Origin: Acidobacteria bacterium RIFCSPLOWO2_02_FULL_67_21
GTDB lineage: Bacteria > Acidobacteriota > Vicinamibacteria > Vicinamibacterales > UBA2999
Direction of reading: 5' to 3'
Assembly: GCA_001767195.1 (NCBI GenBank)
Contig: MEKU01000052.1
Coordinates: 1-48,501 of the forward strand
Length of the DNA stretch: 48,501 nt
Each line of letters begins with the position of its first letter. Position 1 is the first letter of the stretch. Below are positions 1 to 48,501 of this stretch, piece after piece. Below the pieces are notes generated by a model. The model ran no database searches. It saw only the letters and a program-made list of their open reading frames with translations, and was not told the DNA's origin. Position numbers and translations under genes: made by a program.

Positions 1-18
1 AGCAAGCTGACGCTTGCT
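1..18. repeat. Short inverted repeat at window edge
   Basis: Arms AGCAAGC and GCTTGCT are perfect complements around a TGAC loop. There is no T-run on either side, so it does not look like an intrinsic terminator. Bases 19-85 hold no gene I can recognise. Confidence 0.4.
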
Positions 19-85
19 GGCTATCGCCAAGCCACCATCCAAAGATCGGGGCTTGACAGAGGGTCATTCCATATCAGCCGGACCA

Positions 86-937
86 TCACTTGAAGATCGC
101 CTTGAGATTCTCGATGGTGCTGGGCGTGACGTCGGTCTCGCCGACCCGCATCGGCGTCACCGAGACCCATCCGTTGGCCACCGCCCACATGTCGGTCCCT
201 TCGGGAGCGGCTCCGCCTTCCTTCCAGACGTTCCAGTAGACGGTCCGGCCCTGCGGGTTCTTCTCTTCGACGAACGCCTCGTCGCCGCCGCGCGCCTGCG
301 CCTGCGTCGTAATCATGTAGCCGCGATACCCGCCCGGCGGCATGGGCGGGACGTTGACGTTCAGGAAGGTATTGGGCGGCAGGCCATAGGCCTTGATGCG
401 CCGGGCCACCCAGATGGCTTCCTCGGCCCCAAACACCATCTCTTTCTGAAACGCCTCGGCCGCCTGCGAAATCGCGATCGCCGGAACGCCCAGCATGGCG
501 GCCATGCGCGCCGCCCCGACCGTGCCAGACATCGAGACGGAGTACCCGACGTTGTAGCCGGGATTCACACCCGCGACGACAAGGTCCGGACGCGGCAGAA
601 CGATGTTGCGGATGGCGATGTTGACGGCGCTCGCGGGCGTCGCGGTCAGGCCGATGGCCGGCAGCCCGTTGGGAAGGCTCACGTCCTGGCGGAACACCGG
701 CTCGGTGGTGATGATTGAATGCCCCTTGCCGGTCTGGTTCTCAGCCGGTGCCACGATAATCGGCGTGCCGATCGCCTGCAGCGCCTGCGCGACCGCCGAA
801 ATGCCGGGTGCCCGGACGCCGTCGTCGTTGGTGACGAGGATCCGGTACGGCGGAGGCTGCCGGAACTGCTGAGCCGCCGCCGGCGCAAGCCAGCAGACGG
901 CCGCAATCAGAATGACGGCGGTGCGGGGCATGCGCAT
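86..937 (-). CDS. surE: Exported SurE-type 5'/3'-nucleotidase
   Basis: SurE enzymes are metal-dependent phosphatases that remove phosphate from nucleoside monophosphates. The 283-residue product has the family core: LVTNDDGV near residue 35 (metal-binding Asp pair), the APAENQTG segment, and a later GVNPGYNVG/SGTVGAARMA block. Most SurE proteins start almost at the first beta strand. This one has about 23 extra N-terminal residues (VILIAAVCWLAPAAAQ) that look like a Sec signal peptide cleaved after AAAQ, so the enzyme is probably periplasmic. It lies 24 bp downstream of the omega-like gene on the same strand and is likely co-transcribed with it. The family is certain; the export is inferred from the leader. 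Confidence 0.93.
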   Translation of the reverse strand: MRMPRTAVILIAAVCWLAPAAAQQFRQPPPYRILVTNDDGVRAPGISAVAQALQAIGTPIIVAPAENQTGKGHSIITTEPVFRQDVSLPNGLPAIGLTATPASAVNIAIRNIVLPRPDLVVAGVNPGYNVGYSVSMSGTVGAARMAAMLGVPAIAISQAAEAFQKEMVFGAEEAIWVARRIKAYGLPPNTFLNVNVPPMPPGGYRGYMITTQAQARGGDEAFVEEKNPQGRTVYWNVWKEGGAAPEGTDMWAVANGWVSVTPMRVGETDVTPSTIENLKAIFK

Positions 938-961
938 GTCTGGTCTCCCGGGTGGCGCGGA

Positions 962-1240
962 TCAGGCCTGCTTTTCAGCCCCCGACGGCACCTCGTAGAG
1001 CACGAGACCGTGCCGGACCTCCTCCATCGCGATGCGCTCCGCCTTGTGCGGAATCGGACGATGCACGCGGGTGCGGTCGTTTTCGTCGAGGCGGACGGGC
1101 GCGCCGCGGCGGAGCTGCTTGGCCCGCATCGCGGCTACGTCGACAAAGAGAAAGCGGCTTTCAATGGGCGGAGCCTTGGGACGCGGGGCCGGTGGTGCCG
1201 CTTCCTCGGCTTCCTGACCGATCAGAGCATCGGTATCCAT
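962..1240 (-). CDS. rpoZ: RNA polymerase omega subunit-like protein
   Basis: This 92-residue protein carries the two conserved patches of bacterial omega: FLFVDVAAMRAKQL (compare the usual YxLVxxAARRARQL) and AERIAMEEVRHGLV (compare KPTxIALxEIxxGKV). Omega helps assemble and stabilise core RNA polymerase by clasping beta-prime. The N-terminus is an acidic/proline-rich extension, and the two patches are separated by a longer linker than in E. coli. ATG at 1240 follows an inverted GGGGGCAA array by about 20 bp. It is first in a likely operon with surE. Assignment rests on these short patches only, so an omega-like paralogue remains possible. Confidence 0.7.
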   Translation of the reverse strand: MDTDALIGQEAEEAAPPAPRPKAPPIESRFLFVDVAAMRAKQLRRGAPVRLDENDRTRVHRPIPHKAERIAMEEVRHGLVLYEVPSGAEKQA

Positions 1241-1258
1241 ACTAGGGTCAGACTACAC

Positions 1259-1334
1259 CACAAGGGGGCGAGGGGACAGGGGGCAAGGGGGCAAGGGGGA
1301 CTGAATCCTTGCCCCCTGACCCCTTGCCCCCTTC
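1259..1334. repeat. Inverted GGGGGCAA tandem-unit array
   Basis: Left arm 1261-1300 is made of GGGGGCAA/GGGGGCGA-like octamers. Right arm 1307-1332 is the complementary CCTTGCCCC run. The arms can pair as a long GC-rich hairpin. It lies between the minus-strand hsp20 (stop at 1344) and the omega-like gene (start at 1240). The same word recurs at 9400, 9919 and 10286. Confidence 0.85.
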
Positions 1335-1343
1335 GAGATCCTG

Positions 1344-1790
1344 TCAGGCGGCCACGTCCACGTTGATGGTGCGCGGCTTCGCCTCCTCGCGGAACGGAAG
1401 CTTCACCGTGAGCACGCCGTTCTTGAACTCGGCGCTCACCTTCGCGGCATCGACCGTATTCGGCAGCGTGAACGACCGGTGACACGTGCCGTACGCCCGC
1501 TCGATGCGCCGGTAGTTCTCGTCCTTGACCTCCGCCTCGAACTTCTTGGTCCCCTTGAGCACGAGCGTGCTGTTCTCGACGGATACCTCGATGTCCTCGC
1601 GGTCGAGCCCCGGCAGTTCCGCCTTGAGCACCAGGTCGTGGCCGTCGGTCTCGAAGATGTCCACGGCCGGCGTCCAGCTGCCGCGGAACCCTGTGTCCTC
1701 ATCCCGCAGGTACACGTCGCCGAAGAGCCGGGCCATGCGGTCCTGCATGGCCGCCAGCTCACGGAATGGATCGACTTTCACAATGGCCAT
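1344..1790 (-). CDS. Small heat-shock protein, Hsp20/alpha-crystallin family
   Basis: Hsp20 proteins are ATP-independent holdases that bind unfolding proteins and hand them to DnaK. The 148-residue product has the alpha-crystallin domain: PAVDIFETDGHDLVLKAELPG opens the fold, the middle contains ERAYGTCHRSFTLP, and FKNGVLTVKLP is the family's C-terminal GxLxxxLP-type motif, followed by an ITIx-like tail (RTINVDV). I place the start at 1790 because GGGGAGGAG lies just upstream. An in-frame ATG at 1844 overlapping the dnaK stop would add 18 residues with no family similarity. It follows dnaK by 50 bp and is probably co-transcribed with it. Confidence 0.95.
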   Translation of the reverse strand: MAIVKVDPFRELAAMQDRMARLFGDVYLRDEDTGFRGSWTPAVDIFETDGHDLVLKAELPGLDREDIEVSVENSTLVLKGTKKFEAEVKDENYRRIERAYGTCHRSFTLPNTVDAAKVSAEFKNGVLTVKLPFREEAKPRTINVDVAA

Positions 1791-1840
1791 GTTCGTTCTC
1801 CTCCCCAGGCGGTCCTGAAGGCCCACCTCTACGATCGCGT

Positions 1841-3538
<1,698 letters not shown>

Positions 3539-3558
3539 GATCCGTGACTCCACGCCAA

Positions 3559-3587
3559 ATTATAGCACTATATGAGTGTGAATAAAG
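3559..3587 (-). promoter_or_regulatory. dnaK promoter overlapped by a palindrome
   Basis: On the minus strand a perfect TATAAT lies at 3564-3559, with TTTATT about 16 bp upstream as a weak -35. The palindrome CACT-N5-AGTG at 3566-3578 lies exactly between the two hexamers, where a repressor would block RNA polymerase. Transcription would start near 3552, just ahead of the GGAG ribosome site. Confidence 0.6.
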
Positions 3588-3627
3588 CATTTAATCTTAG
3601 TGCATTACACTAATATCAGTCACTGAT
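3566..3627. promoter_or_regulatory. Cluster of three palindromes in the heat-shock control region
   Basis: Three dyads lie within 62 bp between the divergent dnaK and hsp20 genes: CACT-N5-AGTG (3566-3578), TTAGTG-N5-CACTAA (3597-3613) and ATCAGT-C-ACTGAT (3615-3627). The first two share the AGTG/CACT half-site. A possible plus-strand -10, TAATAT at 3611-3616, sits within the second and third dyads. The dyads do not match CIRCE (9-bp arms, N9) and only loosely recall HAIR. The controlling protein is unknown. Confidence 0.5.
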
Positions 3628-3740
3628 CCGTTCATCTGGGCCATTCGGCTGTGCCCTGCGTCCTGGCCCGGCCACGCCCTCATTTTTCCGCCAGACCCCG
3701 GCCCGGTCGGCCCCGTGAGATCATGGGGTTCGCGCCGCAC

Positions 3741-4202
3741 ATGGCTCACTTCTCCCTCCTGCCCTCCCCCGAGGCCGCCGAGCTGAGCGACGACATCCGC
3801 CGTCTGTTCGAGGAGCTCTCCGAGAGTCTCTCCGGCGAGCACCGCGCGTACTCGGGCGAGTGCCGACCGGCGCTGGACGTGCTCGAGCACGACGATGCGG
3901 TCGAAGTGGTGATCGAGGCCGCCGGCGTGCCGGCGGCGGCGCTCCGGATTCTCTTTCGCGGCGGCGTGCTGCTCATCGTCGGCGAGAAGATGGCGCGGGC
4001 CCGGGCGGGCGAGCAGACGGTGCATCTGCTCGAACGGGAGCTCGGGCGCTTCGCGAGAGCCGTGCGCCTGAACGGCGCCTTCGACGTCCGGGACGCCCAG
4101 GCGACGCTGCGAGACGGCGAGCTGGTCGTGCGGCTCCCCAAGATTGAGGAGCGTCGCGGCAGCCCTCATCGCATCGCGATCACGCCGCCGCACCGTTCAT
4201 GA
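3741..4202 (+). CDS. Divergent Hsp20-family protein
   Basis: The 153-residue product has an alpha-crystallin-like core: PALDVLEHDDAVEVVIEAAG, then RGGVLLIVGEK, LLERELGRFARAVRLNGAFDV, and ELVVRLPKIEERRG. These are the strand order and phrases of Hsp20, although it is quite different from the hsp20 at 1344. Two in-frame ATGs, 3723 and 3741, are possible, and neither has a clear ribosome site. I chose 3741 because the product then begins just before the FSLLP segment. Its stop overlaps the ymdB start (ATGA at 4199-4202), which suggests translational coupling. It is divergent from dnaK and shares its control region. Confidence 0.8.
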   Translation: MAHFSLLPSPEAAELSDDIRRLFEELSESLSGEHRAYSGECRPALDVLEHDDAVEVVIEAAGVPAAALRILFRGGVLLIVGEKMARARAGEQTVHLLERELGRFARAVRLNGAFDVRDAQATLRDGELVVRLPKIEERRGSPHRIAITPPHRS

Positions 4203-5044
4203 AGATCCTTCTCGTCGGCGACATCGTCGGCCGTCCCGGCCGCGAGCTGGTTCGCAAGGGGCTGCGCGCCCTCGTCGAACACCACGGCGTCGACTTCGCG
4301 ATCGCGAATGCCGAGAACGCCGCCGCGGGCTTCGGCCTCACCCGCGATATCGGTGAGTCGCTGCTCGAATCGGGCGTCGATGTCATGACGTCGGGGAACC
4401 ACATCTGGGACAAGAAGGAAGTGCTCGAGTACATCGGGCACGAGCATCGGCTGCTCCGCCCGGCCAACTACCCGGCCGGCGCTCCCGGCCGCGGCTCCTG
4501 CGTGAGGGAGACCGGGGATGGCCGGGCGGTCGGCGTCATCAACGTGATGGGCCGGGTGTTCATGACGCCGATCGACGATCCGTTTGCCGTCGTCCGGCGA
4601 GAGATCGACGCGATCCGGCATCGCACGCACGTCATCATCGTGGACTTCCACGCCGAGGCGACGAGCGAGAAGGCGGCGATGGGCTGGCATCTCGACGGCA
4701 CGGTCACGGCCGTGATCGGCACGCACACCCACGTGCAGACGGCCGACGAACGGGTGCTGCCGAACGGGACTGCGTACCTGACCGACGTCGGGATGACGGG
4801 CCCGCACGATTCCATCATCGGGATGGACCGCGAGGCATCCCTCGCGCGGTTTCTCACCGGGATGCCCTCGAAGTTCGAGCCGGCGACGGGCAATCCCCGG
4901 CTCAACGCGGTGCTGATTGATGCCGACGACCGGACCGGCAAGGCGGCCGGCATTCGCCGCATCAGCGTCTCCGATGCGGAATTGACGGCGCTCGCGGCAG
5001 GCGCACCTGCAGGTGCGCCTCTACGAGTAACAATAGACACGTAG
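4199..5044 (+). CDS. ymdB: YmdB/TIGR00282-family metallophosphoesterase
   Basis: Members of this family are di-metal phosphodiesterases; Bacillus YmdB cleaves 2',3'-cyclic nucleotides and affects RNA turnover and biofilm choice. The 281-residue protein shows the expected motifs in order: LLVGDIVGRPGR at the N-terminus, NAENAAAGFGLT, TSGNHIWDKKE, VDFHAEATSEK, and GTHTHVQTADE followed by TDVGMTGP. The last dozen residues (AGAPAGAPLRVTIDT) are encoded by a palindromic repeat pair that runs through the stop codon, so the original C-terminus seems to have been replaced. The gene overlaps the hsp20 stop by 4 bp and precedes xseA by 30 bp. Confidence 0.94.
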   Translation: MKILLVGDIVGRPGRELVRKGLRALVEHHGVDFAIANAENAAAGFGLTRDIGESLLESGVDVMTSGNHIWDKKEVLEYIGHEHRLLRPANYPAGAPGRGSCVRETGDGRAVGVINVMGRVFMTPIDDPFAVVRREIDAIRHRTHVIIVDFHAEATSEKAAMGWHLDGTVTAVIGTHTHVQTADERVLPNGTAYLTDVGMTGPHDSIIGMDREASLARFLTGMPSKFEPATGNPRLNAVLIDADDRTGKAAGIRRISVSDAELTALAAGAPAGAPLRVTIDT

Positions 5045-5068
5045 AGGCGGACCTTCAGGTCCGCCTGC
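5009..5068. repeat. Paired palindromic repeat at the 3' end of ymdB
   Basis: The segment starting GCAGGCGCACCTGCAGGTGC runs to CTCTACG, and about 14 bp later the inverted relative CGTAGAGGCGGACCTTCAGG runs to TCCGCCTGC. Each copy is itself palindromic around CCTGCAGG or CCTTCAGG, and the two copies are reverse complements of one another with a few changes. This resembles a REP doublet. It encodes the YmdB C-terminus and fills most of the gap before xseA. Confidence 0.8.
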
Positions 5069-5074
5069 GAATTG

Positions 5075-6493
5075 ATGTCCTCCCTATTCGACCTGCCGTT
5101 TGAAGAACCCGAGCGTGCCGAGCCGCCGGAGGTGCTCGCGCCGGAAGCCGCGGTTCCGGCGCGGCGGCGCGTCCTCACCGTCTCGGAGCTGACGGGACGC
5201 ATCCGTGCGCTGCTCGAAGAGCGGCTCGCCGACGTCTGGGTCGAGGGCGAGCTCTCCAACTGCCGGGTCTGGAACACCGGCCACATGTACTTCACCCTCA
5301 AGGACTCCGGCGCGCAGATCAAGGGCGTGATGTTCCGCTCGGCCGTCCGCTCCCTGCGCTTCGCCCCGCAGGACGGCCTTCGCGTGGTCGCGCGCGGCCG
5401 CATCAGCGTCTACGACCCGAAGGGCGAATATCAGATCGTCTGCGACCGGCTGGATCCGGAAGGCCTTGGCGCGCTGCAGCTGGCCTTCGACCAGCTGAAG
5501 CAGCGGCTCGCGGCCGAAGGGCTCTTCGACGCCGGCCGCAAGCGCCCTCTGCCGGCGCTGCCCAGAAAGATCGGGGTCGTCACGTCGCTCGACGGCGCGG
5601 CCGTCCGCGACATCATCAAGGTGCTGCAGCGGCGGTATCCGAACGCGCATATCGTCATCCGCCCGACACGCGTCCAGGGTGACGGCGCCGCCGGGGAGAT
5701 TGCGCGCGCGCTCTCGGCCATCGTCCGCGTCCCGGCCATCGACGTGGTCATCGTGGGCCGCGGCGGCGGATCGATCGAGGACCTCTGGGCGTTCAACGAG
5801 GAGACGGTGGCGAGGGCGATTGCCGGCTGTCCCGTCCCGACGATTTCAGCGGTCGGCCACGAGACCGACGTCACCATTGCCGATTTCGTGGCCGACGTGC
5901 GCGCGCCCACGCCGTCGGCGGCGGCCGAGATGGTGGTGGCGCGGAAGGACGAGTTCTGCTCCCGGATCGACCGGCTGACGCATCGGGTAGGCGCGGCCAT
6001 GCGCGGCCGGCTGCACCGGGTCGAGTCGCGGCTGCGCGCGGCCGAAGCGCGGCCCGGCTATGCGGGCATGCGCGGCCACGTCGCGCTCCGCGCGAGGCAT
6101 GTGGCCGACCTGGTGCACGATGTGAGCCGGGCCGCCCGCGCGCGGCTCGCGGCACGCATGCGCGTCTACCAGGCGGCGCGGCTGGCGCTCGAATCGCTGG
6201 ATCTCCGCCGCCGCCTGGGGCGTGTGCGGGCGCGGCTCGTCGACGCCCAGGGCCGGCTGGCCGGGGCGGCTACGCGGCGCCGGCACGGCGCGGACAGCCG
6301 GCTGCGCACCGCCGCCGCGCGTCTCGACGCCATGAGCCCGCTGGCCGTGCTGGGCCGCGGATACGCTGTCTGCTGGAACGCCGACCGCACGGCCATCATT
6401 CGCGATGCCGCTGTCGTGGCCGCCGGGGAGCGCGTGCAGGTGACGCTCGCGCACGGCGAGCTGGAGTGCGAGGTAAAGAACAGTAGGCGGTAG
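5075..6493 (+). CDS. xseA: Exodeoxyribonuclease VII large subunit
   Basis: XseA with XseB degrades single-stranded DNA in both directions. The 472-residue protein has the N-terminal OB-fold (LTVSELTGRIRALLEE, WVEGELSNCR, GHMYFTLKDSGAQIKGVMF) and the catalytic domain motifs GVVTSLDGAAVRDI, IVGRGGGSIEDLWAFNEE and GHETDVTIADFVADVRAPTPSAAAE. A long Arg-rich helical region follows. ATG at 5075 is used rather than the TTG one codon earlier. The TAG stop falls inside the first unit of a TAGGCGG array. It is 64 bp upstream of xseB. Confidence 0.97.
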   Translation: MSSLFDLPFEEPERAEPPEVLAPEAAVPARRRVLTVSELTGRIRALLEERLADVWVEGELSNCRVWNTGHMYFTLKDSGAQIKGVMFRSAVRSLRFAPQDGLRVVARGRISVYDPKGEYQIVCDRLDPEGLGALQLAFDQLKQRLAAEGLFDAGRKRPLPALPRKIGVVTSLDGAAVRDIIKVLQRRYPNAHIVIRPTRVQGDGAAGEIARALSAIVRVPAIDVVIVGRGGGSIEDLWAFNEETVARAIAGCPVPTISAVGHETDVTIADFVADVRAPTPSAAAEMVVARKDEFCSRIDRLTHRVGAAMRGRLHRVESRLRAAEARPGYAGMRGHVALRARHVADLVHDVSRAARARLAARMRVYQAARLALESLDLRRRLGRVRARLVDAQGRLAGAATRRRHGADSRLRTAAARLDAMSPLAVLGRGYAVCWNADRTAIIRDAAVVAAGERVQVTLAHGELECEVKNSRR

Positions 6494-6555
6494 GCGGTAG
6501 GCAGTAGGCAGCCGTCTGCCTGCCGCTGCATACTGCCTACGGCCCACTGCCTACT
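6482..6555. repeat. Inverted TAGGCGG heptamer array between xseA and xseB
   Basis: The left arm (6484-6511) is TAGGCGG, TAGGCGG, TAGGCAG, TAGGCAG in tandem. The right arm (6515-6554) carries complementary CTGCCTA and CTGCCTG words. The array contains the xseA stop codon and ends 2-3 bp before the xseB ATG, leaving no recognisable ribosome site for xseB. Confidence 0.88.
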
Positions 6556-6557
6556 TT

Positions 6558-6800
6558 ATGGATCAAACAATCAAGGACTTCGAGGCCGCGATTGCCGAGC
6601 TCGAGTCGATCGTCAAGAAGCTCGAAGAGGGCGACCTGCCGCTCGAAACGTCGCTGCAGCTCTACGAGCGCGGCGTTCAGCTGTCGCGCTTCTGTCATAC
6701 GCGCCTCGAGGAGGCGGAGCGCCGGATCGAGATCCTGAACGAACGCGGCGAGCTCAAACCGCCTCCCGCCACCTTCGGCGAAGACGAAGACAATACATAG
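6558..6800 (+). CDS. xseB: Exodeoxyribonuclease VII small subunit
   Basis: The 80-residue acidic protein matches XseB throughout: IKDFEAAIAELESIVKKLE, then GDLPLETSLQLYERGVQLSR and ERRIEIL. XseB forms a helical hairpin that binds the XseA C-terminal helices. The ATG follows the heptamer array directly, with no Shine-Dalgarno, so its translation may depend on the array structure or on coupling. Its stop is followed immediately by the ispA GTG. Confidence 0.96.
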   Translation: MDQTIKDFEAAIAELESIVKKLEEGDLPLETSLQLYERGVQLSRFCHTRLEEAERRIEILNERGELKPPPATFGEDEDNT

Positions 6801-7709
6801 GTGGACTTCGCCCGCTACGTGGACGCGCGGCGCGCGGAAATCGAACAGGCGCTGGCCGCCGCGCTGCCCGCGCCGCCCGCCTGCCCGCGCGTCGTGGCCG
6901 ATGCCATGCGGTACAGCCTCTCCGCGGGCGGCAAGCGGCTCCGCCCGATCCTGTGCCTCGCCAGCGCCGATGCCGTCGGCGGTCCGCGGGCGCTGGCCAT
7001 GCCGGCCGCGTGCGCCATCGAGCTGATTCACACGTACTCGCTCATCCACGACGACCTGCCTGCCATGGACAACGACACCATGCGGCGCGGCCGCCCGACG
7101 CTGCACGTGGTCGCAGGCGAGGCGATCGCCATCCTGGCCGGCGACGGCCTGCTGACCGAAGCGTTCCGGCTGATGGCCCGGCTTCCGGAGAGCGCCGACC
7201 CGGCCATCGCCGCACGAAAGCTGCGCGCGATCCAGGTGGTCGCAGAAGCCGCCGGCGCCGCCGGCATGGTCGGCGGGCAGGCGCTCGATATCGCCGGCGG
7301 GGCCTCGGCCGACGATCCCCTCGACGATGCCGGCGGGCAGCTGCGCGCCCTCCACAGCCGGAAGACCGGCGCCCTCATTCGTGCGGCGGCAACGGCCGGC
7401 GCCGTCATGGCGGGCGCCGACGCGCCCGCGGTGGGGGGCATCGACGCCGCGGCCGCCGAATTCGGCCTTGCCTTCCAGATCGTCGATGACGTGCTCGACA
7501 TCGAAGGCGCGCCGGCCACGCTCGGCAAGACCGCCGGCAAGGACGCCGCATCCGGCAAGCGCACGTATGCAAGCCTCTACGGCATCGAGGGCGCCAGGTG
7601 CATGGCGGCGGACTGCCTCGAGCGCGCCGAACGGACCCTCCGATCCGCCGGGCTGGCCGATTCGGCCCTGATGGACATCGGCCGGTGGATCGTCAACAGA
7701 TCGAATTGA
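6801..7709 (+). CDS. ispA: Polyprenyl (farnesyl) diphosphate synthase
   Basis: The enzyme condenses isopentenyl diphosphate with allylic diphosphates to make the C15 precursor of quinones and bactoprenol. Both aspartate-rich motifs are present: HDDLPAMDND (first Asp about residue 84) and QIVDDVLD (Asp229/230). GGKRLRP near residue 50 and KTG in the middle are also typical. Length, 302 residues, is normal. The start is GTG, with no gap after the xseB stop. Its TGA stop lies in the first unit of an ATTGACGA-type array. In many relatives dxs follows ispA; here the array and then tlyA follow instead. Confidence 0.94.
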   Translation: MDFARYVDARRAEIEQALAAALPAPPACPRVVADAMRYSLSAGGKRLRPILCLASADAVGGPRALAMPAACAIELIHTYSLIHDDLPAMDNDTMRRGRPTLHVVAGEAIAILAGDGLLTEAFRLMARLPESADPAIAARKLRAIQVVAEAAGAAGMVGGQALDIAGGASADDPLDDAGGQLRALHSRKTGALIRAAATAGAVMAGADAPAVGGIDAAAAEFGLAFQIVDDVLDIEGAPATLGKTAGKDAASGKRTYASLYGIEGARCMAADCLERAERTLRSAGLADSALMDIGRWIVNRSN

Positions 7710-7790
7710 CGAATTGACGGATTTACGAATTGCCATTGTTCAATTCAAATTCGTAAATTCGTAAATTCGTAAATTCGTAAATCCGTCAAT
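7703..7790. repeat. Inverted ATTCGTAA octamer array between ispA and tlyA
   Basis: The left arm (7703-7732) carries GAATTGAC/GAATTTAC-like octamers. The right arm (7741-7790) carries four ATTCGTAA units and a variant. The two arms are complementary. The array is strikingly AT-rich in a GC-rich chromosome. It contains the ispA stop, and its last two bases are the first two of the tlyA ATG. Confidence 0.9.
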
Positions 7791-8517
7791 GTCCAAGGTC
7801 CGCCTGGATACGCTCGTCGTCGAATCAGGGCTCGCGCCGTCGCGCGAGCGGGCGCGGGCGCTGATCCTCGCCGGTCAGGTGAGCGTCGACGGCCGTCCGA
7901 TCAGCAAGGCGGGCGCCCAGGTCGATCGCGCCGCGCAGGTGGCGCTGCGGTCGCCCGACCATCCCTACGTCGGGCGCGGCGGCCTGAAGCTCGCGCATGC
8001 GCTCGATGCGTTCGGCATCGAGGTCGCGGGCCGCGAAGCGCTCGACATCGGCGCCTCGACCGGCGGGTTCACCGACGTGCTCCTGCAGCGCGGGGCCGCG
8101 CGTGTGGTGGCGCTCGACGTGGGCCACGGACAGCTCGACTGGCGGCTGCGCCACGACCCGCGTGTCGTCGCCATCGAGCGCTTCAACGCCCGTCGTCTCT
8201 CGCCCGGCGATCTGCCCGGCCCGGTGGATCTCGTCTCGGTCGATGTGTCGTTCATCTCGCTGCGCCGGATTCTGCCGGTGATCCCGCCGCTGCTGCGGCC
8301 GGGCGCCGATGTGATCGTGCTCGTCAAGCCGCAGTTCGAAGCGGGCCGTGCCGAAGTGCGCAACGGCGTCATCCGCGACGAGGCCGTGCGCGCGCGGGTG
8401 GTCGACGAGATTCAGGCCGCGGCGGCTGGGGTAGGATTAACGCCGGCGGCCGTGATCCCCTCGCCCATCACCGGTCAGAAAGGGAACGTCGAATTCCTCC
8501 TTCACCTGCGCGCATGA
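7789..8517 (+). CDS. tlyA: TlyA-family rRNA 2'-O-methyltransferase
   Basis: TlyA proteins methylate ribose 2'-OH in 16S and/or 23S rRNA. The 242-residue product starts with an S4 RNA-binding domain (RLDTLVVESGLAPSRERARA, then GQVSVDGRPISKAG). An FtsJ-like methyltransferase follows: YVGRGGLKLAHALD, the SAM motif DIGASTGGFTDVLL near residue 85, VVALDVGHGQLDW, and DLVSVDVSFISL. The ATG is contiguous with the octamer array and lacks a visible ribosome site. The stop overlaps the nadK start (ATGA), so nadK is coupled. Confidence 0.95.
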   Translation: MSKVRLDTLVVESGLAPSRERARALILAGQVSVDGRPISKAGAQVDRAAQVALRSPDHPYVGRGGLKLAHALDAFGIEVAGREALDIGASTGGFTDVLLQRGAARVVALDVGHGQLDWRLRHDPRVVAIERFNARRLSPGDLPGPVDLVSVDVSFISLRRILPVIPPLLRPGADVIVLVKPQFEAGRAEVRNGVIRDEAVRARVVDEIQAAAAGVGLTPAAVIPSPITGQKGNVEFLLHLRA

Positions 8518-9395
8518 CGATTCGACGCGTCGGTATCGTCGCCAAGCACGGCCTGGTCGCGGCATCGGAGCACATCGCGCAGCTCGGCGCGTGGCTGGAC
8601 GCCCGCGGCGTGGAGACCGTGTACGAACGCGACACCGCCGCGCTGGCCGGGGCGGGAACGGCGGGCGCCACGCTGACGTCGCGCGAACAGCTGCCGTCCG
8701 AGGTCGATCTCATCGTGATGCTCGGCGGGGACGGGACGCTGCTCGCCATGGCCGCCCAGATTGCCCGGTCCGGCCGTGACATTCCAATCCTGGGCGTGAA
8801 CTTCGGCAGCCTCGGCTTTCTCACCGAGATCCGGATCGACGAGTTGATGCCCTCGCTCGAGCGCGTGCTCGACGGGACGGCGGCCTTCGACGTGCGGGCG
8901 ATGCTGGCCGCCGAGGCCCGGCGGCACGACGGCCAGGTCGACGCGCGGATTGTGCTGAACGACGTCGTCTTCACCAAGGGCGCGCTCTCCCGGATGATCG
9001 AGCTCACGGTGCTCGTCAGCGGCGGGTTCGTCACCAACGTCAAGGCCGACGGTCTCATCATCGCGAGCGCCACCGGGTCCACGGCGTACAACCTCGCCGC
9101 CGGCGGACCGATCGTGCATCCGATGGTCGACGCGCTCGTCCTCACGCCGATAGCGCCCCACACGCTCACGAACCGTCCGGTCGTCATCCCGGGCAGCGCG
9201 GACATCGAAGTCCGCGTCCACCAGGGGGCCGCCGAGGACGTGTTCGTCACCTACGACGGCCAGTCGGGGTACCCTGTCGGACCGCACGACGTCGTGCGGG
9301 TCAGGAAGTCCGACCGGACGCTGCGGCTGGTGAAGGCCCCCGCGCGCGGCTATTTCGAAGTGCTGCGCGAGAAGCTGAAGTGGGGGGAGCGGTAG
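8514..9395 (+). CDS. nadK: NAD kinase
   Basis: The enzyme phosphorylates NAD to NADP using ATP. The 293-residue protein carries the family signature MLGGDGTLLAMA (Asp73 in GGDG), NFGSLGFLTE, NDVVFTKG, and the NAD-binding GLIIASATGSTAYNLAAGGPIVHP segment. Length is typical. It overlaps tlyA by 4 bp and ends just before a GGGGGCAA array, which closes this plus-strand run. Confidence 0.97.
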   Translation: MTIRRVGIVAKHGLVAASEHIAQLGAWLDARGVETVYERDTAALAGAGTAGATLTSREQLPSEVDLIVMLGGDGTLLAMAAQIARSGRDIPILGVNFGSLGFLTEIRIDELMPSLERVLDGTAAFDVRAMLAAEARRHDGQVDARIVLNDVVFTKGALSRMIELTVLVSGGFVTNVKADGLIIASATGSTAYNLAAGGPIVHPMVDALVLTPIAPHTLTNRPVVIPGSADIEVRVHQGAAEDVFVTYDGQSGYPVGPHDVVRVRKSDRTLRLVKAPARGYFEVLREKLKWGER

Positions 9396-9399
9396 GACG

Positions 9400-9423
9400 A
9401 AGGGGGCAAGGGGGCAAGGGGCA
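9400..9423. repeat. GGGGGCAA tandem units (single arm)
   Basis: Three GGGGGCAA-type units follow the nadK stop. The complementary CCTTGCCCC arm is found about 500 bp away at 9919-9952, on the other side of the lysE remnant. Bases 9424-9510 hold nothing I can recognise. Confidence 0.8.
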
Positions 9424-9510
9424 TGAAGAGAACTCCAGTCAGCTTTTCAAGTACGGCCCCGGCAGAACGGCTTTGCCGCAGGCGGCGGCTCGCGGCCGAT
9501 GCGGCGGCCA

Positions 9511-9912
9511 CTAGCACCAAACACACAACAGCGTTCCATTGAAGATAAAGATCGCGCCGAGCACGACGAACGCCCGCACTTTCGACTCGGCGTCCGGCGA
9601 CACGAACTGCGGCAGAAACGCCATGAAGAACAGCGCGATTTTGGGATTCAGAAGATTCGTCAGAAGCCCTGCCCTGTAAATCCGCCAGCCCTCTTCTGTA
9701 TGAAACTTCGGATGCTGCCGAATCTCGTTCTCGTGACGTCGGACGAGCATCCGAGCGCCTCGGTAGACGACGTACGCGGCGCCGGCGGTCTTGACGAAGA
9801 TGAATGCTGTCGAGGAGGCGGCGAGAATCGCCGAAAGGCCGAACGCGGCTGCAAGCGTGTGAACGACGCTTCCGGAGGAGATTCCCAGAACGGACAGTAA
9901 ACCCGCCCGCCG
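9511..9912 (-). pseudogene. LysE/RhtB-family amino-acid exporter remnant
   Basis: The reading frame is open from about 9912 to 9511 and matches the middle of a LysE-type exporter: GRRAGLLSVLGISSGSVVHT, LAAAFGLSAILAASS, then TNLLNPKIALFFMAFLPQF, which is the family's best-known motif. The first transmembrane helix and the start codon are missing. Upstream of GRRAG the frame runs into CCTTGCCCC units. The C-terminal hydrophobic segment is also cut short (ends LLCVWC). About 135 codons remain of some 205. An internal ATG at 9750 would give only 79 residues. I judge it non-functional. Confidence 0.8.
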
Positions 9913-9918
9913 CCCCTG

Positions 9919-9955
9919 AGCCTTGCCCCTTGCCCCCTATCCCCTTCCCCGCAGC
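9919..9955. repeat. CCTTGCCCC tandem units at the lysE break point
   Basis: The units run CCTTGCCCCTTGCCCCCTAT followed by CCCCTTCCCC. They are in inverted orientation relative to 9400-9423. They mark exactly where similarity to the LysE N-terminus stops and also contain the last stop codon of the neighbouring four-helix gene frame. Confidence 0.8.
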
Positions 9956-10278
9956 GCCCCGACCAGCGAGTACAACATCCGACCGATCTCCTACGTATCG
10001 GCGATGAGGTTCGCAGCTTTCTCTTCTCCTGCAAGTTCAATCCGTCGTGCGAGCTCGATCTGCGTGTGAAGCTCATTGTTCGATCCGTTTGAATAACGGA
10101 GATGGTGCGCGTATTCAAGGGTTGAATGCCGCCCAAAGCCTTCGGCGATGTTTGAAGGCACCGAGATGCAGGACTTGCGGATTTCGTGACCGAGCGCGAA
10201 CTGATCCTCTCGAGGCAGCTTCCTGGACAAGCGATAGCAGCGCTCGGCAACCACCATTGACTTTTGCCACACGAGCAC
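9937..10278 (-). pseudogene. Four-helix bundle (23S intervening-sequence type) protein with in-frame TAG
   Basis: The product begins VWQKSMVVAERCYRLSRKLP and contains SCISVPSNIAEGFGR and ELHTQIELARRI, as in the TIGR02436 four-helix bundle family, whose cellular role is unknown. Translation stops at TAG 9991-9993 after 95 residues. The same frame continues for 17 codons with the sequence EIGRMLYSLVGALRGRG, which fits the usual last helix, before a second TAG at 9937. The family is normally 110-125 residues. A single nonsense mutation seems to have removed the last helix. The 95-residue form may still be made. Confidence 0.75.
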
Positions 10279-10285
10279 ACGCTCG

Positions 10286-10329
10286 CCTTGCCCCCTCGCC
10301 CCCTACTTCCCCTTGCCCCCTTCTCCTTG
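10286..10329. repeat. CCTTGCCCC tandem units before the PP2C gene
   Basis: Units CCTTGCCCC, CTCGCCCCC and CCTTGCCCCC are in the same orientation as those at 9919, so the four-helix gene lies between two direct copies. The array ends 13 bp before the PP2C start. Confidence 0.8.
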
Positions 10330-10341
10330 TATTCTCCCTAC

Positions 10342-11103
10342 GTGCAGTTGCGTTTTGGGGCGGCGACCGACCCCGGCCGGGTGCGCGCGCGGAACGAGGA
10401 CCGGTTCGTCGCCGACGGCGCCCTCCGGTTCTTCGCTGTGATTGACGGCATGGGCGGCCACTCGGGCGGCGAGCTCGCCTCCGCCACGATTGCCGAGGCC
10501 GTCACCGCGTTCATCCGCGAGACCGCGTCCGACTCCGACAAGACCTGGCCGGTCGGCCTCGACCCGAAGCTCTCGGTGCTGGCCAACCGCCTGCAGATCG
10601 CGATCCGCAGCGCGAACCGGACGCTCGCCAACCGCGCGCAGACCAACGCGGCCCTCGACGGCAGCGGCGCCACCATGACGGCCGCGCTCTTCGGGGGCGA
10701 CGATCTCGCGATCTCCAACGTCGGCGACTGCCGGGCGTACGTGCTGCGCGACGGCGAGCTCTCGCAGGTGACGCGCGACCACTCGGTCGTGGCCGAACAG
10801 CTGGCGCTCGGGTTGATCGACATGGAGGCCGCGCGCACGCATCCGCTCCGCCACGTCGTGACACGGGCCGTGTCCGGACAGGCCGGCATCGCGGTCGACA
10901 TCCTCGAGCTCAAGGTCCGGCCAGGCGATCGCCTCCTGCTCTGCTCCGACGGCATCCACGGCGTCCTGACCGACAGCCAGATCGCGGATCTCGTCGGCGA
11001 CCGCGGGAGGAGCCTCGACGCGATCTGCCAGGCGGTCGTGGACGAAGCCAACGCGCGCGGCGGGCCCGACAATGCCACGGCCGTCGTGGTAGAGGCGGAC
11101 TGA
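10342..11103 (+). CDS. PP2C-family Ser/Thr protein phosphatase
   Basis: The enzyme removes phosphate from Ser/Thr in a Mn/Mg-dependent way and usually opposes a Hanks-type kinase. The 253-residue product has RARNEDRFV, VIDGMGGHSGGE, NVGDCRAYVLRDG, QVTRDHSVVAEQL, LLLCSDGIHG and GGPDNATAVVV, covering all metal-binding Asp positions. I start at GTG 10342 (MQLRFGAATDPG). The open frame reaches upstream into the repeat array, but that part is not family-like. There is no membrane segment, so it is cytoplasmic. The kinase gene follows after 36 bp. Confidence 0.94.
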   Translation: MQLRFGAATDPGRVRARNEDRFVADGALRFFAVIDGMGGHSGGELASATIAEAVTAFIRETASDSDKTWPVGLDPKLSVLANRLQIAIRSANRTLANRAQTNAALDGSGATMTAALFGGDDLAISNVGDCRAYVLRDGELSQVTRDHSVVAEQLALGLIDMEAARTHPLRHVVTRAVSGQAGIAVDILELKVRPGDRLLLCSDGIHGVLTDSQIADLVGDRGRSLDAICQAVVDEANARGGPDNATAVVVEAD

Positions 11104-11139
11104 GATGTCCGGCATAATCTCCCGGACCTGAGAGCGCCC

Positions 11140-12798
<1,659 letters not shown>

Positions 12799-12816
<18 letters not shown>

Positions 12817-14301
12817 CAGCTCGGATCGCAAGGCCGCCGCGTCGGGCTCCTCGTGGAGCGCCGCGAACTCCTCCTCCACCGCATCGAACAGCTCGACCAT
12901 CTGCGGATCGAACTGCGCGCCGCTGTCGGCGCGCAGGCGCCGCGCCGCTTCCGTTGCGGGGAGCGCGTCGCGGTAGGGACGCGCGGAGGTCATCGCGTCG
13001 TAGCTGTCGGCCACGGCCATGAGCCGCGCGTGGGGATGAATGTCCATGCCCTCCAGGCGGTCGGGATATCCGGCGCCGTCCCACCGCTCGTGATGGCCCC
13101 GCACTGCCGGCAGCGATGCGCCCAGGAACGGCAGCGGCTCGAGCATGCCGTGACCGATGATCACGTGGGCCTCGATGAGGGTCCGCTCCAGCGGATCCAG
13201 CGACCCGCTCTTCAGCAGGACCGCGTCGGGCACGCCCACCTTGCCGATGTCGTGCAGCATGCCGGCGCGGCGGATGGTCTCGAACTCCGCGGCGTACTGG
13301 CCGCTGCGCCGGGCCAGCACCAGCGAGTACGCGGTGACGCGCTCGGAGTGGCCGGCCGTGTAGTGGTCGCGCGCGTCGATCGCCTTGGCAAACGCCTCGA
13401 GCGTGGCGCGGAAGTGCCGCTCGCGGTCGTCATAGAGCTGGGCGGTCTCGAGGGCCGCCGCCGCATGGCCCGCAAATGCGGCGGCGTACTCGGCCAGCTC
13501 GGGGGGGAACTGCTCGACGCCGAGCTTGTCTGCGTACAGCGCCCCGATCGGCCCGTTCCGTCCGAGCAGCGGGACGCAGACGACCGAGCGCACGCCGGCG
13601 AGCAGCACGCTGGCCGCCTGCTGGAGCCGCGGGTCCATCCGGATGTCGTAGACGATGAACACGTCGCGCGAGTTCAGCGCCTCATTGACGACCGTCGAGC
13701 TCGCGAACTCCGAGACCGACTGGTACGCGCCCGACGGCCGGACCGCGCGTGGAATCAGCGCGCCGGTCGCGGGGTCGAGGAGCAGAATCGCGGCGCGATC
13801 CGGCTTCACGATCGACGCCAGGCGATCCAGCACCCGCTCGAGCAGCGCCGGCAGATCGTCAAACCCCATCATCTCGCGGCTGGTCGCCAGGAGCGCTTCG
13901 AGCGCAAGCTTGTCCACCTTCGGCGTGTCGGTGATGGCCACCCGCCGCAGGATCGTCTGAGACACCGCGGGCGCTTCCGCGGCGGGCGGCGCGTCGGCGA
14001 GGCTCACCATGTACTCGATGCGCCCGAAGCGGATCACGTCGCCGGGGGTGAGATAGGCGCTCAGCTGCTCGGTGCCGTTGACGAAGATGCCGTTGGTGCT
14101 GCCGAGATCGTCGACCGCCAGCTGGCCGGAGCTGTCGACGGTCACGCGCGCGTGCAGACGCGACAGGCTGGCATCGTCGACCACGACGTCGGCCTGCCGG
14201 CCGCGGCCGATCGTCTTCGACTGTCCGGCCCCCAGATTGATGATCGGCAGATTGGGGGCGGCCGCCGTCGGCGCGAGACGCGACTCTGGCATCTTCGTCA
14301 C
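12799..14301 (-). CDS. FHA-GAF-HD-GYP protein (probable cyclic-di-GMP phosphodiesterase)
   Basis: Domain order in 500 residues: FHA phosphothreonine-binding domain (TIGRGRQADVVVDD, SRLHARV, DLGSTNGIFVNG; about 25-105), GAF sensor (about 145-290), then HD-GYP (about 305-480). The HD-GYP part has AGHSERVTAYSL, MLHDIGKVGVPD, HHERWDGAGYP and VADSYDAMTS, so the metal ligands and the GYP motif are intact. FHA suggests that it reads a phosphoprotein, and the neighbouring kinase is an obvious candidate. It may start at GTG 14301 or ATG 14292. This is a plausible link between Ser/Thr phosphorylation and c-di-GMP turnover (inference). Confidence 0.94.
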
Positions 14302-14348
14302 GAATCTTACCCTAAGTCTGCACGGAAAAGACGGTTACGGCGATGCCC

Positions 14349-15374
14349 CTACCGCCGGAAATACAGCACCTGAAACCGCCGGACGTTCCGATTGTGCTCG
14401 GCAAGCGTGGATGCGAACACGTGGGAACCGTCATTGCGGCTCACGAAGTACAGATAACTGACAGAAGCGGGCTCCAGCGCAGCCCTGAGGGAGGCTTCGC
14501 CGGGCGCCGCGATGGGGCCGGGCGGGAGCCCTGGGTGGCGATACGTGTTGTAGGGCGAGTCGAGCGCCAGGTCCTGGCGACGGATGTTGCCGTCGTACTG
14601 GCCTGCCGCCCGCAGGGCATACACCACCGTCGGATCGGCCTGCAACGCCATCCCGATCTTCAGCCGGTTGCGGTAGACGGCGGCCACGACCGGCCGTTCG
14701 TCTTCCCGCGCCGTTTCCTTTTCCACGAGTGACGCCAGCGTCACGACCTGTCGCGTGGTGAACCCCTGCTCCCGCGCGGCGCGCCGCAGCCCGTCGCCGT
14801 ACACGGCGCGGAAGCGCTCCACCATCTGCGCGACGAGCCGCGAGGCCGGCGTGCTGCGCGGCAGGGCGTACGTGTCGGGAAAGAGATAGCCCTCCAGATC
14901 CGCGGCGAGCGGATCGAGATCGCGCACGAGCGCCGGCGCGCGCGCGGCGGCGCTGAACTCCGACGCCGGCCCGAAGCCGCGGGATTCGTACAGCGCCGCC
15001 ATCTCGGCGATCGTCAGCCCCTCGGGCAACGTGAGGGGCCGCGCGTACACATCCCCGCGCGCCAGACGATCCACGACGTCGACGGCCGCCAGCGGGCGAT
15101 CGAACCGGTACTCCCCCGCCTGCAGCTGCCGCGACTGCCCCGTCCACCAGACCGCCGCGCGAAACGTGGAGGCGTCGCGAACGATCCCGGCCTCCTGCAG
15201 GCGCCGGGCAATGGCAGCGGCGCCGGCACCGGCCGGGATCTCGATGAACTGTGCCGCGGCGTCGAATCCCTTGTACGGCTCGTGCATGCGCCGCCAGACG
15301 AGGGTGCCGCCGACGGCCGCGGCCACGGCACCGGCCAGAGCCAGGACGATCACGACGGCGGCAGCCTTGCGCAT
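14349..15374 (-). CDS. mltG: Endolytic murein transglycosylase
   Basis: MltG cuts nascent glycan strands and sets their length. The 341-residue protein has an N-terminal membrane anchor (VVIVLALAGAVAAAVGGTLV), a LysM-like segment, then the YceG domain: LPEGLTIAEMAALYESRGF, LEGYLFPDTYALP, LASLVEKETAREDER with catalytic Glu218, VYRNRLKIGMALQADPTVVYAL, SPYNTYRHPGLPPGPIAAPG and YFVSRNDGSHVFASTLAEHN. The ATG follows the ruvX stop with no gap, so the pair is an operon. Confidence 0.96.
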   Translation of the reverse strand: MRKAAAVVIVLALAGAVAAAVGGTLVWRRMHEPYKGFDAAAQFIEIPAGAGAAAIARRLQEAGIVRDASTFRAAVWWTGQSRQLQAGEYRFDRPLAAVDVVDRLARGDVYARPLTLPEGLTIAEMAALYESRGFGPASEFSAAARAPALVRDLDPLAADLEGYLFPDTYALPRSTPASRLVAQMVERFRAVYGDGLRRAAREQGFTTRQVVTLASLVEKETAREDERPVVAAVYRNRLKIGMALQADPTVVYALRAAGQYDGNIRRQDLALDSPYNTYRHPGLPPGPIAAPGEASLRAALEPASVSYLYFVSRNDGSHVFASTLAEHNRNVRRFQVLYFRR

Positions 15375-15839
15375 TTACAGTTCGGGGTCGAGAGGTCGAG
15401 GAATCGGCCGGCCGGGGCGGACGTCCAGGTAGTCCTGCAGAATGACGGCGGCCGCGGCAGCGTCCAGACGGGTCTTTCGCGACCGCCAGTCCTTATCGGT
15501 CGTCGCGAGGCGGCTCTCGGCTTCACGGCTCGTCAACCGTTCGTCCTGAAGGACGATCGGCAGGCTCGTGGCCCTGCCGAGTGCGTCGGCGAATGCGGCG
15601 ACGCGCGGCGTCATCTCCGTATCGGATCCGTCAAGGCGGCGCGGAAGCCCAACCACGATGCCGGCCACGCCGTCGTCCTCGGCAGCCAGACGGGCCACCT
15701 CGCCTGACGCGAGCTGGACGGCATCGGCGTCGAGCGACGAAGGCCGCAGCACGCCAACGGGCCGCGCGAGCGTCAGGGTCGGGTCGCTGACGGCGACACC
15801 GATCCGCCGCTCACCGACATCGAGTCCGACGATCCGCAC
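15375..15839 (-). CDS. ruvX: RuvX/YqgF putative Holliday junction resolvase
   Basis: This is an RNase H-fold nuclease family linked to pre-16S rRNA processing and DNA junctions. The 154-residue protein starts RIVGLDVGERRIGVAVSD and contains IVVGLPRRLDGSDTEM, VLQDERLTSREAE and DAAAAAVILQDYLD, covering the acidic active-site positions. The start codon is GTG at 15839. It is directly followed by mltG, a common pairing. Confidence 0.95.
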   Translation of the reverse strand: MRIVGLDVGERRIGVAVSDPTLTLARPVGVLRPSSLDADAVQLASGEVARLAAEDDGVAGIVVGLPRRLDGSDTEMTPRVAAFADALGRATSLPIVLQDERLTSREAESRLATTDKDWRSRKTRLDAAAAAVILQDYLDVRPGRPIPRPLDPEL

Positions 15840-15841
15840 GC

Positions 15842-16016
15842 TATAATTCTCGCACTCTTCACCTAGTGGACTGTTTCAACTGATGCACTACCACTCGCGA
15901 CAGCCCTTCGACCGCGGACCTGCTGGCCGCGACAGCCCTGGGCCCCCGCCGCGCGGTTTGTGCGCGGTGGGGTGGAGCGGAGCGGCCAGCCCCGATTTGG
16001 GAAGGATGCACCACTA
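15842..16016 (+). promoter_or_regulatory. Probable promoter and long leader ahead of the EnvC-like gene
   Basis: TATAAT at 15842-15847 is a good plus-strand -10, although no convincing -35 is visible. It would give a leader of about 160 nt. The leader contains a strong hairpin, CCGCGC (15949-15954), loop GGTTTGT, GCGCGG (15962-15967), extended by flanking C/G runs. I recognise no known riboswitch. GGGAAGGA ends about 9 bp before the GTG start at 16017. Confidence 0.4.
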
Positions 16017-17174
16017 GTGACTCGAAGCGCCGCGCCATGCGGTGTTCTCGTCCTGGTTGCCGGCGCCCTGCTTGGGGCACAGCTGCCGGACCGCGCGCAG
16101 TCCGAGGCGCAGGCGAAGCGCGTCGGCGAGCGCATCCGTACGCTCGAGATCGAGGCCGACCGCCTCGCCCGCGAGGCGCGCACGCTGCTCGGCGACCTGC
16201 GTGCGCTCGAAGTCGAGCGGCAGCTGCAGATCGAACGCGTGGCGGCCGCGGAGGCCGACGTCGCGCGCGGCCAGCAGGCCGTCGATGAAGCGGTCACGCG
16301 GCTGCAGGCGCTCGAGCAGCAGCGTGTCGCGCAACTGCCCGATCTGAAAACGCAGCTCGTCGACGTCTACAAGCGCGGGCCCAGCGGATACGCCAAGCTT
16401 CTGTTCGGCACGACCAACGTGCGCGAGTTCAGCCGGGCCGCCCGCGCGGCCGCGGCGTTGATGCACCTCAACCAGGTGCGGGTGGCCGAGCACCGGCGCA
16501 CGCTGGACCGGATGCGCGGCGAGGGCGCGGCGCTCGAAGACGAGCTCCGCACGCTCCGGACACGCGAAGCGGATGCCAGGCGGGCGCAGACGGCGGCCGA
16601 TCGGGCGCTGGCCGCGCGCTCGGCACTGATCGCCCAGATCGACGCGCGGCGCGACCTGAACGCGCAACTGGCCGGCGAGCTGCAGATTGCGCAGGAGCGG
16701 CTGCAGCAGCAGATGGCCAGTCTCGCGGCAGGCCGGACGGGCGACCCGGTGGCGGTTCCGCTCGCCCCGTTCAGAGGCACGCTCGACTGGCCCGCCGCCG
16801 GACGCCTCGCGGTCCGGTTCGGCCAGGCGTCGGGCCGGGCGGCGGATGCGGGGGCGCGCAACGGCATCGAGATCGCCGCGCCGGAAGGGACGCCCGTCCG
16901 GGCGATCCATCCGGGCACGGTGTCCTACGCCGACGCCTTCGCCGGGTTCGGCAACCTCGTCATCGTCGATCACGGGGCCAATGCCTACACCCTCTACGGG
17001 TATCTCTCCTCCATGTCGGTCCGCCGTGGCGCCGTGGTCGATGCCGGGACCGAGCTCGGCTCCGTCGGGGCGGCCCCGGCCGGCCCGGCGGGGCTGTACT
17101 TCGAGGTCCGCGTCGACGGGCGTTCGGTTGATCCCTTACAATGGTTGAAACCTGCACCAGCCGGTAGCTGGTAG
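16017..17174 (+). CDS. envC: EnvC-like LytM-domain factor, non-catalytic
   Basis: EnvC-type proteins activate cell-wall amidases during division. The 385-residue product has a signal peptide (LVLVAGALLGAQLPDRAQ), a long coiled coil (about 30-240) and a C-terminal LytM/M23 fold (FRGTLDWPAAGRLAVRFG onward). The zinc ligands of active M23 enzymes are replaced: HxGxD is N282-G-I-E285, the YAHL histidine is lost in LYGYLS (326-331), and HLHFE is GLYFE (359-363). EnvC itself is degenerate at these sites, so an activator role fits. GTG 16017 is chosen for GGGAAGGA upstream; the frame extends 19 codons further. The last codons and stop lie in a TAGCTGG array. Confidence 0.88.
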   Translation: MTRSAAPCGVLVLVAGALLGAQLPDRAQSEAQAKRVGERIRTLEIEADRLAREARTLLGDLRALEVERQLQIERVAAAEADVARGQQAVDEAVTRLQALEQQRVAQLPDLKTQLVDVYKRGPSGYAKLLFGTTNVREFSRAARAAAALMHLNQVRVAEHRRTLDRMRGEGAALEDELRTLRTREADARRAQTAADRALAARSALIAQIDARRDLNAQLAGELQIAQERLQQQMASLAAGRTGDPVAVPLAPFRGTLDWPAAGRLAVRFGQASGRAADAGARNGIEIAAPEGTPVRAIHPGTVSYADAFAGFGNLVIVDHGANAYTLYGYLSSMSVRRGAVVDAGTELGSVGAAPAGPAGLYFEVRVDGRSVDPLQWLKPAPAGSW

Positions 17175-17192
17175 TCGGTAGCTGGTAGTTGG
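17158..17192. repeat. TAGCTGG heptamer array between envC and the S41 gene
   Basis: The units are TAGCTGG, TAGTCGG, TAGCTGG, TAGTTGG. It contains the stop codon of the EnvC-like gene. Unlike the other arrays it has one arm only. It ends 8 bp before the next ATG. Confidence 0.8.
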
Positions 17193-17199
17193 AGCAAAG

Positions 17200-18357
17200 A
17201 TGACAGCCCGCACGCGCGGCGTGGTTCTGGCGATCTCGACGTCGATCATGGTGTTCGCGTTTGTCGGGGGGTACCTCGGCCAGGCGCTCGCCAAGGACGA
17301 CACCTACCAGCACCTCCGTGTGTTCGAGGATGTCGTCTCGCTCGTCCTCAACAATTACGTCGAGCCGGTCGACGTCAGCCAGGCCATGAAAGGCGCGATG
17401 AAGGGGCTGGCCGACGGTCTCGACCCTGAGAGCGCCTACCTGACGGCGGACCTCGTCAAGGCCCTTGAATCCAACGATGCCGGCGGCGCGGCGGAAGTCG
17501 GGCTCGACCTGACGCGGCAGTACTATCTGCGCGTGATTTCGGCGCGGGACGGCTCGCCGGCGGCCAGAGCCGGACTCCGGCCGGGCGACTTCATCCGGGC
17601 GATCGACAACCGGCCCACGCGAGACATGGCCGCCTATGAGGGCTCGCGGCTGCTGCACGGCCAGGCAGGATCCAGAGTCTCGCTTCTGGTGATCCGCGGC
17701 AACGCCGCCGATCCCCACGTCGTCGAGCTGGTGCGCGAGCGTCTGGCGGGGCCCGAGCTCACGTCGCGCATGGCGAACGCCTCGACCGGCTATGTGCGGG
17801 TCGCGGAGTTCTCGCCGACGACGGCAGCCCAGTTGAAGCAGTCGGTCGACACGCTGGCCAAGTCGGGCGCATCGCGATTCGTCATCGACCTGCGGGGCAC
17901 CACCCGCGGCGATCTCGATCAGGGTATCGCGGCCGCACGGCTCTTCGTCAGGGATGGAGCGCTCACCGTGCGGCTCACGCGCGCCGACCAGCGCGAGCGC
18001 GTCACGGCGCAGCCGGGAGACGGCGCGGTGACGGCGCCCACGGCGCTGCTCATCGATCAGGGCACGGCGGGCGCCGCGGAAGTGTTTGCGGCCGCGCTGG
18101 CCGGCAACGATCGCGCCGATCTCGTCGGCATCAATTCGCTCGGCCGCGCCGCGCGCCAGCGGCTCGTGAAGCTGCCCGACCAGAGCGGGCTCTACCTCAC
18201 GTACGTCAGATATCTCACTCCGGACAACGATCCGATCCATGAAACCGGCCTCGAACCGGACGTGGAAGTCGAACTGCCGGAAATCGAGTTCGGCTCCGAT
18301 CCGCCCCCCGACGACGCCGCACTGCAGCGGGCGATCGATCATCTCGCCCAGAAGTAA
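17200..18357 (+). CDS. S41 (CtpA-like) peptidase homologue lacking the catalytic dyad
   Basis: The 385-residue protein has a membrane signal (AISTSIMVFAFVGGYLGQAL), the N-terminal helical segment (NYVEPVD, GLADGLDPESAYL), a PDZ domain (about 100-170; SPAARAGLRPGDFIRAIDN) and the S41 fold with a GLEPDVEVELP end. In active enzymes the nucleophile is the first Ser of GSASASE and the general base is the Lys of TFGKG. Here these regions read GTAGAAE and SLGRA, so Ser becomes Gly291 and Lys becomes Arg316, with the 25-residue spacing kept. It should not cleave peptides. Lying 25 bp after the EnvC-like gene, it may be a scaffold or adaptor for cell-wall hydrolases. Confidence 0.85.
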   Translation: MTARTRGVVLAISTSIMVFAFVGGYLGQALAKDDTYQHLRVFEDVVSLVLNNYVEPVDVSQAMKGAMKGLADGLDPESAYLTADLVKALESNDAGGAAEVGLDLTRQYYLRVISARDGSPAARAGLRPGDFIRAIDNRPTRDMAAYEGSRLLHGQAGSRVSLLVIRGNAADPHVVELVRERLAGPELTSRMANASTGYVRVAEFSPTTAAQLKQSVDTLAKSGASRFVIDLRGTTRGDLDQGIAAARLFVRDGALTVRLTRADQRERVTAQPGDGAVTAPTALLIDQGTAGAAEVFAAALAGNDRADLVGINSLGRAARQRLVKLPDQSGLYLTYVRYLTPDNDPIHETGLEPDVEVELPEIEFGSDPPPDDAALQRAIDHLAQK

Positions 18358-18371
18358 CGGCTCTGCAGTTT

Positions 18372-18379
18372 GTTATACT
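18372..18379 (+). promoter_or_regulatory. Possible extended -10 for the tRNA gene
   Basis: TGTTATACT is an extended -10 (TGnTATACT) about 36 bp before the tRNA 5' end. No clear -35 is visible. It gives a leader of roughly 30 nt. Confidence 0.4.
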
Positions 18380-18414
18380 GGCGGTTCGGGTTAAGCCCTG
18401 ATTCTGCAGTAGAT

Positions 18415-18491
18415 AGGCGCGTAGCTCAGTTGGTTAGAGCGCCTCCCTGACACGGAGGAGGTCAGTGGTTCGAGTCCACCCGCGCCTACCA
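18415..18491 (+). tRNA. tRNA-Val (anticodon GAC)
   Basis: The 77-nt sequence folds as a full cloverleaf. The acceptor stem is AGGCGCG/CGCGCCT, perfectly paired. The D-arm is GCTC-AGTTGGTTA-GAGC. The anticodon arm is CCTCC-CTGACAC-GGAGG, giving anticodon GAC. The T-arm loop is TTCGAGT with one A/C mismatch at the base of its stem. The discriminator is A, and CCA is encoded at 18489-18491. GAC reads GUC and GUU valine codons. It stands alone between the S41 gene and thrS. Confidence 0.96.
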
Positions 18492-18552
18492 GCCTTCGCT
18501 CTTGAGTGCCCGCGAAGGCTGCCGCGCCGAAGCGGCGCAGCCGCGAAGGCGG
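18491..18552. repeat. GCCTTCGC/GCGAAGGC repeat cluster after the tRNA
   Basis: AGCCTTCGC (18491-18499) pairs with GCGAAGGCT (18512-18520), and a second GCGAAGGC is at 18543-18550. Between them GCTGCCGC and GCGGCGCAGC form a further hairpin. No T-tract follows, so terminator function is uncertain. Bases 18553-18614 hold only the thrS leader. Confidence 0.55.
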
Positions 18553-18614
18553 GCCTGGAGAGCTACGGCTGGGCATGCCACGAGCCGGCGACCCGCTAGA
18601 ATACTCACCCCTGC

Positions 18615-20585
18615 ATGAACGACGTCACCATCACGCTGCCGGACGGCGCCACGCGCACCGTGCCGGCGGGCACCACCGTTCGGGAGATTGCCGCGGCGAT
18701 TTCGCCCCGTCTCGCGAAAGCCGCGCTCGCGGGGACGGTCGACGGCCGCCTCGTCGACCTCTCGTGTCCGACCGAGCGCGACGCCGCGGTGCGTGTGATC
18801 ACCCCCGAGAGCCCTGAGGCGCTCACGATCTACCGCCACAGCACGGCGCATCTGCTCGCGGCCGCCGTCACGCACCTGTTTCCCGACGTGCAGTGCGGCA
18901 TCGGGCCGCCGACCGACGACGGGTTCTTCTACGATTTCGTCGTCCCGCGTCCGTTCGTGCCGGAGGATCTCGAGGCGATCGAGCGGAAGATGCGGGAGCT
19001 CGCGCAGCAGGACCTGCCGTACGAACGGCAGCTGTGGCCGCGCGAGGAGGCGCGGCGGTTCTTCGGCGCGCGCGGCGAGCCGCTGAAGGTGCAGCTCATC
19101 GACGAGAAGACCGAGGGGCAGGCGGACGTCTCGTGCTACACGATCAAGGATCCCGAGACGTTCGTCGATTTCTGCCTCGGCCCGCACGTGCCCTCCACCG
19201 GCCGCCTGAAGGCGTTCAAGCTGCTCAGCACGTCGAACGCCTACTGGAAGGGCGACGCGCGGAACCAGCCGATGCAGCGCATCTACGGTACCGCGTTCTT
19301 TGCCGACAAGGATCTGCAGGCCTACCTGCACCGTCTCGAGGAAGCCAAGCGGCGCGACCACCGGAAGATCGGCCGCGAGCAGAAGCTCTTCATGTTCCAT
19401 CCGTGGGCGCCGGGCGCCACGTTCTGGCTCGCGAAGGGGACGGTCCTGTACAACGTGCTCGCCGACTACATGCGCGAGGTGCTCTTGCCCGCCGGTTACG
19501 TCGAGGTGAAGGCGCCGATCGTCTTCAACAAGGCGCTGTGGGAGACGTCCGGGCACTGGCAGCACTACCGCCAGAACATGTTCCTCGTCGAGAGCGAGGG
19601 CGAGCAGATGGGCCTGAAGGCGATGAACTGCCCCGGGCACTTCCTGATGTACGCCAGCGAGGTGCGGAGTTACCGCGACCTGCCCCTCCGATTCCACGAG
19701 CAGACGCCGCTCCACCGGAACGAGGCCTCCGGCGTCTTGTCTGGCCTCACCCGTGTGCGGCAGTTCAGCCAGGATGACGCGCATTGCTTCGTGATGGAGT
19801 CGCAGATCGGCGAGGAGGTCGAACGGCTTCTCAGGCTCGTGCAGCGCGTGTACGGCGACTTCGGCCTGACGCCCGAGATGAAGCTGTCGACGCGGCCGGC
19901 GGAGTACCTGGGCACCGTCGAGCAGTGGAATCACGCCGAGGCTGAGCTCAAAACGGCCCTGAAAGCCGCCGGCGCCCCGTACACGATCAACGAGGGCGAC
20001 GGCGCGTTCTACGGGCCGAAGATCGACTTCGACGTCACCGACGCCATCGGCCGGAAGTGGCAGTGCGCGACGATCCAGCTCGACTACATGCAGGCTGAGC
20101 GGTTCGACCTCAAGTACATCGGCGCCGACAACGCCGAGCACCGCCCGGTCGTCATCCACCGCGCGATCTTCGGCAGCTTCGAGCGGTTCGTGGCGCTGCT
20201 CATCGAGCACTTTGCCGGGGCCTGGCCGCTGTGGCTCGCGCCGGTCCAGGCTGTCGTGCTGCCGATCGCCGACCGGCATCTGGCGTACGCCCGCTCGGTC
20301 AGCGAGCGGCTGTCGGCGGCGGGGCTGCGCGTCGAAGTCGACGAGCGCCAGGAGAAGATTGGCTATAAGATCCGGGAGGCGCAGCTGCAGAAGGTGCCCT
20401 ATATGCTGGTGGCGGGCGACCGCGAGTTGGCGGACGGCACCGTCGCGGTCCGCAGCCGGTCGGCCGGCGATCTCGGACCGCGCAGCGTCGCGGACTTCGT
20501 ACGCGCCGCGCTGGACGAGATCGGCAGCAAGGATCCCGGCGGCCAGGCCGCGCAGATGGAGACCGCCGGGGCCGCTGAGGCCTGA
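18615..20585 (+). CDS. thrS: Threonyl-tRNA synthetase
   Basis: The enzyme charges tRNA-Thr. The 656-residue protein has all domains in order: TGS ([19 protein letters not shown]), the editing domain with [11 protein letters not shown] and the later zinc site SCYTIKDPE, the class II catalytic core ([10 protein letters not shown] with the zinc Cys; [45 protein letters not shown]), and the anticodon-binding domain ([21 protein letters not shown] onward). Length is normal. It begins the thrS-infC-rpmI-rplT-pheS-pheT block. Confidence 0.98.
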
Positions 20586-20617
20586 AGGTCGGGCCGAGAG
20601 GCCTGCGAGGAGGAGTT

Positions 20618-21217
20618 ATCGCTTACGACCGTTCGCCGCGCCGTGACGACCGCACTCGTATCAACGAGCGTATCCGGGTTCGCGAGATCCGTGTCATCGA
20701 TGAAACCGGACAGCAGCTCGGCATCATGCCGCCTCCGCAGGCGATCGCCATCGCCAAGCAGAAGGGGCTCGACCTGGTGGAGATCTCCCCGACCGCCGTG
20801 CCGCCGGTGTGCCGGATCATGGATTTCGGCAAGTACCAGTACCAGGAGCAGAAGCGGACCCGCGAGGCCAAGAAGCACCAGCGGGTGATCGAGGTCAAGG
20901 AGATCAAGTTCCGGCCGAAGGTCGACGAGCACGACTATCAGTTCAAGAAGAAGCACATCGAGCGCTTCCTCGGCGAAGGCGACAAGGTCAAGGCGACGAT
21001 CTTCTTCCGGGGGCGCGAGATGGCGCATCCCGACATCGGCCAGCGCATTCTCGAGCGCCTGATGAACGATCTGGCGGAGGTCGCCACGCCTGAAACGCAT
21101 CCGCGCATGGAAGGCAACCAGATGCACGTGATTCTGAGCCAGCGCACGGGGCGGAAGACGGCGGCGAAGCCCCGGATGCAGGACGCGCCCGAGCCGGCGG
21201 CGACAACGGAGGAGTAG
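20618..21217 (+). CDS. infC: Translation initiation factor IF-3 with ATC start codon
   Basis: IF-3 binds the 30S subunit and checks the start codon and initiator tRNA. The 199-residue product has the N-domain ([50 protein letters not shown]) and C-domain ([32 protein letters not shown]). The first ATG in frame (20726) would delete 36 residues of conserved N-domain. The proper N-terminus needs ATC at 20618, preceded by AGGAGGAG. IF-3 rejects non-AUG starts, so this codon permits the autorepression known in E. coli, where infC starts with AUU. The gene follows thrS by 32 bp. Confidence 0.95.
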
Positions 21218-21224
21218 ACGGGAA

Positions 21225-21422
21225 ATGCCAAAGTTAAAGACGCACCGCGGCGCCGCCAAGCGCTTCAAGAAGACCGGCAGCGGCAAGATCCTGCGGGCGA
21301 GCGCCTTCAAGCGCCACATCCTGACGAGCAAGACGACCAAGTCGAAGCGTCAGATGCGCGGCACGCGCCAGGTCGCCGACCAGGACGCGCCGAAGCTGCG
21401 CCGGATGCTGCCTTATAAATAG
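21225..21422 (+). CDS. rpmI: Ribosomal protein bL35
   Basis: The 65-residue basic protein starts [20 protein letters not shown] and continues [15 protein letters not shown]-like, as in all bL35 proteins (here [15 protein letters not shown]). It is a structural protein of the 50S subunit. It begins 7 bp after infC. A repeat array separates it from rplT, which is normally only a few dozen bases away. Confidence 0.98.
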
Positions 21423-21423
21423 A

Positions 21424-21503
21424 ACAATGCCCAATGCCCAATGCCCAATGTCCAAAGGGCGTTAGACATTCGGCATTGAGCATTCGGTATTGAGCATTGA
21501 TTA
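21424..21503. repeat. Inverted CAATGCC heptamer array between rpmI and rplT
   Basis: The left arm (21424-21453) is CAATGCC repeated three times plus CAATGTC. The right arm (21466-21501) is built of ATTCGGC, ATTGAGC, ATTCGGT, ATTGAGC, and the two arms are complementary. It follows the rpmI stop by 2 bp. Confidence 0.9.
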
Positions 21504-21514
21504 GGATTTGAGAC

Positions 21515-21886
21515 ATGCCGAGAGTCAAACGAGGAACGGTCCGCCGCGCCAAGCGCAAGAAGCTCCTGGCGCGCGCGAAGGGCTACTACCAGACCAAGAG
21601 CAAGCTCTATCGTGCCGCCAAGGAAGCAGTCGATACGGCCGGCAAGTACGCGTTCGTCGGCCGCAAGAACAAGAAGCGCGACTTCCGCCGCCTCTGGGTG
21701 GTGCGGATCAACGCGGCGGCGCGCGAACACGGGCTCACCTATTCGCAGCTGATGCGCGGCCTCAAGGCCGCCGGCGTGACGATCGACCGCAAGATGCTCG
21801 CGGACCTGGCCGTCACGCAGTCCGCCGCGTTCGCCAAGGTGGCCGCGCAGGCGAAGGCCGCGCTGCCGACCCGGCCGTCCGCGTAA
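21515..21886 (+). CDS. rplT: Ribosomal protein bL20
   Basis: The 123-residue basic protein has [37 protein letters not shown] and [20 protein letters not shown], typical of bL20 throughout. It binds 23S rRNA early in 50S assembly and in several bacteria represses its own operon through an mRNA structure before rpmI or rplT. Here the space before rplT is a heptamer array. The ATG at 21515 is preceded by GGATTTGAGAC, a weak ribosome site. Confidence 0.98.
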
Positions 21887-21977
21887 TCAATGCACAATGC
21901 TCAAGGCACAATGCCCAATGCCTAACGATGAAGACGTCTTAGGCATTGAGCATTGGGCATTGTGCATTCGGCATTGA
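21887..21977. repeat. Inverted CAATGCC-type array between rplT and pheS
   Basis: The left arm (21887-21925) begins right after the rplT stop and carries CAATGCA, CAATGCT, CAAGGCA, CAATGCC, CAATGCC. The right arm (21939-21977) is nearly its exact reverse complement, around a 13-bp centre. It could form a cruciform or RNA hairpin with arms of close to 39 bp. It shares its word with the array at 21424. Confidence 0.92.
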
Positions 21978-21983
21978 TACGCC

Positions 21984-23075
21984 ATGCCTGCCCACACGGA
22001 CCATCCAGCCATTAAGGCGCTGCGGGACCTCTTCGAGCAGCAGCGGCCGTCGGCGACGACGGAGCAGGCGCTCAAGGGCCTCCGAGATGCGTTCCTCGGT
22101 CGCAAGTCGGGTCACATCACCGAACAGCTGAAGCGGATCGCCACCTTTCCGCCAGAGGAGCGTCGAGACTTCGGAGCGCAGGTCAATGCGCTCAAAGCAC
22201 AGATCGAGGCTGCCCTTGACGGACTGCACGACACACTGCAGGCCGGGCAGAAACCCGCCGGCGCGGTCGACGTGACGCTCGCCAGCCGCGAGATCCCGAT
22301 CGGGCGCATCCATCCGCTGATGCGCGTGCGGCAGCAGGTCGAGGACATCTTCGCGCGCATGGGCTACGAAATCCTCGAAGGGCCGGAAGTCGAGGACGAC
22401 TTCCACAACTTCGAGGCGCTCAACATGCCGCCCGATCATCCCGCGCGCGACATGCAGGACACCCTGTATCTGGCGGCGCCGATTGTCGGCGGCACGTGGG
22501 GCGCACATAGAGGCCGCCTGCCGAAGGCGCAGGTCCGCGCGGCGACGCTGCTCCGCACGCACACGTCGGCGATGCAGATCCGCTACATGAAGACCTTCCC
22601 GCCGCCGATCCGGATCATCGTGCCGGGCCGGGTCTACCGCCGCGACAACCTGGACCTGAGCCACACACCGATGTTCCAGCAGTTCGAAGGCCTCGTCGTG
22701 GGGCCGCACGTGACGCTCGCCGATCTCAAGGGGACGTTCGAGGCGATGCTGCGCGAGCTGTTCGGCGACGTGAAAGTCCGCCTGCGCCCCAGCTTCTTTC
22801 CGTACACGGAGCCGAGCGCCGAGGTCGACATCACCTGCCAGGCGTGCGCCGGCGCCGGATGCGGCACCTGCAAGCACTCGGGCTGGCTCGAGATCCTCGG
22901 CAGCGGCATGGTGCATCCCGCCGTCTTCGAGGCGGTCGGCTACGACCCCGAGCAGGTGACCGGCTTTGCGTTCGGCCTCGGCATCGAGCGGGTCGCGATG
23001 CTCAAGTACGGCGTCGACGACATCCGCCTGTTCTACGAGAACGATCTGCGGTTCCTGGAGCAGTTCCCGCTGTGA
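21984..23075 (+). CDS. pheS: Phenylalanyl-tRNA synthetase alpha subunit
   Basis: PheS is the catalytic class II subunit of the alpha2-beta2 enzyme. The 363-residue protein has an N-terminal coiled coil (about 1-95), motif 1 (HPLMRVRQQVEDIFARMGYE), LLRTHTSAMQIRYM, motif 2 (GRVYRRDNLDLSHTPMFQQFEG), SFFPYTEPSAEVDI and motif 3 (GFAFGLGIERVAMLKYGVDD). A Cys-rich piece with CQACAGAGCGTCKHSGW lies before motif 3. The ATG follows an inverted array by 6 bp. The stop overlaps the pheT GTG (GTGA). Confidence 0.98.
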   Translation: MPAHTDHPAIKALRDLFEQQRPSATTEQALKGLRDAFLGRKSGHITEQLKRIATFPPEERRDFGAQVNALKAQIEAALDGLHDTLQAGQKPAGAVDVTLASREIPIGRIHPLMRVRQQVEDIFARMGYEILEGPEVEDDFHNFEALNMPPDHPARDMQDTLYLAAPIVGGTWGAHRGRLPKAQVRAATLLRTHTSAMQIRYMKTFPPPIRIIVPGRVYRRDNLDLSHTPMFQQFEGLVVGPHVTLADLKGTFEAMLRELFGDVKVRLRPSFFPYTEPSAEVDITCQACAGAGCGTCKHSGWLEILGSGMVHPAVFEAVGYDPEQVTGFAFGLGIERVAMLKYGVDDIRLFYENDLRFLEQFPL

Positions 23076-25186
23076 AGATCCAGCTCTCCTGGCTTCGCGA
23101 GTTCGTCGACGTCGGGGACCCGGCCGAGAAGATCGCGCGGACGATGTCGCTGCGCGGCTTCGCGGTCGAAGGCGTGGAGCCGCTCGGCACGGCGGATGCG
23201 GTGCTCGATTTCGAGGTGACCGCGAACCGCCCCGACTGCATGTCGGTCGTCGGGATGGCGCGCGAGATTGCCACCGCCTACGGGCTGAAGATGCGCGTGC
23301 CGCCGGGTCTGCCGCTTGAGACTTCGCGTGCCTCGCGGCAGGACCCGGCCCACGTACGAAGAGGTGTACGTGGGGCGGGTTCCACGGCGAGCCGCGATCA
23401 TCGAGCCGTGGACCCGCCGACCATCACGATCGCCATTGACGACCCCGGCCTCTGCTCCCGCTACGTCGGGTTGATGGCCGACGTCACCGTCGGCCCCTCG
23501 CCCTCCTGGATGCAGGCGCGCCTGCAGGCCGCCGGCATCCGCCCGATCAGCAACATCGTCGATGTGACCAACTACGTGCTCCTGGAGCTCGGCCAGCCGA
23601 TGCATGCCTTCGACTTCGCCAGGCTGGCCGGCGCGCAGATTCGCGTGCGCCCCGCCCGCGCGGGCGAAGCCATCCGGACGCTCGACGGCCAGACGCGCAC
23701 GCTCTCGTCCGACATGCTCGTCATTGCCGACGGAGAGCGGCCGGTCGCCGTGGCCGGCGTCATGGGCGGCGCCGACTCCGAGGTGTCGGAGACCACGCCG
23801 ACGATCGTGCTCGAAAGCGCGTACTTCGACCCCCTGTCGGTCCGCCGGACCAGCAGGAAGCTCGGGTTGAAGACCGAGGCCAGCATGCGCTTCGAGCGCG
23901 GCGCCGATCCGTCGATGGCGGCGCTGGCGATGGCGCGGGCGGCGGCCCTCCTCGAGCAGATCGGCGCCGGCCGCACGCGCGGCGCGGCCATCGATCGATA
24001 TCCGAAGCGTCACAAGCCGGGCACGCTGCGGCTGCGCCGCGAGCGGATTGCCGGCCTGCTGGGCGCGGCGGTGCCCGACAAGGACGTCCGGCGGATTCTC
24101 GAGCGGCTCGGCTTCACGCCCCAGCCGGCAGCCGGCGGCTGGCGCGTCGCCGTCCCGACACGGCGCGTGGACGTCACCCGCGAAGTCGATCTGATCGAAG
24201 AGGTCGCCCGCCACTACGGCTTCGACCGGCTGCCGGTCACCTTCCCGGCGCTCACGGCGGCGCCGGCGCCTCCTGACCCGCGGATCACGCGGGCGCGGCA
24301 GCTCCGCCAGGCGCTCACCGCCGCCGGGTTCTTCGAAGCGGTCACGTTCGGATTCGTCGCCGAGGCGGCGGCCGCCCCGTTTGCCGCAGCCGGACAGACG
24401 GTCCCGATCGCCAACCCGCTGTCCGAGAGCTTTGCCGTGCTGCGGCCGTCGCTGCTGCCCGGTCTCGTCGACGCGGTGGCGCACAACCGCCGGCGCCAGC
24501 GCGCCGACGTCCGGCTGTTCGAGATCGGGGCCAGGTTTACGGTGTCGGCAGGCGAACGCCGCGCCGTGGCCTGCGCGTGCACCGGCGCCGCCGCGCCCGA
24601 ACACTGGAGCGGTGCGTCGCGGCCGATGGATTTCTTCGACTTGAAGGGCGTGGTCGAACGGGTGGGCGAAGCGTTCGGCCTGGACATCCATACCGCGCCG
24701 TGCGATCACGCGTGGCTTGCCGACGGCCGGCGGGCGGCCGCGACCGCAGACGGAGCGCCTGTCGGCGTGTTTGGCGAGCTGGCCGGCAGCGTCGCCGACG
24801 CGCACGGACTGGCTCGCGGCGAGCCGGTGTACGTGGCCGAACTCGACCTCGACGAGCTCGAGCGGCTGTCGGCCGGCCGAGCCTTCCGCGTCGAGCCGCT
24901 GCCGCGGTACCCGTCGGTCGCACGCGACATCTCGATCCTGATTGCCGATACGCTGCCCGCGAAAGAGGTGCGCCGCACCATCAGAGAGGCGGCGCCGCCC
25001 ACGCTGGTACGCGTGGCCGAGTTCGATCGCTATCAGGGAAAGGGCATTCCGGCCGACAGCGTGAGCCTTTCCCTGCGTCTGACGTTCCGGTCATCTGACA
25101 GAACCCTTACGGATGCCGAAGTTCAAACGGCGATGGACGCCGTCATGGCCGCGCTGAGAGATCGGCACGGCGCAATACAACGCTAG
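23072..25186 (+). CDS. pheT: Phenylalanyl-tRNA synthetase beta subunit, short form with an in-frame repeat
   Basis: PheT binds tRNA-Phe and edits Tyr-tRNA-Phe. At 704 residues it is shorter than the usual 790-800. The N-terminus (KIQLSWLREFVDV) passes directly to VLDFEVTANRPDCMSVVGMA, so the EMAP-like tRNA-binding domain is absent, as in short PheT forms. B3/B4 editing motifs (ISNIVDVTNYVLLELGQPMH), B5 (RRILERLGF, VDVTREVDLIEEVARHYGF) and the C-terminal FDX-ACB domain (PRYPSVARDISI; LRLTFRSSDRTLTDAEV) are present. Residues about 90-117, Arg/Gly/Ala-rich, come from a palindromic DNA element. GTG start overlaps the pheS stop. Confidence 0.96.
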   Translation: MKIQLSWLREFVDVGDPAEKIARTMSLRGFAVEGVEPLGTADAVLDFEVTANRPDCMSVVGMAREIATAYGLKMRVPPGLPLETSRASRQDPAHVRRGVRGAGSTASRDHRAVDPPTITIAIDDPGLCSRYVGLMADVTVGPSPSWMQARLQAAGIRPISNIVDVTNYVLLELGQPMHAFDFARLAGAQIRVRPARAGEAIRTLDGQTRTLSSDMLVIADGERPVAVAGVMGGADSEVSETTPTIVLESAYFDPLSVRRTSRKLGLKTEASMRFERGADPSMAALAMARAAALLEQIGAGRTRGAAIDRYPKRHKPGTLRLRRERIAGLLGAAVPDKDVRRILERLGFTPQPAAGGWRVAVPTRRVDVTREVDLIEEVARHYGFDRLPVTFPALTAAPAPPDPRITRARQLRQALTAAGFFEAVTFGFVAEAAAAPFAAAGQTVPIANPLSESFAVLRPSLLPGLVDAVAHNRRRQRADVRLFEIGARFTVSAGERRAVACACTGAAAPEHWSGASRPMDFFDLKGVVERVGEAFGLDIHTAPCDHAWLADGRRAAATADGAPVGVFGELAGSVADAHGLARGEPVYVAELDLDELERLSAGRAFRVEPLPRYPSVARDISILIADTLPAKEVRRTIREAAPPTLVRVAEFDRYQGKGIPADSVSLSLRLTFRSSDRTLTDAEVQTAMDAVMAALRDRHGAIQR
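23341..23418. repeat. Palindromic element inserted in frame in pheT
   Basis: GGACCCGGCCCACGTAC (23341-23357) is complementary to GTACGTGGGGCGGGTTCC (23366-23383). The latter also starts a second hairpin, GGCGGGTTCCACGGC (23374-23388) with GCCGTGGACCCGCC (23405-23418), with one mismatch. The loop resembles that of the copy at 25188. The frame is kept open, and the extra residues fall between conserved parts of PheT. Confidence 0.8.
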
Positions 25187-25187
25187 T

Positions 25188-25243
25188 TCGTAGGGCGGTT
25201 CCGCCGGAGATCCGATCGCATCGAGCGGCGGACCCGCCGAGTC
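25188..25243. repeat. Second copy of the pheT palindromic element
   Basis: It begins 1-2 bp after the pheT stop. GGCGGTTCCGCCG pairs with CGGCGGACCCGCC, and the loop GAGATCCGATCGCATCGAG resembles GAGCCGCGATCATCGAG of the copy inside pheT. No other feature is seen up to the zapB-like start at 25303. Confidence 0.75.
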
Positions 25244-25302
25244 CATTGGGGCCGACTCCGTGTTACCATCCGGCAGCACTCTTCACCACAGCGAGGCGAC
25301 GG

Positions 25303-25578
25303 ATGGCAAAGCAGGCGGGGGCGCGTACAGTTGATCTCGATCCCATCGATCGGCTCGAGGAGAAGATCAAGCTTCTGGTGAACGTCGTCACGCGGCTCCG
25401 CGCCGAGCAGGAGAAATCCGCGGACGAGAACGCGCGGCTGTTGCAGGAGATCGAGGCGATGCGCGGGCGGCTGGCCGACGTGCAGGGCGCCACCGCCGAG
25501 ATCGATGCGCTGCGGCAGGAGCGCGAGGCCATCCGCCACCGCGTGGCCGACATGCTCTCGCACCTGGAGGCGATCTGA
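25303..25578 (+). CDS. ZapB-like coiled-coil cell-division protein
   Basis: The 91-residue protein is nearly all coiled coil: DPIDRLEEKIKLLVNVVTRL, then ENARLLQEIEAMRGRLADVQ and further heptads to the end. It lies directly upstream of zapA, whose product binds FtsZ; ZapB-type coiled coils bridge ZapA to the chromosome. The ATG at 25303 is used; the frame extends 19 codons upstream into unrelated sequence. Function is inferred from coiled-coil content and position only. Confidence 0.65.
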   Translation: MAKQAGARTVDLDPIDRLEEKIKLLVNVVTRLRAEQEKSADENARLLQEIEAMRGRLADVQGATAEIDALRQEREAIRHRVADMLSHLEAI

Positions 25579-25874
25579 GCGGGGGCGTCGTCACCGTCGA
25601 GATCGGCGGGCAGCGGTATCCGATCCGCAGCGGCCTGGATCCGGGGTACGTCGCGGAGCTGGCCGCGCACGTCGACGAGAAGATGCGCGCGACGTCGGAG
25701 GCCGCACCGACGACCGACATGCTGGCGCTCGCCATTCTGGTCGCCCTGAACCTTGCCGATGAGTGCTTCCGCGCGCGCCAGCAGCACTCCAGCTCGCACG
25801 GCGAGCTCAGCGCGCGGGCTCTCGAGCTCGAGCAGCTCGTCGACCAGGCGCTGGCCGCGACGGCCGCACAGTAA
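25575..25874 (+). CDS. zapA: ZapA-type cell-division protein, possible CTG start
   Basis: ZapA promotes bundling of FtsZ filaments at the division ring. The frame encodes VTVEIGGQRYPIRSGLDPGY, VAELAAHVDEKMRA, and MLALAILVALNLADE, which is the ZapA fold, followed by a coiled-coil C-terminus. An ATG-only reading (25683) would give 63 residues and lose the conserved N-terminus. The best start is CTG at 25575, overlapping the zapB-like stop as CTGA with GGAGG 4 bp upstream, giving 99 residues. CTG is a rare start; it has probably replaced an ATGA overlap. Confidence 0.82.
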   Translation: MSGGVVTVEIGGQRYPIRSGLDPGYVAELAAHVDEKMRATSEAAPTTDMLALAILVALNLADECFRARQQHSSSHGELSARALELEQLVDQALAATAAQ

Positions 25875-25902
25875 CCATTCTGCGGTCAACGAGTTAGACG
25901 TC

Positions 25903-25931
25903 TTGACCCGCCTCCCACCGCGGGCTAAGAT
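25903..25931 (+). promoter_or_regulatory. Strong sigma-70-type promoter downstream of zapA
   Basis: TTGACC (25903-25908) and TAAGAT (25926-25931) are separated by exactly 17 bp, the clearest such promoter in the window. Expected transcription start is near 25937, at the 5' end of the structured RNA candidate. Confidence 0.65.
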
Positions 25932-25933
25932 TC

Positions 25934-26048
25934 CTTCAGCTCCTGCTTTGCTCGTGATGGTTTCGGAGGCTCGTCTGAGCCAACGCAACAACCAAGCGAG
26001 CCGCGAGGCCGCGTGTTGTGCATGCCTCTGTGACGAGGAAGCCTGAAG
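25934..26048 (+). ncRNA. ssrS: Structured RNA candidate after zapA, possibly 6S RNA
   Basis: The ends CTTCAG (25934-25939) and CTGAAG (26043-26048) pair, followed inward by GCTT and CTCGT with ACGAG and AAGC. Inside is an asymmetric bubble, a hairpin GGCTC-GTCT-GAGCC (25968-25981), a helix GCAACA/TGTTG, and a GC-rich apical stem. A rod with a central bubble directly downstream of zapA is where 6S RNA, which binds RNA polymerase holoenzyme, is often encoded. The promoter upstream fits. At about 115 nt it is short for 6S (usually 150-190). The signature of SRP RNA is absent. Confidence 0.45.
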
Positions 26049-26070
26049 CGCGGCCTATAACAGCGGTTCC

Positions 26071-26086
26071 ACCTGCTTTCGCAGGT
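26071..26086 (+). terminator. Possible terminator hairpin
   Basis: ACCTGC-TTTC-GCAGGT is a perfect 6-bp hairpin followed by TCATTC, which is only weakly T-rich. It could end the RNA that starts near 25937, giving about 150 nt. Confidence 0.3.
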
Positions 26087-26131
26087 TCATTCGAACTCCC
26101 CACACGGCAAAGCGGGGCTGCCTTCCTGCAC

Positions 26132-27127
26132 GTGTCCACTCACACCATCAGAGATCTCGGCGAGCGGGCGCTCATCGCACGCATCACCGCGCGGCTCGGC
26201 ACCGCGAGCTGGGTGGTGGTTGGCCCCGGGGATGACGCCGCCGTCATCGCGCCCGAACGAGGCGCGCTGGAGGTCTGGACCACCGATGTCCAGGTCGAGG
26301 ACGTCCACTTCGATCGGCGATTCTCGCCGCCCGACGCCATCGGGCATCGGGCGCTCGCCGTCAATCTCAGCGACCTTGCGGCCATGGGCGCGCGCCCGCG
26401 CGCGGCGCTGCTGTCGCTCGTGCTGCCGCCGGCGCTGGAGGTCCGGGTCGTCGACGGGCTGCTCGACGGATTTCTGGCCCTGGCCGACCGGCATCGTGTC
26501 ACGATCGTGGGCGGCAATATCTCGCGGTCACCCGGCCCCTTGATGATCGACGTCACGGCGGTGGGCAGCGTGCGGCCGCGCCGCGCCCTGACACGGGCCA
26601 GTGCGCGTCCGGGAGACGAGGTCTACGTGACAGGCAGCATTGGAGACGCCGCCGTCGGACTCGCGTCGCTCCGGCAGGGCGGTACCGCCTCGCTCGCCGC
26701 GCAGCAGGAGCGCTACCTGCGCCCCGAGCCACGCGTCCGGGCCGGACTGCTCCTCGGCGCCAGCCGCGCCGCCTCTGCCTGCATGGACCTCAGCGACGGC
26801 CTGGCCGACGCCGTGCGGCAGGTCGCTGCCGCATCGCAGGCGGGAATCACGCTCGACGCCGATGCGCTTCCGGTGGCGCCGGACGTCAGGCGGTGGCACG
26901 AGCAGAATGGCCACGATGCGATCCAGGCGGTGCTGGCCGGGGGCGACGACTACGAGCTGATGTTCACAGTGCGTCGGGCGCATCGGGGGCGCCTGCGACA
27001 TGTGGTGCAGCACCTCGGAGATCTCCCACTGACGCGAATCGGTGTTGTCACGCGGGATCGCCGCGTAGTGGTCCGCACTGCCCACGACGAGCGGCCGGTG
27101 CCGGACGGGTTCAGCCACTTCGAATAG
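26132..27127 (+). CDS. thiL: Thiamine-monophosphate kinase
   Basis: ThiL makes thiamine diphosphate from thiamine monophosphate and ATP. The 331-residue protein has the family's elements: TIRDLGERALIARI, VVGPGDDAAVI, TTDVQVEDVHFDRRFSPPDA, VNLSDLAAMGARP, TIVGGNISRSPG, YVTGSIGDAAVGL, CMDLSDGLADAV and LAGGDDYELMFTV. The frame is open 38 codons further upstream, through the RNA candidate, but similarity begins at GTG 26132 (MSTHTIRDLGE). The stop abuts the ATG of the 3D-domain gene. Confidence 0.95.
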   Translation: MSTHTIRDLGERALIARITARLGTASWVVVGPGDDAAVIAPERGALEVWTTDVQVEDVHFDRRFSPPDAIGHRALAVNLSDLAAMGARPRAALLSLVLPPALEVRVVDGLLDGFLALADRHRVTIVGGNISRSPGPLMIDVTAVGSVRPRRALTRASARPGDEVYVTGSIGDAAVGLASLRQGGTASLAAQQERYLRPEPRVRAGLLLGASRAASACMDLSDGLADAVRQVAAASQAGITLDADALPVAPDVRRWHEQNGHDAIQAVLAGGDDYELMFTVRRAHRGRLRHVVQHLGDLPLTRIGVVTRDRRVVVRTAHDERPVPDGFSHFE

Positions 27128-27814
27128 ATGGGACGGGTGCTCTCTCGGTCGCTCGGGCGCAAGCTGATGGTCACCTGCATGGCCGTGATCGGGTTCGTCC
27201 TGCTGTACGAGGCCACGACGTTCGACTCGCGCGACATCGCTCCGACGCGCCTCGTCGATCCGACGCTGCCTGCGGCCGGCGCGCGCCTGCTGTTCACGGC
27301 GACCGCCTACTGCAAGGGCACCACGACCGCGTCCGGCGTGGGAGTCCGCACGGGAATCGCCGCGTCGGATCCCGGCATCCTGCCGGTCGGCAGCGTCGTC
27401 AACGTGTCGACCGACACCATGCAGTACAACGGCGTGTACACGATCATGGACACGGGCCCGAAGGTGCAGGGCCGCGTCCTCGACATTTACATGTGGAGCT
27501 GCCGCGAGGCGCTGGCGTTCGGCCGGCGGCCGGTGGAGGTGACGGTGCTGCGGCTCGGGTGGAACCCGAGCGCAAGCACCCCCAGCCTCGTGGAACGGCT
27601 GTTCAGACGGAGGGAAGCCGCACGGCGGACGACTCAGCCGGCCACCCCGCCGCAACCGGGCGCCGCCCCCACCGAGAGCGGCCCGGGGCCGCCTGGCGAT
27701 GCCGCCACGGCGCCTGCGGAGCCATCCCCGGCGGAGGCGCCGCAGGTCCCCGAGGCGGTTCCCCCGGCTTCTGCCGGATCGCCTCCCGTCGCGCCGGCCT
27801 CCATCACGCCGTAG
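27128..27814 (+). CDS. Membrane-anchored 3D-domain protein
   Basis: The 228-residue protein has an N-terminal membrane segment (LMVTCMAVIGFVLLYEATTF) and then a 3D domain (about 55-135), the double-psi barrel named for three aspartates and found in murein-cleaving proteins such as MltA and YuiC. Visible motifs are FTATAYCKGTTTASG, IAASDPGILPVGSVV, and YTIMDTGPKVQGRVLDIYM, which hold the three Asp. The last 80 residues are Pro/Ala-rich and low complexity. It probably acts on peptidoglycan in the periplasm. The ATG follows the thiL stop with no gap. Confidence 0.85.
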   Translation: MGRVLSRSLGRKLMVTCMAVIGFVLLYEATTFDSRDIAPTRLVDPTLPAAGARLLFTATAYCKGTTTASGVGVRTGIAASDPGILPVGSVVNVSTDTMQYNGVYTIMDTGPKVQGRVLDIYMWSCREALAFGRRPVEVTVLRLGWNPSASTPSLVERLFRRREAARRTTQPATPPQPGAAPTESGPGPPGDAATAPAEPSPAEAPQVPEAVPPASAGSPPVAPASITP

Positions 27815-27825
27815 TCCTGCTCCTT

Positions 27826-28479
27826 TCAGCCCACGTTGACGGGTGAATCGAGCCGGATGCGGATGACCGCGCCGGCCGGCAGATGCACGTCCTTGCCCTC
27901 GGTGGCTGCAATCACGCCGCCCGCGCCGATCACCGCGCCGAGAATCGCGCCCTTGATGCCGCCGATGATGCCGCCGATGACGCCGCCGACGCCGGCGCCG
28001 GCCCCGACCGTGCCAACCTCCTCGCGGATGCCGCCGCTCTCGAAGACCTGGGCGGCCATCCCGCGAATCGCGTATTCGCGGCCGTTGATGACGAGCTGGT
28101 CGAACGACAGCGTGAGGCTCCCTTCACGATCGAGGCGGCCCGGCCGCTTCACGTTCGACACGACGCCGCGCACGACCGAGCCTGCCGGGACCAGCTCTCG
28201 CCGGTTCTGCATTAGATCCACGACAGTGGTTGCTTCGAACCGCTGCTCGACTGTAGACGTTTCCGAGCTCAGGCCCGACTGCAGGCGAACGTCGAGCTCC
28301 TGTCCAACAGGAATCACGCCGGGCTGGCTGTCGGCCACTTCGGTCGGGCCGCTCGGTACGCTCGAGGTTGACGGCGCTGGCGGCTGCGGCACGGTGGTCG
28401 GCGCCGGCTGTGCCGTCGCGCCGCACGCGATCGCGCTCGCGACGGCGAGTGCGACTACGGGTAGTCGAAGACTGTTCAT
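27826..28479 (-). CDS. Putative lipoprotein with glycine-zipper segment
   Basis: The 217-residue product begins with a signal sequence ending SAIACGATAQ, a possible lipobox with Cys. A Pro/Ser-rich spacer is followed by a beta-rich domain (PVGQELDVRLQSGLSSETST, LVPAGSVVRGVVSNVKRPGR, SFDQLVINGREYAIRG), a Gly-rich zipper (VGAGAGVGGVIGGIIGGIKG), and a final strand pair (VHLPAGAVIRIRLDSPV). ATG 28479 is chosen for GGAGGGAT upstream. Function is unknown; glycine zippers often insert in or associate with membranes. It lies downstream of the phosphoribosyltransferase gene. Confidence 0.7.
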   Translation of the reverse strand: MNSLRLPVVALAVASAIACGATAQPAPTTVPQPPAPSTSSVPSGPTEVADSQPGVIPVGQELDVRLQSGLSSETSTVEQRFEATTVVDLMQNRRELVPAGSVVRGVVSNVKRPGRLDREGSLTLSFDQLVINGREYAIRGMAAQVFESGGIREEVGTVGAGAGVGGVIGGIIGGIKGAILGAVIGAGGVIAATEGKDVHLPAGAVIRIRLDSPVNVG

Positions 28480-28523
28480 GACGGATCCCTCCGCTGCTGT
28501 CCAAGCAACAGCGATGCCCGGAT

Positions 28524-29198
28524 TTATGGATGTGGTGTCGCCGGCTGTCCGTGCGCCTCGAGCAGGCGCCGCACTTCTTCGTCGGAGGTCTGCTCGAAGT
28601 TGAGGTACCACTCCCCCACTGCCGAAAACGGTTCCGGCGTCCGCACGCAGACCATCTCGTCGGCAATTGCCGACAGCTCATCGCAGGAGTCGCGGGCGCC
28701 GACCGGCACGGCTACGACGATTCGTGCCGGATGGCGCTGCCGAATCGCGTTCACCGCCGCGCGCATGGTCGACCCGGTCGCCAGGCCGTCATCGATCAGG
28801 ATGACGGTTCGCCCGTCAACCGGAACAGGCTGCCGGCCCTCGCGGTATGCCGCCTCGCGGCGCGCCAGCTCCGCCTGCTCGGCGCGCGCGATCTCATCGA
28901 TCTGGCCGGGCGTGATGCCGTACCACCGCACGACGTCGTCATTGAGCACGCGGACGCCGCCCGACGCAATCGCGCCCATCGCCAGCTCCCGGTGGCCCGG
29001 CGTCCCGAGCTTGCGGACGAGAAAGACGTCGAGCGGCGCCCCGAGCGCCTCCGCCACCTCGAAGGCGACCGGCACGCCGCCCCGCGGCAGGGCAAGGACG
29101 ACGACATCGCTGCGGCCGGCATAGGCGTGCAGCCGGCTCGCCAGCTCGCATCCCGCCGCCCGGCGATCCTCAAAGGCGCGCTGCTCGTCCATGTGCAT
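28524..29198 (-). CDS. Type I phosphoribosyltransferase-domain protein
   Basis: The 224-residue protein has VVVLALPRGGVPVAFEVAEA, LDVFLVRKLGTPGHRELAMG and the PRPP-binding loop VILIDDGLATGSTMRAAV, followed by VVAVPVGARDSCDEL. This is the standalone PRTase group whose substrate is not established; members often sit near stress genes. A second in-frame ATG lies at 29192. It is 44 bp upstream of the lipoprotein gene. Confidence 0.9.
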   Translation of the reverse strand: MHMDEQRAFEDRRAAGCELASRLHAYAGRSDVVVLALPRGGVPVAFEVAEALGAPLDVFLVRKLGTPGHRELAMGAIASGGVRVLNDDVVRWYGITPGQIDEIARAEQAELARREAAYREGRQPVPVDGRTVILIDDGLATGSTMRAAVNAIRQRHPARIVVAVPVGARDSCDELSAIADEMVCVRTPEPFSAVGEWYLNFEQTSDEEVRRLLEAHGQPATPHP

Positions 29199-29256
29199 TC
29201 GTCCTCAGACCGTCCTCTCCCCTGATCGTACTCGCTGCTGCAAGAAGGCTACCCGG

Positions 29257-31059
29257 CTACGCGGTCGAGGTCGCCGGCTTTGACGGAACCCCCACGGGCG
29301 CATCCCGCTGGAATTGAAGCTGATACAGGCGGTGGTAGATGCCGCGGGCGGCCAGCAGCGCCTGGTGCGTGCCGGCCTCGCGCAGCTGCCCCTTGTGGAA
29401 CACGAGGATGCGGTCCAGGCCCTGAAGCGTCGACAGCCGGTGCGCGATGGCAATCGTCGTCCGGCCCTGCATGATGACCCTGACGGCATCGCGCAGCAGC
29501 AGCTCGGTTTCGGTGTCGACGCTCGATGTCGCCTCGTCCAGGATGAGCACGGGGCGGTCGAAGGCAAGCGCCCTGGCGAACGACAGCATCTGCTTCTGCC
29601 CCACCGAGAGCGTGGCGCCACGTTCGACGACCGGCGTTTCGATGCCGCGAGGAAGAGCGTTGACGAACCCGTCCGCATGAACGGCCTCGATGGCCGCCCG
29701 CACCGCCGCGTCGTCGATGGCGTCGTTGCCGAGACGGACGTTGCTGGCCACCGTCCCCGAAAAGAGGTGGACGTCCTGCAGCACGAGCCCGAACAGGCCT
29801 CGGAGCCGACCCGGATCCATCTCGCGGATATCGATGCCGTCAACCGTGATGCGCCCCTGCTGCACGTCGTAATAGCGCAGCAGCAGGTTCACGAGCGTCG
29901 TCTTGCCGGCGCCGGTCGCGCCGACGATGCCGACGCGCTCGCCCGGTTCGATCCGGAACGACACGTCGCGGAGCACCGGCTCTCCGTCGATGTACGCAAA
30001 GGTGACGTGCTCGAAGGCGATCGGGCCGGGACGCTCCGGGGCGCGGAACTGCGGGGGCGATTCGATCGCCACATGCGTGTCGAGCAGGACAAAGATTCGC
30101 TCCGACGACGCCATCGCGCCCTGCAGCACGTTGAACTTCTCGGACATGTCGCTGATCGGCCGGAAGAAGCGCTGCGCGTACAACAGGAACGCCACGAGCG
30201 ACCCGAGCGAGAGCGACTCCTGCATCACCCACAGGCCGCCGAACCAGAGGATCAGGGCCGACGCGAGCGCGCTGACGAGCTCGATGGCGGGATAGAAGAT
30301 CGCGTAGAAGAAAATGGACCGGACGTTGGCGTCGCGGTGACGGCCGTTGATGGCCTCGAACGCGGCGAAATCGCGGGCCTCGCGCCGGAACAGGTGGACC
30401 GTCGCCATCCCGGTGATCCGCTCCTGCAGAAACGCGTTGATCCGCGCGATCCAGACGCGGACCGTGCGGTACGACTCGCGAACGTTCACCCGGAACCACT
30501 GCGTGAGAAGCGCGATCAGCGGGAGCACGGAGAAGGCGATGGCCGCGAGCCGCCAGTCCATCCAGATCAGGACCGCCATGATGCCGATGAGCGTGAAGAG
30601 GTCGCCGAACACCGCCACCACGCCCGACGTGAACAGCTCGTTCAACGCGTCGACATCCGTGGTCAGCCGGGTCATCAGGCGTCCCACCGGATTGCGATCG
30701 TAGAACCGCAGGTCGAGCCTCTGCAGGCGTCCGTAGATCTGCATCCGCAGATCCAGCATGATCCGCTGCCCGATCATCTGCATGGTCGTCGTCTGCACGT
30801 ACTCGAGCGCAAACGATCCGCACAGGGTCAGCAGGTACAGGACGGCGACACCGCCCAGGCCCGACAGATCGCCCGCGGGAATGTAGCGGTCGATGACGGT
30901 CTTCGTGAGCAGCGGCGGCACCAGCTCGAGCCCCGAATGGGCGATGATGGCCGCACTCGCACCCGCCACCTGCAGCCGATACGGGCGCAGATATCGCAGC
31001 AGGCGGCGCATGAGCCGGGCGTCGTACGCCTTGCCGAGCACGTCCTCTTCGTGGATCAC
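29257..31059 (-). CDS. ABC exporter half-transporter, consensus Walker B subunit
   Basis: The 600-residue protein has six predicted transmembrane helices (about 20-310) and a nucleotide-binding domain with Walker A GATGAGKTTLV, Q-loop VLQDVHLFSGTV, Walker B ILDEATSSVD (catalytic Glu present) and switch IAIAHRLSTL. The signature is LSVGQ instead of LSGGQ. With the upstream gene it forms a heterodimer of the LmrCD/TM287-288 type, with one working and one degenerate ATP site. The start is GTG 31059, overlapping the upstream stop (GTGA). The open frame continuing to 31776 lies antisense-free inside the upstream gene in another phase and is not real. The substrate is unknown. Confidence 0.93.
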   Translation of the reverse strand: MIHEEDVLGKAYDARLMRRLLRYLRPYRLQVAGASAAIIAHSGLELVPPLLTKTVIDRYIPAGDLSGLGGVAVLYLLTLCGSFALEYVQTTTMQMIGQRIMLDLRMQIYGRLQRLDLRFYDRNPVGRLMTRLTTDVDALNELFTSGVVAVFGDLFTLIGIMAVLIWMDWRLAAIAFSVLPLIALLTQWFRVNVRESYRTVRVWIARINAFLQERITGMATVHLFRREARDFAAFEAINGRHRDANVRSIFFYAIFYPAIELVSALASALILWFGGLWVMQESLSLGSLVAFLLYAQRFFRPISDMSEKFNVLQGAMASSERIFVLLDTHVAIESPPQFRAPERPGPIAFEHVTFAYIDGEPVLRDVSFRIEPGERVGIVGATGAGKTTLVNLLLRYYDVQQGRITVDGIDIREMDPGRLRGLFGLVLQDVHLFSGTVASNVRLGNDAIDDAAVRAAIEAVHADGFVNALPRGIETPVVERGATLSVGQKQMLSFARALAFDRPVLILDEATSSVDTETELLLRDAVRVIMQGRTTIAIAHRLSTLQGLDRILVFHKGQLREAGTHQALLAARGIYHRLYQLQFQRDAPVGVPSKPATSTA

Positions 31060-32807
31060 GAGGCGGCAAGCTCCTCTTCGAGGAGCTGCTTCCGGTACAG
31101 CTCGGCGTAGACGCCGTCGCGGGCAATCAACTCGCGATGCGTCCCCCGCTCGACCAGCCGTCCTTCGGCAAGCACGAGGATCTGGTCGGCATGACGGACG
31201 GTCGACACCCGATGCGAGACGATGATCGAGGTCCGTTCCCGCATCACCCCGCGCAGCCGGCTGAGGATCTCCTCCTCCGTGTAGGTGTCGACGGCTGCCA
31301 GGGCGTCGTCGAGGACCAGGACCTTCGGCTCCACGAGCAGCGCGCGGGCGAGCGCCGTGCGCTGCTTCTGACCGCCCGAGAGCGTGATGCCGCGCTCCCC
31401 GATCGTCGTCTCGTACCCGTTCGGGAATCCTTCCACGTCCTTGTCGAGCCGCGCGATGGCGGCGGCCCGCTCGACGCGAGGCCGCTCGTCCTCGTCGGCC
31501 CGCCCGCCGAGCGCGATGTTCTCGGCCAGCGTGGCGCCGAAGAGAAACGGCTCCTGGGGCACGAAGCCGATCGCGCCCCTGAGCACCGCGAGCGGGATCC
31601 GGCGCACGTCCACTCCGTCGAGGAAGACCGTGCCCGGCGGCGGATCGTGCATCCGCGCCAGCAGATTGAGAAGCGTCGACTTGCCCGATCCCGTGGCGCC
31701 CACAATGGCGGTGGTCGTGCCCGCGGGCAGCACCGCCGAGAGGTCGTGCAGCACCACGCGGTCGCCATACGCACACGTCAGGTGGCGGAACTCGATGGCG
31801 CCTGCGATCTGGTCGATGCGGACGATGTCGGCGGTCGCCGCGTCATCGGTGATGCGCGGCCTGGTGTCGAGGACCTCGAGCAGGCGCTTCCACGATGCCA
31901 TGCCGCGCTGCAGCAGGTTCGTCACCCACCCGAAAGCAATCATCGGCCACGAGAGCATGAGCAGGTACGAGTTGAAGGCGACGAGCTCCCCGACGGTCAT
32001 CCGGCCGGTCACGACCTCCCGGCTTCCCAGCCAGAGGACCAGCAGCGCGCCCAGACCCATCAGGAAGCCCATGATCGGGTAGTACATCGCCTGTACCCGG
32101 ATGAGCCCGCGGTTCCGGCGCATGTACAGCTCGTTGGCGTCCCGGAACCGTCCGGTCTCGGAGGATTCCTGCCCGTACGCGCGCACGACGCGCACCCCCG
32201 ACAGCGTCTCCTGGGCCATCGCGCTGATCTCGGACAACTGCTCCTGGATCCGTTCAAAGCGGCGGTGGATGACGGCGCCGAAGTAACCCACCGACACCGA
32301 GACGAGCGGAAGGGGCGCCAGCGAAATGAGCGTGAGACGCGCGTCGATCGAGAGCATCAGCCCGATCGCGACGACGAAGGTCAGCCCGGTGGTGGCCGAG
32401 TACATCACGGCGGGCCCGATCATCATCCGCACCGCGCTGAGATCGTTGGTCGCCCGCGACATCAGATCGCCCGTGCGGTGATGCTGGAAGTACGCGAGGT
32501 CGAGGCGCTGCAGGTGCGCGAAGAAATCGTTCCGGAGGTCGTACTCGATCTCGCGCGACGCGCCGATGATGATCCGCCGCATCGAGAACCGGAAGAGGCC
32601 GCCGATCGCGGCCAGCCCGAACACGGCGCCCGCATAGAGGCGGACCTTGGCGGCATCCACACCGCGCGTGAGGTCGTCAATCGCGAGCTTCAGCACCCAC
32701 GGGGCGGCCAGCCCGACTGCGGCCGTGCCGATGACACACGCCAGCCCGGCGGCAAACGTGCGGCGGTACCGCAGCATGTACGCGAAGAGACGACGGCCCG
32801 GCGACAT
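31056..32807 (-). CDS. ABC exporter half-transporter, degenerate Walker B subunit
   Basis: The 583-residue protein has the membrane domain (about 10-300; LFAYMLRYRRTFAAGLACVI at the N-terminus) and a nucleotide-binding domain with Walker A GATGSGKSTLLN, Q-loop VPQEPFLFG, signature LSGGQKQR, Walker B VLVLDDALAAVD and switch SHRVSTV. The catalytic Glu after Walker B is Asp, as in the degenerate-site subunit of heterodimeric exporters. The consensus signature faces the consensus Walker motifs of the partner. It is the first gene of the pair. Confidence 0.93.
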   Translation of the reverse strand: MSPGRRLFAYMLRYRRTFAAGLACVIGTAAVGLAAPWVLKLAIDDLTRGVDAAKVRLYAGAVFGLAAIGGLFRFSMRRIIIGASREIEYDLRNDFFAHLQRLDLAYFQHHRTGDLMSRATNDLSAVRMMIGPAVMYSATTGLTFVVAIGLMLSIDARLTLISLAPLPLVSVSVGYFGAVIHRRFERIQEQLSEISAMAQETLSGVRVVRAYGQESSETGRFRDANELYMRRNRGLIRVQAMYYPIMGFLMGLGALLVLWLGSREVVTGRMTVGELVAFNSYLLMLSWPMIAFGWVTNLLQRGMASWKRLLEVLDTRPRITDDAATADIVRIDQIAGAIEFRHLTCAYGDRVVLHDLSAVLPAGTTTAIVGATGSGKSTLLNLLARMHDPPPGTVFLDGVDVRRIPLAVLRGAIGFVPQEPFLFGATLAENIALGGRADEDERPRVERAAAIARLDKDVEGFPNGYETTIGERGITLSGGQKQRTALARALLVEPKVLVLDDALAAVDTYTEEEILSRLRGVMRERTSIIVSHRVSTVRHADQILVLAEGRLVERGTHRELIARDGVYAELYRKQLLEEELAAS

Positions 32808-32817
32808 CTCCCCCAGT

Positions 32818-32875
32818 CTAAATGGGGTCGGAGGTCATTGTCAGAGGACACGAAATGAGCTCCGACCCCATTTAG
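32818..32875. repeat. REP-like element with perfect 16-bp inverted arms
   Basis: CTAAATGGGGTCGGAG and CTCCGACCCCATTTAG are exact complements, separated by 26 bp that contain the partly matching GTCATT and AATGAG. Elements with GGGGTCGGAG ends often accompany REP-associated tyrosine transposases, but none is in this window. It lies between the divergent ABC exporter and barrel-protein genes and may contain their promoters. Confidence 0.8.
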
Positions 32876-32886
32876 CGCATAATCGA

Positions 32887-33663
32887 ATGATGCGAAACCG
32901 GTTCACACTCATCACTACTACGCTCTGCGCGTTGACCCTCTGTGCCTCCGCAGCCGAGGCGCAGGATCACGTTGGAGAAATCTCGTTCGTGCTCTCGAAG
33001 CCGTCGCCCGATCTGGTGCTCTCGACCGACGCGCTGGCCGGGTCGAGCATCAGCGAGGTCGACTTCGTCCAGGAATTCGGGATTGAGGACAAGTGGTTCC
33101 CGGCGTTTCGCGCCTCGCTCGGGCGGAGCCACAAGTTCCGTCTGAGCTATGTCAAGTTCCGCTACGAGGCGGATGCCACGATCCAGCGCACCTTCACCTT
33201 CCAGGGCCGCACCTTCACGGTCGGCGCCCCCGCCTCGACCGACATCGAATGGGATCTCTGGACGGTCGGGTACGAATGGGACTTCGTATCGCGCGACGCC
33301 GGCTTCGTCGGCGTGATCGCGGACCTGAAATACAACAGGGTCAAGGCGTCGGTCGAGAGCCCGCTTCTGTCGTCGCCGGCCGCGACCGACACCAAGGCGC
33401 CGATCCCGGCCATCGGCCTCGCCTGGCGCGCCAACCCCTCGCCGGCGTTCTCGATCGGCGGCGAGTTCGCCGGGTTCAAGCTCGACCGCGACGATTTCAA
33501 CGTGAAGTTCACCGACTTTGATATCTACGGGATGCTCAACTTCAGACGCAACGTCGGCGCCCAGGTGGGCTACCGGTCCGTGGTGGCCGATTACGTCGTG
33601 GAGGAGGACAGCGGCGACCTCAAGATGCGGGGCCCGTATATTGCGGCGATGCTGCGGTTCTGA
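32887..33663 (+). CDS. Outer-membrane beta-barrel protein
   Basis: The 258-residue product has a signal peptide (LITTTLCALTLCASAAEAQ) and then alternating polar/aromatic strands typical of an 8-strand barrel: FRLSYVKFRYEADATIQ, STDIEWDLWTVGYEWDF, GFVGVIADLKYNRVKAS, FSIGGEFAGFKLD, and the C-terminal GPYIAAMLRF ending in Phe. It should be inserted in the outer membrane. Specific function is unknown. Two adjacent ATGs (32887 and 32890) are possible starts. The REP-like element ends 11 bp upstream. Confidence 0.8.
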   Translation: MMRNRFTLITTTLCALTLCASAAEAQDHVGEISFVLSKPSPDLVLSTDALAGSSISEVDFVQEFGIEDKWFPAFRASLGRSHKFRLSYVKFRYEADATIQRTFTFQGRTFTVGAPASTDIEWDLWTVGYEWDFVSRDAGFVGVIADLKYNRVKASVESPLLSSPAATDTKAPIPAIGLAWRANPSPAFSIGGEFAGFKLDRDDFNVKFTDFDIYGMLNFRRNVGAQVGYRSVVADYVVEEDSGDLKMRGPYIAAMLRF

Positions 33664-33675
33664 ACGGCGTCCCGT

Positions 33676-34416
33676 TCACGACGCCTTCCTCGCAACAATC
33701 AGCAGCGAGCTTCCAATCGGCAGGGGGACGTGGCGCGCCAGCGCCGCCTCCCCCCGCACCATCCAGCTGAGCGCGGCGTTGATCGGCCTGGCCGGGACGG
33801 CCATGTCGGCGTCGCCCTGCGGATCGCGACCGGTACGCAGCAGCCGCTGCGCGGACCGTACCGCCAGAATCATCGGCACCAGCGACGCGAAGAGCAAGCG
33901 CGTGCGAACCACCTGCAGTCCGGCGGCGCTCACCACGGCCGCCGCCTGCGCCGGCGTGTAGCGGTGCACTTCAACCCAGACGTCGGAGTGGTCGCCGCGC
34001 AGCCATTCGAACGCCGCGGTGTTCAGCAGCACGTGCCCGCCGGGCTTCACCACGCGTGCGATCTCGCGGAGCGCCGCCCGATCGTCCGGGACGCTCTGCA
34101 GCACATCGAATGACGTGGCCAGATCGAAGGTGTTGGAGGCGAACGGAATCCGCCCGATGCTGGCGCGAACGACCGGACGCCCGGTCCCGCGCGCACGGCT
34201 CAGGGCCGACGGGGCCAGGTCGAACCCGAACGGCCGGCCGTACGGCTGGAGCAGGTGCGTCAGGTTGTAGCCGGTACCGCAGCCGCAGTCGATGATGCGC
34301 AGATCGCGCCGGCTGCCCGCGATCTCGCGGAGGACCGGCGCGACATACGAACGGAACCCCCGGAACCAGAAGTGCGTCGCCTCGGCGAGCGCGGTCGGCC
34401 CGAGCGGATCGTGCAT
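33676..34416 (-). CDS. Class I SAM-dependent methyltransferase
   Basis: The 246-residue protein has SAM motif I IIDCGCGTGYNLTHL (about residue 40), FGFDLAPSALSRAR, IPFASNTFDLATSFDVLQSV and VKPGGHVLLNTAAFEWL, as in Methyltransf_11 enzymes. It contains HFWFRGFRSYVAPVL at the N-terminus, common in small-molecule or lipid methyltransferases. The substrate cannot be told. It is 3 bp downstream of the lytic transglycosylase gene on the same strand. Confidence 0.9.
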   Translation of the reverse strand: MHDPLGPTALAEATHFWFRGFRSYVAPVLREIAGSRRDLRIIDCGCGTGYNLTHLLQPYGRPFGFDLAPSALSRARGTGRPVVRASIGRIPFASNTFDLATSFDVLQSVPDDRAALREIARVVKPGGHVLLNTAAFEWLRGDHSDVWVEVHRYTPAQAAAVVSAAGLQVVRTRLLFASLVPMILAVRSAQRLLRTGRDPQGDADMAVPARPINAALSWMVRGEAALARHVPLPIGSSLLIVARKAS

Positions 34417-34419
34417 GCG

Positions 34420-36630
34420 TCAGCGGGCGGCGAGGCTGGTCGTGCTGAGGATCCCGCCACCGTACAGGCGCCGGTAGTCGTCTGCCGTGCCCAGGATGCG
34501 CTTGACGTAGTTCTGTGTCTCGGGGAACGGGATGTCGTCGATGAACTCATCCTGGCTGAAGCCGGGCCGCTCCGCGATCCAGCGCGCGATCCGGCTCTCC
34601 CCGGCGTTGTAGCTGGCCAGCGCGTAGTGCGCGCCGCCGAAACGCCTCATCAGATCCTTGAAATACCGCATGCCAAGACGGATGTTCGTCTCGGGCTGCG
34701 TGAGCAGCCGCGCCGAGTACCGAAGGCCCAGCTTCGACGCATAGCGGCGGCCCGTGGCGGGGATCAGCTGCATCAGGCCGACGGCGTTGGCCGCAGACCG
34801 GACGTCGGGCGTGAACGTCGATTCCTGGGCGATGAGCGCGGTCATCAGATACGGATCGAGGCCGTGCGCCTCGGAGTACTTCCTGATGAGCGGCCAGTAG
34901 TCCAGCGGGAAGATGACCCGCAGCACGTCCGGCGGCAGCTGCTCTCCTCCGGCCGCCATGAACTGAGGATAGGCACGCCGCATGATCGTGATGGCGCCGC
35001 GCACGTCCGCAAAGCGGTCCGGGGCCCCCGGGCGCAGCCCGCGGCGATGGCGGATCCAGGCGACCGTAGCCTGCAGCGCCGCCGAATCGCCCCAGGCGCG
35101 GCGCGCGTACTCGACCTCATCGAGCGCCGCATCGTAGAGCTCGACGGCCGCCAGCGCCCGCACCGCCGCCTCGTTGGGCACGCGCGGCGCGGCGCCCGGC
35201 GCCGGCTCGCTGACGACAATCGGCCGGGGCGCGGCCTCGCGGCGCTCGGCCAGCAGTGCCGTGGCCAGGCGGCCGTAATAGGAGTTGAGGTAGTCGCTGC
35301 CGACCACCCGATACAGCGCGTGGGCCGCGGCGCGCTGACTGAGCTGGTCCCGCGACCGGCCCGACCAGTACAGCCATGATGGCCGGTAGTCGGCGCGCGG
35401 GAACGCAGCCGCCGCCGTCTCGAAGGTCTCGGCGGCATCGGCGAACCGCCTCTGCTGGTACGCCCACCAGCCGATCTTCCAGGCGGCACGCTCCGCGTAG
35501 CGGCCGCGCGGAAACCGTTGAGCGAGCTCGCGGAACGCGCGGTCCGCCTCGACGTCATCCTCTTCGGTGACGTAGTAGGAGGCCAGATTGTTGAGGGCCT
35601 CCTCCGACCAGCTGCTGGAGGGATGGTCGGCGACGAGGCCGCGGACCAGCTCGACGTAGCTCTCGCGCTCGCCGAGGCCGCGTGTCGCGCTCAGATGGAA
35701 AAACCGCGCCTCCGCCTCGCGCTCGCCGCCGCGCACAAACGGCCGCAGCGCCTCACGCGCCGCCCGGTGCCGGCCGAGGGAGTACTCGATCTCGGCAAGC
35801 CGCAGCGCGATCAGCCGCCCGTCCTCTCCCGCGGCGGCTCTGCCCAGCGCCGAAAACGCCGGGCGCGCCTGCGCCCACCGTCCCGCCGCGAACAGCGCCT
35901 TGGCACGGTCAAGTTCCTGCTTGAACCGGTCACCCGCCTGCAGCGCCGGCGTCTCGAGCCGCTCGATCGCGGTCTGCGCGTCGGCCGCCTGAGCGCTCAA
36001 TGGGAAGCCGTAATAGACGCGCCGGTACGCGGCCAGGGCACGGGCCGGATCGTCCGCTGCTTCGCGGGCGGCGCCGAGGCGCAGCCATACCTCCTCGGGA
36101 GACCTCAGCGTCTCGTCGCTGAGGTCTTCAAGGATGTCCGCCGCTCGGTCCGGGTCGCCTGCGGCGATGGCCACCTCTGCCCGGCGCAGCGGCACTGCCG
36201 CCGCGAGATAGCCCGTCACACCGCCGCCGATCGCCTTGAAGGCCGCCTCGGCTTCCTCGAATCGCCTGAGCCCGGTCAGCGCAATGCCCGCGTAGAAGCG
36301 CCCGTAATCGGCCAGCGGACTCTCGCCGATCCCCGGTCCAGTGACCAGGGGGAGACCCGCGGCCCACTCATCCTTGTCGATGAGCTCCACGCCCCTGGCG
36401 AACCGGACCATGGCCGGCTCCACCGCCCCGGCGCGGCCGGGGCGCGACACCGACACGTCCGGCACGAACCAGTACAGAGAGGGATGGCCCGGGAGAGGCG
36501 CGTGGCTGGTCGTCGTGATGCCGCTCGAAGCGGTTCCGCTGTCGGCGAACCGATCCTGGGCGCGCGCGGCCAGCGCCGGCGCAAGCGCGGTGGAGACCGC
36601 CGCAACAGCAGCCAGAGCCGGCTGCCTCAC
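34420..36630 (-). CDS. slt: Periplasmic soluble lytic transglycosylase (Slt70-like)
   Basis: The enzyme cleaves peptidoglycan glycan strands to 1,6-anhydro products. The 736-residue protein has a signal peptide (ALAAVAAVSTALAPALAARA), a long alpha-superhelix of TPR-like repeats (about 60-560), and a C-terminal SLT domain with LIAQESTFTPDVRSAANAVG (catalytic Glu603), LMQLIPATGRRYA, NIRLGMRYFKDLMRRFGG and YALASYNAGESRI. The start is GTG 36630, overlapping the upstream stop as GTGA. Confidence 0.94.
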   Translation of the reverse strand: MRQPALAAVAAVSTALAPALAARAQDRFADSGTASSGITTTSHAPLPGHPSLYWFVPDVSVSRPGRAGAVEPAMVRFARGVELIDKDEWAAGLPLVTGPGIGESPLADYGRFYAGIALTGLRRFEEAEAAFKAIGGGVTGYLAAAVPLRRAEVAIAAGDPDRAADILEDLSDETLRSPEEVWLRLGAAREAADDPARALAAYRRVYYGFPLSAQAADAQTAIERLETPALQAGDRFKQELDRAKALFAAGRWAQARPAFSALGRAAAGEDGRLIALRLAEIEYSLGRHRAAREALRPFVRGGEREAEARFFHLSATRGLGERESYVELVRGLVADHPSSSWSEEALNNLASYYVTEEDDVEADRAFRELAQRFPRGRYAERAAWKIGWWAYQQRRFADAAETFETAAAAFPRADYRPSWLYWSGRSRDQLSQRAAAHALYRVVGSDYLNSYYGRLATALLAERREAAPRPIVVSEPAPGAAPRVPNEAAVRALAAVELYDAALDEVEYARRAWGDSAALQATVAWIRHRRGLRPGAPDRFADVRGAITIMRRAYPQFMAAGGEQLPPDVLRVIFPLDYWPLIRKYSEAHGLDPYLMTALIAQESTFTPDVRSAANAVGLMQLIPATGRRYASKLGLRYSARLLTQPETNIRLGMRYFKDLMRRFGGAHYALASYNAGESRIARWIAERPGFSQDEFIDDIPFPETQNYVKRILGTADDYRRLYGGGILSTTSLAAR

Positions 36631-37172
36631 CGGCCGCCCCCGGCCGCAGCGTGCGGTCGAGCCGACGCGGGCCCATTCTCGAGGCGAGGAGCCGTGAGCC
36701 CGAGCGCCCGATGCAGGGTCATCGACTCCAGGACGCGTCCGGCATGGGATGTCAGCACGTCGAGCAGATCACGCCAGCGCCCAGCCGCAACGCTCTCGCT
36801 GCCCTGATCCGCAAATTCGGCATACAACACCGCGACGACGCGGCCGCCGACGATCAGCGGGAAGGCCCGGGCGAACGCGGTGGGACTGGCGGATGCGGAA
36901 TCGAAGCCGTGCGACCGCCGCAGCTGCAGCCGGCCGTTCCGCACCACGAACAGTGCGGCACGGCCTGCGAGGCGGGCCGCCGCCCGAGGGAGCTCATCCA
37001 GCGCTCCGCCGAGCGTCGAGGCACGGCCGAGCGTCCGGCACGCCTCAGCGACGGCGGCGACCTCATCCGCCGCCGCAACCGCGGCTGTACGCAACCCGGC
37101 CGGCTCCGGATCGGAGCGTCCGCCGGCGAGCGATCGTACGAGCGCGTCGCGGAACTGCGCCTCAGATGTCAC
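36627..37172 (-). CDS. GAF-like sensory-domain protein
   Basis: The 181-residue protein has an Ala-rich helical start and a GAF-like centre: ELPRAAARLAGRAALFVVRN, LRRSHGFDSASAS, FARAFPLIVGGRVVAVLYAE and LDVLTSHAGRVLESMTLHRA, the phrase order of GAF domains used in signalling proteins. No output domain is attached. The start is GTG 37172. A perfect TATAAT lies on this strand at 37188-37183, only about 11 bp upstream of the start, so the transcript may be leaderless or the true start may lie further downstream. It is coupled to slt by a 4-bp overlap. Confidence 0.6.
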   Translation of the reverse strand: MTSEAQFRDALVRSLAGGRSDPEPAGLRTAAVAAADEVAAVAEACRTLGRASTLGGALDELPRAAARLAGRAALFVVRNGRLQLRRSHGFDSASASPTAFARAFPLIVGGRVVAVLYAEFADQGSESVAAGRWRDLLDVLTSHAGRVLESMTLHRALGLTAPRLENGPASARPHAAAGGGR

Positions 37173-37227
37173 GATACCGTCAATTATACGGCACGGTCGA
37201 TGCTAGTTCTCCGCATGGAGGCCCCTC

Positions 37228-37653
37228 ATGATTCGAGCTCTGCTGCGTGTCGTCCTGCTGTTGATCGTCGTCGCAGCCATCGCCGCATTCTTCCTCGGCT
37301 ATCGCTTCGCGGATCGAGGCACCCCGAACGATCCTGACGCGGTGGGGACCACCGGCGCGCAGATCGACGTCGATCGCGCACGCGAAACCGGCGCCCGGAT
37401 TGGAGAGGGCGTGGCGGCAGGAGCCGACCGCGCGCAACGGGCCGCGTCGGATGCGGCCCTGACGATCAAGATCAAGTCGAAGATGGCGCTCGACGATCTG
37501 GTCGAAGCGGCAGACATCGACGTCGACACCACCGGCGGCGTCGTGACGTTGAGCGGAATCGTCGACTCGCCCGAACAGCGCGAGCGCGCAGCCCGCCTGG
37601 CGCGCGAAACGGAAGGCGTCACGACGGTGATCGATCGGCTGACCCACAGATAA
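37228..37653 (+). CDS. Membrane-anchored BON-domain protein
   Basis: The 141-residue protein has an N-terminal membrane helix (VVLLLIVVAAIAAFFLGYRF), a spacer, and one BON domain (about 70-140): LTIKIKSKMALDDLVEAADI, VDTTGGVVTLSGIVDSPEQ and TEGVTTVIDRL, the family ending. BON domains bind phospholipid or anionic surfaces and occur in envelope-stress proteins. GGAGG is 8 bp before the ATG. Its TAA stop falls in the first unit of a CACAGA-type array. Confidence 0.9.
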   Translation: MIRALLRVVLLLIVVAAIAAFFLGYRFADRGTPNDPDAVGTTGAQIDVDRARETGARIGEGVAAGADRAQRAASDAALTIKIKSKMALDDLVEAADIDVDTTGGVVTLSGIVDSPEQRERAARLARETEGVTTVIDRLTHR

Positions 37654-37744
37654 GCCACACAGATAAGCCACAGAGTCACAGAGACACAGAGACATAGAGT
37701 TATCATTGTCTTGAGTCTCTGTGGCTCTTCGTCTCTGTGGCTCG
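37646..37744. repeat. Inverted CACAGAG octamer array after the BON gene
   Basis: The left arm (37646-37699) has two CACAGATAAGC units followed by CACAGAG/ACACAGAG/ACATAGAG units. The right arm (37714-37743) has GTCTCTGTGGCTC twice. The arms are complementary around an AT-rich centre. It contains the BON stop codon and reaches the histidine-phosphatase start. Confidence 0.88.
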
Positions 37745-37745
37745 T

Positions 37746-38381
37746 GTGGACCTCTCCGGACGGCGGCAGTTTCTGGCGGCATGCGTCGTGGGGCTGCTGG
37801 CGCGCCGCGGTGCGGTCGCGCAGTCATCCGCCGAGGTGCTCGTCGCGGCCATCCAGGACGGCGGCAAGGTCATCTACCTTCGGCATGCCGCCACCAATCG
37901 TACGGACGTCGACACCGGCAGGCTCGGGGATCGGGCCGGCCAGCGCAATCTGTCGCCGGCGGGCGTCCGTCAGGCGCGGAGGCTCGGGGAGACGCTCCGT
38001 GCGCTTCGCGTCCCCTTGAACGAGATTCTGGCTGGTCCGGTGTTCCGCGCGAGGGACACGGGAGAACTGGCGTTTGGCGCCGACCGGGTCCGCGTGACCG
38101 ACGACCTCGTCGCCGATGACTACGCCGGCGACCGGCTGCAGGCGATGATCCAGGCGACGCGAAGGCACCTCACGACCCCTCCGCCGCCCGGCCACAATCG
38201 CGTGCTCGTCGGACATCGCATCCCGCTCGAGATGGCCACGAGCCGTCAGTTTCCGGAGAGCGTGCTCCCGGAGGGCGCGATGGCGATTTTCCTGCCCGGC
38301 CGCGAGCCGCGCCTGCTCGGCACGATGACCGCAGAGCGGCTCGTTCAGTCGGCCGAATCGCGCGGCGCACTGCCCCGCTGA
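37746..38381 (+). CDS. Exported histidine-phosphatase-family protein
   Basis: The 211-residue product has YLRHAATNRTDVD near residue 45 (catalytic RH, with Ala where RHG is usual), NLSPAGVRQARRLGETLRAL, AGPVFRARDTGELAFG, and the second histidine in LVGHRIPLEM. This covers the phosphoglycerate-mutase-like branch 2 core. The N-terminus SGRRQFLAACVVGLLARRGA resembles a Tat signal. GTG 37746 is chosen because the earlier GTG at 37737 lies inside the repeat array. The 3' end overlaps the convergent CoA transferase by 37 bp. Confidence 0.8.
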   Translation: MDLSGRRQFLAACVVGLLARRGAVAQSSAEVLVAAIQDGGKVIYLRHAATNRTDVDTGRLGDRAGQRNLSPAGVRQARRLGETLRALRVPLNEILAGPVFRARDTGELAFGADRVRVTDDLVADDYAGDRLQAMIQATRRHLTTPPPPGHNRVLVGHRIPLEMATSRQFPESVLPEGAMAIFLPGREPRLLGTMTAERLVQSAESRGALPR

Positions 38382-39565
38382 AGCCGTGCGATCGCGGCCT
38401 CATCCAGCCCCGCCTCCCGCAGTACCGCTTCGGTGTGCTCGCCGAGCAGCGGCGCCCGCCGGCGGACCTGCGGCGGCGTCCGACTGAGCTTCACAGGCGA
38501 TCCGAGCGCGCGGATGCGTCCGAGCGTCGGGTGCTCGACGCCGACCACCATCTCTCGGGCCAGCACCTGGGGATCCGCGAACACCTCGTCATACCGGTTG
38601 ATCGGGCCGGCCGGGACCCCCTGCGCCTCGAACGCCTCCAGCCAGTCGCGGCGCGGGCGCTGGCGCGTGACCGACTCGATCCGGTCTGCCAGCGCGCCGC
38701 GGTGGCGCACGCGGCTGGGGTTGTCCGCAAATTCCGTCATCCGCGCCCACTCGGGATGCCCGAGCGCGTCGCACAGCCGCTCGAAGGTGCGATCGGTGGA
38801 CGCGCCGATCGTGATGTAGCCGTCGGCGCAGCGGATGGCCTGGTACGGCGCGACCATCCGGTGGGCGGAGCCGAGCGGCTCGGGCACCCCGGCGCCAGCG
38901 AAGTATTCCGTTGCCTCCCAGACCGACAAGGCGACGCCGGCGTCGACGAGCGACGTGTCCACGTGCTGACCCGCGCCGGTCCGGCTCCGATGGATCAGCG
39001 CCGCCAGGATGCCGGTGACCGCAAAGAGCGCCGCCGCGAGGTCGGTCAGCGGCACCCCCGATTTCATCGGCGGGCCATCGGGCGCGCCGGTCACCGACAT
39101 GATGCCGGAGACCCCTTGCGCAATCAGATCCAGGCCTCCCCTTGCGCGGTCCGGCCCGGTGTGGCCGAACCCGGAGATCGATGCGTAGATCAAAGCTGGA
39201 TTGATCCCTGCCAGCGAGGGATAGTCGAGGCCGAGCGCGGCCATCGCGCCGGGGCGGCTGTTCTCGACGAACACATCGGCCGAGCGGGCCAGCCGCAGGA
39301 TCGCCTCGCGGCCGGCGGGGGCTTTCAGATCAAGCACCACGCTTCGCTTGCCCCGGTTGACGGCGTTGTAGGCGGGTGTGTCGGTGCCGACGGCGCCTGG
39401 CATCCGCCGCGTCATGTCGCCGCCCGGCGGCTCGACTTTGATGACGTCGGCCCCGAGATCCGCCAGCATCATCGTGCAGAACGGGCCGGCCATCACCTGC
39501 GTGACGTCGAGCACGCGCACCCCTTCGAGTGCAGTTATCGGGGACATCAAGGCTAGTGGCATCAT
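38345..39565 (-). CDS. CaiB/BaiF family CoA transferase
   Basis: Class III CoA transferases move CoA between carboxylic acids through a covalent aspartyl intermediate. The 406-residue protein has LEGVRVLDVTQVMAGPFCTM, LADLGADVIKVEPPGGD, NRGKRSVVLDLK, ADVFVENSRPG, the catalytic Asp in SGVPLTDLAAALFA (Asp175), and APLLGEHTEAVLREAGL near the end. The acyl substrate is unknown. It is divergent from the crotonase gene, with 11 bp between starts, so they share a control region and perhaps a pathway. A later ATG at 39547 is an alternative start. Confidence 0.95.
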   Translation of the reverse strand: MMPLALMSPITALEGVRVLDVTQVMAGPFCTMMLADLGADVIKVEPPGGDMTRRMPGAVGTDTPAYNAVNRGKRSVVLDLKAPAGREAILRLARSADVFVENSRPGAMAALGLDYPSLAGINPALIYASISGFGHTGPDRARGGLDLIAQGVSGIMSVTGAPDGPPMKSGVPLTDLAAALFAVTGILAALIHRSRTGAGQHVDTSLVDAGVALSVWEATEYFAGAGVPEPLGSAHRMVAPYQAIRCADGYITIGASTDRTFERLCDALGHPEWARMTEFADNPSRVRHRGALADRIESVTRQRPRRDWLEAFEAQGVPAGPINRYDEVFADPQVLAREMVVGVEHPTLGRIRALGSPVKLSRTPPQVRRRAPLLGEHTEAVLREAGLDEAAIARLQRGSAPRDSAD

Positions 39566-39576
39566 AAGACCTACCC

Positions 39577-40353
39577 GTGCCCGGCACCGACACCATCTTT
39601 CAGCGCGATCCTCCGCTCGCCGTGCTGACGCTCAATCGCCCAGAGGCGCTGAACGCGATGACGTGGGCGATGTACCAGGCGCTGGCTGATGCCTGCGATC
39701 GGGTGGACCGCGATGACGACGTGCGGGTGTTCGTCCTGCGTGGGGCGGGCGGCCGCGCGTTTGCCGCCGGCAGCGACATCTCCCAGTTTCAGCGCTTTCA
39801 ATCCGCCGAGGACGGCGTCGCGTACGAGCGGCGCATCAGCGAGGTGGTTGACCGGCTGGCGGCCGTGACCAGGCCGACGATCGCGCAGATCGCGGGCGTC
39901 GCCGCGGGCGCGGGATGCGTCATGGCGGCCGCCTGCGACCTGCGGGTGGCCACGCCGGAATCGACCTTCGGCGTGCCGATCGCCCGGACGCTCGGCAACT
40001 GCCTCTCGGAGGCGTCGCTCGTCCGCCTCATCGATCTGATCGGCCCCGGTCACGTCAAGGACATGCTGTTCACAGGACGGCTGTTCAGCGCGGAGGAAGC
40101 GCAGGCGGCCGGCCTGCTGACCCGGATTGTGCCGGCGGGTCGGATCGAGACCGAGGTGCAGGCGCTGGCGCTGGCCATCGCGTCGAACGCGCCGCTCACG
40201 ATTCGCGCCACGAAGATGATGATGTCGCGTCTGGCCGGCGGCCGGGGCGCCGACATCCGGGACCTGCTCGAGCTGTGCTACGGGAGCGAAGACTTCCGCG
40301 AGGGGGTGTCGGCATTTCTCGCCAAACGCCCCCCTCGCTGGAAGGGTCGGTGA
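39577..40353 (+). CDS. Crotonase-fold (enoyl-CoA hydratase/isomerase family) protein
   Basis: The 258-residue protein has the crotonase fold: LAVLTLNRPEALNAMTWAMY, VFVLRGAGGRAFAAGSDISQ, and AGVAAGAGCVMAAACDLRVA, FGVPIARTLGNCLSEASL. In true hydratases one catalytic Glu follows Cys in GGGCELA and the other follows Pro in FGxPE. Here these positions read GAGCVMA and FGVPI, so both Glu are missing. A different reaction, such as isomerisation, C-C cleavage or thioester hydrolysis, is more likely. The start is GTG. The divergent CoA transferase suggests a shared acyl-CoA pathway. Confidence 0.9.
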   Translation: MPGTDTIFQRDPPLAVLTLNRPEALNAMTWAMYQALADACDRVDRDDDVRVFVLRGAGGRAFAAGSDISQFQRFQSAEDGVAYERRISEVVDRLAAVTRPTIAQIAGVAAGAGCVMAAACDLRVATPESTFGVPIARTLGNCLSEASLVRLIDLIGPGHVKDMLFTGRLFSAEEAQAAGLLTRIVPAGRIETEVQALALAIASNAPLTIRATKMMMSRLAGGRGADIRDLLELCYGSEDFREGVSAFLAKRPPRWKGR

Positions 40354-40356
40354 ACG

Positions 40357-41253
40357 TTACCGCTTCTGCGCGCTCAGCGTCTTGTACGCGTTGGCGATGT
40401 TGACGTCGTTGTCCTCGTCGTACTCGATCCAGTCCTTGAACTCGTCCATGATCTTCGCCGCCTGGAGCTGCTCGACCGTCTGCCCCTTGGCGATCCCGGC
40501 GCGGACGCGCTCCTGCAGCCGCTCGTAGTACTGCCGGAAGGCCACGAGGTCGGCCTTCGTCCCGGTGGGGCCGTGGCCCGGCGACACCGTATCGACATCC
40601 AGCGCCTCCACCGCGCGCACGGCGTCGATGTACTCCTGGATCGAGGCGCCGTTGGCCAGCATGACCGTCCCCGGCACCATCTTCACCGCCATGAAATCCA
40701 CGCCGACCACCACGCGCTCGGCTGGAAAATGCAGCACGGTAAAGTCGGACGCATGGGGGGTGCGGCCCGGGTGGATCAGATTGACGGTCCTGCCGCCCAG
40801 CGTGACCGTGCGGCGCCCGCTGTAGGTCGACTCGACCGGCACGACCCCGCCGTAGCGCTTTGGATCCTGCGCCTGCGACGCCTCGAGCCCCGCATTGAAG
40901 TTCTCGTGCCCGATGAGCTCGGCGGTGTCGTTGAAGAGCGCCGCGCCCGACGCGTGGTCCTGGTGATGATGGCTGTACAGCACGTACCGCACCGGCGAGT
41001 TTGGGAACCGCCTGGTCAGCTCGCCCTCGAGCCACGTGGCCAGCTCCACGTTGATCGGGTCGGCCAGGATGATGCCGGCAGGGGTAACCAGAAAGACGGT
41101 GTAGTGATCGTTGTTCTGAACGCGGTACAGATCGCCCGTCAGGCGCGCGATCGAACGCACCGGCTCGCGCGGCGCCTGCTGGGCGAGCGGTGCGGCGGCC
41201 GCGACCATCACGAGCGCCGTGGTGACAGCGAGACACCGGACACAGTTCATCAT
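40357..41253 (-). CDS. Exported metallo-beta-lactamase-fold hydrolase
   Basis: The 298-residue product has a signal peptide (VTTALVMVAAAAPLAQQ) and a metallo-beta-lactamase fold: VFLVTPAGIILADPINVE, the zinc motif YSHHHQDHASGA (HxHxDH), LIGHENF, VVVGVDFMAVKMVPG and VSPGHGPTGTK. It acts outside the cytoplasm on an unknown substrate. ATG 41253 is chosen because GGAGG lies 4-5 bp upstream; the frame extends 11 codons further. It is convergent with the crotonase gene. Confidence 0.9.
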   Translation of the reverse strand: MMNCVRCLAVTTALVMVAAAAPLAQQAPREPVRSIARLTGDLYRVQNNDHYTVFLVTPAGIILADPINVELATWLEGELTRRFPNSPVRYVLYSHHHQDHASGAALFNDTAELIGHENFNAGLEASQAQDPKRYGGVVPVESTYSGRRTVTLGGRTVNLIHPGRTPHASDFTVLHFPAERVVVGVDFMAVKMVPGTVMLANGASIQEYIDAVRAVEALDVDTVSPGHGPTGTKADLVAFRQYYERLQERVRAGIAKGQTVEQLQAAKIMDEFKDWIEYDEDNDVNIANAYKTLSAQKR

Positions 41254-41297
41254 GAATCCTCCAGAAGGATGTATGAGCCGCATCATACATCGCGCGA

Positions 41298-43457
41298 TCA
41301 GAAGTTCAGCGAGTGCGTCAGCTTGACGATCAGCGCGCGTGAGGCCGGCATGCCGCCGATCGTCGATCTCGTTTCGTTGAAGACGACGAACAGATCGCTC
41401 AGCGGGTGGTGCATGAAGTTGTACCGGATGTTGGAGACGACCTGGCCGGTCACGCTGTTGTACTGGATGAAGGCGTTGAGAAACATCCGCGGCGAGAACG
41501 AGTTGTCGACCCGTAGCGTCACCAGGTTCGTCGTGAACGTCGTCCCCGGCAGCCGCACCACGTCGCGGCTGTAGTTGAGCGTCGTGGCGAGACGCTCGTT
41601 GAATCGGAGCCTCGCCCCCGTGGTGTAGCCGCGCCGCGTCCCGTTCCAGAAGTCACCGAATCGGTACCCGCCGTTCACCGAGACGGTCCGCGCCCGGCTG
41701 GAGAAATAGTCGAGCTCGCCGTCGTTGTACGTGTACTCGCCCGACGGAATGAAATACCCGGGACGGATGCGGAAGGGCGCGATCAGCACCTCTTCGTTGC
41801 GTCGCGCGCTCACCGTGAAGTTCGAGCCGTCGGCGAAGTCGAGGTTGAACGTGGGGCCGAGCGTCTGCGTCTCGAGGCCGACGCCGTCCTTGGTGAACCG
41901 GTCCAGCCGCAGCTCCGGCCGATACTCGCGAATCACCCGATAGGTCGCCCGCGGCCGGAACCGCCGCGCCACCGATCCCGTGAGAATGTCCACCGCCTGC
42001 CTCGGCATGAACCCGAGATCGTTCCGGAACCGCTCGCTGAGCGAGGTGTAGCTGGCCGCGTACCGGGTGAGATTCGTGTCGTAGACGATGCCACTGCGCC
42101 AGGTGACGCCGGACCCGACGCCCGTCTTCGTGCTGCGCATGACAAGCGCGTCGATGTCCAGCTGACGCGTGATCAGCCGCACGTCGGACCCGACCATCCG
42201 GTTCGAGTCCGTGCCTTCTTCCTTCCCCATGTAGAACGCGCTGACCTTCGAGGCGCTCCAGAAGTCATGGCCGTAGCGCAGCACGGAGACGTTGCTCGGC
42301 GCCGAGCCGGCGGCCTGCGGATCGCGCTCGGTGCGTGTCTGCAGCACGCCAAGGGTGTGGCGGCCGACCTTGCCCGACAGCCTCAGCCCGCCGACCATCG
42401 GGATCGGCTCGCCGTTTGCGTTCAACCCGATACTGCGGCTGAAGAACGGGATGAGGTCGTTGCGGCTGCCGATGCCCGCGGCGGGGCCGATGTTGAAGAC
42501 GTCCTGATTCTCCAGAAAGAAGTCGCGCTTCTCCGGGAAGAACAGATTAAAGCGCGTCAGGTTGACCTGCTGCTCGTCGGCCTCGACCTGCGAGAAGTCG
42601 GTGCGCCAGGTGCCGTCCAGCACGAGACTGCTGCCCAGCCCGATCTTCACGTCCAGGCCGCCGTCCCCGTCCTGGCTCCGCACGCCGCTGCGGGTGGCCA
42701 CATTGCCCGTGGCAAAGGGCTTCACGCGGATGTTGCGGCCGGGCGAGACGCCCGAGATGCCTTCGAGCACGCCGCCGTACGAGACCTTGAACGGCCCGTA
42801 CTGCCGTGGCATCGCCGTCCACATCGTCCGCTCGTTCTTGCGGCGAATCACGCGCTGGATGACGAGGCCCCACGTCTGATCGGGCGTCTCGGGAAACCGG
42901 ACGCTCTTGAACGGAATCACCATCTCCAGCGACCACCCGTCGGCCGATACCGCCGCGCGGACGTCCCAGATCGTGTCCCAGTTCACATTGGTCACCCGGC
43001 CGTCGTCGGAGGTCTGGAGCTCGCGGAGGGCGCCGCCGGCGTTGGTGGTGAACGCATAACCGGTCCGCTTGTCCAGGAACGTGTCCAGCACCACGGCGAC
43101 GAGGTCGTTCTCGGTGGCGGCGCCGAAGTCACGCTTCAGCTCGTTGATGATGATGCGATCCGGCTCGCGGTCGTAGAGCAGGCCGCCGATATACAGGTTC
43201 TCGCTGTCATAGACGAACTTGAACTCGGTCCGCTCCGTCGTCAGTTCGCCCTCGTTGGGCTGCTGCTGGAGGAAGTCGGTCGCCGATTCGGCCTGCGCCC
43301 AGACCTCTTCATCGAGGCGTCCGTCGACCATCACCTGGCCATCGGCCACGCGCATCGCGCGCACGCGTTTGAGTGGCTGGTCCTGCGGCGCCCCGCTCTG
43401 AGCGAGCGCAGCCGACGGGCACAGCACGGCCAGAACCGCAAGAACCAGCAGCATCAT
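41298..43457 (-). CDS. DUF5916 outer-membrane protein with CBM9-like N-terminal domain
   Basis: The 719-residue product starts with a signal peptide (LLVLAVLAVLCPSAALAQ). Residues about 40-240 form a carbohydrate-binding-family-9-like domain (DGRLDEEVWAQAESATDFLQ, FKFVYDSENLYIGGLLYDRE, GWSLEMVIPFKSVRFPE). The rest is the DUF5916 barrel: TWRTDFSQVEADEQQVNLTR, FFPEKRDFFLENQDVFNIG, and many amphipathic strands to a final VKLTHSLNF. Such proteins are common in acidobacteria and Bacteroidetes; their role is not established. ATG 43457 is used; the open frame beyond it overlaps the DUF6064 remnant and is not family-like. Confidence 0.92.
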   Translation of the reverse strand: MMLLVLAVLAVLCPSAALAQSGAPQDQPLKRVRAMRVADGQVMVDGRLDEEVWAQAESATDFLQQQPNEGELTTERTEFKFVYDSENLYIGGLLYDREPDRIIINELKRDFGAATENDLVAVVLDTFLDKRTGYAFTTNAGGALRELQTSDDGRVTNVNWDTIWDVRAAVSADGWSLEMVIPFKSVRFPETPDQTWGLVIQRVIRRKNERTMWTAMPRQYGPFKVSYGGVLEGISGVSPGRNIRVKPFATGNVATRSGVRSQDGDGGLDVKIGLGSSLVLDGTWRTDFSQVEADEQQVNLTRFNLFFPEKRDFFLENQDVFNIGPAAGIGSRNDLIPFFSRSIGLNANGEPIPMVGGLRLSGKVGRHTLGVLQTRTERDPQAAGSAPSNVSVLRYGHDFWSASKVSAFYMGKEEGTDSNRMVGSDVRLITRQLDIDALVMRSTKTGVGSGVTWRSGIVYDTNLTRYAASYTSLSERFRNDLGFMPRQAVDILTGSVARRFRPRATYRVIREYRPELRLDRFTKDGVGLETQTLGPTFNLDFADGSNFTVSARRNEEVLIAPFRIRPGYFIPSGEYTYNDGELDYFSSRARTVSVNGGYRFGDFWNGTRRGYTTGARLRFNERLATTLNYSRDVVRLPGTTFTTNLVTLRVDNSFSPRMFLNAFIQYNSVTGQVVSNIRYNFMHHPLSDLFVVFNETRSTIGGMPASRALIVKLTHSLNF

Positions 43458-43492
43458 GTTGACTCTGCGGGCGATCGTACCACGAACGCCAG

Positions 43493-43933
43493 CTAACGGC
43501 CGCGCTGTATCGGCGTAGTGTCCGCCTTCAGGCGAACGAGCAGCACCGCCCCGGCGACCGGCGGCATCAGATCGGCGCGAACGCCGAGCAGGAGTGCGGC
43601 GGATCCGCCCACGACCGACCAGAGGATCGGAATGGCGAGCACGGTCCAGGGCGCCGCAGGTGCGGTCAGCAGGAGGCCGGCCGTGAAGATCGTCGTGGGG
43701 CACGGCACGCCGAATGTGGGCATCCTGGGAAACTCGAGGCCGTCCGCGAGGTTGATCACCGGGTAGACGAGCCCGTATGCGACGAGGGCACCGGCGAGCA
43801 GACGGCGAAGGGACGTACCGGTCGAGAACTGCAGGCGCTTCTGCCGTACGCCGCGCGACCAGACCAGGGGCGCCTGCGCCAGAAACATCGCCGCGAACAG
43901 CCAGGCGGCGGGATTGATGCGCGTGAAGAACGC
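43493..43933 (-). pseudogene. C-terminal remnant of a DUF6064 membrane protein
   Basis: The open frame matches the second half of DUF6064: AFFTRINPAAWLFAAMFLAQ, LVAYGLVYPVINLADG, PTFGVPCPTTIFTAGLLL and LWSVVGGSAALLLGVRADL. This is the multi-helix membrane part; an ATG at 43888 would give 131 residues. The first half (about 80-100 residues) is missing, and similarity stops near 43933, with unrelated sequence (NLRVAPCPIIVTVD) in frame beyond it. It is probably broken. The break lies at the left border of the accessory operon that starts at 44101. Confidence 0.7.
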
Positions 43934-44100
43934 GGGGTCGACGGTAACGATGATGGGACACGGTGCGACACGAAGGTTCGAGAAGACCGGTGTTGGCGCG
44001 ATTACGACTGCCGCTGCCGTCCGCGAATGGCTTGCCTCAACGAAGCCCCCGAAGTCTAATCAGCCGTGCCCATCCTGGCACACATCGCCATGGTGTCACG

Positions 44101-44859
44101 ATGAGTGCATTTCACGACGTCGTCGCAGCGGCGACGCAAGGTCCGGCCGCCGTCCAAGAGTGGATTGAGACGCACCGGCCCGACATCACCACCGCGCTTG
44201 CTGACGCCGTCTACGAAGAGTCCAGCCGCGTCCTTCGCGAGAATCGGGATCTCGGCGGACGGGCGAGCCTCTCGCTCGCTGCATCCGCGCTGTACCTCAC
44301 TCTCGGCCTCGAGGAGAAGGCGCTGCAGGCATCGTTCGATCACCTGCAGTGCGTCTACCTGGCCGCTGACACCGCGAAGGCCTACGAATATCCGTTCAAC
44401 GGGGCGCGCAAGATCGCGCCGCGTGCCAGGACCAAGAATCTCAAGGAGTTGGCGTTTTCGCTGCACGTGCTCGCGGCGGACTGCGCGTACTGCATCGCGG
44501 ACCTCAGCAACGAGGCACCGGACTGGTTGCTTCGTTCGCTCGAAGACCTGCATGAAGCCGCACACGATGCAGCCGTGCCGATCGATCCGTCCAGGCTTGC
44601 ACTCTACGTGAACGTGCCACCGAACCTGGTGGGGCCATGTTCGCGAGCCAATTGGGGCGGAGACGCCGGCGCGGCACAGACGCTGTTGATCTCGCTGGCG
44701 AAAGAGATCGAACGCCTCGTCCCGGTCGATTACGCCTTTCCGAACAAGCCCGACATGACGGCGTTCATCGCCGAGCGTCTCGCGATCTTGTCGGACGACT
44801 ACGGCAATCCTCACGTGGCGGCGCGGCGCCGATCCTTCGGGGCCCGCCTCCAGAAATGA
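44101..44859 (+). CDS. Uncharacterised helical protein, first gene of the FRG/lipase operon
   Basis: I do not recognise this 252-residue protein. It looks soluble and mainly alpha-helical: ATQGPAAVQEWIETHRPDIT, ASLSLAASALYLTLGLEEKA, LKELAFSLHVLAADCAYCIA and LLISLAKEIERLVPVDYAFP. There is no signal peptide or membrane segment. The regular helical pairs could be TPR-like, but I cannot assign repeats. ATG 44101 is chosen; the frame is open further upstream, across the broken gene's border. Its stop overlaps the FRG gene start (ATGA at 44856), so the two are almost certainly co-translated. Confidence 0.75.
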   Translation: MSAFHDVVAAATQGPAAVQEWIETHRPDITTALADAVYEESSRVLRENRDLGGRASLSLAASALYLTLGLEEKALQASFDHLQCVYLAADTAKAYEYPFNGARKIAPRARTKNLKELAFSLHVLAADCAYCIADLSNEAPDWLLRSLEDLHEAAHDAAVPIDPSRLALYVNVPPNLVGPCSRANWGGDAGAAQTLLISLAKEIERLVPVDYAFPNKPDMTAFIAERLAILSDDYGNPHVAARRRSFGARLQK

Positions 44860-46463
44860 GCGCGACGGGACCGCGGTCGGCGACTGCCGCCACATTTGCG
44901 GACGTCGAGGAGATCCTCCACGCCGCCGGACCGCCAGCGTCGGGACATCGGCGAGTGTTTCGCGGGCAGACGCGTGCCTGGCTGACCGGGGACGGGACTC
45001 ATACCATTACGCCCGCACTCGGACGCACAGCCCAGACCGCCTACGATCCGAGTTGGGTGACGCGCATGACCCGTTCGATCGGCGCCGAAGCGCTCACGCA
45101 AGGCGAAGGCGTACCGCCGGAGATGTTCCTGGTCTGGTCGCCGGCATTGATCCAGCAATACGGTCCGGGATCGTTCTTCGTGGACGTCACGTTCGATCTA
45201 CGTACCGCCATGTGGTTCGCATTCCACGAGTGGCGGACACGAACCACACGCGGGCTGATCGGCACGGATGTCACAGGCATGTACCACCGCGACATGCCCC
45301 TGGCGTGGTACTGCGCATCCTCCGACGCCGCAGCCGGGGCGCCGCGTCCGGTTCTGTACGTGTTCGATCTGCCGGAGTGGGACGGCAACATCATGCCGCT
45401 CGACGTGAGCGTCGTGGATCCGTGGAAGGCGCCGGTGCGCTCATGGATTGAAACGCAGGCTACCCGTCTCGCGGCACAACACGCGGCGCTCATCCATGCC
45501 CATCCACGGTTCACGAACCACGGCGACATCGGCCGGTTTGCGAGCATCGCGATCGAGCTCGCCGGCGGATTCGACCGCTCGACGGCACCTGGACTCGATC
45601 GTCCGACGCACGCCATCTTCCCCACGCCGGCCCGGGATCCGTTCTACGCACAACTGCTGGGACTGCCTGCCCAGCAGTGCTTCGATCCGACGAGGCTCCA
45701 GCACCCCTTGAATGTGTATTGGTACGTCTCGGATGACACCTGTTCGGACGATGAGATGCATCCGTTTCTGCAGGCGTGCACGCACCTCGTGCCGCCGCTG
45801 CTTCACGCGGACCTGATCCAGGCAGAGACGGCGCATGGTTTCCCGGGATCGACCGCCGTCGATGGCCGCACGGTGCTCTTCGCCGACGCGCTGCCGATTC
45901 TCCTGGAGTCGGTGCTCCTGACCTCGACGCCGGCGGTGTCAACGGGCGGCGCACACATGTGGAACGAGACCGCACTGGCGTCGCACATCGCGGCCACGCT
46001 GGCGAACCGTTCGACGGAGAACGTGTACGTCGAATTCGCGCCGATCGACGTGGCGGGACCGGAGCCCTGGTCGGTTACGGACTTCCCGCGCGCGGCCTGG
46101 CTGGTCCGGACCGGCTCGGCGTTCGACCTGCACGTGTTCTTTGCGTTCGACACGATTTCGTGGTCGCGCGTTCGATTCGACCTCGCCGGCGGCCGGATGC
46201 ACGCGCGCGTCGTACGCGAACCGGCGGGTGCGCCGGTCGATGTCGACCTCGCCCGGAAGGCCCTCTATGTGACGCTCGCGTTGCTCCGCGATCTGTCTCC
46301 GGGTGAGAAACCGAGACCCTTCTCGGGTCTCGTCACGGACGGCCGGGTCAGTCCGATCGCCGAGCGCATTTCCCAGCGCGCGTCGCTGCAGCCGATCGCG
46401 CGGGGCCGCTATTTCGTCGCCCGCGACGGGACCCGGCGCCCGTATGCTCTTGGACTGGAGTAG
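44856..46463 (+). CDS. FRG-domain protein
   Basis: The 535-residue protein has an N-terminal FRG domain, with the eponymous motif at residues 35-37 (HRRVFRGQTRAWL), HTITPALGRT, and a helix-strand block LIQQYGPGSFFVDVTFDLRT then AMWFAFHEW. That block corresponds to the family's usual QHYGxPTRLLDxT and FFA. FRG-domain proteins have no firmly established activity and often occur in variable or defence-type loci. The C-terminal half (about 330-535) is unrecognised. No membrane segments are seen. It overlaps the upstream gene by 4 bp and precedes the lipase by 2 bp. Confidence 0.72.
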   Translation: MSATGPRSATAATFADVEEILHAAGPPASGHRRVFRGQTRAWLTGDGTHTITPALGRTAQTAYDPSWVTRMTRSIGAEALTQGEGVPPEMFLVWSPALIQQYGPGSFFVDVTFDLRTAMWFAFHEWRTRTTRGLIGTDVTGMYHRDMPLAWYCASSDAAAGAPRPVLYVFDLPEWDGNIMPLDVSVVDPWKAPVRSWIETQATRLAAQHAALIHAHPRFTNHGDIGRFASIAIELAGGFDRSTAPGLDRPTHAIFPTPARDPFYAQLLGLPAQQCFDPTRLQHPLNVYWYVSDDTCSDDEMHPFLQACTHLVPPLLHADLIQAETAHGFPGSTAVDGRTVLFADALPILLESVLLTSTPAVSTGGAHMWNETALASHIAATLANRSTENVYVEFAPIDVAGPEPWSVTDFPRAAWLVRTGSAFDLHVFFAFDTISWSRVRFDLAGGRMHARVVREPAGAPVDVDLARKALYVTLALLRDLSPGEKPRPFSGLVTDGRVSPIAERISQRASLQPIARGRYFVARDGTRRPYALGLE

Positions 46464-46465
46464 CC

Positions 46466-47773
46466 ATGCCCTTTCAAAATCCCGTCATCGTCATTCCGGG
46501 CATCACCGCCACTGAGTTGATCGATGACTACCCGATGACCAGCGACACGGTGTGGTCGATGGTCCTGAACAAGGAATACGAACGGGTGGCACTTCATCCC
46601 GACGATCTCACGTTCGAAGCGATCGAGCCGGCGCACGTGTTTCCCGGCCGGGCGTTTTCCATCTACGACGATCTGATCAGGATGCTGAGGCACGAGCTGT
46701 CGCAGGCGGCCGACAAACCGACGCCAGTGTTCGCGTTCCCGTATGACTGGCGCGTCGACGTCCAGGCCACGGCGGCGCGGCTCGTCGCATTCATCGAGGA
46801 AGTGCTCAAGCGGACGGCGCTGCTCCGGTACTATGCGGACGCCGGCGACGGCCTGCGCGTCGATCTCGTCGGACACTCGATGGGCGGATTGATCATCTCC
46901 GAATGCCTGCTGCAGTTGGGCGGGAAGGCCGCCGGCAAGGTCGGCAAGGTCGCGACAATCGGCACGCCGTTTCTTGGGTCGCTTGAAGCCATCGTGAAGG
47001 TCGCCACGGGCATGAGCCTGCTGACCGGTTCGACGCCCCATGAGCGCGAGCGCGAAGCCGCCCGCGTGACGCCGGCCGTGTATCAGCTGTTTCCGTCGTA
47101 CGCCAACGCCGCGGTCGAGGCGACAGGTGGCGGAGCCACCGTGGACGTCGACCTGCTGAACCCGGAGAACATGCAGGCGTCGATTCTCGCCAGCCTGGCC
47201 GAGTTCGTGCGCCTGTATTCGGTCAAGCCGAAGGATCGGCGCACCCGTGCGCAGGAGATTCTCGAAGAGCTCATCGCCGGCGCACGGGCCCACCGCGAGC
47301 GCGTTCGAAAGCTCAAACCAAAGGTGGACTGGCTCGCGGTTGTCGGCGTCGGCCAGAAGACGCGCGTGCAAATGACCGTGACGCGGCTTCGCGGGAAACC
47401 TCGGTTCGAGATCAGCGACTCGCAGTTCGTGAACGACTTGACGCGCGACACACCGGCCAGCCGGCGCACCGGCGACGGCACGGTTCCGCTTGAAGGCGCG
47501 CTGCCGCCATTCATGAGCGACACGCAGCCCATCTGTGTGATCGAGCAGGATCTCGGCTTTCTTGAACTGCGCGACCGGATGCTCGTGCAGTTCGGCGGGT
47601 TCCACGGCCTGCTGCCGGCCGTGAATCTCGTCCAGCGGCTCGTCGTGCGGCATTTCTTTCCGAAGTACCGCGGCCCGGTGTGGGGCAGGCCGGTGCCTGG
47701 CACTGATCCCACGCAGTGGGCACCACCAATTCCAGGGCTCGAGCGTCGCGACTACTCGGCCTTGCCGGGGTAG
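46466..47773 (+). CDS. Alpha/beta-hydrolase, LCAT/PGAP1-like lipase
   Basis: The 435-residue protein starts with PVIVIPGITATELID, the oxyanion-hole strand of lipases, followed by FAFPYDWRVDVQATAARL and the nucleophile elbow VGHSMGGLII with Ser138. TIGTPFLGS and RTGDGTVPLEGALP (likely acid residue region), and then FGGFHGLLP (likely catalytic His), complete the triad. This arrangement resembles LCAT-like phospholipases/acyltransferases. No signal peptide is visible, so it probably acts on lipids from the cytoplasmic side. As the last gene of the FRG operon it is a plausible membrane-attacking effector (inference). Confidence 0.85.
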   Translation: MPFQNPVIVIPGITATELIDDYPMTSDTVWSMVLNKEYERVALHPDDLTFEAIEPAHVFPGRAFSIYDDLIRMLRHELSQAADKPTPVFAFPYDWRVDVQATAARLVAFIEEVLKRTALLRYYADAGDGLRVDLVGHSMGGLIISECLLQLGGKAAGKVGKVATIGTPFLGSLEAIVKVATGMSLLTGSTPHEREREAARVTPAVYQLFPSYANAAVEATGGGATVDVDLLNPENMQASILASLAEFVRLYSVKPKDRRTRAQEILEELIAGARAHRERVRKLKPKVDWLAVVGVGQKTRVQMTVTRLRGKPRFEISDSQFVNDLTRDTPASRRTGDGTVPLEGALPPFMSDTQPICVIEQDLGFLELRDRMLVQFGGFHGLLPAVNLVQRLVVRHFFPKYRGPVWGRPVPGTDPTQWAPPIPGLERRDYSALPG

Positions 47774-47774
47774 A

Positions 47775-48501
47775 TCACCCGATCGGCCCCGGGCGGATCC
47801 CGGGCGCCTTGAGCCTCATGCGGAACAGGTGCGTCCGCGCCGTGATGTAAAGCCCCATGCTGTCCGGATCGCCGAACGCCACGTTGGTCGCCGAGACCCC
47901 GAGGAGGTCGGGCAGGTGAATCACGCCGAGCGCCGTGCCGTCAGGCGCGAAGATCCCCACCGCGGCGCCGGGCGTCGTATAGAGGTTGCCGGCCCGATCG
48001 ACCTTCATGCCGTCGGTGCGCCCTTCGAACAGCACGCGGCCGTTGGCGGCCGTGTCGTCGGGCTGGATGTCGTACCGGAGAATCTTGCCGGCGCTCCCGA
48101 CGTACAGGATCTTCTCGTCGGGTGACAGCGCGATGCCGTTCGGCGTGCCGCCTTCGGGATCCCTCACCAACGGAGTGACCGTGCCGTCTTTCACGAGGTA
48201 GACGGCGAAGAACGGCATCTCGCGCGCGGGGCTCTTCTCCCGCCCGCGCATGCCGCCCGGAAAGTCGGTGAAGTACACCGCACCGTTCGACTTCACCACG
48301 AGATCGTTGGTCCCGTTGAAACGCTTGCCGTCCCAGCGGTCGGCAAGGACGGTGCGCGTTCCGTCTTTCTCGATCCGGGCGATCGCGCGGTCGGCCATGG
48401 CGGCGATGACCAGCCGCCCCTGCGGGTCGAGCGTGAGACCGTTGGACCCGATCAGAATTACCGCCACGCGGCCGCTCGTGGATTGGGCGCCGGCGTTCAG
48501 C
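47775..48501 (-). CDS. SMP-30/gluconolactonase-like beta-propeller protein (5' end outside the window)
   Basis: The visible 240 or so residues are a six-bladed propeller of the SMP-30/gluconolactonase family: SNGLTLDPQGRLVIA, GTNDLVVKSNGAVYFTDFPG, GTPNGIALSPDEKILYVG, DGMKVDRAGNLYTT and TNVAFGDPDSMGLYITA. These carry the Asn and Asp residues that bind the metal in this family. Members hydrolyse sugar lactones or related esters. The N-terminus lies beyond the right edge. It converges on the lipase gene, with 1 bp between stop codons. Confidence 0.92.
   Translation of the reverse strand, partial: LNAGAQSTSGRVAVILIGSNGLTLDPQGRLVIAAMADRAIARIEKDGTRTVLADRWDGKRFNGTNDLVVKSNGAVYFTDFPGGMRGREKSPAREMPFFAVYLVKDGTVTPLVRDPEGGTPNGIALSPDEKILYVGSAGKILRYDIQPDDTAANGRVLFEGRTDGMKVDRAGNLYTTPGAAVGIFAPDGTALGVIHLPDLLGVSATNVAFGDPDSMGLYITARTHLFRMRLKAPGIRPGPIG

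Follow-up and report, generated by a model that had tools for sequence, protein, structure and literature searches.

The CtpA homologue encoded beside envC in an acidobacterium is by sequence a conserved pseudoprotease

In the usual view, CTPs of the S41 family are enzymes that control peptidoglycan hydrolases by degradation. Active CtpA degrades cell-wall endopeptidases, and in Pseudomonas aeruginosa its gene is part of an operon with the order envC-ctpA-PA5135, the last gene being yibQ/sddA (PMC12569750). The S302A and K327A substitutions each abolish P. aeruginosa CtpA activity in vivo on their own, and Q331A, which alters the third catalytic-site residue, has only a minor effect (PMC11021448). 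An oxyanion glycine has been described in Prc (PMC6686036); we infer that in active CTPs this glycine is supplied by the DLRxNxGG loop.

The DNA analyzed here (the window) is a stretch of 48,501 nucleotides from Acidobacteria bacterium RIFCSPLOWO2_02_FULL_67_21, whose genome comprises 4.19 Mb in 107 contigs. An envC-like gene (16017..17174, plus strand, in a frame open from 15960), an S41 gene (17200..18357, plus strand) and thrS (18615..20585, plus strand) are divergent from ruvX (15375..15839, minus strand; PF03652) and mltG (YceG family; 14349..15374, minus strand; PF02618). The mltG and thrS genes, the latter downstream of the S41 gene, are syntenic neighbours in related loci as well, and ruvX marks the locus across classes. 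An antisense open frame of 460 amino acids (16960-18342, minus strand) overlies the S41 gene; long frames of this orientation are frequent in the G+C-rich window, and this one was not taken as a gene.

The first gene of the pair encodes a protein with a signal peptide, which is obtained when the GTG at 16017 is used as the start, a coiled coil, and a C-terminal LytM/M23 domain (16857..17135, plus strand; residues 300-392 of the 404-amino-acid frame; Peptidase_M23, PF01551, E = 2.7e-24). EnvC is its best NCBIfam model (3.7e-24, 85 of 270 bits and thus under the cut-off), and the best structure-database matches are the EnvC-like chains 8tzk_E, 8i6o_E and 4bh5. When the domain was aligned with EnvC from E. 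coli and from across the phylum, the motif sites read NGIE, LYGY and GLYFE, and the zinc-ligand His and Asp sites were gone, as an earlier note on this DNA had claimed. The same kind of degeneracy, already familiar to that note, is found in E. coli EnvC (4bh5), where the sites read KGMVI, LYGY and LYFE and the zinc ligands are equally missing. The window protein thus shares with EnvC the signal peptide, the coiled coil, a degenerate LytM domain with LYGY and LYFE and, in Acidobacteriota, co-occurrence with FtsX, but it is far from E. coli EnvC in sequence and scores under the NCBIfam cut-off. The window genome also carries FtsX_ECD (G000:C5) and two Amidase_3 genes. On these sequence features, the protein is an ordinary EnvC.

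The second protein, of 385 amino acids, belongs to the S41 CTPs as a sequence and fold family, since it has the N-terminal region, the PDZ domain and the S41 core; it is not an active peptidase of that family, because Gly291 and Arg316 replace the catalytic Ser and Lys. Pfam detects PDZ_6 (PF17820, 1e-13) and Peptidase_S41 (PF03572, 4e-34), and the prc model TIGR00225 matches at 3.3e-56 but reaches 190.7 of 218.6 bits, which is below its cut-off. All its parts lie on the plus strand. A hydrophobic N-terminal helix (17206..17292, residues 3-31), a membrane anchor or signal peptide seen in the AlphaFold2 model, is followed by the PDZ domain (17488..17739, residues ~97-180) and the core (17785..18270, residues 196-357). 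In an alignment whose Ser column was fixed by the S302A mutant chain 7rqh, Gly291 (codon 18070..18072) and Arg316 (codon 18145..18147) fall on Ser302 and Lys327 of P. aeruginosa CtpA, with a spacing of 25 residues in both proteins. Gln320 (codon 18157..18159), the equivalent of Q331, is retained. The DLRxNxGG loop and the PDZ G-x-G carboxylate loop, found in all intact sequences read, are altered as well: the window protein has DLRGTTRG (in loop DLRGTTRGDLD; 17881..17925, residues 228-242) and AEVGL, with Glu99 in place of the carboxylate-loop Gly. Thus, the replacement of the dyad at conserved spacing stands as first described, and by sequence both neighbouring proteins are catalytically dead. 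The fold is nevertheless that of a CTP. For the AlphaFold2 model (pLDDT 94.4), Z scores (VIA) were 37.5 against H. pylori CtpA, 36 against its P. aeruginosa counterpart and 33-37 against CTPs in general, and the fit covers most of the protein.

To determine how far the loss of the dyad extends, we compared 160 distinct sequences of short-S41 orthologues in Acidobacteriota that were readable at both positions (for other phyla, the state was taken from papers). Neither Ser nor Lys was present in 140, one of the two in 10 and both in 10, so that 150 of the 160 have no complete dyad, these counts being of sequences and not of independent events. All 10 intact sequences belong to a single family, f40. 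We therefore reject assembly error, chance or a local mutation as the source of the window's Gly and Arg. Gly is the commonest residue at the Ser site, where Asn, Gln, Arg, Tyr, Ala and Trp also occur. About a dozen residues are seen at the Lys site: Arg in most of the window's class, and Ala, Ser, Glu, Val, Leu, Gln and others outside it. The GG of the DLRxNxGG loop is kept in 20/150 dead versus 35/35 intact sequences. The long or long-like S41 sequences present the opposite picture, with Ser-Lys in 25 of 26, the exception (L211) being a distant S41 homologue. The public titles of three metagenome-assembled records used (L005, L006, L012) say Acidimicrobiia or Candidatus Sulfopaludibacter; their contigs match genomes of the window's family (G036, G017, G018), and the records are possibly mislabelled.

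The position of the gene identifies it. SddA/YibQ (PF04748) is encoded directly downstream of the short S41 gene in 12/12 SddA-bearing genomes checked, and envC lies just upstream in 9 of these (elsewhere in G202, G203 and G217), which places the S41 gene between envC and sddA, where ctpA is found in P. aeruginosa. A PF04748 gene is absent from the window genome, where envC is kept. In most loci of the Vicinamibacteria type, envC adjoins the S41 gene; the same holds for all 17 of the f40 genomes that have the short gene and for many deep-branching groups. Other classes repeat the window's arrangement, the S41 gene pointing away from ruvX-mltG, whether or not envC lies between them. From the shared envC-S41-sddA order and the ruvX-mltG synteny, we conclude that the envC-S41 pair is an old operon and that the window protein corresponds by descent to CtpA in the envC-ctpA-sddA operon, turned pseudoprotease. 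In one genome (G196), a very diverged S41-like frame of 344 amino acids (L233:1711-2742, minus strand; E = 3e-13) lies between envC and sddA; it has no recognisable dyad and is the most degenerate member seen. A TPR-repeat protein is encoded downstream of the dead S41 gene in family f58 (L127:4408-6111, plus strand); TPR repeats are likewise a feature of LbcA, the adaptor of CtpA in P. aeruginosa.

Intermediate states survive in f40, where 17 of 18 genomes have the short S41 gene. The forms found were Ser/Lys in 10, Ala/Lys in two, Gly/Lys in one, Ser/Arg in one and Gly/Arg in two, with one sequence truncated before the site; both Gly/Arg sequences also lack the GG motif. On a tree built from S41 and EnvC with the catalytic columns removed, the dyad state changed at least four times within the family (3-4 in bootstrap trees; a single change is forced when only well-supported branches are counted), and the Gly/Arg pair branched first, at the family base (support 84/98). 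On the wide tree, in which three long-branch placements are unsure, two changes suffice for the intact/dead state. We read the family as having lost the dyad several times independently from an active ancestor. Re-evolution of the dyad, formally short at two changes and with the Gly/Arg pair basal, is not preferred: the GG loop and the PDZ Gly are still present in the intact f40 sequences, and none of the short forms compared comes closer to P. aeruginosa CtpA than the tested f40 form (38%). Both points favour retention, short of proof. The earlier note had named orthologues with an intact dyad as evidence against its reading. They do exist in f40, but they date the loss and do not revive the window protein. 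The sister pair of Ala/Lys and Gly/Lys sequences (L222, L223) has a dN/dS of 0.39, the highest among the S41 pairs compared, as if selection had been relaxed just after the nucleophile was lost.

Loss of the dyad did not lead to loss of the gene. At a threshold of E < 1e-45, a short S41 match was present in 176 of 193 genomes of the window's class and in 115 of the 119 of good quality, and in almost all genomes the gene is open, full-length and under purifying selection. Pairs lacking both residues had dN/dS values of 0.07-0.27 (NG86; dS is high in many pairs), while intact f40 pairs gave 0.09-0.17. In every pair compared, the S41 protein was at least as conserved as the adjoining EnvC (identities of, e.g., 83% versus 72% and 82% versus 68%). 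We therefore reject pseudogene status on dN/dS and retention. Within the window's class, mean conservation was highest in the PDZ domain (0.72), followed by the dimerisation region (0.66) and the core (0.60), which fits a binding role.

We lean towards the view that the dead S41 protein is a membrane-anchored, non-cutting binding or regulatory protein of peptidoglycan remodelling in the periplasm, for which EnvC is not required; its periplasmic location, its binding function and its peptidoglycan clients are what we infer. The protein keeps the CTP fold, with the membrane-proximal helix, the N-terminal dimerisation region, the PDZ domain and the core, but has neither nucleophile nor base and, as a rule, no GG or PDZ carboxylate loop. 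It would bind, and leave uncut, a partner once handled by the ancestral CtpA, perhaps a hydrolase or its adaptor, or else an assembly factor, and this partner would thereby be positioned or restrained. In the window, it would work beside EnvC, but it would need no EnvC, FtsEX or amidases. Loci without EnvC have peptidoglycan genes nearby (mltG, class A PBP). This context may, however, be inherited rather than functional; thrS and ruvX are housekeeping neighbours, and non-envelope genes flank the S41 gene in some lineages (an aldehyde dehydrogenase at L160, a radical SAM gene at L125). Against binding, the degenerate PDZ carboxylate loop makes the classical route doubtful. The first Gly of this loop is kept in 29 of 150 dead sequences, 78 of which have Asp or Glu there, versus 34/34 intact ones; this weakens the canonical PDZ scaffold of the earlier note and suggests binding other than the classical capture of C-termini.

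The strongest rival, though a fairly unlikely one, is that the dead short CTP is an inactive partner that heterodimerises with the active long CTP paralogue of its own genome through the N-terminal dimerisation region and so controls it. A second S41 gene above the Pfam cut-off in the window genome encodes a long form of 544 amino acids with Ser-Lys-Gln intact; the cell is therefore not without a CTP. Such a long paralogue is present in nearly every genome of the window's family, and the long paralogues that could be read keep Ser-Lys. The dead protein retains the N-terminal region, and in P. aeruginosa CtpA dimers, which may serve as an analogy, only one of the two subunits is active (PMC11021448). 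The predicted model also resembles resting rather than active CTP subunits, with TM scores of 0.77/0.82 for 8sxe_B versus 0.54/0.57 for the active 8sxe_A, and of 0.75/0.67 for the resting 4c2e versus 0.57/0.52 for the active 4c2c, but this may mirror the training set of the predictor. Moreover, the short and long genes are unlinked (contigs C52 and C46), the long CTP also occurs in two genomes in which no short one was found (G193, G207), and the two forms are only 28% identical, which leaves a shared dimer interface unproven.

According to the earlier note, the S41 protein works with the EnvC-like factor as a PDZ scaffold, perhaps one that, at the division site, presents amidases or other hydrolases. 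The tight adjacency of envC and the S41 gene in many lineages and the standing of PDZ as the most conserved domain agree with a dedicated scaffold of this kind; by analogy, deletion of envC in Bordetella resembles deletion of ctpA, and the two may cooperate there (PMC8263021). The co-occurrence and the PDZ loop do not agree with it. Among 57 genomes checked for both partners, a sample chosen partly for the presence of the short S41 gene, full-length EnvC was absent in 35, all of which have the dead S41 protein, and FtsX_ECD was absent in 36, including these 35. The EnvC-less genomes include members of f12, f13, f14, f15, f18, f26, f37, f44 and f46, and within the window's class alone the presence of EnvC changed at least six times on the S41 tree. 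The association envisaged between envC and the S41 gene is thus not strict across the phylum, and we reject an obligate EnvC partnership. Counts free of this sampling condition, such as the class-wide one above, point the same way: in the EnvC-poor families f12, f13, f14 and f18, the S41 gene is retained in 13/14, 8/9, 26/28 and 10/10 genomes, respectively, so the dead protein has a role without EnvC. Seven mostly complete genomes that lack EnvC and FtsX gave no Amidase_3 match at E = 1e-10 either (G256, G264, G433, G302, G439, G420, G464). Three of these, from f37, keep the dead S41 gene next to ruvX, which excludes the presentation of amidases together with EnvC as its general job. We conclude that a scaffold dedicated to EnvC is an improbable reading and is excluded as the general function, although by analogy such a role may exist in the window's lineage. 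EnvC and the FtsX extracellular domain themselves agree in 56 of the 57 genomes (the exception is G217) and have been lost jointly and repeatedly.

That the protein still cuts peptides with other residues, through a migrated nucleophile or with Arg as the base, is very improbable. Of the 150 dead sequences, 127 retain Gln at the Gln320 position, and in f18 a Cys is conserved where the Ser would be, but many residues occupy the Ser and Lys sites, the GG loop is mostly lost, and a single S302A or K327A substitution kills CtpA. The Cys form was found at L069-L077, L079, L120, L121, L123 and L124, with Arg at the Lys site and Pro or Ala at the Gln site; EnvC and FtsX were both absent from the f18 genomes tested. 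That the gene is a decaying, functionless remnant is hardly credible, since fast divergence is confined to a few groups (long branches, and the G196 form) and the gene is otherwise open, full-length, under purifying selection and carried by nearly every good-quality genome of the class.

Our literature search found no S41- or CtpA-derived pseudoprotease and no account of its spread in Acidobacteriota, within incomplete journal coverage. We give an even chance to the broader proposition that, throughout this phylum, the CtpA of a core envelope operon has become a non-proteolytic regulator that is independent of the FtsEX-EnvC module beside which it started and has outlived it, and that f40, with its active, half-dead and dead orthologues, lets the change from protease to regulator be traced stepwise. 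Retention of a CtpA gene across this large phylum of soil bacteria without its catalytic residues suggests that part of the job of CtpA needs no cutting, and the natural intermediates of f40 (Ser/Lys, Ala/Lys, Gly/Lys, Ser/Arg and Gly/Arg) could separate its binding role from its proteolytic one. Having lost EnvC and FtsX together several times, the phylum also offers a natural experiment in how division copes without that module.

Compared with P. aeruginosa CtpA (PA5134), the window protein has the same domain order and fold and 34% identity, and the operon neighbours are the same in deep-branching Acidobacteriota; it differs in that the P. aeruginosa enzyme carries the dyad (Ser302-Lys327) and has LbcA as its activator, whereas the window protein has Gly/Arg and degenerate GG and PDZ loops. 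Proteins with the S41 fold that are not proteases are already known: the modules of IRBP/RBP3, which the model matches with Z scores of 16-20, use the fold for binding, without protease activity, albeit in the unrelated setting of an animal retinoid carrier. Pseudoenzymes that regulate hydrolases, such as DipM and EnvC, are likewise known. In iRhoms and DipM, a dead enzyme fold is retained as a regulator, as proposed here (PMC6451368; PMC10336132), but these and other regulatory pseudoenzymes belong to other families, none of them S41 CTPs. A parallel from the envC operon itself is ATU2773 of Agrobacterium tumefaciens, an inactive SddA/YibQ that has lost its catalytic residues while keeping its place with envC (PMC12440217); it is a member of the PF04748 deacetylase family and not a protease.
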